Positions 1 to 32,450 of a stretch of 32,450 nucleotides of DNA are shown piece by piece. Under the pieces are notes generated by a model that worked only from the letters and a program-made list of their open reading frames with translations, searched no databases and had not been told where the DNA came from. The translations under genes were made by a program, and so were the position numbers. The stretch comes from Thermodiscus sp. (GTDB lineage Archaea > Thermoproteota > Thermoprotei_A > Sulfolobales > Acidilobaceae): assembly GCA_015523485.1 (NCBI GenBank), contig WAKH01000040.1, positions 1 through 32,450 on the forward strand. Direction: 5' to 3'. The stretch's first letter is position 1, and every line of letters begins with the position of its first letter.

Positions 1-133
1 CGCGGAGGCTTCTGACCTCATCTATTAGTTGCCTCCTTTGGGTCTTGACCTCAACAATTTTATCTCGAAGTTCTTCTGCTTTTTTAAGTAGTGTTTTTTC
101 GTCTATTTGGGTTTCAAGTCGCTCCTCGCCCAA
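1..133 (-). CDS. Coiled-coil protein, N-terminal fragment (cut by window edge)
   Basis: Only the first 44 or so codons are present; the gene runs off the left edge. It opens at a TTG (131-133), with an in-frame stop four codons upstream and a GGTGAT ribosome-binding site at about 142-148. The visible residues are almost all Glu, Lys, Arg, Gln, Leu and Ile in heptad-like order (for example LLKKAEELRDKIVEVKTQRR), which predicts a charged coiled coil. This resembles the N-terminus of archaeal coiled-coil proteins of the COG1340 type, but too little is present to name a family. A TATA-like TTATAA near 216-221 on the minus strand could drive it. Confidence 0.5.
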   Translation of the reverse strand, partial: MGEERLETQIDEKTLLKKAEELRDKIVEVKTQRRQLIDEVRSLR

Positions 134-243
134 CCCTAGCCATCACCTTTTGACGCCGTTTGCAGGGGGATCACAGCGCCCTTAGGCGCCATAAGGGGGT
201 CTGTGTCATTGGGGTTATAATGCTTAATCTAAGATTCTTCACG

Positions 244-1053
244 CTATCCTCGTCCATATTCCGCGTCTTCATCTTCTTCTATTTCAATACTTGGCTCTTC
301 ACCCTGACTCACTATCTGTAGAACTTTAGCATAAACGAGTTTAAGGAGATCCTCATTGTAGATTGAAACTGGCAGAATTTCACCGATAAAGCCTGAGTCC
401 CTTACAGCTGCCGCTAAGTGGAGTGCCAACAGTTTGATATTATAATCGATGCGGGGCACGTCTTCAATAAGGGATTCAAGGTATCCCTCCTCGCTTAGGC
501 GCGGTATTAGCTCGTCAACTATTTCAGGCAGCAATAGATCTGATTTAGTAGCCACGTTTACCTGTGGAAGACCCATGCGGACTGCAACGCTTGATGATAG
601 CGATAGTGCTGATACTATGGAGAGGGGATCTTCGAAGAATGGTGCATCTATTAGGAAAAGTGTTACGGCCGGATCCTCCCCAACGATTGTGTTAATTATC
701 ACGGGTCCACTTGATCTATATGCGAACAACTCAAGCTGACCGGGAGTATCTATGATTGTGATATCTGCAGAGTACTTGTCAATCTCACTTTTTATCTCAT
801 CAACGTAATTAACGAGGGATGCCACCGATGCTATTAATGCCCCATTAGGTCCTAGTCCTTTCTTCATGAAGTCTTCAACTGATACAAGATTCCTAACATC
901 AATGTGTGGATCATAAGGAAGTACTTCTACTGCTGGATCAAAGTTTACAATGATAGTTTTTGGTCCCCTACTAGAGGCTAGCTCCCACAACGCCTTTGCC
1001 AGCGTAGACTTTCCACTCCCCGCTGGTCCTACCAGTACTATGTACTTTGTCAA
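244..1053 (-). CDS. GPN-loop GTPase
   Basis: A 269-residue P-loop GTPase of the GPN family, the archaeal relatives of eukaryotic Gpn1/Npa3, which act in RNA polymerase assembly and nuclear import; the archaeal role is not settled. Walker A is at residues 9-17 (GPAGSGKST), the family-defining Gly-Pro-Asn is at 68-70, and a switch II motif IDTPGQLELF lies near residue 100. The G4-like segment NVATKSDLL follows, and the tail is acidic (EIEEDEDAEYG). Family length is about 250-270 aa, so the gene looks complete. The start is TTG at 1051-1053, behind a GTAAGG site. The 300-nt region upstream holds a structured RNA candidate rather than another gene. Confidence 0.9.
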   Translation of the reverse strand: MTKYIVLVGPAGSGKSTLAKALWELASSRGPKTIIVNFDPAVEVLPYDPHIDVRNLVSVEDFMKKGLGPNGALIASVASLVNYVDEIKSEIDKYSADITIIDTPGQLELFAYRSSGPVIINTIVGEDPAVTLFLIDAPFFEDPLSIVSALSLSSSVAVRMGLPQVNVATKSDLLLPEIVDELIPRLSEEGYLESLIEDVPRIDYNIKLLALHLAAAVRDSGFIGEILPVSIYNEDLLKLVYAKVLQIVSQGEEPSIEIEEDEDAEYGRG

Positions 1054-1126
1054 ACCTTACATTCCCCCACTACTGGTCAAAGGTTTCTGAGAATCCCATC
1101 TTATTATGTTATAATTGGGATAGGCC

Positions 1127-1202
1127 GGGAGTGACCCGCCCCGTGCACATGTTCCCCCGTGACCTCGGGGCAAGGGTTCGCACGGGACCGGGGTTCACTC
1201 TC
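1127..1202 (-). ncRNA. Structured intergenic RNA candidate (nested hairpin)
   Basis: A GC-rich nested hairpin lies upstream of the GPN gene. Outer arms 1127-1134/1195-1202 pair over 8 bp (one G-U), middle arms 1140-1146/1180-1186 pair over 7 bp, and an apical stem 1155-1159/1166-1170 closes a 6-nt loop. The strand is uncertain because the structure is nearly symmetric. I favour minus: ATTTAAAT at 1228-1235 sits about 25 nt upstream of the hairpin on that strand. A plus-strand TTATAAT near 1109-1115 is also correctly spaced. The outer and middle helices flank short unpaired strands, as in an H/ACA pocket, but no ACA follows the outer stem on either strand. The same apical hairpin recurs at 27267-27344. 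Confidence 0.4.
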
Positions 1203-1227
1203 ACTAGTAGGTTATACGTTTCTGAGG

Positions 1228-1235
1228 ATTTAAAT
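1228..1235 (-). promoter_or_regulatory. TATA box for the 1127-1202 RNA
   Basis: A perfect ATTTAAAT lies in the otherwise GC-rich gap. On the minus strand it is about 25 nt upstream of the outer hairpin arm at 1202, which is the usual archaeal TATA-to-start distance. Inferred from sequence and spacing only. Confidence 0.35.
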
Positions 1236-1354
1236 GGTCGGCTCCCCAGGGGCGGAAGGTTTACTTCATACCCCCCGGGAATAGGGTCAGCGCTGGAACG
1301 CTAGGTCATCGCCAATAGATGAAAGTATATGATTGTCGAGAATAAACTTAGAGG

Positions 1355-1606
1355 TCAGCCCATTTCCTCTTTGACCGACTTCATCGTCTTTAGTGTCTTC
1401 CAGAGTGTTGGCTGTATCCACAGGATCCATGCTGGTACGTTTTTGATGAATTCGTATGCCTCTTCCCAACCGTCTAAGCCGAGTTTCTGCGCTAGTTCCT
1501 CTAGTGTCATATTAGTTTTCACATATCTCTGGAGTATGCTTAGGACTTCCTCGTCTATACCTATCTCCTTGCTTCCTGCTTTAACCTTGAACACTGGCTC
1601 GCTCAT
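1355..1606 (-). CDS. Small conserved-looking protein of unknown function
   Basis: An 83-residue protein with an ATG start at 1604-1606 and stop at 1355. I do not recognise a family. The composition is that of a real small cytosolic protein: a mixed N-terminus, a helical segment with the pattern TLEELAQKLGLDGWEEAYEF that resembles a small helix-turn-helix or helical-bundle element, then a tryptophan-rich stretch (AWILWIQPTLWK) and a basic tail. There is no signal peptide and there are no cysteines. It lies between the tRNA-Pro gene and the structured RNA upstream of the GPN gene, all on the minus strand. Confidence 0.65.
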   Translation of the reverse strand: MSEPVFKVKAGSKEIGIDEEVLSILQRYVKTNMTLEELAQKLGLDGWEEAYEFIKNVPAWILWIQPTLWKTLKTMKSVKEEMG

Positions 1607-1655
1607 TCTCTACAACACCCTAGTCTCCACCGAGGATTTTCGGGGTATTAAATTA

Positions 1656-1769
1656 TGGTGGGGCCGCCGGGATTTGAACCCGGGACCACCAGCGTTCTGG
1701 GCTAGCCCCGTCTCGGGGCTGGGGATTGCTCCCCAGGCTGGCATCCTAGCCAGGCTAGACGACGGCCCC
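1656..1769 (-). tRNA. tRNA-Pro (GGG) with a 36-nt intron
   Basis: Read on the minus strand. The acceptor arms are 1763-1769 and 1660-1666 (7 bp), with discriminator A at 1659 and an encoded CCA at 1656-1658. The T arm is CCGGG-UUCAAAU-CCCGG. The anticodon stem CCAGC/GCUGG surrounds loop CUGGGG plus C38, giving anticodon GGG (1732-1734). The intron (1695-1730) lies at the canonical 37/38 position. CUGG pairs with CCAG as a four-base central helix flanked by bulges GGA and AAC, a regular bulge-helix-bulge cut by the archaeal splicing endonuclease. The matching prolyl-tRNA synthetase gene lies at 24242-25696. Confidence 0.93.
1695..1730 (-). other. tRNA-Pro intron
   Basis: A 36-nt intron defined by cuts between the second and third bases of the two 3-nt bulges (GG|A and AA|C). 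Its interior can form a small CCCCG/CGGGG hairpin. The splice points are inferred from the bulge-helix-bulge geometry. Confidence 0.75.
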
Positions 1770-1802
1770 TTCCATGTCTAATGGTTTAATGAGGGTTGGA
1801 TC

Positions 1803-1810
1803 CTTTAAAG
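1803..1810 (-). promoter_or_regulatory. TATA box of tRNA-Pro
   Basis: CTTTAAAG on the minus strand lies about 35 nt before the mature tRNA 5' end at 1769, which would place the transcription start near 1781 and leave a short 5' leader for RNase P. Confidence 0.45.
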
Positions 1811-1853
1811 CTATCCTGGACCCTGCTTGTGAAGGGTTTACTTTAAAGGTGAA

Positions 1854-1885
1854 GTATACGTTTAATTGAATCAAGGTATACGTTT
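1854..1885. repeat. Two direct GTATACGTTT repeats, operator-like
   Basis: GTATACGTTT occurs at 1854-1863 and 1876-1885, 22 bp apart (two helical turns), and the palindromic core GTATAC recurs at 1915-1920. They lie between tRNA-Pro and the zinc-protein gene in a stretch with no ORF. The spacing suits a regulator bound to one DNA face. Which gene is controlled is not shown. Confidence 0.35.
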
Positions 1886-1987
1886 CCAGGAGGGCTTATA
1901 GTGGGTTAGGCCCGGTATACCCAGGGTAACGCCTAAAGTATTCCGAGAATCCACTGGTATTACCAGCCCTTACATTTACGTTTTGGG

Positions 1988-2356
1988 GTGTACATAGTGA
2001 GTAGGATTGGGAGGGGGATAGGCGTAATATTCGTCGTATGCTCATATTGCGGATTCATCTTCCACAATTACTCGATAGGTGACAAGAACAACAAGGCTAA
2101 GTTCAGCGGGGTCCCCACCCCCTCAAAAGCTCTAAGCGGATACGATGGCCTAGTATGCCCTGGCTGCGGTAGACAAGTCGGATTGAAGCCTACAAGGATA
2201 CAGGTAATGCACTGGAAGAAGTTCGTTGAACTCTATGACATTATAGAGAAACCACTACCCAAGTTAAGACCATCAAGAACAATGGTCGACGAGCACATGA
2301 AGGGTATGCACGATCTAAGCAAGGGACTCAGCGATACAGCAGTGGGAGTGAGTTAG
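1988..2356 (+). CDS. Small zinc-ribbon protein, unknown function
   Basis: A 122-residue protein with two CxxC knuckles, CSYCG near residue 18 and CPGCGR near residue 56, so a single zinc ribbon is likely. Between them is a segment KFSGVPTPSKALSGYDG that looks like a family signature; it recalls uncharacterised crenarchaeal zinc proteins, which I cannot name more closely. The start is uncertain: GTG at 1988 gives 122 residues, and another in-frame GTG is at 1997. The stop TAG (2354-2356) overlaps the stop of the convergent kinase-like gene. Repeats upstream (1854-1885) may regulate it. Confidence 0.7.
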   Translation: MYIVSRIGRGIGVIFVVCSYCGFIFHNYSIGDKNNKAKFSGVPTPSKALSGYDGLVCPGCGRQVGLKPTRIQVMHWKKFVELYDIIEKPLPKLRPSRTMVDEHMKGMHDLSKGLSDTAVGVS

Positions 2357-3087
2357 CCAAAATACGTATGGTGTTCAACGAATTCCAACACAATACTAAG
2401 TATGTCTTCGTAGACCTCTCGACTACACTCAATATAATATCGGGAAAACAAGCCACTATGCTTTCTCAGGAATATTAAGCCTCCGTTAAACCTCGTGAGC
2501 AAGCCTGAAACAAGCTTTACAACGTTGCCACAGCCTGTTGAAGCAGACTCGTAATCTAGGATTACTGCCTTCCCATTCCAGCTAGTAAATCTAACATGCT
2601 TCCAGGGTCTCCTTAGTTCCAAGTGAAGAATTCCTAAATCATCCAGCGTTCTAGCAGCTCTCATGCTCTCTCTAACGGCGTGAATGGGGTCATTTCTCAA
2701 GGCTTCTTCGAGATGGGGTCCCTCAATATAGTCCATAACTATAATGTCATCGTCGAAGTAGAAGGGACGGGGGGCTACTCCGCCTCTTGAGGCTACTTCC
2801 AATAGCTTCCCCTCATTGTATAGACTCATCCTCTTCGAGTCGCGTCTCCTTACTTTGATTGCCTTCACAGCACCATTAACAATACCAATCAGTACAATGG
2901 CGGAGTGCCCTTTCCCAACCACTTTCCGTGTTGGATTAGAATCCATGGGAGTGCATAGTCTTTCTACACCTACATTTTCAAGCTTGAATACTAGATTACC
3001 ACAGCCGTGATGCGGGGGGTAGCATATCCAGCGGAGGTCACTATCATTCATGAAACTAGCCGCTGAGTAGCAGAGGTTGTTAATCAA
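2353..3087 (-). CDS. Predicted Ser/Thr protein kinase-like protein (COG2112 type)
   Basis: A 244-residue protein with a compact kinase fold. A glycine-poor P-loop region GKGHSAIVLIG precedes the ATP-lysine segment AIKVRR. A hinge-like IVMDYIEG follows, then HLELRRPWKHV in the place of the HRD catalytic loop, and ILDYESAS in the place of DFG. Such altered motifs are typical of the archaeal COG2112 family, so activity cannot be assumed. The first start is TTG at 3085-3087, overlapping the stop of cca (TAA 3080-3082), which suggests translational coupling. An in-frame ATG at residue 12 is an alternative. Its 3' end shares a TTAG with the convergent zinc-protein gene. Confidence 0.75.
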   Translation of the reverse strand: MINNLCYSAASFMNDSDLRWICYPPHHGCGNLVFKLENVGVERLCTPMDSNPTRKVVGKGHSAIVLIGIVNGAVKAIKVRRRDSKRMSLYNEGKLLEVASRGGVAPRPFYFDDDIIVMDYIEGPHLEEALRNDPIHAVRESMRAARTLDDLGILHLELRRPWKHVRFTSWNGKAVILDYESASTGCGNVVKLVSGLLTRFNGGLIFLRKHSGLFSRYYIECSREVYEDILSIVLEFVEHHTYFG

Positions 3088-4441
3088 TTGTTAACCACCT
3101 TGGAATCGAGGTGCAAGTGCGATAGTCACTACTACATCTTCCTATTTGGGACTTGCACTGATGGGCTCCAAGGATTGAAATGGCTCTCCCACTTATCCAT
3201 TGTGTAACTATCTCGGCTAGGCTTCTAAACTTTCTAGCCCTTAATCCGTAGATGCGGCCATCTTCTCCAATCCATACTGGATAATCATCCTTGAGCCTCT
3301 TCTCGAGGAATGCCACTACTCCTTCTAGCGAATCCCAGGCATGGGGTCCCTTTGCAACCTCGACTCGAGGCAGCTCGTTTTCAAGTGTAACAAGCTCTAT
3401 CCTCACATACTTCGACTCGTCTGTATCTACGGTATAGTAGAGGGGCTGAAAACCGTACTGTTTAGTCGTATCGAATAAGTCACGAGCTCCTCGCTTCGCC
3501 TTACCCCAAACGGATTCTGGCGGCGAATCCGCATAGTCTCCTATGCATTCTACTGTGACAAGGAAGCCATACGGCTTAACTATAGTTTCCCCAGTGAATG
3601 GATAGAAGAATTCTCTAGAAGGACGCCTTAGATATAGTCTAGACGCTAGAACAAAAGTCGAGAGTGATTTTAAGGAGACTGCAGCAGCAGCGTTTCTCTC
3701 CGGGTCTACTGGGTCCACTACAATCATGGGGCTATCCTTATACTTCTTCTCCAAGAATTCCCTGTCCCCTATTCCTTCGATATCGATGTATACGGGAGGC
3801 ACCCACCTGCTGGCTTCTCGGATTAACTTCTCGAATGAACCATAATGTATAATCAGCAATTCTGTTAGGTAGCCGCTAAATCCTCTTACCCGTGTTTCAG
3901 CTCCATAGACACCTATTCCTTTAAAGAAAGCCTTAAGCAGTCTCACGTCATCCCTCCTACAAGCGTCGAGCTTGGACATCACGTATTCTGTATGAAAAGG
4001 CGTCCTTTCTACACCTAATCCCTTCTTTCGAGGCGAGTCAAGCTTGAGTGCTGGTACGACATCTGCTTCCATTCCGAGTAAGGTGACGGTCACGTAGGGG
4101 TGTTGAGCATACTTGATCACGGTCGGAAAATGCCTGGAGAGGCAACTTCTCAGGAATTCTTCAGAGTATTGAAGTATCCATGAGTCGTCTACGTCCTCAA
4201 ATAGTACAAAAACGTCTAGCTCCCACTTGTCCCTTGTGTAGGTATCTTTAGCGAAGCTCCCAACCGGTTTAACTTCAGCCTTTAACTCGTTCCATGTGAG
4301 GCAGTCCTCAAGCACACTATGAAGTCTCTTGTAGAGCATCAGTAACAGGTATTCTTGTAGCTTTCCTGGTCTTACCTCTTTGAGCACTTCTTCCTCGATC
4401 TTAGACCTGGGAGGACAGTTCAATGGAGCTTGACCTCCCAT
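3080..4441 (-). CDS. cca: CCA-adding tRNA nucleotidyltransferase, archaeal class I
   Basis: Adds or repairs the 3' CCA of tRNAs from CTP and ATP without a nucleic-acid template. The 453-residue length matches archaeal class I enzymes. The nucleotidyltransferase signature is clear: Gly61-Ser62 in PVGSFAKDTY, metal-binding Glu74 and Asp76 in KWELDVFVLF, and the third carboxylate Asp127 in GMEADVVP. The C-terminal half with FFYPFTGETIVKPYGF fits the body and tail domains. The ATG start (4439-4441) lies inside the end of thpR, so the two are translationally coupled. The tRNAs in this window already encode CCA, so repair is a likely role alongside synthesis. Confidence 0.95.
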   Translation of the reverse strand: MGGQAPLNCPPRSKIEEEVLKEVRPGKLQEYLLLMLYKRLHSVLEDCLTWNELKAEVKPVGSFAKDTYTRDKWELDVFVLFEDVDDSWILQYSEEFLRSCLSRHFPTVIKYAQHPYVTVTLLGMEADVVPALKLDSPRKKGLGVERTPFHTEYVMSKLDACRRDDVRLLKAFFKGIGVYGAETRVRGFSGYLTELLIIHYGSFEKLIREASRWVPPVYIDIEGIGDREFLEKKYKDSPMIVVDPVDPERNAAAAVSLKSLSTFVLASRLYLRRPSREFFYPFTGETIVKPYGFLVTVECIGDYADSPPESVWGKAKRGARDLFDTTKQYGFQPLYYTVDTDESKYVRIELVTLENELPRVEVAKGPHAWDSLEGVVAFLEKRLKDDYPVWIGEDGRIYGLRARKFRSLAEIVTQWISGRAISILGAHQCKSQIGRCSSDYRTCTSIPRWLTID

Positions 4442-4992
4442 AGGGTCTCGTAGATTGGACCAGAGCGGGTGAGCGTACTCTTCTTTAATCGTATCGAGTC
4501 TACTACTATCTCGCCTATATCATAGTCAGAGTAGTCAACTAGTATCTTTGTGAGACTGGGAAGATTTCGTGACCCCTTTATCCTTGCCAGTGTGATGTGA
4601 GGAACGAACTTGGGCTTGTCCGGGGGGAATCCAAGTTTACGCAGTCTGTCTTCGACGGCGTTTCGTATTTTTACTAGGCGTTCTGCCCCATCGCTTACAC
4701 CTACCCATACCACTCGTGGCCTCGCTAGTGAGGGAAACGCTCCGAGACCGTGTAATCTGATCTTGAACTTCTCTTCTTGTATCGGTTTAAGAACCTCTTC
4801 TATTATCTCGTTCACTTTAGCTCTTGGTACTTCGCCGATAAACCTGAGTGTTAAATGAATGTTCTGAGTCTCTACTGGTTTCATCGGTACCCTTGTTGAT
4901 ACAAGTGCGTCTTTGATCCTCTCAAGCACTGATAGAACGAGGGGATCCTCTATATCGACGGCTATGAACACCCTTAGACGCTCGTTGTACAC
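4420..4992 (-). CDS. thpR: RNA 2',3'-cyclic phosphodiesterase (2H family)
   Basis: A 190-residue member of the LigT/ThpR 2H phosphoesterases, which open 2',3'-cyclic phosphates on RNA ends and can ligate 2'-5' in vitro. Both catalytic HxTx motifs are present: HLTL at 46-49 and HITL at 132-135. The GTG start at 4990-4992 is only a few bases from a minus-strand TATA (ATATAA, 4993-4998). A leaderless start at GTG codon 8 (4969-4971), 25 nt from that TATA and directly before FIAVDIED, may be the real one. It is followed by and overlaps cca, a pairing consistent with RNA 3'-end healing. Confidence 0.92.
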   Translation of the reverse strand: MYNERLRVFIAVDIEDPLVLSVLERIKDALVSTRVPMKPVETQNIHLTLRFIGEVPRAKVNEIIEEVLKPIQEEKFKIRLHGLGAFPSLARPRVVWVGVSDGAERLVKIRNAVEDRLRKLGFPPDKPKFVPHITLARIKGSRNLPSLTKILVDYSDYDIGEIVVDSIRLKKSTLTRSGPIYETLWEVKLH

Positions 4993-5071
4993 TTATATCT
5001 ACACCTAGTATGATGTCAACGTTGCTAAGCCTTAATTCTTTCAGCCCGCTAAAAACATCCAGGGCATAGGT

Positions 5072-5656
5072 ATGGATTTGACGATAGCAGTTACCGGGAT
5101 GCCTGGCAGCGGGAAGAGTATCGTAGCCCAAACGATCGCACGTGTGTTGAAGGCACCTATCTATAGCATGGGTGACGTGGTTAGACGCGAGGTTGTAAAA
5201 CGAGGATTAGAATTAACTGTTAGCAATGTAGAAAGGGTCGCCACCCTTCTCCGCCAAGAGCTAGGTAAGGCTGCAGTGGCAATACTCCTCTTCGAGGAGA
5301 TAAAGAACATAGAGGGACCCGTTGTAATCGATGGCCTAAGAAGCCTCGATGAGGCAAGAATTCTCGCGAAAAGAGGGAATCTATGCATAGTCGCTGTTCA
5401 TGCCAGCCCATATACAAGATACAGGAGACTGATGGCAAGACGGAGAAAAGACGACATTAAGAGCTGGGAGGACCTTGTCCTCAGAGATACTAAGAATCTT
5501 GAATTCGGGATAGGCGCGGCTATAGCAATGGCAGACTATATGATCGTTAATGAGGGCACACTAGATGAGGCGGAGAAAGCTGCGATACATGTAGCGGAGA
5601 GGATTAGGGATGACAAGGGCAAAAGTTGTAGTGGTGGCGGAGGTCCGTCCCACTGA
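5072..5656 (+). CDS. UPF0200 P-loop kinase-like protein (CoaE/adenylate kinase-like)
   Basis: A 194-residue P-loop NTPase with Walker A GMPGSGKS at 9-16 and a segment VIDGLRSLDEARIL typical of dephospho-CoA-kinase-like folds. The basic lid RRLMARRRKDD follows. It matches the archaeal UPF0200 family, which has no proven function; archaea use an unrelated GTP-dependent dephospho-CoA kinase, so naming it coaE would be unsafe. The ATG at 5072 opens a gene divergent from thpR. It overlaps the next gene by 47 nt, and this UPF0200-UPF0201 pairing suggests a shared, RNA-linked role. Confidence 0.85.
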   Translation: MDLTIAVTGMPGSGKSIVAQTIARVLKAPIYSMGDVVRREVVKRGLELTVSNVERVATLLRQELGKAAVAILLFEEIKNIEGPVVIDGLRSLDEARILAKRGNLCIVAVHASPYTRYRRLMARRRKDDIKSWEDLVLRDTKNLEFGIGAAIAMADYMIVNEGTLDEAEKAAIHVAERIRDDKGKSCSGGGGPSH

Positions 5657-6044
5657 GAGCATAGAGAAGGTTAGATCAGCCATCTTAAACATAATAGATC
5701 CAGACGTAATCGACGTCGAAGGCGACGATTTCAAGCGTATAGTAGCGATCTCTAACGATATCAGAAGCCTGGAGAGGCTGAGGAGACTGCTAAGAGTGGA
5801 GAGAATTCTCGACGCGGCCAGGGGGGCGATGAAGAAGGGAATCTCCAGTGGAAGGCTTGAATTCTACCTCCACAAGCAAGCATTATATGCAGGGAGGCTG
5901 AGCTTCGTATCAGGCGACTTCGAATCCCCACTAGGAGCAATACATGTCGTGATCGAGCATCCAGAACCCAAGAAGGTACTAGATTGGCTTGCACCTCCAA
6001 CGAGCAGGGGTAGGCCGGTCTTCGAGCTCGATACACCACCCTAG
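5610..6044 (+). CDS. UPF0201 family putative RNA-binding protein
   Basis: A 144-residue archaeal protein of the UPF0201 (COG1931) type: an alpha/beta N-terminus (VVVVAEVRPTESIEKVRSAI), a middle with LERLRRLLRVERILDAARG, and a conserved-looking GRLEFYLHKQALYAGRLSF followed by SPLGAIHV. The family is predicted to bind RNA, and no enzyme motif is visible. The ATG at 5610 follows a GGATTAGGG site inside the end of the UPF0200 gene. The stop TAG at 6042-6044 lies in a CTAG shared with the convergent RNase Z stop. Confidence 0.85.
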   Translation: MTRAKVVVVAEVRPTESIEKVRSAILNIIDPDVIDVEGDDFKRIVAISNDIRSLERLRRLLRVERILDAARGAMKKGISSGRLEFYLHKQALYAGRLSFVSGDFESPLGAIHVVIEHPEPKKVLDWLAPPTSRGRPVFELDTPP

Positions 6045-6970
6045 AAGCTAATCCGGATATTCATGAGATCCCATGCCAGCATAGTCTTTGGAAAGACTCT
6101 CCTAGCTTCTCTGTACAATTTCCACGCCTCATAACCCCTATAGCGGGGGCTGACATGGAACAATAGAAGATTCTCTACCGTGGCTTCCTGAGCGACTAGG
6201 GCGGCGTGCTCAGCTGTTGAATGTCCCCTGGCTATAGCCTCGCCCTCCAGCTCCGAGGAGTAGGTTGAATCATGTATAAGCAGTGTCGACCCCTTAGCGA
6301 GGTCTATTATGGATGCACACGGCGCGGTGTCGCCCGTGTATGTTATGCTTACAACTTTTCCAGGAGTACTGATACTATCGAGGCTCACAATCTTGTCATC
6401 GATGATGACTGTCCTCTTTTCGAAGAGATCGGTCAACCAGGGACCCGGGCGTACACCGATTTCCTTCAGTTTCTCCATGTTGATCCTAGGTCTCAGAATC
6501 CATTCCAGCCTGTATGCGAGGGACCCTTGTGTATGGCAGGCTGGAGCCCATGTAACTATCAGCTTATCGCCTCCTGCCTTATTAACGGTCAGGGACCCTT
6601 CATTCTCTAAAACAAGGTAGTTGATTTCAAAGCCCAATCTCTTGCTGGTAGCTTCCAGGGTTTCCTTTGAGAATTCTATCACGCTTGGGGGACCCCCAAT
6701 TGTCAGCGGGGATTCTCTCCTCGTTACCGCCATCGACTGTAGAAGACCTGCTAATCCATTGATATGATCGCCGTGTTCGTGTGTGATGAGGATCAAGTCA
6801 ATGTCATGAACGCTTTTCGGGGCCTTGTGCAGGTTAATTTGTACACCCTCACCAGCGTCTAGCAGTATGGTGTATCCTCTCCAATCGTATATTAGAAATG
6901 ATGATGTTAGCCGCTCGTTTGTCGGTATAACCCCGCCACTCCCTAGCACTGTTAGGCCAACATGTGGCAC
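6041..6970 (-). CDS. rnz: Ribonuclease Z (tRNA 3'-endonuclease)
   Basis: A metallo-beta-lactamase-fold nuclease that removes the 3' trailer of tRNA precursors. The length of 309 residues is typical of the short ElaC-type form. The zinc motif HEHGDH is at 64-69, and later metal ligands sit in LIHDSTYSS, GHSTAEHA and FHVSPRY. N-terminal LGSGGVIPTNER matches the family opening. The start is GTG at 6968-6970 with GGTGA a few bases upstream, overlapping the end of trmG10. It is the last gene of the prs-trmG10-rnz operon. All four tRNA genes here encode CCA, so cleavage must occur after rather than before CCA in those transcripts. Confidence 0.95.
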   Translation of the reverse strand: MPHVGLTVLGSGGVIPTNERLTSSFLIYDWRGYTILLDAGEGVQINLHKAPKSVHDIDLILITHEHGDHINGLAGLLQSMAVTRRESPLTIGGPPSVIEFSKETLEATSKRLGFEINYLVLENEGSLTVNKAGGDKLIVTWAPACHTQGSLAYRLEWILRPRINMEKLKEIGVRPGPWLTDLFEKRTVIIDDKIVSLDSISTPGKVVSITYTGDTAPCASIIDLAKGSTLLIHDSTYSSELEGEAIARGHSTAEHAALVAQEATVENLLLFHVSPRYRGYEAWKLYREARRVFPKTMLAWDLMNIRISF

Positions 6971-6972
6971 TC

Positions 6973-7992
6973 CTATTTCACCTTGCGGGCAACTACAACC
7001 TCCCTGACTAGAGTGGAATGCACGTGCATGTGGAATCTGCTTCTAACCTCGAGGCCTAGATTAACCGCTAGCTTCCATGGCTCTTCGCGCTCGGGTCCCG
7101 CGTATACGATGTAGCCTCCGGGTTTCACCACTCTAGATGCTTCATTGAGGAAGCCCTCGACGAGCATCTTATAGGAGCGTTTAGCGGTGGTTGTTGATCT
7201 GCCGTATGGCGGGTCGGTAGCTATTGCGTCCACACTATTATCCTCCAGGGGTATCTTCGTCGAATCATGTTGGAAAACTATGCTCCTATCATATACTCCA
7301 TAGTGGCTGAGGTTTATTCGTGCTCCCCTTACCATGTCATCAGTTATGTCGCCGCACAAGCACAACTTAGCCCCTACCAAGCATGCTTCAAGGACGAACC
7401 CTCCAGTTCCACAGAAGGGATCTAAGTAGACGCCATTTACGGGTAGACGGGATAGGTTAACGAAGACCCTGGAAAGCTGTGGGCTAAGGGGGCCTGGTTT
7501 GAAGAAGGGCCTCTTCCCGGGTTTCCTAAGGTTAAAGCTACGTGTATCTTGTACCGATATAACCTCTCCGAGAACGAAGACGCCTTCAGTTAAGAAGAGC
7601 CGCAGGAGTAACTTGCCAGAACCCAATCCATAACTCTTCGCAAGGTTCTTGAGCATGCTCGTATCTATATGGCAAGAGTAGCCCTTATACTTCTTTATAA
7701 TGAGCTTCTCGTATTGCTTCAATCTATCTCCAAGGCGCTTTATCGCGGACTCTATCGCAGTTTCTTCTGAGGATCCCACTTCGAGAACTCTACCAACTTC
7801 TTTAATCCATCCCGATACGTTGGGTAGACTTCCTGGATCGCTATTGGATGAGAATAATGCTATGCCCTCGAAGGAGTAGACTATCCTGCCATTAAATCTA
7901 GTCTCTAGAAGCGCCTCTAGTTCTGCTAAAGGCATTACAGGATGCTCGCCGCTCAGTATCGCGTAGTAGAGGGATTCCTGCTCAACCAACAT
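6973..7992 (-). CDS. trmG10: tRNA (guanine10-N2)-methyltransferase
   Basis: A 339-residue THUMP-methyltransferase (COG1041) that makes m2G or m2,2G at tRNA position 10. An N-terminal THUMP-like half (about 1-150) precedes a Rossmann methyltransferase. The SAM site DPFCGTGG is at 191-198, and the catalytic DPPYG at 260-264 is the amino-methylase signature. ATG at 7990-7992 directly follows the prs stop TAA, so the genes are translationally coupled. The enzyme sits between PRPP synthase and RNase Z in one operon, combining nucleotide supply with tRNA maturation. Confidence 0.92.
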   Translation of the reverse strand: MLVEQESLYYAILSGEHPVMPLAELEALLETRFNGRIVYSFEGIALFSSNSDPGSLPNVSGWIKEVGRVLEVGSSEETAIESAIKRLGDRLKQYEKLIIKKYKGYSCHIDTSMLKNLAKSYGLGSGKLLLRLFLTEGVFVLGEVISVQDTRSFNLRKPGKRPFFKPGPLSPQLSRVFVNLSRLPVNGVYLDPFCGTGGFVLEACLVGAKLCLCGDITDDMVRGARINLSHYGVYDRSIVFQHDSTKIPLEDNSVDAIATDPPYGRSTTTAKRSYKMLVEGFLNEASRVVKPGGYIVYAGPEREEPWKLAVNLGLEVRSRFHMHVHSTLVREVVVARKVK

Positions 7993-8886
7993 TTACACCG
8001 ACAGCGCCCTGGCTATTAGGGGTCCGATATCGATGTATTCTAGTATCGGGGAGTTCTTCTTGATCACCGTGTTAGCGGAGTAAACCCGTGTTATACCTGA
8101 ATTCTTCAGTTTCTCTAATGCATTACCAACGAGTAGTGCATGGGCTACCAAGGCATATACTCTCTCTGCCCCCTGAGTAGCTAGTAATTTGGCTGCCTTA
8201 GCGATTGTTCCGCCTGTGCTGATAATGTCATCAACCAAGATCACGATCCTACCCTTAGCAGGTATCTCTTTCGGCTCCATAACAATATCTCCAGTGACTC
8301 TATCCCTGTGTTTAACCAGATAGTCGTATTCTGCTCCTAATGCTGCTGCGAGTTTCTTAGCCCTATGAAGGGCGCCGCGATCAGGAGCTAATACGAGGAT
8401 GTCTCCTTTGATATCGAGTTTTCCAGCCATGTACTCATATGGGGATAGATTAACTGTTCTCCCATCGAACCATTCCAAGCTTCCAGGCTTATGGATTTCG
8501 ACTGTGACGAGCTCATCGTATCCAGCGCTCCTCAACGCCTTGAGAACCACCCTTATACTGATCGGTTCACCTTCGAGGAACCTCTTGTCTTGCCTGGAGT
8601 AAGCAATGTAAGGTGCTATCAGACCTACACTAGAAGCTCCCGCGCCTAGAGCAGCGTCAGCCAGTAACATTGCTTGAATCAGGGAGTCATTTTGTGGAGG
8701 GCTAAGTGATTGAACAATATATACTTTTTCATTATTTAATCGCTCAGTTATTCTCACATAATGTTCTCCATCGGGGAATATCTTTGTCTTCGCAGTCACA
8801 AGCCGGGCGTTAATGGTTCCAGCAATGCTGGCTGCTAATTCTTGGCTGGGAGTGCTCGGCCCGGCAACGAGAATGACCATTACCAC
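7993..8886 (-). CDS. prs: Ribose-phosphate pyrophosphokinase (PRPP synthase)
   Basis: Makes PRPP from ribose 5-phosphate and ATP for nucleotide, histidine and tryptophan synthesis. It is 297 residues, like other archaeal forms. The ATP/flexible region includes KIFPDGEHYVRI. A ribose-phosphate binding segment is VAPDRGALHRAK-like (LAPDRGALHRAKKLA), and the PRPP-binding loop is ILVDDIISTGGT in the C-terminal third. The start is GTG at 8884-8886 or ATG two codons in. It is first in a minus-strand operon with trmG10 and rnz and divergent from the AmrS-like pair, with only 46 nt between. Confidence 0.95.
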   Translation of the reverse strand: MVMVILVAGPSTPSQELAASIAGTINARLVTAKTKIFPDGEHYVRITERLNNEKVYIVQSLSPPQNDSLIQAMLLADAALGAGASSVGLIAPYIAYSRQDKRFLEGEPISIRVVLKALRSAGYDELVTVEIHKPGSLEWFDGRTVNLSPYEYMAGKLDIKGDILVLAPDRGALHRAKKLAAALGAEYDYLVKHRDRVTGDIVMEPKEIPAKGRIVILVDDIISTGGTIAKAAKLLATQGAERVYALVAHALLVGNALEKLKNSGITRVYSANTVIKKNSPILEYIDIGPLIARALSV

Positions 8887-8932
8887 ACACCGGGGATAAG
8901 GTTGTATACAGGAAAATTAACTCTGACATCAA

Positions 8933-9892
8933 TTGCAGACTCTGGGGTTACACTGGTTGCCGTCGATGCGTAGAGGTCGCGAGAGATACAAGATTGCAAT
9001 GATAGGTATTGGTTCTATGGAGTCAATACCGGTGTACCATTACAACCCGGGGGGAACAGTCGTTAGAGTTGCATTCTCAAGCATTGAAACCCCAGCCTAC
9101 AAATGTGATGTATTCCCGATATGCGTGTTCGGTGAAGGGAGTAGGGTACTATCGTTTCAAGAAGTTGACGAGAGTTTTATCCTCGGGAGACTACGTGCTT
9201 GGTCGGCCACATCGATTTTCATCGATGGTTTAGAACCTCTCAATTCGTTAAGTCGTGAAGCGCTAAACGCCCTGAGATTAAAGGCGAAATCATATCATTA
9301 TACACTTGGAGCTAGGACTCTAGGCCTTGCAGATATAGAGAAGATAAAACTACTTGACTATGTAGTTATCGACTATATGAGGGATTATTCGCTGGAACCA
9401 GCGCTCCCTGGTAATGCAATAAAGCTGCTCTATGATGTGCTAGACCTCGATGCGTGGGTTGAGGTGTCAGCGTATCTAAAAGAGCCAGATATTAAGAAGC
9501 TACATCCACTCATCGTGGCCTTGGAGGGTACACGAGTCCCACTACACGTTTTCATCGAAGATCACAAGGGAGGAGGTCCCGTGAGGGATCTTTATAGTAC
9601 TTTATCAGATAAGCTATACTACGTCTACATACACAACGACATGTATCCTAGACTAGATACACTATGCCCTAATTGCAAGGCCCCCATAGCTTCCAGGGAT
9701 GAAGGAGTTCTTAGATCCCTCGAGCTAAGGGAGTCGAAATGCTGGAAATGCGGCTACACAATACCATTCCAAGGTAGTATAAGGAAGAAGACCCCTAGTC
9801 AACTATTACTTACTGTTGATGAGGGAGGTGTGAAATGGTATCACCCAAGCCAGCTAATAGGGGGCTTCGGCTTCTGGGCAAGCCCCACGTAA
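8933..9892 (+). CDS. Degenerate AmrS paralogue lacking the radical-SAM cysteines
   Basis: A 319-residue protein directly upstream of, and overlapping by 58 nt, a complete AmrS. Direct comparison shows common ancestry. PVYHYNPGGTVVRV (33-46) matches PLYHYHPGSRVLSV in AmrS, and IFIDGLEPL aligns with ISYTYNEPT. Both end in a zinc ribbon: C245-x2-C248-x21-C270-x2-C273 here against CxxC-x22-CxxC in AmrS. The AmrS GCNFFCKFCQ (CxxxCxxC) is absent, and only Cys58 and Cys64 lie nearby. A [4Fe-4S]/SAM site is therefore unlikely, and a scaffold or regulatory partner is my inference. The first start is TTG 8933; ATG 8966 (residue 12) is equally plausible. Confidence 0.75.
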   Translation: MQTLGLHWLPSMRRGRERYKIAMIGIGSMESIPVYHYNPGGTVVRVAFSSIETPAYKCDVFPICVFGEGSRVLSFQEVDESFILGRLRAWSATSIFIDGLEPLNSLSREALNALRLKAKSYHYTLGARTLGLADIEKIKLLDYVVIDYMRDYSLEPALPGNAIKLLYDVLDLDAWVEVSAYLKEPDIKKLHPLIVALEGTRVPLHVFIEDHKGGGPVRDLYSTLSDKLYYVYIHNDMYPRLDTLCPNCKAPIASRDEGVLRSLELRESKCWKCGYTIPFQGSIRKKTPSQLLLTVDEGGVKWYHPSQLIGGFGFWASPT

Positions 9893-10950
9893 GGCCAGCC
9901 ATACTCTGGGAAGAGTTAAAGGATAGGGAGGGATGGGTTAAGTGCAATCTCTGTGCGAGAAGATGTATTATAGCGCCAGGCCGTTACGGAGTCTGTGGCG
10001 TACGGAAGAATATCGATGGTAAGCTCTACACGGTCGTTTATGGCTTGCTAACCGCTATGAACATAGACCCTATAGAAAAGAAGCCACTATACCATTATCA
10101 CCCAGGAAGCAGGGTTCTAAGCGTTTCAACTGTTGGCTGTAATTTCTTCTGCAAGTTCTGCCAGAACTGGTCTATAAGCCAGAGTAGGCTCGAGAAGGGA
10201 TTATATGGCGTCTTTAAGACGCCGGAAGAAGTCGTGTCAGCTGCCTTAGAGTATGATGCTGACGGCATATCATACACATACAACGAGCCCACGATATTCT
10301 TCGAGTTCATGTATGATACAGCAAAGTTGGCTAAGGATAATGGCCTATTCAACACAATGGTGACGAATGGCTACATAACGTCAGAAGCAGTAGATATGCT
10401 CGGAAACCTCATGGATGCGGCGACTGTTGACTTTAAGGGCGGAGGCAACCCGGACTTCTACAAGAAGTATAGCGGTGTCTTGAATCCCGAACATATCTTC
10501 GAAGCAATCTTGGCAATGAGGGACAACGGATGGTTCATCGAGATCACGAACCTCGTCGTCCCCGAGGTGGGCGACCATGAGGATGACATCAGAAAGCTGT
10601 CGGGGTGGATCGTCGATAATATAGGGCCAGAAACCCCATTCCACCTGCTACGCTTCCACCCAGACTATAAGATGCTAGATTTCCCACCGACGCCTCTAGC
10701 CACACTTGAGAAGCTTGCTAAGGTGGCAATGGAAGAAGGTTTGAAGCACGTATATATTGGGAACGTCGCTCCTCATCCATTAGAGCACACGTATTGCCCC
10801 AAGTGCGGATACCGTGTTATCGAGAGAATAGGATTTAGTATTGTGTCATGGAAGCTAAAAGAAGACAACACTTGTCCTAAGTGCGGTTACAAGCTAAACA
10901 TCAAGGGTACATATCATGGTAGGGGCCATGATTACTTGTTCCTTCTGTAG
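9835..10950 (+). CDS. amrS: AmmeMemoRadiSam-type radical SAM enzyme (AmrS)
   Basis: A 371-residue radical SAM protein of the pyruvate-formate-lyase-activating-like AmrS family. The N-terminal cysteines CNLCARRC with GVCGVR (37-56) precede the SAM-cluster motif C102-x3-C106-x2-C109. The partial TIM barrel follows with ISYTYNEPT and VTNGY. A C-terminal zinc ribbon has C321, C324, C347 and C350. In other genomes AmrS accompanies AmrA (AMMECR1) and Memo; neither is in this window, so the substrate is unknown. The ATG at 9835 lies inside the preceding paralogue, indicating coupled expression of the two. Confidence 0.9.
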   Translation: MVSPKPANRGLRLLGKPHVRPAILWEELKDREGWVKCNLCARRCIIAPGRYGVCGVRKNIDGKLYTVVYGLLTAMNIDPIEKKPLYHYHPGSRVLSVSTVGCNFFCKFCQNWSISQSRLEKGLYGVFKTPEEVVSAALEYDADGISYTYNEPTIFFEFMYDTAKLAKDNGLFNTMVTNGYITSEAVDMLGNLMDAATVDFKGGGNPDFYKKYSGVLNPEHIFEAILAMRDNGWFIEITNLVVPEVGDHEDDIRKLSGWIVDNIGPETPFHLLRFHPDYKMLDFPPTPLATLEKLAKVAMEEGLKHVYIGNVAPHPLEHTYCPKCGYRVIERIGFSIVSWKLKEDNTCPKCGYKLNIKGTYHGRGHDYLFLL

Positions 10951-10972
10951 ACAATCATTATCTATCCATTAA

Positions 10973-10980
10973 GAATATAA
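10973..10980 (+). promoter_or_regulatory. TATA box for the RPB9/TFS-like gene
   Basis: GAATATAA just after the AmrS stop would start transcription near 11003, about 34 nt before the TTG start at 11037. This suggests the zinc-ribbon gene has its own promoter. Confidence 0.4.
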
Positions 10981-11036
10981 CCCCCGATTGATCAATGTGG
11001 CGTTGGCCATGACAGTGCCAGTGGAGGTGTCACATA

Positions 11037-11315
11037 TTGAAATATTGTCCTAAATGCGGTGGCCCCATGTTCCCCGTTAAGAAAGGCAAGACCATTTACC
11101 TTAAGTGTCGCAGATGCGGGTATGAGATGAAAGCCACCGAAAAAGACCTGAAGAAGTACAAAGTAGTTCATAAAACGGATGAGAAAGAGAAGGTTGTTAC
11201 CACGAAGGTTATCAGCCAGGTTAGGAAGGCTTCAGCATCGCCTGATGAGCTGGAGAGGGCTAAGGAAGAGTACTATGAACTAGTACTGGACCAGCTCGGG
11301 GAGTATGGGGAGTAA
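11037..11315 (+). CDS. RPB9/TFS-like protein with only the N-terminal zinc ribbon
   Basis: A 92-residue protein. The N-terminal ribbon (C4, C7, C24, C27 in CPKCGGPM and CRRCGYEM) strongly resembles the N-terminal domain of archaeal TFS and RPB9, followed by the usual lysine-rich linker. The C-terminal TFIIS-type ribbon with its catalytic acidic hairpin is absent, replaced by a charged helix (SPDELERAKEEYYELVLDQL). It could bind RNA polymerase without stimulating transcript cleavage. It starts at TTG 11037, with GGAGGTG nine bases upstream. It is divergent in architecture from canonical TFS, which should be encoded elsewhere. Confidence 0.7.
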   Translation: MKYCPKCGGPMFPVKKGKTIYLKCRRCGYEMKATEKDLKKYKVVHKTDEKEKVVTTKVISQVRKASASPDELERAKEEYYELVLDQLGEYGE

Positions 11316-11319
11316 AAAA

Positions 11320-12051
11320 TCACTTTTCTGAAAGGGAACCGAGCAATCCTCCAATAGCCTGCAATTCTTTGCTCGCTTCTTCCAGATCCTTGTGTGTATC
11401 GATTGATTTCCAATAGTATGGTGGGGTCGTGTACTTGACTACCCCTAGCTTGTTATTGTTAGCTAGCTCTGGGAACGCGGTCTTCTCAATGTCACCGTAC
11501 TCAGGGAGGTAATCTACAATCTCCGGGGTGAAGGCATATACGCCGCCGTTAATCCAGTACTCATACAATATTGGCTTCTCTTTAAAGTCCACTATCAGCC
11601 TGTTCTCCTCGTCTATTGAGAGTATACCATAGGGACTCCTCAATGGGACAGCGGCTATCGTTGCCACCAGCTCTCTGCTCTTAACGTCCTCAACCAGCTT
11701 TCTAGGATCGAGATTTGTTATAACATCGCCATTTACCACTACAACTATCTCGTTTCTCCGTAGGATGCTACCAGCATTCTTCAGAGCCCCACCGGTACCT
11801 AGAGGCTCGTCTTCCACAACGTATGTTATTGTCACTCCGTACTTCGATCCACTGCCAAGATGCTCGATTATCTTCTCCTTCAAATAGCCTGCTAAAACTA
11901 CTATCTCATCGAAGCCGTAGTATTTCAACCACTCAATCTGGTACTCGATAACCGACTTTTCACCCACTTTGACCAATGGTTTAGGAACTTCCAAAGTAAG
12001 GGGCCGCAGCCTTTTACCATAGCCGCCCGCTAGGATCATTGCTATTGCCAT
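11320..12051 (-). CDS. Sugar-phosphate nucleotidyltransferase
   Basis: A GT-A fold NDP-sugar pyrophosphorylase domain of about 243 residues. The activation loop AMILAGGYGKRLRPLT, the substrate lysine in PKPLVKVG, DEPLGTGGAL and the metal-site VVNGDV are all visible. It would make an NDP-hexose (mannose or glucose) for glycosylation or cell-surface glycans; the base and sugar cannot be read. There is no C-terminal beta-helix acyltransferase domain. Two starts exist; I choose ATG 12049-12051 because GGGGAG lies 7 nt upstream, rather than the ATG at 12069. It is convergent with the zinc-ribbon gene, only 4 nt apart. Confidence 0.88.
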   Translation of the reverse strand: MAIAMILAGGYGKRLRPLTLEVPKPLVKVGEKSVIEYQIEWLKYYGFDEIVVLAGYLKEKIIEHLGSGSKYGVTITYVVEDEPLGTGGALKNAGSILRRNEIVVVVNGDVITNLDPRKLVEDVKSRELVATIAAVPLRSPYGILSIDEENRLIVDFKEKPILYEYWINGGVYAFTPEIVDYLPEYGDIEKTAFPELANNNKLGVVKYTTPPYYWKSIDTHKDLEEASKELQAIGGLLGSLSEK

Positions 12052-12193
12052 TGTTATCTCCCCAATCATAATGTGTTCTCCACAGTTTTTAATAGCTTTG
12101 AACGATGATGGATTAGTGATACATACGGTAAATCCAACGTACTCAGCTGGTTGTACTACGATTCCTTGGAATCAAGTGTCATCAAGCACGAGA

Positions 12194-12270
12194 TGGTGGG
12201 CCCGGGGGGATTCGAACCCCCGACCGCCCGGTTATCAGCCGGGCGCTCTACCGGGCTGAGCTACGGGCCC
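12194..12270 (-). tRNA. tRNA-Ile (GAU)
   Basis: Read on the minus strand. The acceptor GGGCCCG/CGGGCCC (12264-12270 and 12198-12204), D arm GCUC...GAGC, and anticodon stem CCCGG/CCGGG around loop CUGAUAA give anticodon GAU. The T arm is GGGGG-UUCGAAU-CCCCC. Discriminator A and an encoded CCA occupy 12194-12197. No intron. A 7-bp inverted repeat abuts its 5' end. Confidence 0.96.
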
Positions 12271-12297
12271 TCTCCCTTATCTCAATAGACGGGAGAG
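12270..12297 (-). repeat. Inverted repeat at the 5' edge of tRNA-Ile
   Basis: CTCTCCC at 12270-12276 and GGGAGAG at 12291-12297 can pair over 7 bp around a 14-nt loop. This places a hairpin in the 5' leader immediately before G1 of tRNA-Ile. It may shape RNase P processing or reflect a neighbouring promoter. No clear TATA box was found for this tRNA. Confidence 0.35.
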
Positions 12298-12524
12298 CTG
12301 ATCATGAGCCCGGGAGCCTACCATCATGTGATTATGGTTATCGGAAGATTAGTGTTTTAGCTTTTACGGTCCGTGTTTCCATCGAAGGTTCTCTTCTAAG
12401 ATTCAGTTATCAGCGGCTTCAAAAGAGACTATGTCGTTTAGCTACTCGTTGAAGATCGGAATCATCGTTAACGTAAGCATAAGGGAGTAGATAGTTTGGA
12501 GGAGAACATTTGTTAGAATAGGAA
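12298..12524. other. Gene-free spacer between tRNA-Ile and tRNA-Gln
   Basis: About 230 nt with no credible ORF, tRNA or clean box C/D or H/ACA element. It contains scattered TGATCATGA-like words and an AT-rich segment but no convincing promoter. I see nothing annotatable here. Confidence 0.5.
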
Positions 12525-12562
12525 TGGTAGCCGGGCGGGGATTCGAACCCCGGTCACGGGGG

Positions 12563-12752
12563 TTCTCCCCGCAGGCCTACCGCCTCCCCCGATCTCATGA
12601 TCATTCATGTCTGATCCTTATAAGCCTTCTTTACTATATAGCTGTATAATAATTAAAGATTACTAGTTTGAAACTGGTCGCTTAATGTTTGGGAGTGTAC
12701 GGTTAGGGGAAGCTCAGAGGATTGGGAGGGGGAGGCGGCAGGGCCTGCTGGG
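12563..12752 (-). other. 190-nt tRNA-Gln intervening sequence with 18-bp terminal stem
   Basis: The ends of the insert pair strongly: 12742-12748 with 12571-12577 (7 bp), then 12728-12738 with 12580-12590 (11 bp), separated by a 2/3-nt internal loop. This closes a 137-nt AT-rich interior (12591-12727). There is no ORF, no clear box C/D pair and no endonuclease remnant inside. The GC-rich complementary arms plus an internal TATA box resemble the arrangement of trans-spliced split tRNA halves. Confidence 0.75.
12617..12624 (-). promoter_or_regulatory. TATA box inside the tRNA-Gln insert
   Basis: CTTATAAG on the minus strand is centred 30 nt before the GC-rich arm that begins at 12590. Transcription would start near 12595, just before the paired arm and the 3' exon. 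It could allow independent transcription of the 3' tRNA half. Inferred from spacing only. Confidence 0.45.
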
Positions 12753-12869
12753 CCAGAGCCCCGCATCCTTGGCCGCTAGACGACCCGGCTATCCGTCCTC
12801 ATTTATGATTGATAGCTTGTTCTAGTTTAATAAGGGTTAACCCGTGTTATAACCTACTCTAGGCGTACA

Positions 12870-13328
12870 GTGTTGGATCCCCGACTAAAGAAGCTGATAG
12901 ATGCATGTAACTCTAGCATAGAAGAGTGCCGCGAAGCACTAGACGAGTTCCTTTCATCAATGTGCGAAGATCCAAGTGAATGTGAGACACCGAGAGGAAA
13001 AAGGCGGCTGATCGAGAAGTATGCCTGGGTTGATAAAATCATCGAGAAAGGAGTACCAGACGGGAGATCACGCTTGATCCTCTACGTGATAAGTAGGTAT
13101 CTCGTTAACGTGAAAAACCTGGGCGTTGAGGATGCACACTTAACAATTAAACAGTTCATCGATAATAGTTGCAGAAACTTCAACAATTGCTCTAAGATCT
13201 ATGATTCCTGGATCCGGAATGTGCTCAAAAGCGTCGCTCAAGGGAAGTGGCTTCCTTGGAACCTCGATAAGTTAAGAGACAGGGACCCAGAGCTATACGA
13301 CATCGTTGCATCACTATTAGAGGAGTGA
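12870..13328 (+). CDS. priX: PriX-like DNA primase noncatalytic subunit (tentative)
   Basis: A 152-residue all-helical protein. The segment VPDGRSRLILYVISRYLVNVK, followed by FIDNSC and NNCSKIYDSWIRNVL, recalls the C-terminal helical fold of archaeal primase noncatalytic subunits, especially the crenarchaeal PriX described in Sulfolobus (about 150 aa). PriX binds the PriSL primase and supports initiation of primers. Several Cys pairs are present (x4-x6 spacing), but no Fe-S motif like that of PriL is evident. The start is uncertain, with the first TTG/ATG-type codon at 12870. It lies between tRNA-Gln and tRNA-Ala, both on the opposite strand. Confidence 0.55.
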   Translation: MLDPRLKKLIDACNSSIEECREALDEFLSSMCEDPSECETPRGKRRLIEKYAWVDKIIEKGVPDGRSRLILYVISRYLVNVKNLGVEDAHLTIKQFIDNSCRNFNNCSKIYDSWIRNVLKSVAQGKWLPWNLDKLRDRDPELYDIVASLLEE

Positions 13329-13333
13329 TAGTG
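13312..13333. terminator. Possible bidirectional stem-loop between priX and tRNA-Ala
   Basis: CACTAT and ATAGTG pair over 6 bp around a 10-nt loop spanning the PriX-like stop codon, just before the CCA end of the convergent tRNA-Ala. It has no U-tract, so termination is only a guess. Confidence 0.2.
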
Positions 13334-13336
13334 TGT

Positions 13337-13413
13337 TGGTGGACCGGCCGGGATTTGAACCCGGGGCCTCTCGGGTGCAAGCCGAGCGCTCTTCCAGGCT
13401 GAGCTACCGGCCC
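13337..13413 (-). tRNA. tRNA-Ala (UGC)
   Basis: Minus strand. The acceptor GGGCCGG/CCGGUCC (13407-13413 and 13341-13347) carries the G3-U70 wobble pair that is the alanine identity element. The anticodon stem CUCGG/CCGAG encloses loop CUUGCAC, giving anticodon UGC. The T arm is CCGGG-UUCAAAU-CCCGG. Discriminator A and CCA are encoded at 13337-13340. No intron. Confidence 0.97.
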
Positions 13414-13492
13414 GTCCAACACCTACGATTAGTTGGAACGAGTTTATCAACCTTACTTCCCAAATCCGAGCGTGTTACGATGGTGTAATAAG

Positions 13493-14503
13493 ATGACGTC
13501 GATAAAAATACTGATGCTAATACTGATAATTCTCCTCGTATCGATTGCCGTGTACATGACTGTCGAGAACGTTACTCCCACTACACCCACCACCGAGATG
13601 TCGCGTGCAACAACTACAACAAGCGTTAGTTCAAGACCAGTTACACGGGAATACAGCCTATGTAATTCTACGATTATTTCAAAGGCTGTCTCATACATTA
13701 ACGAAATAAGGTCCGGGTATGGTCTTCCTCCTGTAAAATACGTCAATACTTCGATTGCCACATATAAAGTCAAGAGCATGATGAGCTTAGCATACTTTGG
13801 CCATTGCAACTTGAATGGAACACCATACCTATATGACTACACGAGGATAGGTGGTCATTATTTCCCAGAGGAGAATCTAGGCGTAACCTATGTTTACCAG
13901 GGCAGGTTAACAGAGGATCCATTAAACTTGACCTTAGACCATATTTGGGCTATGGTGTACAATGATTCCAGCTCGTCGTGGGGTCACAGGGATTCCTTGT
14001 TAGATCCAACGAATAATTACATAGATCTAGCGTGCGCATACAATGATAAGAGATACTTCCTAGCGATCTACTTGGTTAAGATATGGGTAAACTGGATTGA
14101 CCCACCAGTATATGATAACCAGACTGGTATTTTCCACGCCTCCGGCTACATAATACTCGAGAACTCTAGTCTTGTACAAGTGGGGATATATTCGATCGAG
14201 AAGGAAAACGTGATATCCTGGCCCAGAAGGGCAGGGATCGCGTTCACATGCTCTTCACTATCGCTCGGGGATCTTTATGCGGTCGTGACACCTCACAGGG
14301 TCACTGGTGTGAAGACTATAATACCAGAGACGTATATCGTGGATGACAACTATTTCGATGTTACATTCCATATCAGTGTGGAGAAAGACAGGTACCTCGT
14401 AATAGTTTTCTGGATAAATAACACGTTACCAGTAGCGCATCCATTTGATCCAGAAAGATATGGTGGGGGGATACCGGTCTTAGCTTATACCTTGGGTCCT
14501 TAG
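13493..14503 (+). CDS. Membrane-anchored extracellular CAP-domain (SCP/PR1-like) protein
   Basis: A 336-residue secreted or anchored protein from ATG 13493. The first 25 or so residues (IKILMLILIILLVSIAVYM) are a single membrane segment or uncleaved signal. A Thr/Pro/Ser-rich linker (TPTTPTT...ATTTTSVSS) follows, likely O-glycosylated. A CAP-like domain comes next: ISKAVSYINEIRSGYGLPPV, then the HCN and EENLGV segments in the usual order and a later GHRDSLLDPTNNYID. A C-terminal beta-rich domain of about 130 residues is unassigned. Many Asn-X-Ser/Thr sequons suggest surface N-glycosylation. Its stop overlaps the porB stop. The function is unknown; CAP proteins bind lipids or proteins. Confidence 0.75.
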   Translation: MTSIKILMLILIILLVSIAVYMTVENVTPTTPTTEMSRATTTTSVSSRPVTREYSLCNSTIISKAVSYINEIRSGYGLPPVKYVNTSIATYKVKSMMSLAYFGHCNLNGTPYLYDYTRIGGHYFPEENLGVTYVYQGRLTEDPLNLTLDHIWAMVYNDSSSSWGHRDSLLDPTNNYIDLACAYNDKRYFLAIYLVKIWVNWIDPPVYDNQTGIFHASGYIILENSSLVQVGIYSIEKENVISWPRRAGIAFTCSSLSLGDLYAVVTPHRVTGVKTIIPETYIVDDNYFDVTFHISVEKDRYLVIVFWINNTLPVAHPFDPERYGGGIPVLAYTLGP

Positions 14504-15444
14504 AGTGAGCCCAGCAGTTTTCTAGCCTCCTCCTTCGGGTTGAATGCCTTCTCCAATACGTCAATCATGTACCATATGCTTTCAATGTACTCTTCTATCT
14601 TCTTGATCTCTTCAGGCTTGTTTATCAAGTGCTTGTATCTGCCTTGCAGTTTTAGGTACTCGACGACGGGCACTCTATTTGATGGATCCTTGTATCTTCT
14701 TGCCAGTGGAGATAGCTGGAATTTGCCATTCTCATACTCGTACAGTGGGAATAGCCCCGTCTTTACCGCCAACTGGCCTATCTCGCCTGTTAGTGCAGGG
14801 TCGAACCTCCAGCCTACAGGACATGGTGCTAGTAGGTGTATGTACTTGAAGCCTCTTATCTGAGACGCCTTCTTTACTTTGGCGATGAAGTCAGTGGGGT
14901 ATCCAACGCTGGCCGTTGCAACGTATTTTACACCGTGTGCTATCATGATTAATGGAATGTTCTTCTTGTGCTCCCTCTTACCTGTCCAAGTAGTTGTAGT
15001 CCAAGCTCCGTAGGGTGTGAGACTACTCCTCTGTATACCCGTGTTCATATATGCCTCGTTATCCACACAGATGTATAGGATGTCATCGTCTCGCTCCGCC
15101 GCTCCGCTGAGAGCCTGGAATCCAATGTCTCCAGTACCGCCGTCTCCTGCCCAAACGACGACTTCTACATCCTTCCTCCCAATTGATTCGAATCCGGCTT
15201 TCATGCCCGCAGCAGCTGAGGCGCCCGCAGCGAATACAATGTTGAGTATTGGAGCGTATATGCCAGATCGCGGTGCGATTCCCTGTATAACGCTGCTACA
15301 CCCAGCTGGTATAACCATGACGAAGTTGTCTCCGAGCGCCATCTTTAGATACCGCATGCCCATGGTCTCAGGACATCCAGGGCAAGCAGCGTTCCCAGGC
15401 ATCAGGAACTTCTTCTTCGGAATCCTCTTTATGTTCACGGTCAC
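14500..15444 (-). CDS. porB: 2-oxoacid (pyruvate):ferredoxin oxidoreductase, beta subunit
   Basis: A 314-residue thiamine-pyrophosphate-binding subunit. The TPP motif starts at GDG (about 100-102) and runs through GFQALSGAAERDDDILYICVDNEAYMN. Four cysteines (C21, C24, C49 and C208) can hold the proximal [4Fe-4S] cluster. The complex oxidises pyruvate with CoA to acetyl-CoA and CO2, reducing ferredoxin. The GTG start (15442-15444) overlaps the porA stop. A 2-ketoisovalerate oxidoreductase has the same subunits, so substrate preference is inferred rather than proven. It is the last gene of the G-D-A-B operon. Confidence 0.9.
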   Translation of the reverse strand: MTVNIKRIPKKKFLMPGNAACPGCPETMGMRYLKMALGDNFVMVIPAGCSSVIQGIAPRSGIYAPILNIVFAAGASAAAGMKAGFESIGRKDVEVVVWAGDGGTGDIGFQALSGAAERDDDILYICVDNEAYMNTGIQRSSLTPYGAWTTTTWTGKREHKKNIPLIMIAHGVKYVATASVGYPTDFIAKVKKASQIRGFKYIHLLAPCPVGWRFDPALTGEIGQLAVKTGLFPLYEYENGKFQLSPLARRYKDPSNRVPVVEYLKLQGRYKHLINKPEEIKKIEEYIESIWYMIDVLEKAFNPKEEARKLLGSL

Positions 15445-16655
15445 TTCGCAATCACCTCCTTAGGAGATGAGGGGTATCTCCCCGCATACTTCTCGGGGAG
15501 GATCCATTCGGTGGGAGTATAGATTGCTCCCTCCTCCGCCTGCTTTATGAATTTCAAGATCTCCGCCTCTATCCTTGAGGGACCCACATCTACGCCTGCT
15601 AGTCCCGCCACCAATCCCTTCAAGCTAATGTTTAACGGGTAGAGCGTCTGGGCTACCTCAGAGAATAGGATCCCGGTGCTTCCCATAGACACGGCTCTAT
15701 CAAACACTAGCACTCCTTTTGCCCCGCTTAGGATCTCGAGGAGTTTTTCTCTTGGCCATGGTCTCACGAACCTTATCCTCACTACTCCCACTGGAATGTT
15801 CTGCTCTCTTAGCGTGTCAACGGCCTTCTTAGCGTCGCCCGCCCAGCTGCCCATTATAACAACAAAGTACTCTGCGTCTTCACACTTGTAGCATTCGACT
15901 AGTCCTCCATAACTCCGCCCGAAGATTTCCCCGTATTCCTTATCAACTTCTTCGATTACCTTCTTGGCAGCCTCCATAGATGCCGCCATGGAGTATCTCA
16001 TCATGAAGTGGTCTTCGTCGGGCGCTATATTGCCCATCACAACCTCGGATTCTGGAGCAATTATGTATGGCTGGCGTCTTGGTGGGAGCCAGGAATCTAC
16101 TAGTTCCTGGTCAGGTATGTCTACGGGTGCCGTTGTGTGCGATAGTATGAATCCGTCTAAGCCTACCATCATTGGCAGATATACTCGGGGATCCTCGCTT
16201 ATCTTGAATGCTTGTAGTGTTAGGTCGAGCACTTCTTGGTTCTCCTGTGCGACAGCAATTATCCAGCCAGAATCCCTTTGATCAAGTATGTCTTGGTGGT
16301 CTACGTGGATATTCCACGGCGGCCCTATTGCTCTCGTAACAACAGCCATCACGAGTGGTATCCTTGAACCAGCAGCCCACCATACTACCTCGTGCATGTA
16401 AAGGAGGCCGTGGCTTGAAGTCGCTGTAAACGCCCTCGCTCCAGCACTGGCAGCACCGTATACTGCGGCGAGAGCTGAGTGCTCGCTTTCAACCCTTATC
16501 ATCCTTGCGTTTAACTCGCCTTTCTCTATCATTTCTGAGAGTTTCTCAACAATCGTGGTTTGCGGCGTGATTGGATAGGCGCTGACAACGTTTACACGGG
16601 CCAACTTAACTGCATACGCAACCGCGTAGTTCCCTGTTAAGGTCTTAACTACCAC
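15441..16655 (-). CDS. porA: 2-oxoacid (pyruvate):ferredoxin oxidoreductase, alpha subunit
   Basis: A 404-residue alpha subunit carrying the pyrimidine-binding domain and CoA-proximal domain. Typical segments are VSAYPITPQTTIVEKLSEM near residue 27, RVESEHSALAAVYGAASAGARAFTATSSHGL, and RFVRPWPREKLLEIL in the C-terminal third. The YPITPQT motif marks this ferredoxin-dependent family. The GTG start at 16653-16655 has GGGGTGA upstream and lies 5 nt after the porD stop. GTGA overlap with porB implies coupled translation. Confidence 0.92.
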   Translation of the reverse strand: MVVKTLTGNYAVAYAVKLARVNVVSAYPITPQTTIVEKLSEMIEKGELNARMIRVESEHSALAAVYGAASAGARAFTATSSHGLLYMHEVVWWAAGSRIPLVMAVVTRAIGPPWNIHVDHQDILDQRDSGWIIAVAQENQEVLDLTLQAFKISEDPRVYLPMMVGLDGFILSHTTAPVDIPDQELVDSWLPPRRQPYIIAPESEVVMGNIAPDEDHFMMRYSMAASMEAAKKVIEEVDKEYGEIFGRSYGGLVECYKCEDAEYFVVIMGSWAGDAKKAVDTLREQNIPVGVVRIRFVRPWPREKLLEILSGAKGVLVFDRAVSMGSTGILFSEVAQTLYPLNISLKGLVAGLAGVDVGPSRIEAEILKFIKQAEEGAIYTPTEWILPEKYAGRYPSSPKEVIAK

Positions 16656-16660
16656 TTACA

Positions 16661-16954
16661 TCACCCCTCAGGAACCATTTGGATGGCGTCGAATGGACAC
16701 TGATGAGCGCAGATACCACATCCCTTACAGTACTCGTAGTCTATGCTTACCTTGTCATTCTCTAACCTGATTATCGTGTCCTCCGGGCAGTATAGCCAGC
16801 AGATAAGACACCCCGTGCACTTATCTAGGTCTACAACCGGCTTGTGTGTTCTCCATGTTCCAGTTTTACCTACACTACCAGGGGAGGGATGGCTTATAGG
16901 AGCGAAGAATACGGTTTTGGGCTCCTCTAGTACGGGTTTACTATTCACATTCAT
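16661..16954 (-). CDS. porD: 2-oxoacid:ferredoxin oxidoreductase, delta (2x[4Fe-4S]) subunit
   Basis: A 97-residue ferredoxin-like subunit. Two complete 8-Fe motifs occur: C46, C49, C52, C56 (CTGCLICWLYC) and C76, C79, C82, C86 (CKGCGICAHQC), each followed by proline. They relay electrons from the TPP subunit to external ferredoxin. The 40-residue N-terminal extension with SHPSPGSVGKTGTWRTHKPV is typical of separate delta subunits. ATG start; 67 nt separates it from porG. Confidence 0.93.
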   Translation of the reverse strand: MNVNSKPVLEEPKTVFFAPISHPSPGSVGKTGTWRTHKPVVDLDKCTGCLICWLYCPEDTIIRLENDKVSIDYEYCKGCGICAHQCPFDAIQMVPEG

Positions 16955-17021
16955 TTGAACCAGCCCACACCATAGGTACTAATCTCTTCACGGGGGGTTA
17001 TTATTTGGGTGTTTAGTATAT

Positions 17022-17570
17022 CTAGCATTCTCTAACACTCTCTGCAGCCTTCATGATGGCGTTTGCGTTCAAGTCACCGATCTTGCCTGGGAATTGCTCC
17101 CTCACAGCTTCGATAATTGACTCCAGCTTTACGAGGTCTGTTGCTTTCGCGAATGCACCAAGCATAACTGTGTTGACGACTGGCCACCCGCTAACCACGA
17201 GTCCTATTGACTGGGCGATAGATGTCGCGTCGACACAGTACACCTTAAAGGTCTCGCCTACGTCTGGCTTCTGTTTTGCATTCGCTATAACAATACCGTT
17301 CTTCTTTAACCCCTCGGTAACATTTGCTAGCTCGAACAACTTGGGATCTAGTACAACGACTATGTCTGGGTGTTCGATCCTGGAGTGGGTTTGTATAGGT
17401 TCATCACTTATCCGGGCGAAGGCAACTACTGGAGCTCCTCGCCTCTCAGCTCCGAAGTAGGGGAACGCCTGGGCGTACTTTCCCTCTCTAACCGCGGCGT
17501 TCGCAAGCAGGTTTGCCGCGGTTACAGCGCCTTGACCACCGCGTCCATGAAAACGTATCTCGACGAGCAC
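17022..17570 (-). CDS. porG: 2-oxoacid:ferredoxin oxidoreductase, gamma subunit
   Basis: A 182-residue gamma subunit with the family opening EIRFHGRGGQGAVTAANLLA and the segment AFPYFGAERRGAPVVAFARI, both diagnostic of PorG/VorC. It forms part of the oxidoreductase core. The first gene of the porGDAB operon, it starts at GTG 17568-17570 behind a GGGGGG tract. It is divergent from the NUDIX gene; the promoter interval carries a perfect 12-bp palindrome. Confidence 0.93.
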   Translation of the reverse strand: MLVEIRFHGRGGQGAVTAANLLANAAVREGKYAQAFPYFGAERRGAPVVAFARISDEPIQTHSRIEHPDIVVVLDPKLFELANVTEGLKKNGIVIANAKQKPDVGETFKVYCVDATSIAQSIGLVVSGWPVVNTVMLGAFAKATDLVKLESIIEAVREQFPGKIGDLNANAIMKAAESVREC

Positions 17571-17583
17571 TCATTTCCCCCCA

Positions 17584-17595
17584 TATAGATCTATA
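17584..17595. promoter_or_regulatory. 12-bp palindrome in the por/NUDIX divergent promoter
   Basis: TATAGATCTATA is a perfect palindrome between the porG and NUDIX starts. As a TATA box it suits the plus-strand gene (start near 17615, ATG at 17637) better than porG. Its symmetry also suits a dimeric regulator. Confidence 0.4.
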
Positions 17596-17636
17596 GGAAT
17601 GTCTCAATTTAGGCTTGTGTACATGCATATGTCTAG

Positions 17637-18134
17637 ATGGTGCCAGTTAGAATGAAGCGAACATACCCAGAAATGCCACTAGTTGGTGTAGGAGCCCTAG
17701 TCATAAGAGACGGTAAGATCCTGCTGGTGAAAAGAAAGTATCCACCAGGTAAGGGTAGGTGGAGTATTCCAGGCGGCCATGTCGAGGTAGACGAGTCAAT
17801 TCTAGAAGCGGCTCGAAGGGAACTTCTGGAAGAGACAGGCATAGAAGGGGACCCACTCGGCGTTGTCAACGTAGATGACGCTATAATATACGATGATGAC
17901 GGTAAAATCAAGTACAGGTATGTTTTGGTAACAGTCCTGCTGAGAGCTAGGAGTGATAAGACCAATCCGGGAAGCGATGCTCTCGATGCACGTTTCTATG
18001 ATCTAAGAGAGGCATTAAACCTTGAATTAACAGACTCGACCCGCGGACTAATATGGAAAATTCTCAACAGCCAGATACCACTAGATAAACCCTGTCCTGT
18101 TAACAGATACTCGCCTAATTACGCTAACGAGTAA
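17637..18134 (+). CDS. NUDIX hydrolase
   Basis: A 165-residue protein with a complete Nudix box GX5EX7REUXEEXGU at 47-69 (G47, E53, R61, E62, E65, E66, G68). The preceding GKGRWSIPGG is also typical. The family hydrolyses nucleoside diphosphates linked to another moiety, such as ADP-ribose, NADH or oxidised nucleotides. The SRWSIPGG-like context and length resemble ADP-ribose pyrophosphatases, but the substrate is not decided. ATG 17637. It is convergent with the Clp1-like gene, 20 nt away. Confidence 0.88.
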   Translation: MVPVRMKRTYPEMPLVGVGALVIRDGKILLVKRKYPPGKGRWSIPGGHVEVDESILEAARRELLEETGIEGDPLGVVNVDDAIIYDDDGKIKYRYVLVTVLLRARSDKTNPGSDALDARFYDLREALNLELTDSTRGLIWKILNSQIPLDKPCPVNRYSPNYANE

Positions 18135-18154
18135 CTAAAGGATCCGCATTGACC

Positions 18155-19495
18155 CTAAATCCAGACTCTACGTTTCGCACTATCCTGATAATCAACGAGC
18201 CTAATTCGTCCAAACACCAAACCTCTAACGGGGCCTTCATAATAGGTTCTCACCTTAATCCTCATTGTATCCAGATCAACCTCCTCCACGATACCCGGGT
18301 AATCTCTTAATCCATCACTTAATCCAACAAGTACTCCCTTGAAGCCACCAGTGTAGAGGACCAATACATCACCGCTCAACTCTTTCTGCAGACTCCTCAA
18401 CGTTGAAGATTCAATTGGAGACTCGGACTCGACTACGATACAATAACCACCCGGAAACTTTCCAATAAAAGGTGATGGTTTTCCAGTAATGCTCTCCACT
18501 TTAGCCTTAACGTCTGGGTCATTGTAGGGTATTGATGAAAACAGACAGCTCCCATGCACATGCAGTCCATTCAACTCCAGAGCTCTAACTGGCGCTCCCT
18601 CTAGAAACCTCCTGTAATTAGCCGTCCTCAAAGTCTTCCTGTCGAGTTGACTACGCGATATTCTAACTAAGGGTGAACGAGCATAGCGGACTGAACCGGG
18701 AAACACCTTGTGGAGGGTCTCGTACAAATCAGGGTCCCCGAGAACTATGACAGCATTGGTCCTTAGGAGCCTAATTAGATCGACTTTGTGCTCTAACGCT
18801 CCCCATCCCTCAACCCATCCATCTGTATCAACAACTACTACGCCAGCTCCCTTCTCAAGCGCCTCTCTCACGAGATCATAAGTGAGTGATAATAGCCGGC
18901 CAGCAACCGGTGCAGGCTCGATTGAACCAACGAATCTCATCGAAACAGGCGAAAGCTCTCTTAGCCATAAAGTCCAGCTGTCGGGCATTGCCAGGCTGAC
19001 GAAGCCTGGAGGACCAATATCAGCTTGACCAATGTCGGCATCTATAACAGCAGTGGGTATCCCCCTAACCAATGCTCTATTGGATAAGAGGGCGGCCATA
19101 CTGGTTTTGCCAGCATCAACGGGTCCCATAACCACTATAATACAGGGTAGATTGCACTCGCTTATCACGGCATCAGCGACAGTGATCCAATCATCTAATG
19201 GTTCCTCGAAGGGATCAGCCCTCTCGATTTTCGAGCCATCACCAAGTGAGACCTCTATTCCAGCATCTGAAAGCGCTTTGAGACTGTAACTTCTATACCC
19301 AGAAATCTCGAATTCATCACCACTCCTAAATTCAGCGCCTAACACGGATACGATACCAGATGATACCCTGATCTTGGCGGGACCAAGTATCCGTATCATC
19401 GCCCCCTTCTTCAACGATATAGTGATCTCCGTCAACTTGTTTGAGCACCCTTCAATTCCACGTCTACTTTTATCCTTCCATCGAAATAATTCCAT
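18155..19495 (-). CDS. Clp1/Grc3-type polynucleotide 5'-hydroxyl kinase
   Basis: A P-loop RNA kinase of about 446 residues (COG1341) that phosphorylates 5'-OH RNA ends. An N-terminal beta-rich domain (about 20-95) precedes the kinase domain. Walker A GPVDAGKTS lies near residue 125 (counting from the chosen start), followed by VIDADIGQADIGPPG, the characteristic Clp1 segment. The C-terminal domain ends with VRGLVFGRIRLV. I chose ATG 19493-19495, because the earlier in-frame GTG at 19526 would make the gene overlap the divergent EMAP-domain gene. With ThpR and the CCA enzyme, it adds to the RNA-end-processing content of the window. Confidence 0.88.
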   Translation of the reverse strand: MELFRWKDKSRRGIEGCSNKLTEITISLKKGAMIRILGPAKIRVSSGIVSVLGAEFRSGDEFEISGYRSYSLKALSDAGIEVSLGDGSKIERADPFEEPLDDWITVADAVISECNLPCIIVVMGPVDAGKTSMAALLSNRALVRGIPTAVIDADIGQADIGPPGFVSLAMPDSWTLWLRELSPVSMRFVGSIEPAPVAGRLLSLTYDLVREALEKGAGVVVVDTDGWVEGWGALEHKVDLIRLLRTNAVIVLGDPDLYETLHKVFPGSVRYARSPLVRISRSQLDRKTLRTANYRRFLEGAPVRALELNGLHVHGSCLFSSIPYNDPDVKAKVESITGKPSPFIGKFPGGYCIVVESESPIESSTLRSLQKELSGDVLVLYTGGFKGVLVGLSDGLRDYPGIVEEVDLDTMRIKVRTYYEGPVRGLVFGRIRLVDYQDSAKRRVWI

Positions 19496-19513
19496 CGTAA
19501 ACGGGGATAGCTG

Positions 19514-20188
19514 ATGGATACAGCCCACGACTATAGAATACTTGCCGCTGAAGACGCTGTTGAGAGGCTATCAAGGAGGATCAGGCAATGGGGGATGCCT
19601 TGGCCTTTCAATCGTAACAAGGCAGTAGAATATCTAGAGGAGATTAGAAAGAACCTATTGAAAATCAAGTACTCCTACCTTCCAGCCAATCTAATCCTAG
19701 AATCAGAAGAATTGAAAAACATAATTGAAAAGACACGCCAACTAAAGGAAACACTACTCCCCGAGACAATCCCAAAACTGGATGGTGGAAAAGCGTTCGC
19801 TCTAGCTGAAATGAGATATGCTTTGTTAATCCTGCTAGGTCTACCTAACAGAATACTACTAGGAGATGAAAACCACCCAGAGTATGCGGTGGATATTGTA
19901 GGTGTAGAGGTAACAAGGGTTGAACCTCTGGAAAACACAGAAAACCTGAAAGTAACGAGGGGGAGCGCTGGAAAAGCCGTATTCACAATAGTCACAAACC
20001 TTGAAGACATAAAGGTTGGCCAAGTTAGAGCGGCCGCGATACTCCCACCAGCGGAATTCAAGGGAGTCATAAGCGAAGCAATGTACTCATCTGATCCAAT
20101 CGATAAGAACTACATAGGTAAGAGAGTGCCTAGGAAGCTGCTTTCACCCGAAGTGAAAGGAAAGATAATTAGTTTATTCGGAAAATAA
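19514..20188 (+). CDS. RNA-binding protein with C-terminal EMAP/Arc1p-type tRNA-binding domain
   Basis: A 224-residue protein. The first 115 or so residues are helical (EDAVERLSRRIRQWGMPWPF, then a Lys/Glu-rich helix). The C-terminal half is an OB-fold of the EMAP-II/Arc1p/CsaA type, with VDIVGVEVTRVEPLENTENL, VTNLEDIKVGQVRAAAILPP and FKGVISEAMYSSD. This domain binds tRNA or structured RNA, and archaeal COG2517 proteins have the same layout. It could be a tRNA chaperone or a synthetase cofactor. ATG 19514 has GGGGAT just upstream. It is divergent from the Clp1-like gene by 18 nt. Confidence 0.85.
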   Translation: MDTAHDYRILAAEDAVERLSRRIRQWGMPWPFNRNKAVEYLEEIRKNLLKIKYSYLPANLILESEELKNIIEKTRQLKETLLPETIPKLDGGKAFALAEMRYALLILLGLPNRILLGDENHPEYAVDIVGVEVTRVEPLENTENLKVTRGSAGKAVFTIVTNLEDIKVGQVRAAAILPPAEFKGVISEAMYSSDPIDKNYIGKRVPRKLLSPEVKGKIISLFGK

Positions 20189-20192
20189 GAGT

Positions 20193-21611
20193 TCACGGAT
20201 ATATTTCTCGCTGAAGTGCATCATTATATTCTTCTATCAGTCTCTTTAACCCTCCTACTCCCCTCTCCATATTCTCACTTGCGTATTTGGATACGGCGAA
20301 TTCAATAGACAGGATATACGCTAGAAGTCTCACCGCCTCAAGCAGTTCATAGCCCGATTCGGGCGACATTGGCACGATATCCTCTTGTAATCCACTTGTT
20401 GGTATGCTATGTGTGGATTGCGGGTTAGCAAGCCATCTTATTCTAGCCGTTAAGCTCGCAGCTGCATATTGTGTTATCATGGCGCCGACACTATCCATCT
20501 CTCCTGCAAGAAATTCTGGCAACCCGGTGATCTCGCTACGAAGCAATTGGTTTAGGCGACGCTCTGTTAGGTTCGCGATGTATGTCGAGGCCAGCTTCAT
20601 TGTATCTATCGCGAGGGCTACATGGATACTGTGGAATCCGCACCAGTGCTTCACTTCTCCATTGACAATTATCGGGTTTTCTGTAGAGGAGCATAGCTCT
20701 TCTTCAAGTAATCTCTTTGCGAAATTCAAGGCTTCGCTGACAGCCCCTAGGATCTGGGGAGTACATCTAAGGCTATAGGGATCTTGTAGCCTCCTCTTCT
20801 CACAGCGCGTGATGCCTTGGTTAATCTCCTCCCCAACCTTCCTAACTCCCTCATGGAGGGTGGCGTGAAGCGTTTCACTACTATAGTGTTGCTCGTTGCA
20901 CCCTGTAACGGACAGTGTGTGCACTGAGGCCTCTATCGACCTATTCCATAGCCTCCTAAGTGACTCATATCCAAGTATGCCTAACGCTGTGCTCCAAGCG
21001 GTGTTATTGATTAAAGCGAGAGCTTCACCGGGCTCCAGAGGTAGTGGTTGGATTCCCAGCTTCTCCATAAGTTCTTTACACGGCACGATATCCTCGCCAT
21101 TGTATGCCTGTCCCTCTCCATAGAATAGACAAAGGAAAGCCTCAGCCGATGGAGCCAGATCTCCGCTGGCGCCAACACTACCATGCCTGTGAACAACTGG
21201 GATGAAGTCATTGTTTAACGCCTCCGCTATTCTTCGTAGAACGATCCCACGGACTGGGGCTCTTCCACGAGCCAGCTGATACAATCGTACTGCAAGGAAA
21301 GCTCTGACCAGAGTCTTAGGTACCGCGTCACCAATGGTCATTGAATGCTCTAGTAAAACGTGCTTCTCCCATTCACTATCACATTTCTCCGATCGCTTAC
21401 CCAGGAGTTCTCCTAGGCCAGTACAATAGCCATAAACTTGATCTCCACGTTTAACTGCTTCTACGTATGATCTCCTTGAACGGTCCAGAGCCTCTATTAC
21501 ATTATCCTCGACGACAACGTGAGCGTTATCAACAATGGAAACGACGTCTTCTAGCGATGGACACCTGAAGAGGCTTACAACCCTAGAATTCCCGTCCATG
21601 GCGGACGTCAT
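20193..21611 (-). CDS. Aromatic amino-acid (histidine-type) ammonia-lyase
   Basis: A 472-residue member of the HAL/PAL lyase family. Ala148-Ser149-Gly150 in HGSVGASGDLAPSA forms the MIO electrophile. The catalytic-type Tyr is at 60 in VYGYCTGLGELLG, and the Asn loop is LINNTA. The segment QDPYSLRCTPQILG matches the family Tyr/Arg site. The substrate pocket departs from standard HutH: GFHSIHVA stands where GNFHG is usual, and the protein is shorter than bacterial HutH (about 510). No other hut gene is nearby, so histidine is not certain. ATG 21609-21611. Confidence 0.8.
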   Translation of the reverse strand: MTSAMDGNSRVVSLFRCPSLEDVVSIVDNAHVVVEDNVIEALDRSRRSYVEAVKRGDQVYGYCTGLGELLGKRSEKCDSEWEKHVLLEHSMTIGDAVPKTLVRAFLAVRLYQLARGRAPVRGIVLRRIAEALNNDFIPVVHRHGSVGASGDLAPSAEAFLCLFYGEGQAYNGEDIVPCKELMEKLGIQPLPLEPGEALALINNTAWSTALGILGYESLRRLWNRSIEASVHTLSVTGCNEQHYSSETLHATLHEGVRKVGEEINQGITRCEKRRLQDPYSLRCTPQILGAVSEALNFAKRLLEEELCSSTENPIIVNGEVKHWCGFHSIHVALAIDTMKLASTYIANLTERRLNQLLRSEITGLPEFLAGEMDSVGAMITQYAAASLTARIRWLANPQSTHSIPTSGLQEDIVPMSPESGYELLEAVRLLAYILSIEFAVSKYASENMERGVGGLKRLIEEYNDALQREIYP

Positions 21612-21620
21612 CCCCTATAC

Positions 21621-23642
21621 TCATTCGCGGCTTTTTTCATTAAAAGGGAAGAACTTTGGTAACCGTACACCTGTTTGCCCCTTGTATTGCCCCCGGTAGG
21701 GCCTATGCGCTGGCGTGTTTAGTTTAACAAGCACGAGGTGGAGGAATCTATCGCCCGGGTACAGTTTAACCGGGAAGCTTGAACCTATAATTTCTATGGT
21801 GAGTTGTCCCTCGAAGCCTGCGTCAACAACGGTATTGTGGGTTACTGCTAGTGTATTGGCTTGCCAGTGACTTTTTGTCTGCCAGTCAACGATGACTCCG
21901 GAATAATAGGTTTTTGTTACTGATGAGACTCTACTCCAGTAGTATTTTGACGCCTCAACTAATTGTTGGTATGCTATTTCGCTTCCAGCGGTCCTAGCAT
22001 CGTGCATGCTAAGAAGGTCGAGAAGGAGTCCAACCTTGTTGAGGGGGACCCTTCCGGCCCTGATTGACTCCACAATGTCCTCATTAATGTCAAGTGTTAG
22101 TGATTTTAGTATCATCCTAGTATAGTTCGTTAAAGGAATATAGTCGTTCGTATTCTTAACTGCGAAATGTTTAACTAATTTAGATATGGTATTCTTAAGT
22201 AACTTCTTAAGATCTCCTAGGATGGGCCTAACGGTATAGTCGTTTCCGACTTTACTTACGGAGGACGTTATGCCCAGTCTACCCAGAATGAGTTGTAATT
22301 GTCTTGCAAACTTACCGTTCATGGCTCTTATTACTAGTAGGTTTTCTGATCTGGATCCTAGTTGTGAGTCGATAAGGCCCGCTATGTAGCTAGCGTTTAT
22401 CTCGTTACGGGACAATGCAATGACTGTCGGATACGATCTTCTTATCATATCGGTAGTTATCTCGGGGAAGTTGTATGACAACCATTTGGCTAGTATGCTT
22501 GATCTCACACTGACGACTCTCTCTCCACCTGTTCTGCGAATCATAACATTAGGTGTCTCGGCTAAAGCGATTAGAGTCTCCAGCATCTTGTCGATTATGT
22601 CATCTTTATCCAACTCGAATACTAGTTCGACCCGATTCCTGAGGATTTTTCCCGCGGTTGTGAATACTCCCGTGAACCATGCAATATCGGAGCTCACCCG
22701 TCTGGGAAGGTTTTTCAGAGGTATGCCTTCTCCAGCCGAATATATGTATGCATATTCTGCGAAGTCGTCGATGCTAGAGTTGAGTGCGGCAAGTAACTTC
22801 TTGAAGAGAGTATATGATAATGGCCTGAGGGACCCCTTTCGCGTAGCGAACTGCTTCAGGTTCTCTACCTGTAATCCTAGGCTTTTAGCTAGCTCATCTA
22901 CAGTTGTATGTGCCTCATCTACCTTTGAGAGTAGGAGTTCCGCACCTTCAGAATCAAGCAGCACTTGAAGATCGCCGGGAACGTCTAGGTATGCGTTTCC
23001 CGAGGGTTGTATTGGTATTGGGATTCGCCTATGGTTGGCGATTAAATGGGTCGTGTTAAGGTGTTGTGCCTCAATACTTTTGAACGGCTTATATTCCAGT
23101 GAATCGGGATCGAATGCAAGGAACTTATGGTTTGATGTAACGGTTAGCTCCTCTAACCCGGTATTCACCCTGTAAACGATTCCAGACCAGTGTGCTACAT
23201 ACTTTCGGCAACCGAGACTATCGCCATCCGCATCACCGCTACATGACGCATGGATTGCCTCCAATGGCACCCCTGATGCATCGAGTACAATTGTGTCCGC
23301 AGTGAAGCATGCCGGAACATATATCCCTGTCCTAGCCCAGGTACTCCTCAAGTTTACAAGGCCTGCAACGTATGAGGGCAGCTTAATGTACTCAAGCGTG
23401 TGGAGGAGAACGTGCTGGTTTGGAGGTATGATGATTTCATCAGCCTCACTACACTCATAGAATTCACTCGGGTCACCCGGATTCCTGGGATCCAACACCT
23501 TATCTACACGCTTGAACCTACAGAATTGCCTCCCGAGCCTGAGATCGAGGCCGTTCTCCCTCACGATCTCCTCATCGAAGGGCTTGATCACGAGATCCCC
23601 GGCCTTAAGCAGCAGGTAGATATCATAGTCCCCCAAAATCAA
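21621..23642 (-). CDS. dcd: dCTP deaminase interrupted by an intein
   Basis: Converts dCTP to dUTP for thymidylate synthesis. The precursor of 673 residues splits into an N-extein (1-111), an intein (112-603) and a C-extein (604-673), giving a mature enzyme of 181 residues, the normal length. The N-extein carries RSTWARTG (Ser100, Arg104); the C-extein carries VVDAGFEGQLTIEI with catalytic Glu617. The intein sits exactly between those active-site halves, so splicing should be needed for activity. The start is TTG 23640-23642, with another TTG two codons in. The 121-nt gap to atpK holds a minus-strand TATA (AATATATT, near 23695). Confidence 0.93.
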   Translation of the reverse strand: MILGDYDIYLLLKAGDLVIKPFDEEIVRENGLDLRLGRQFCRFKRVDKVLDPRNPGDPSEFYECSEADEIIIPPNQHVLLHTLEYIKLPSYVAGLVNLRSTWARTGIYVPACFTADTIVLDASGVPLEAIHASCSGDADGDSLGCRKYVAHWSGIVYRVNTGLEELTVTSNHKFLAFDPDSLEYKPFKSIEAQHLNTTHLIANHRRIPIPIQPSGNAYLDVPGDLQVLLDSEGAELLLSKVDEAHTTVDELAKSLGLQVENLKQFATRKGSLRPLSYTLFKKLLAALNSSIDDFAEYAYIYSAGEGIPLKNLPRRVSSDIAWFTGVFTTAGKILRNRVELVFELDKDDIIDKMLETLIALAETPNVMIRRTGGERVVSVRSSILAKWLSYNFPEITTDMIRRSYPTVIALSRNEINASYIAGLIDSQLGSRSENLLVIRAMNGKFARQLQLILGRLGITSSVSKVGNDYTVRPILGDLKKLLKNTISKLVKHFAVKNTNDYIPLTNYTRMILKSLTLDINEDIVESIRAGRVPLNKVGLLLDLLSMHDARTAGSEIAYQQLVEASKYYWSRVSSVTKTYYSGVIVDWQTKSHWQANTLAVTHNTVVDAGFEGQLTIEIIGSSFPVKLYPGDRFLHLVLVKLNTPAHRPYRGQYKGQTGVRLPKFFPFNEKSRE
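21834..23309 (-). other. Dcd intein with a degenerate LAGLIDADG homing endonuclease
   Basis: A 492-residue class 1 intein. Block A is CFTADTIVL from Cys112. Block B is TSNH with His172. Block F is GVIVDWQTKS. Block G is VTHN (His602-Asn603), followed by Thr604 as the +1 nucleophile, so all splicing residues are present. A possible HTH-like stretch (about 247-287, TVDELAKSLGLQVENLKQFA) precedes the endonuclease motifs IAWFTGVFTTAG (320-331) and YIAGLIDSQLGS (419-430). The first has lost the acidic metal ligand, so cleavage is probably impaired. Confidence 0.9.
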
Positions 23643-23775
23643 CCTGATTCCACCCAGGCTGTCTGCCTCCTAATCCACACGTACTGGTCAGGAATATATT
23701 GGCTGGTGTTTGGAAAACCCTCAAATACCCTCTAATAGGTTCTAGGATAGACGGCATACGTGGGTGAGTGTAGTA

Positions 23776-24141
23776 GTGAAGGCGCTCAAAGTATTAATGG
23801 CGGACAAGAGGTTTAAGGTACTAACCCTCCTAGCAGCAGTTATCGCAGTATTTGCAGCGTTCGCGACAATATCACTTGTAACAGCGGCACAGGAAGCTGG
23901 CCAGCAGACGGCCTCAGTCACTGCTAGCTCAGCCTTCGCCAAGGGTCTAAGCGCTGCACTAGCAGTTGGACTCGCAGGCATTGGAGGAGGCTACGCAGTC
24001 GGTGTAGCAGGTGCAGCGGCCATTAGTGCAATCGCCGAGAACAGGGAGATCTCGGGTACCGCCCTACTATACGTGGCTCTCGGAGAGGGTATCGCAATCT
24101 ACGGACTACTAGTAGCGCTCCTAGTACTGTTCGTCATATAA
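23776..24141 (+). CDS. atpK: A-type ATP synthase subunit K (proteolipid)
   Basis: The rotor proteolipid of the A1Ao ATP synthase, about 121 residues. An N-terminal hydrophobic segment (VLTLLAAVIAVFAAFATISLV) is probably a signal or extra helix. A glycine-rich hairpin helix (GLAGIGGGYAVGVAGAAAISA) follows, then YVALGEGIAIYGLLVALLVLFVI with the ion-binding Glu in LGEGIAIYG. I place the start at GTG 23776, which has GGTGAG about 8 nt upstream; GTG 23764 overlaps that site. No other atp gene is in the window. A T-rich terminator follows. Confidence 0.9.
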   Translation: MKALKVLMADKRFKVLTLLAAVIAVFAAFATISLVTAAQEAGQQTASVTASSAFAKGLSAALAVGLAGIGGGYAVGVAGAAAISAIAENREISGTALLYVALGEGIAIYGLLVALLVLFVI

Positions 24142-24169
24142 CCCACTAAATTCAAAAATAATAATTAAG

Positions 24170-24180
24170 TTTCTTTTCTT
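24170..24180 (+). terminator. T-rich terminator after atpK
   Basis: TTTCTTTTCTT lies about 30 nt past the atpK stop, within an AT-rich gap. Archaeal RNA polymerase terminates at such U-rich stretches. It separates highly expressed atpK from proS. Confidence 0.5.
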
Positions 24181-24241
24181 CGATACGAACCACAAATATA
24201 GAGAAGACTTTCCCAGACCCTAATATGATGGGGTGGAGTAC

Positions 24242-25696
24242 TTGACCAAGCCAACAAGAGAAAAATGGGAAAAAGAATTCTCCAGATGGTTCGACTGGAT
24301 ACTTGAAGAAGCAGAACTATACGATTACGGCAGATACCCTGTCAAGGGAATGGGAGTATGGAGACCCTACGGATTCCAAATAAGAAGGAGGATAATTGAG
24401 CTAATCAGAGAGATCCTCGACAAGAGGGGCCACGAAGAGGTACTCTTCCCGATACTCATCCCCGAACTGCTACTAAGAAAGGAGAAAGAGCACGTAAAGG
24501 GATTCGAAGACGAGGTCTATTGGGTAACGCATGGAGGGCTAGAGCCACTAGACGTGAAGCTTGCTCTCAGACCAACAAGCGAGACAAGTATAACATACAT
24601 GGAAACGTTCTGGCTCAAAAGCTATCGGCAGCTACCAAAGAAGTACTATCAGGTCGTAAGCATATTCCGGTACGAGACAAAAGCTACAAGACCATTAATC
24701 AGGCTGAGAGAGGTAACAACCTTCAAAGAGGCACACACCGTGCATGACACCTTTGAAGACGCCGAGCGCCAAGTCCTCGAAGCGATAGAGTCTTACAAGG
24801 AGTTCTTCGACAGGCTGGGAATCCCCTACTTGATCTCGAGAAGACCTGAGTGGGATAAGTTCGCGGGAGCACTCTATACGATAGCCTTCGACACGATTAT
24901 GCCAGATGGAAGAACCCTCCAGATCGGGACAGCACACAACTTAGGCCAGAACTTCACGAAGGCCTTCGACTTCAAAATACAGCTCGCCGATGAGAGTCTA
25001 GATTACCCGTGGCAGACAAGCTATGGTATAAGCGATAGAGTAGTCGCAACTATTGTGTCACTACACGGAGACGACAATGGACTAGTCCTACCACCGAACA
25101 TAGCTCCCGTGCAAGTAGTCGTAATCCCCATACCTGCTAGAACCGATGAAGATAAACGCCTAGTTAAAGAGTTCCTCTCTAGTGTAGTGAACGTATTGGA
25201 GGAATTGAAGTTAAGATATAGAGTCGATGACAGAGAAGAGCTTAGGCCGGGAGCCAAGTTCTACTACTGGGATGCACGCGGAGTACCCATACGGATAGAG
25301 GTTGGAGCCCGTGAGGCTAAGGAAGGAAAGGTCACACTTGTCAGGCGAGATACGCTGGAGAAGGAGCAGGTGTCTCTAGAGGAGTTAGCGACGAAGATTG
25401 TTGAATTAATGGATGACATCTTTAACAACATTAAGGATAGGGCGTGGGAACATCTAAGAAAACGAGTCCTAAGGACATCTAATATTGAGGAGGCAAAAGA
25501 ATGGATCTCAGCCAGGAGAGGAGTAGTTGAGATCCCCTGGTGTGGTAGGGAGGAATGCGCTGTACACTTGGAGGATGAGCTGGAAGCGAAGGCTCTAGGG
25601 TCACCTTGGCCTCTAGAAAAGGCAGGCGATGAGGACACATGCCCTGTATGTGGTAGGAAGGCAATAACGTGGATGAGATACGCTAAGTCATACTAA
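24242..25696 (+). CDS. proS: Prolyl-tRNA synthetase, archaeal/eukaryotic type
   Basis: A class II synthetase that charges tRNA-Pro, about 484 residues. Motif 2 reads [27 protein letters not shown], a two-part match to ProRS (RPTSET, then F-R-x-E). The proline pocket includes the later [15 protein letters not shown]. An anticodon-binding domain follows, then a zinc-type C-terminal domain with CGREECA and CPVCGRKA, ending in Tyr, the archaeal form. I choose TTG 24242 because GGTGGAG is 4-5 nt upstream; GTG 24233 overlaps that site. A tRNA-Pro gene is at 1656-1769. Confidence 0.95.
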
Positions 25697-25767
25697 ACCG
25701 GCATTACTCCAGGCCTTCACACATAATAATCCCACAGCCTAGGTAAGGGCATGGGTGGATGATAGGG

Positions 25768-26055
25768 ATGCCAAAGAAGAGGGAGAGCAGAGGAAGGAGG
25801 AAAGGTGCTAAGGGAAGGACGGGAACAGTTCAATGCGATAACTGTGGACGAATTGTTCCTGCCGACAAAGCAATATGCGTAACGAGAATGTACAGTCCAG
25901 TTGATCCTCAACTAGCCAGAGAGCTGGAGAAGAAGGGAGCAATAATAATGAGGTACCCAGTAACGAAGTGCTACTGTGTGTCATGTGCGATACACTATGG
26001 TATCATAAAGATTAGGCCCGAAGAGGAGAGGAAGCCCAAGGGCCTCGAACTCTAA
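25768..26055 (+). CDS. rps26e: Small-subunit ribosomal protein S26e
   Basis: About 95 residues, present in archaeal/eukaryotic 40S-type subunits near the mRNA exit. The N-terminus MPKKRESRGRRKGAKG is basic. The zinc site is CDNCGR and CYCVSCAIHYG, and the central motif ADKAICVTRMYSPVDPQL is family-typical. I start at ATG 25768 rather than ATG 25759, because the family begins MPKKR and GGTGG lies about 8 nt upstream of 25768. Confidence 0.95.
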   Translation: MPKKRESRGRRKGAKGRTGTVQCDNCGRIVPADKAICVTRMYSPVDPQLARELEKKGAIIMRYPVTKCYCVSCAIHYGIIKIRPEEERKPKGLEL

Positions 26056-26071
26056 ACCTCCTTTCCCAAAT

Positions 26072-26088
26072 CCTATATATAAAATAGG
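26072..26088 (+). promoter_or_regulatory. Strong TATA element upstream of the 26198-27282 operon
   Basis: CCTATATATAAAATAGG is the most AT-rich promoter-like element of this gap. It would start transcription near 26105, leaving about 90 nt before GTG 26198, either a leader or room for a small RNA. A second weaker TATA (CAATATTATC, near 26151) is closer to the gene. Confidence 0.45.
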
Positions 26089-26197
26089 TGAAACACTAAA
26101 TTTGTCAAACTTGTGACACCCAGCAACCGGCACTAGCCTGAAGCCATAGACAATATTATCACTACATCATAATCGAATTCCTACCGGGTCAAGTAAC

Positions 26198-26641
26198 GTG
26201 ACTAGCCTCATTGATGCGCTGTGGAGCTTAGAAACAATAGCAGCGAGATCACAAGCAGCTCAAACTGAGTTCCTACTCGCAGGTCCACTGAACAAATGGC
26301 TGCGAGGAATACGGGTACGTTTAACCAAGAATCCAAGAATAGTGCTCCTAACCATACCAGAATACTCGAGTCGGCTATCCGAAGCTCTAAGGATCGGAAG
26401 CAGTGAAATAGAAGGCCCCCACGATCTCAACGTTGAGGATGGAATAATTCTTCACGTCAATCTGAGGGGATCAATTATAACGTTACTCGAGGATCCTGTA
26501 GTTAGAATTGGAGGCAGCCGCGTGAAGCTAAATGTAAGAGACTATTCAAGGTCGGCTGAGATAATACAATTGAGGGATTATATCATCAGGCTAGCACCAC
26601 TCACGGTCGAGTCCTATCTCTGGGGTAATGAGAGTTGGTAA
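26198..26641 (+). CDS. Unknown protein, first gene of a nuclease operon
   Basis: A 147-residue protein of no family I recognise. It opens with a helix (SLIDALWSLETIAARSQAAQ), then a basic patch (KWLRGIRVRLTKNPRI), and a beta-rich centre with regular hydrophobic strands (IILHVNLRGSIITLL). It has no cysteines, signal peptide or nucleotide-binding motif. GTG start. Its stop TAA overlaps the TTG start of the PD-(D/E)XK nuclease, so the two are probably made together and may act together. Confidence 0.7.
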   Translation: MTSLIDALWSLETIAARSQAAQTEFLLAGPLNKWLRGIRVRLTKNPRIVLLTIPEYSSRLSEALRIGSSEIEGPHDLNVEDGIILHVNLRGSIITLLEDPVVRIGGSRVKLNVRDYSRSAEIIQLRDYIIRLAPLTVESYLWGNESW

Positions 26642-27282
26642 GCGGTAAAACGGCATGGAGAACAAGCGAATCACTAGCAAGATACCTACTCGAGGACCTC
26701 GGATACAAGATCATTGATGTACACAAGAGAATCGAAGTCGACGGGGTCGAGATAGGCGAGGTCGATTTTGTGGCTGAGAAAGATGGAAAGATATACGCTG
26801 TCGAGGTAAAGGCTGGCGCTGTAGATCTCAGCGGTGTACGACAGGCATACGTAAACGCCAAGCTGATCAACGCGATACCCTTAGTTGTAGCGAGAGGGGC
26901 GGATGATAGAGCTAGAGAGTTAGCCACTAAGTTGGGCGTTGAATTATTGCTAGTCCCAGACATAGTCTATGCCAGTGTAGATGACCTCTACATGATTGTC
27001 CGCGAGGCTATATTTGATGTAATAAACGAGTTCCTGAACCTACTAGACTACTGTGGTAAAATCGAAGATAGAGACAGGGAAATACTGGAGGCAATCAGTA
27101 AAACCGACAATATTCGAGAGGCATCCTCGATGCTAGACATCTCATTAGAAGATATGGCGAAAAATATTGCATCATTGAGAAAGAAAGGTATACTGCCCAG
27201 AGGAAACTACAGAGTCCTCAAACTAGCCTCACGCCTGTTACTACATTGTTCTAGTAAGGAGAAGAGTGTGCCCCGCCCCTGA
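26635..27282 (+). CDS. PD-(D/E)XK (RecB-like) nuclease with C-terminal winged-helix domain
   Basis: A 215-residue protein. The nuclease core is read in order: Glu12 after a TSESLARYLLE helix, Asp in GEVDFVA, Glu and Lys in AVEVKAG, then a helix carrying VRQAYVNAKL. This is the PD-(D/E)XK pattern seen in RecB-like and archaeal Holliday-junction-type nucleases. The C-terminal 80 residues are helical with a winged-helix look (IREASSMLDISLEDMAKNIA and SLRKKGILPRG). TTG start at 26635, overlapping the previous stop. The last codons overlap a candidate H/ACA RNA on the other strand. The substrate is unknown. Confidence 0.82.
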   Translation: MVSGKTAWRTSESLARYLLEDLGYKIIDVHKRIEVDGVEIGEVDFVAEKDGKIYAVEVKAGAVDLSGVRQAYVNAKLINAIPLVVARGADDRARELATKLGVELLLVPDIVYASVDDLYMIVREAIFDVINEFLNLLDYCGKIEDRDREILEAISKTDNIREASSMLDISLEDMAKNIASLRKKGILPRGNYRVLKLASRLLLHCSSKEKSVPRP

Positions 27283-27344
27283 CGCCTCCGCCACATCCGT
27301 CCCCGTGACATCGGGGGTGTTCGCCGGAGGCTCTTTAGCGGGGC
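27267..27344 (-). ncRNA. Candidate H/ACA guide RNA
   Basis: On the minus strand a lower stem (27338-27344/27270-27276, 7 bp) and an upper stem (27325-27331/27284-27290, 7 bp) flank a pocket with strands UAAAGA and GUCAGGG. An ACA (27267-27269) follows the lower stem directly. The pocket top is 14 nt from the ACA, matching the H/ACA spacing rule. A target would read CCCUGAC-UN-UCUUUA. The apical hairpin CCCCG-AUGUCA-CGGGG matches the one at 1127-1202. No clean K-turn or K-loop was found, which lowers confidence. Its 3' end overlaps the nuclease stop. Confidence 0.45.
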
Positions 27345-27390
27345 AGCCCTGGCCAATCTAGGATAATTGTCGTTTACCAGTTATATCCTT

Positions 27391-28098
27391 CTATCCACCG
27401 CTTATCCTTAGGACCAGGGTTTTCCTCGTCCTTCGTTTTCCAGAGGAGTTTATTCCCACGTATTCATATTCGGGTACGGTTATCTTTCCACCAGTTATTT
27501 TCGCTAACTCCTTGGCTACTTTACGCGCTGCTCCAACATTGGTAAAGTACACGTCGAGCCCGTTTTTACCGGGAATTATATCGACTACCTGCTCGTATAT
27601 CTCGAGTTTGCGTATCACGCTCTCGACAAGCCTCTCTAAGTACTCGGAGTCTGCTCCCCGAATCTGTAGGACCGTGTCATATTCTCCGCTTACCTTAGTC
27701 TTGCATAACGGGCATATGCTGGGACGTAGCCTGGCAGTGATTGATTGATAGCCTTGAATTGATCGTCCCCGATATACTCCCTCGAGGTAGAGCTTCACAC
27801 GTGTTCTCCAGTTAGGCAGGGTCTCATAGTCTATTGAAACCAACACCACCTTTTCTATAGGTTCAACAGGTTTCGCTTTCTTAACCAAGTAAGCAGCTAG
27901 GGTCTCTATAGCTTCATCAAAACTTCGAACATGAATCCATCTTCCACCAATTCTTATGGAACCACAATACCTGCAAATAGTCGCCTCCGCCGTGCTGGGA
28001 ATATCGGCTATTCCATAGGTCTCAGCGAAGCAACTACTGCACACTCGCCCTACTAGGAAATCAACTTGTCTGCCACATCGTGGGCATGGAGTTTTCAA
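27391..28098 (-). CDS. nmd3: Archaeal NMD3-like ribosome-associated protein
   Basis: About 235 residues, the archaeal counterpart of the 60S export adaptor NMD3, which binds the large ribosomal subunit. The N-terminal CxxC knuckles are CPRCGR, CSSC, CRYCGS and later CPLC. A central beta domain includes SIQGYQSITARLRPSICPLC, followed by an alpha/beta domain ending GLDVYFTNVGAARKVAKEL. The eukaryotic export-signal tail is absent, as in other archaea. I start at TTG 28098, behind GGTGGTG; the earlier GTG 28110 falls within that ribosome-binding site. Confidence 0.9.
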   Translation of the reverse strand: MKTPCPRCGRQVDFLVGRVCSSCFAETYGIADIPSTAEATICRYCGSIRIGGRWIHVRSFDEAIETLAAYLVKKAKPVEPIEKVVLVSIDYETLPNWRTRVKLYLEGVYRGRSIQGYQSITARLRPSICPLCKTKVSGEYDTVLQIRGADSEYLERLVESVIRKLEIYEQVVDIIPGKNGLDVYFTNVGAARKVAKELAKITGGKITVPEYEYVGINSSGKRRTRKTLVLRISGG

Positions 28099-28150
28099 TC
28101 CGTGCACCACCTGGTAGGATTCATAGAGGAAAGGTAATAGCTAGGAGCAA

Positions 28151-29557
28151 CTAGGGATACGTGGATGAGAGCTTTCTTTTCAAGTACTGCGCCGTTTCAA
28201 TTGCCTGCTTGTAGAGGCTTGAACTCACTAGTCCCAGTTCCAAGGCCTTTTCCAATTCTTCAGCATCTATTATTTCTGGCTCCTTTCCAGGCTTCTTTAC
28301 AACGTCGATGTACAGGTCGAAGTATTTGATTTTGCTCGGTCCGATCTCTACTGGCGTGTTTACGTTCGCGTAAACTCCGAGTAGGCTTCCAGAGGGTGTA
28401 TAGTATTCGTGGATAATGTACCATTCTCCCGTTCTAACCTTGGTCTTCACCATATCTCCTGGCCGCTTCTCCACACCTAGCCCGTCAAGTACGCCTCTAC
28501 TCTTCATTTTCTTAGAGATCTCTAACACTACTTGTTCTTCTTCCAGCCTGACGGTCTCCACATGATATCTGCCCAACGTAATGACTTCTCCATCTGGCTT
28601 GTGATGTTCTAATATGATGAAACGTCCGAGATCACGTTTAGCAAAATAGTATTCGATACCGTATCCCTTAATGTCTCCTCCAATCGATATCTGAGTCTCT
28701 GCACAATCCACTAGCATCGAAGACTCGTCGCCGAAGGACTTTAGGGAATGATGCTTGTCTATGGTTGGCGTTACCGTCCTCCTTATCTCGTCTAGATATT
28801 CTTTGGTAGGGCTCGGTAGGCCAAGTATTCCAATGAACTCTCCCCTCCTCACTATCCTTTCCTCGCTGCTTATTGGAGTGGACTCAAGTTTCTCTAGTTC
28901 CTCTAGTAGGGACTTCACTTCGTTCTCTATTTGTGTTGGCTGTGCGAGTTTCGCCCCGCTTCGGAAATGAACGTGGTTGTTTGATAGATCTATGATGCCC
29001 TGCAATAGGGAGAGGAGTGTTGATTTTACCTCATCGTTACGTATGTGCTCGCTAAAAGTTACTCCAGTGCCTGGCCTGGTTATTATCACGTGTTGACCAA
29101 CAACTTTTAAAATATCCTTAACTATTATTTTTCTTGCTTTCTCAAGGGATTCTCTTACAACAGTAACCCTAACCCTGGCACCTTTACTCGGACATTCACC
29201 GGAGTCAAGCAGCGCTTCAACACCATTTGGACCCTTTACAATGCAGTCGCCCATGCTTACCCCATCGAAGACTGTGTACAAGCCGAGGGACCCTCTCCTA
29301 GCAATAACGTAGGGCAACTCCTCAATGAGCGTGTTGAATACGGACTCGCCGGCATCCCATGGGTAACCTATAACAAGTAGATAGTCTAGTTTCTTCTCAA
29401 GACTCTTCACGGTTACTTCGGGCGTTTTCTGGCTAGGTATAATTGGTAGCCTATTCAAGAGCACTTTACTGACATCTGATAGTAGAAAGCCCTTCTTATG
29501 TAGCAATAGGCTTAGGGCGGTTGCATAGATACCTCTAACTCTAACCGTGTATAGCAA
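28151..29557 (-). CDS. fau-1: FAU-1 (archaeal RNase E/G-like, DUF402)
   Basis: A 468-residue protein of the FAU-1/AU-1 family, which binds AU-rich RNA and has RNase E/G-like activity on rRNA precursors in other archaea. The N-terminal third has YTVRVRGIYATALSLLL. The centre contains HVIITRPGTGVTFSEHIRND and VHFRSGAKLAQP, the RNase G-like portion. The C-terminal DUF402/FomD domain carries GEWYIIHEYYTPSGSLLGVYANV and KYFDLYIDVV. TTG start at 29555-29557. It is downstream of UPF0147 and upstream of NMD3 on the minus strand. Confidence 0.88.
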   Translation of the reverse strand: MLYTVRVRGIYATALSLLLHKKGFLLSDVSKVLLNRLPIIPSQKTPEVTVKSLEKKLDYLLVIGYPWDAGESVFNTLIEELPYVIARRGSLGLYTVFDGVSMGDCIVKGPNGVEALLDSGECPSKGARVRVTVVRESLEKARKIIVKDILKVVGQHVIITRPGTGVTFSEHIRNDEVKSTLLSLLQGIIDLSNNHVHFRSGAKLAQPTQIENEVKSLLEELEKLESTPISSEERIVRRGEFIGILGLPSPTKEYLDEIRRTVTPTIDKHHSLKSFGDESSMLVDCAETQISIGGDIKGYGIEYYFAKRDLGRFIILEHHKPDGEVITLGRYHVETVRLEEEQVVLEISKKMKSRGVLDGLGVEKRPGDMVKTKVRTGEWYIIHEYYTPSGSLLGVYANVNTPVEIGPSKIKYFDLYIDVVKKPGKEPEIIDAEELEKALELGLVSSSLYKQAIETAQYLKRKLSSTYP

Positions 29558-29585
29558 TTCTCATGCCCCGGCTCTTTACCCAGGG

Positions 29586-29855
29586 CTAGTCTCTTACTGT
29601 CTCCAGTATACTTATCGCCTGCCATATTCTTGTCCTCGCATGGAAAGGCATGTTCGGGTCTTGGCTCACCTCGTCTAACGCGCTTATCGCATTGGCTGCC
29701 CTGACGGCTGGCGATAGCTTCAGGTCTCGGAGATATTGCAATGCATTAGCTGCCGCCCTCCTGATATTCCTCGGGACACCCGTATCGTTGACTATGCTGG
29801 CGAGAATGCTCATGGCTATCCTTATCTTCGCTTCGTTATCTATAGGCGCCGCCAT
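29586..29855 (-). CDS. UPF0147 family protein
   Basis: An 89-residue helical protein of the archaeal UPF0147 (COG1698) family. The repeating pattern [30 protein letters not shown] and [15 protein letters not shown] is of the HEAT-like kind. Its function is unknown. I choose ATG 29853-29855, since GGGGTGGTG lies just upstream and the family begins here; longer forms from 29936 would add 27 unlikely residues. It faces the GNAT gene across about 100 nt with a TATA (GTATATAG) near 29911. Confidence 0.85.
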
Positions 29856-29956
29856 CGACACCACCCCAATTGTACGCATAGAATCATGGTACCCCCAGAG
29901 AATATTAGAGTATATAGCATGAACCGGTACTGCCATGTAGACATGGGAGTTGTAAA

Positions 29957-30844
29957 TTGAGCGGAGAATTGATCGTGAGGAGACTCTCAGATCCTAAAGA
30001 GTTCGAAGAAGCCGTAGAGGTGCAAAAGAAGGCGTGGAGGATGGATGACTATCGGGAAGCGGCTCCAGCCCACCTCCTCCGTGCATTAGCAGATAATGGA
30101 GGCCTAGTACTCGGAGCATTCATAGGAGAGAAACTCGTGGGAGTATCCTATGGGTGGCCTGCTGGATACTATTTCTATAGCCATGCAACTGGTGTAGTGG
30201 AGGACGTTAAGTATAGAGGAGTCGGCTTTAAGCTGAAAACGGCTCAGCGTGAAGAAGTCATAAGAACTTATGGGGTGAGCCTCGCGAAGTGGACATTTGA
30301 CCCCTTACAAAGCCTTAATTCTAGGTTCAACCTTGCGAGACTCGGAGTCATCAGTAGAGAATACGTGGTTAACTACTACGGTGAGATAAAGGACAAGATC
30401 AATCGGGGGCTAGGATCCGATAGAGTGAAGGCTGAATGGTGGTTGACGAGTATTAGGGTTGCAGAGAGAATCGCAAGGAAAGTTAAACCATGCCTTAGAA
30501 AAATGAAAGAACTAAACCCAGTAGCTGCCTATGGCGTGGATTACGTGAACGGTGTCCCCATACCAGGCGAGAGGAGCAAGGAGGACAGACTCTTATCAAC
30601 AGATCTCGTGCTGGTCCCTATACCGAGAGACATATCCGCTATAAGAGACGTGAATAGAGACCTCGCCATCAGGTGGCGAGAGGCCACAAGATGGGCCTAC
30701 AGCCTCTTGATAGGTGAAGGATACATTCTTGTCGATAATGTCGATGGAGGAATAGGCTATACACTAAACGTCCTCTGGAGGGTCCCCCTAAGCAGAGTAC
30801 TGTCAGGACCAGAGCCCTGGAGAGAATGCGGTGAAACAAGTTGA
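29957..30844 (+). CDS. GNAT-superfamily acetyltransferase-like protein (COG3375 type)
   Basis: A 295-residue protein with a GNAT N-terminal half: [39 protein letters not shown], then [19 protein letters not shown] (acetyl-CoA loop, R-x-x-G-x-G/K-like). The centre has the COG3375 signature [30 protein letters not shown]. The acetyl acceptor is unknown. TTG start at 29957 with GGGAG 8 nt upstream. It overlaps the start of the aldo/keto reductase by TTGA, so the two form an operon. Confidence 0.82.
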
Positions 30845-31827
30845 AAACAAGGATGCTAGGACCACTACGAGTGTCGTCGATAGGACTTGGATTATGGCAA
30901 CTTGGATCACCCAGCTGGGGTACACGGAATCTATCCAACGCCGTCGATATTATTCGCGAAGCCATTGAACACAACATTAACTTCTTTGATACCGCCGAGG
31001 TTTATGGCTGGGGTAAAAGCGAAAAACTCCTCGGTGACGCACTCAAGGAGCTCGGAGTAGGTGACGATGTAATAATAGCGACGAAGATCGCAGGATTCAG
31101 ATCAACGCCTTACTTCATAAGAAAAGCTGCACAAGCATCGAAGAGAAGACTATCTAGAACACCTGATTTAATCCAATACCACTGGCCACCGCCGTACCAT
31201 ACACCTCTATGCAAAGCCCTAAGAGGATTAGAGAAACTCATAGACGAAGGACTAACACACTATATAGGATTGTCAAACTTCGACAGTAAGCTACTAGCCC
31301 GCTCCCTCTCATGCTTCCATAAGCACGAACCCATAAGCCTGCAAATCCAATACAACCTAGCCTACAGAGCCCCAGAAAACAACCTGCTACCCATGGCTAA
31401 AGAAAAGGGATTGACAATAATCGCCTGGAGTCCGGTCGCCAAGGGAGCATTAGCAGGGGCTCGCAAGGCGACGACCAGGGCGCAGAAAACAGACAAGCTA
31501 TTCAAAATAGCATCTTCCGATAAGAAACTACAGAGTGCTTTGAGGAGTGTCGCCGAGAAATACAATGCGACCCTGTCCCAAGTCTCATTAGCATGGTTAA
31601 TCGCGAAGAATGCCCTCCCAATACCTGGTACTAGGAGAAAAGAGAGAATAATTGAATATTCTAATGCAATGGATCTTTCACTAACCCGAGAAGATATACA
31701 GTTACTTGACGAAGCCAGTAAGTCCTATGTTACAAGGTGGGGTAGAGACTACAATCTATTACAGTGGCTCAGACTAGTACCATCACCTATACAATACCTA
31801 TTCATTAGAGCCACAGGAGGAGTGTAA
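30841..31827 (+). CDS. Aldo/keto reductase
   Basis: A 328-residue NAD(P)H-dependent oxidoreductase with an (alpha/beta)8 barrel. The tetrad is readable: Asp in NFFDTAEVYG, Tyr in the same motif, Lys in ATKIAGF and His in IQYHWPPP. Coenzyme-binding segments are IAWSPVAKGALAG and LPIPGTRRKERI. The substrate cannot be inferred. I keep TTG 30841, with GGTGA 6 nt upstream and a TTGA overlap with the GNAT stop; ATG 30853 is an alternative. Confidence 0.9.
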   Translation: MKTRMLGPLRVSSIGLGLWQLGSPSWGTRNLSNAVDIIREAIEHNINFFDTAEVYGWGKSEKLLGDALKELGVGDDVIIATKIAGFRSTPYFIRKAAQASKRRLSRTPDLIQYHWPPPYHTPLCKALRGLEKLIDEGLTHYIGLSNFDSKLLARSLSCFHKHEPISLQIQYNLAYRAPENNLLPMAKEKGLTIIAWSPVAKGALAGARKATTRAQKTDKLFKIASSDKKLQSALRSVAEKYNATLSQVSLAWLIAKNALPIPGTRRKERIIEYSNAMDLSLTREDIQLLDEASKSYVTRWGRDYNLLQWLRLVPSPIQYLFIRATGGV

Positions 31828-31846
31828 TGCGTATCCATGACAAGGC

Positions 31847-31856
31847 TATATTATAA
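31847..31856 (+). promoter_or_regulatory. TATA box for the hexulose-phosphate synthase gene
   Basis: TATATTATAA, 20 nt after the aldo/keto reductase stop, would start transcription near 31877, about 14 nt ahead of the TTG at 31891. The gene is thus probably expressed from its own promoter rather than with the reductase. Confidence 0.5.
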
Positions 31857-31890
31857 CTACACCACGATATGGAGACATGGTGTACTATAA

Positions 31891-32450
31891 TTGGTCGAAT
31901 ATCAGGTTCCCGGAAAACTAGGTGAAAAACTAGAGGAATGCGGTGTCCTCCTTCAGGTCGCTCTAGATTTGACGAGTATCGGCGACGCATTAAACATTGG
32001 TTACCACTCGCTGGTCAGTCCCGCAGTAATCCTAGAGGCAGGAACACCGCTTGTAAAAGTCGAGGGTTTAAAGGAGTCAGCACTCCTCAAGGCACTCCCA
32101 CAGGAGCCCGTAGTCATCGCCGACCTGAAGACGTTCGATACTGGCAGACTAGAAGTCTCACTAGCTGCTAAGTACGGGTTTGACGCCTCCTCTGTATTAT
32201 CCCTAGCTCCTGAGGAGACGATCATAGAGGCCGTTGAAGCCGCGAACGACCACGGTATAGCTCTCTACGGGGACTTGATAGGTCACCCGAACCCATATGA
32301 AGGAGCAAAGAGGCTACGCGAGCTAGGAGTCCACATAGCACTACTACACATTGGAATAGACGTTCAAAAGAAATTGGGCATCACTGCAGGCCAAATGGAG
32401 GATTTAATCAAAAAGATAAAAGATGCGTTCAAAGGTCCAGTCGCCGTGGC
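31891..32450 (+). CDS. 3-hexulose-6-phosphate synthase (cut by window edge)
   Basis: The first 186 or so codons of an OMP-decarboxylase-superfamily barrel. The hexulose-phosphate synthase signature is clear: ALDLT (Asp26), EAGTPLVKVEG (49-59), ADLKTFDTG with Asp78, Lys80 and Asp83, and GDLIGHPNPYEGAKRLRELG then HIGIDVQ. It interconverts ribulose 5-phosphate plus formaldehyde with hexulose 6-phosphate. In archaea it can run backward to make pentose phosphate for PRPP (prs lies at 7993-8886). The TTG start at 31891 is preceded immediately by an in-frame TAA. The C-terminus, and whether a PHI isomerase is fused, lie beyond the window. Confidence 0.85.
   Translation, partial: MVEYQVPGKLGEKLEECGVLLQVALDLTSIGDALNIGYHSLVSPAVILEAGTPLVKVEGLKESALLKALPQEPVVIADLKTFDTGRLEVSLAAKYGFDASSVLSLAPEETIIEAVEAANDHGIALYGDLIGHPNPYEGAKRLRELGVHIALLHIGIDVQKKLGITAGQMEDLIKKIKDAFKGPVAV

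Follow-up and report, generated by a model that had tools for sequence, protein, structure and literature searches.

The window, a 32,450-nt stretch of contig WAKH01000040.1 from Thermodiscus sp., probably a hyperthermophilic relative of Aeropyrum (genome G000; incomplete assembly of 1.30 Mb, 88% complete), carries on its minus strand a tRNA-Gln(CUG) gene whose two exons are separated by a 190-nt interruption at position 37/38 (Table 1). The gene was missed by both ARAGORN and Rfam. Its 5' exon is identical to the 5' exons of intronless tRNA-Gln(CUG) genes across the order, and the two half-tRNA genes together yield one complete tRNA. Because the second tRNA-Gln gene in G000 is the UUG isoacceptor, this gene looks to be the sole CUG copy in the assembly. 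The insert begins with CCCAGCAGGCCCTGCCGCCTCCCCC and ends with GGGGGAGGCGGTAGGCCTGCGGGGAGAA, and its interior (12727-12591) is 137 nt long with about 38% GC, just as AT-rich as the initial annotation had described it.

Table 1. Features of the interrupted tRNA-Gln(CUG) gene, in the direction of transcription (positions of the window)
Feature	Coordinates	Strand	Sequence	Remark
TATA-like element upstream of 5' half	12825..12834	-	CTTATTAAAC	Unchanged in G206; weak matrix match
5' exon (5' half), nucleotides 1-37 including anticodon CUG	12753..12790	-	AGCCGGG...CTCTGG	
190-nt interruption at 37/38	12563..12752	-		Conserved in G206 at 187 nt
GC-rich 3' tail of 5' half	12728..12748	-	GCAGGCC-CTG-CCGCCTCCCCC	Pairs with 3' leader; identical in G206
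AT-rich non-coding stretch up to TATA box	12625..12727	-		Less conserved between G000 and G206; single copy; no Rfam family
Internal TATA box, proposed 3'-half promoter	12617..12624	-	CTTATAAG	Predicted start about 12591-12598
GC-rich 5' leader of 3' half	12571..12590	-	GGGGGAGGCGG-TA-GGCCTGC	Pairs with 5'-half tail
3' exon (3' half), nucleotides 38-73	12528..12562	-		

Arms, candidate promoters and conservation of the insert

The two GC-rich arms pair over 7 bp (12748-12742/12577-12571) and 11 bp (12738-12728/12590-12580), as had been noted before; the UG/UA between these blocks also pairs, so the total is slightly better than that, 20 bp with one bulged C. The complementary tail and leader form a bulge-helix-bulge (BHB) at the junction. 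A canonical hBHBh can be drawn with the anticodon stem CGGGG/CCCCG, a 4-bp central helix CUCU/GGAG and the bulges GG^C and AA^C, and all its pairs are Watson-Crick or G-U, which bears out the earlier description of the exons and the BHB at 37/38 as canonical. In the unconstrained minimum-energy duplex the central pairs are shifted relative to this drawing. The fold has a z-score of -4.6 against shuffles, and none of 200 shuffles was as good. Two splicing-endonuclease subunits (PF01974) are encoded in G000. The start of the 3'-half leader (12588-12603, TGATCATGAGATCGGG) also forms a 16-nt inverted repeat (88%) with positions 12299-12314 near tRNA-Ile, possibly by chance.

The internal TATA box CTTATAAG lies where the initial annotation had placed it, but it ends 26 nt before the 11-bp 3' arm and not 30 nt before it. 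It is identical to the TATA box of the separate 3' halves in family f2. An 8-mer matrix was trained exclusively on 3' halves that other genomes encode as separate genes, with the family f2 box in the training set. It gives the internal box its maximum score, and a box this good at the right place occurs in 0.04% of shuffled interiors. This matrix was used because a 12-mer matrix built from the tRNA genes of G000 itself depends heavily on the CCC that follows the TATA box; for the same reason the 12-mer matrix scores the internal site poorly, and likewise the 5'-half promoter. The internal box differs from the usual tRNA promoters of G000, and the element CTTATTAAAC upstream of the 5' half is weak, yet it is the best upstream match to the tRNA-promoter matrix of the genome. 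A TATA box is also found at the right place in the long insert of G041, whose arms are unrelated. No T-rich terminator follows the 5' half in the G000 locus; in G201 and G213 one is present. At the level of sequence, the 3' half is thus preceded by a candidate promoter of its own.

The same structure, with a 187-nt insert, is found in G206 (record JAADGB010000034), a second species of the genus that comes from a separate assembly and is about 93-94% identical over 10 kb. Since structure and arms are shared, the insert in G000 is not an assembly error. The arms are identical at 52 of 52 positions, compared with 48 of 63 for interior positions 26-88, and the core of CTTATAAG is unchanged. The promoter block is only slightly better kept than the remaining interior (p = 0.065, two genomes), a conservation signal that is suggestive only.

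Two other genes in the window are also interrupted or appear so. An insert-bearing tRNA at 1659-1769 (minus strand) was found by the Rfam tRNA model and missed by ARAGORN. In a 673-aa frame at 21621-23642 (minus strand) the two ends are dCTP deaminase sequence, and the middle, which begins with CFTADTI and ends near VTHN, is unmatched; the frame looks like an intein-interrupted dCTP deaminase.

tRNA-Gln(CUG) across the order

The CUG 5' exon was sought in 214 genomes, and its spacing from the 3' exon was determined. About 140 CUG loci were obtained. About 57 are intronless, about 60 carry an insert of 14-37 nt and one carries 58 nt (G176). Long inserts are present in six genomes: 127 nt (G186), 167 nt (G041), 187 nt (G206), 190 nt (G000), 195 nt (G213) and 221 nt (G201). 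A size gap from 58 to 127 nt lies between the two groups, and the 190-nt insert is outside the short-intron range of the same gene in relatives, so the earlier remark that it is longer than usual archaeal tRNA introns holds for this gene. Although arm sequences vary from lineage to lineage, the best partner of every 5' arm among the six adjacent cases is the 3' arm of the same locus.

In another 18 genomes, from families f2, f5, f6 and f8, no 3' exon follows the 5' half within the available DNA, and all 18 hold a tRNA-Gln 3' exon elsewhere. In nearly all of these separate 3' halves the leader is GC-rich and complements the 5' tail, and a TATA-like box lies upstream; the box is ambiguous in G029 and G004. 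In G006 the separate CUG 3' half (L146, C1:665745-665777) lacks its own TATA box; another tRNA ends about 54 nt upstream of it, and the two are perhaps co-transcribed.

Two different spacings were found in another genus of the window's family, represented by G201 and G185, whose flanks are syntenic at 78% identity. The halves are 221 nt apart in G201 and about 1.94 kb apart in G185 (L175 2232-4173), in the same order and on the same strand. The G185 spacer holds two complete antisense genes, which encode a PfkB-family kinase and a DeoC/LacD-family aldolase; the tRNA halves and complementary arms are kept. Because a 1.94-kb precursor across two antisense genes is unlikely, the stretch between the halves in this genus is most plausibly intergenic DNA.

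In the genus of the window, the gene order tRNA-Ala, PriX gene, tRNA-Gln(CUG), tRNA-Ile is conserved, and the same syntenic CUG gene takes several forms: uninterrupted in G177, with an intron of 36 nt in G105, and with 187 and 190 nt between its exons in G206 and G000. In a single-gene tree of prolyl-tRNA synthetase, G105 is the sister of G000 and G206 with a support of 0.995, and G177 is likely the next branch, with a support of only 0.30. In the same tree G041 groups with the intronless G030 and G009, and G006 with the intronless G017. Adjacent or separate halves therefore stand beside unsplit sisters in several genera, which favours recent and repeated splitting and makes the order of the steps testable. 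Repeated recent gains of the split state explain this most simply; an alternative, less simple history is that genes reverted repeatedly to the intronless state. The G000 arrangement most likely originated within the genus, and its ancestor at this locus would have been either intronless or interrupted by a short intron. In G105 the CUG and UUG genes (L134, L263) have an identical intron of 36 nt, ATAACGGCTCCCCTGGCTGGGGGGTCGTTAGGGGAT, suggesting that the intron was transferred or that the isoacceptors underwent gene conversion.

The UUG isoacceptor, possible mobile introns and apparently shared 3' halves

The tRNA-Gln(UUG) gene of G000 (L266, C14, 5' half near 23863-23884) has a 145-nt insert at 37/38, with the GC-rich arms GCGGGCCCCACCCC/GGGGTGGGGCCCGC and an internal TATA-like CTTTATAAAG. 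Because this insert is of the same design, both glutamine tRNAs of G000 look adjacent-split. The CUG and UUG arm sets are mutually distinct: the matched duplexes reach -54.0 and -41.5 kcal/mol, while the crossed ones reach -28.1 and -32.3 kcal/mol.

In several genera the halves of tRNA-Gln(UUG) are parted by an apparently mobile intron in which a LAGLIDADG endonuclease is encoded antisense. Such a reading frame (PF14528, PF05204) adjoins the UUG interruption or the 3' half in G177 of the same genus (L362 and L345) and in G111 (L258), G039 (L329/L344) and G186 (L346), which represent four genera and three families. The interruptions are 711-727 nt long or lie at contig ends, the frames are interrupted or incomplete in several of the four genomes, and the arms resemble those of the short ORF-less UUG inserts. 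The LAGLIDADG-bearing interruption is apparently a mobile tRNA intron. As a homing intron exists at the same tRNA position in these archaea, the inserts without an ORF could be what is left of it; no such trace was detected in the CUG insert.

A further arrangement was observed in families f2, f5 and f8: in 14 of their genomes the one 3' half detected complements the tails of the CUG as well as the UUG 5' half (loci L135-L138, L142-L144, L147-L153 with L253-L256, L298, L299, L309-L315, L341). In those genomes, a single 3' half is apparently common to the two glutamine isoacceptors.

Adjacent halves and a long intron as readings of the locus

The locus is probably (probability about 0.78) a split tRNA-Gln(CUG) with adjacent halves, in order on one strand and each with its own promoter. 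Each half gene would be transcribed separately, and the GC-rich tail of the 5' half and the complementary leader of the 3' half would anneal over about 20 bp to give the BHB. The BHB would be cut by the splicing endonuclease and the halves joined in trans at 37/38, presumably by RtcB. Some read-through precursor may be cis-spliced in the same way. As read-through products could be spliced in cis, the locus would work in either mode, a property required of an evolutionary intermediate.

The initial annotation had named a long intron, an intermediate and two adjacent halves in the same order, and the comparison with relatives favours the last. The arms and the TATA box match those of the separate 3' halves in the 18 genomes, the spacing between halves can grow to about 1.94 kb with protein genes, and a verified precedent exists in the tRNA-Asp(GUC) of Aeropyrum pernix (PMC3218864). 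If there were instead one transcript from the upstream promoter, the insert would be a plain 190-nt cis intron and the internal TATA box a chance or inactive piece of AT-rich sequence. The exon order is correct for this, the precursor folds strongly as one molecule, an obvious terminator is missing behind the 5' half, and the order also has introns of 58 nt (CUG) and 61-97 nt (UUG). That one continuous precursor would be folded and spliced just as well counts against the split reading, as does the departure of the internal TATA box from the usual tRNA promoters of G000. However, a plain intron does not accord with the CUG size gap between 58 and 127 nt, with a TATA box that is rightly placed in G041 despite its unrelated arms and unchanged in G206, with the gene-bearing stretch of G185 or with the A. 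pernix precedent, and it is therefore considered unlikely.

The length could also be accounted for by another element hosted in the insert, such as a C/D box sRNA, a small RNA gene or a mobile-element remnant. Archaeal tRNA-Trp introns do carry C/D sRNAs (PMC3218864), and the UUG inserts of relatives contain a LAGLIDADG gene. For the CUG insert, however, Rfam gave no match above the cut-off, C and D boxes in the correct order were absent by eye on both strands, and a C/D box sRNA or other known RNA was rejected. No homing-endonuclease remnant was detected by tblastn in the CUG inserts, and the interior is single copy and drifting between two close genomes. The search for a donor copy elsewhere in G000 returned only a 28-nt palindromic TATA match beside an unrelated small gene. 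A hosted element is thus very improbable.

The preferred reading, two adjacent halves, has its closest counterpart in the tRNA-Asp(GUC) of A. pernix (Chan, Cozen and Lowe 2011, PMC3218864), also a related archaeon. Both have adjacent halves in the same order and on the same strand, the junction at 37/38, a canonical BHB, a GC-rich stem and a promoter, in G000 a candidate one, inside an 'intron' of more than 100 nt. In A. pernix, the internal promoter lies in a 121-nt 'intron', two half transcripts were seen on a northern blot, and the full-length read-through was detected only by RT-PCR (PMC3218864). The G000 locus differs in its tRNA (Gln CUG), in the length of the insert (190 versus 121 nt) and in its arms, and its half transcripts are predicted, those of A. 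pernix experimentally verified. The adjacent halves of the Thermosphaera aggregans tRNA-Asp(GUC) also meet at 37/38, but they are convergent on opposite strands.

The split tRNAs of Nanoarchaeum equitans (His, iMet, Glu, Gln, Lys) share with the G000 locus the complementary GC-rich tails and, on the split reading, BHB joining in trans, and several of them are split at 37/38. One 3' half serves two 5' halves in its tRNA-Glu (PMC4033280), as in distant relatives of G000. In contrast, the N. equitans halves lie far apart, and its split tRNA-Gln is the UUG isoacceptor, parted at 32/33. Canonical archaeal 37/38 introns have the same position, BHB and endonuclease substrate as the G000 insert; they measured 11-129 nt with a median of 15 in a 2011 survey (PMC3218864), and, the A. 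pernix case excepted, they are not known to hold a promoter. A 2014 review counted 29 trans-spliced genes with 12 anticodons in seven genomes (PMC4033280). In the open-access literature searched (subscription papers and GtRNAdb lay outside this scope), no earlier report of a split tRNA-Gln(CUG) in this order was found. With every split-tRNA feature that is accessible from sequence present, the G000 tRNA-Gln(CUG) appears to be an adjacent-half split tRNA of a known type.

The age of split tRNAs, ancient or recent, and the cause of the breakage are still debated. The G000 locus is one stage of a series that comprises, within the genus, an intronless gene, a gene with a 36-nt intron and probable adjacent halves, with dispersed halves elsewhere in the order. 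It is tentatively suggested that tRNA-Gln is a recurrent splitting hot spot in the order and that homing introns may part tRNA genes. If their strains are in culture, the complete genomes that show the trait, such as those of G041, G008 and G006, would open it to wet-lab tests. Living relatives span intronless, short-intron, adjacent, gene-parted and dispersed forms, and one 3' half for both isoacceptors. Because the same tRNA is thus found whole, with a short intron, or in adjacent or distant halves, the steps of gene break-up can be read from living species.
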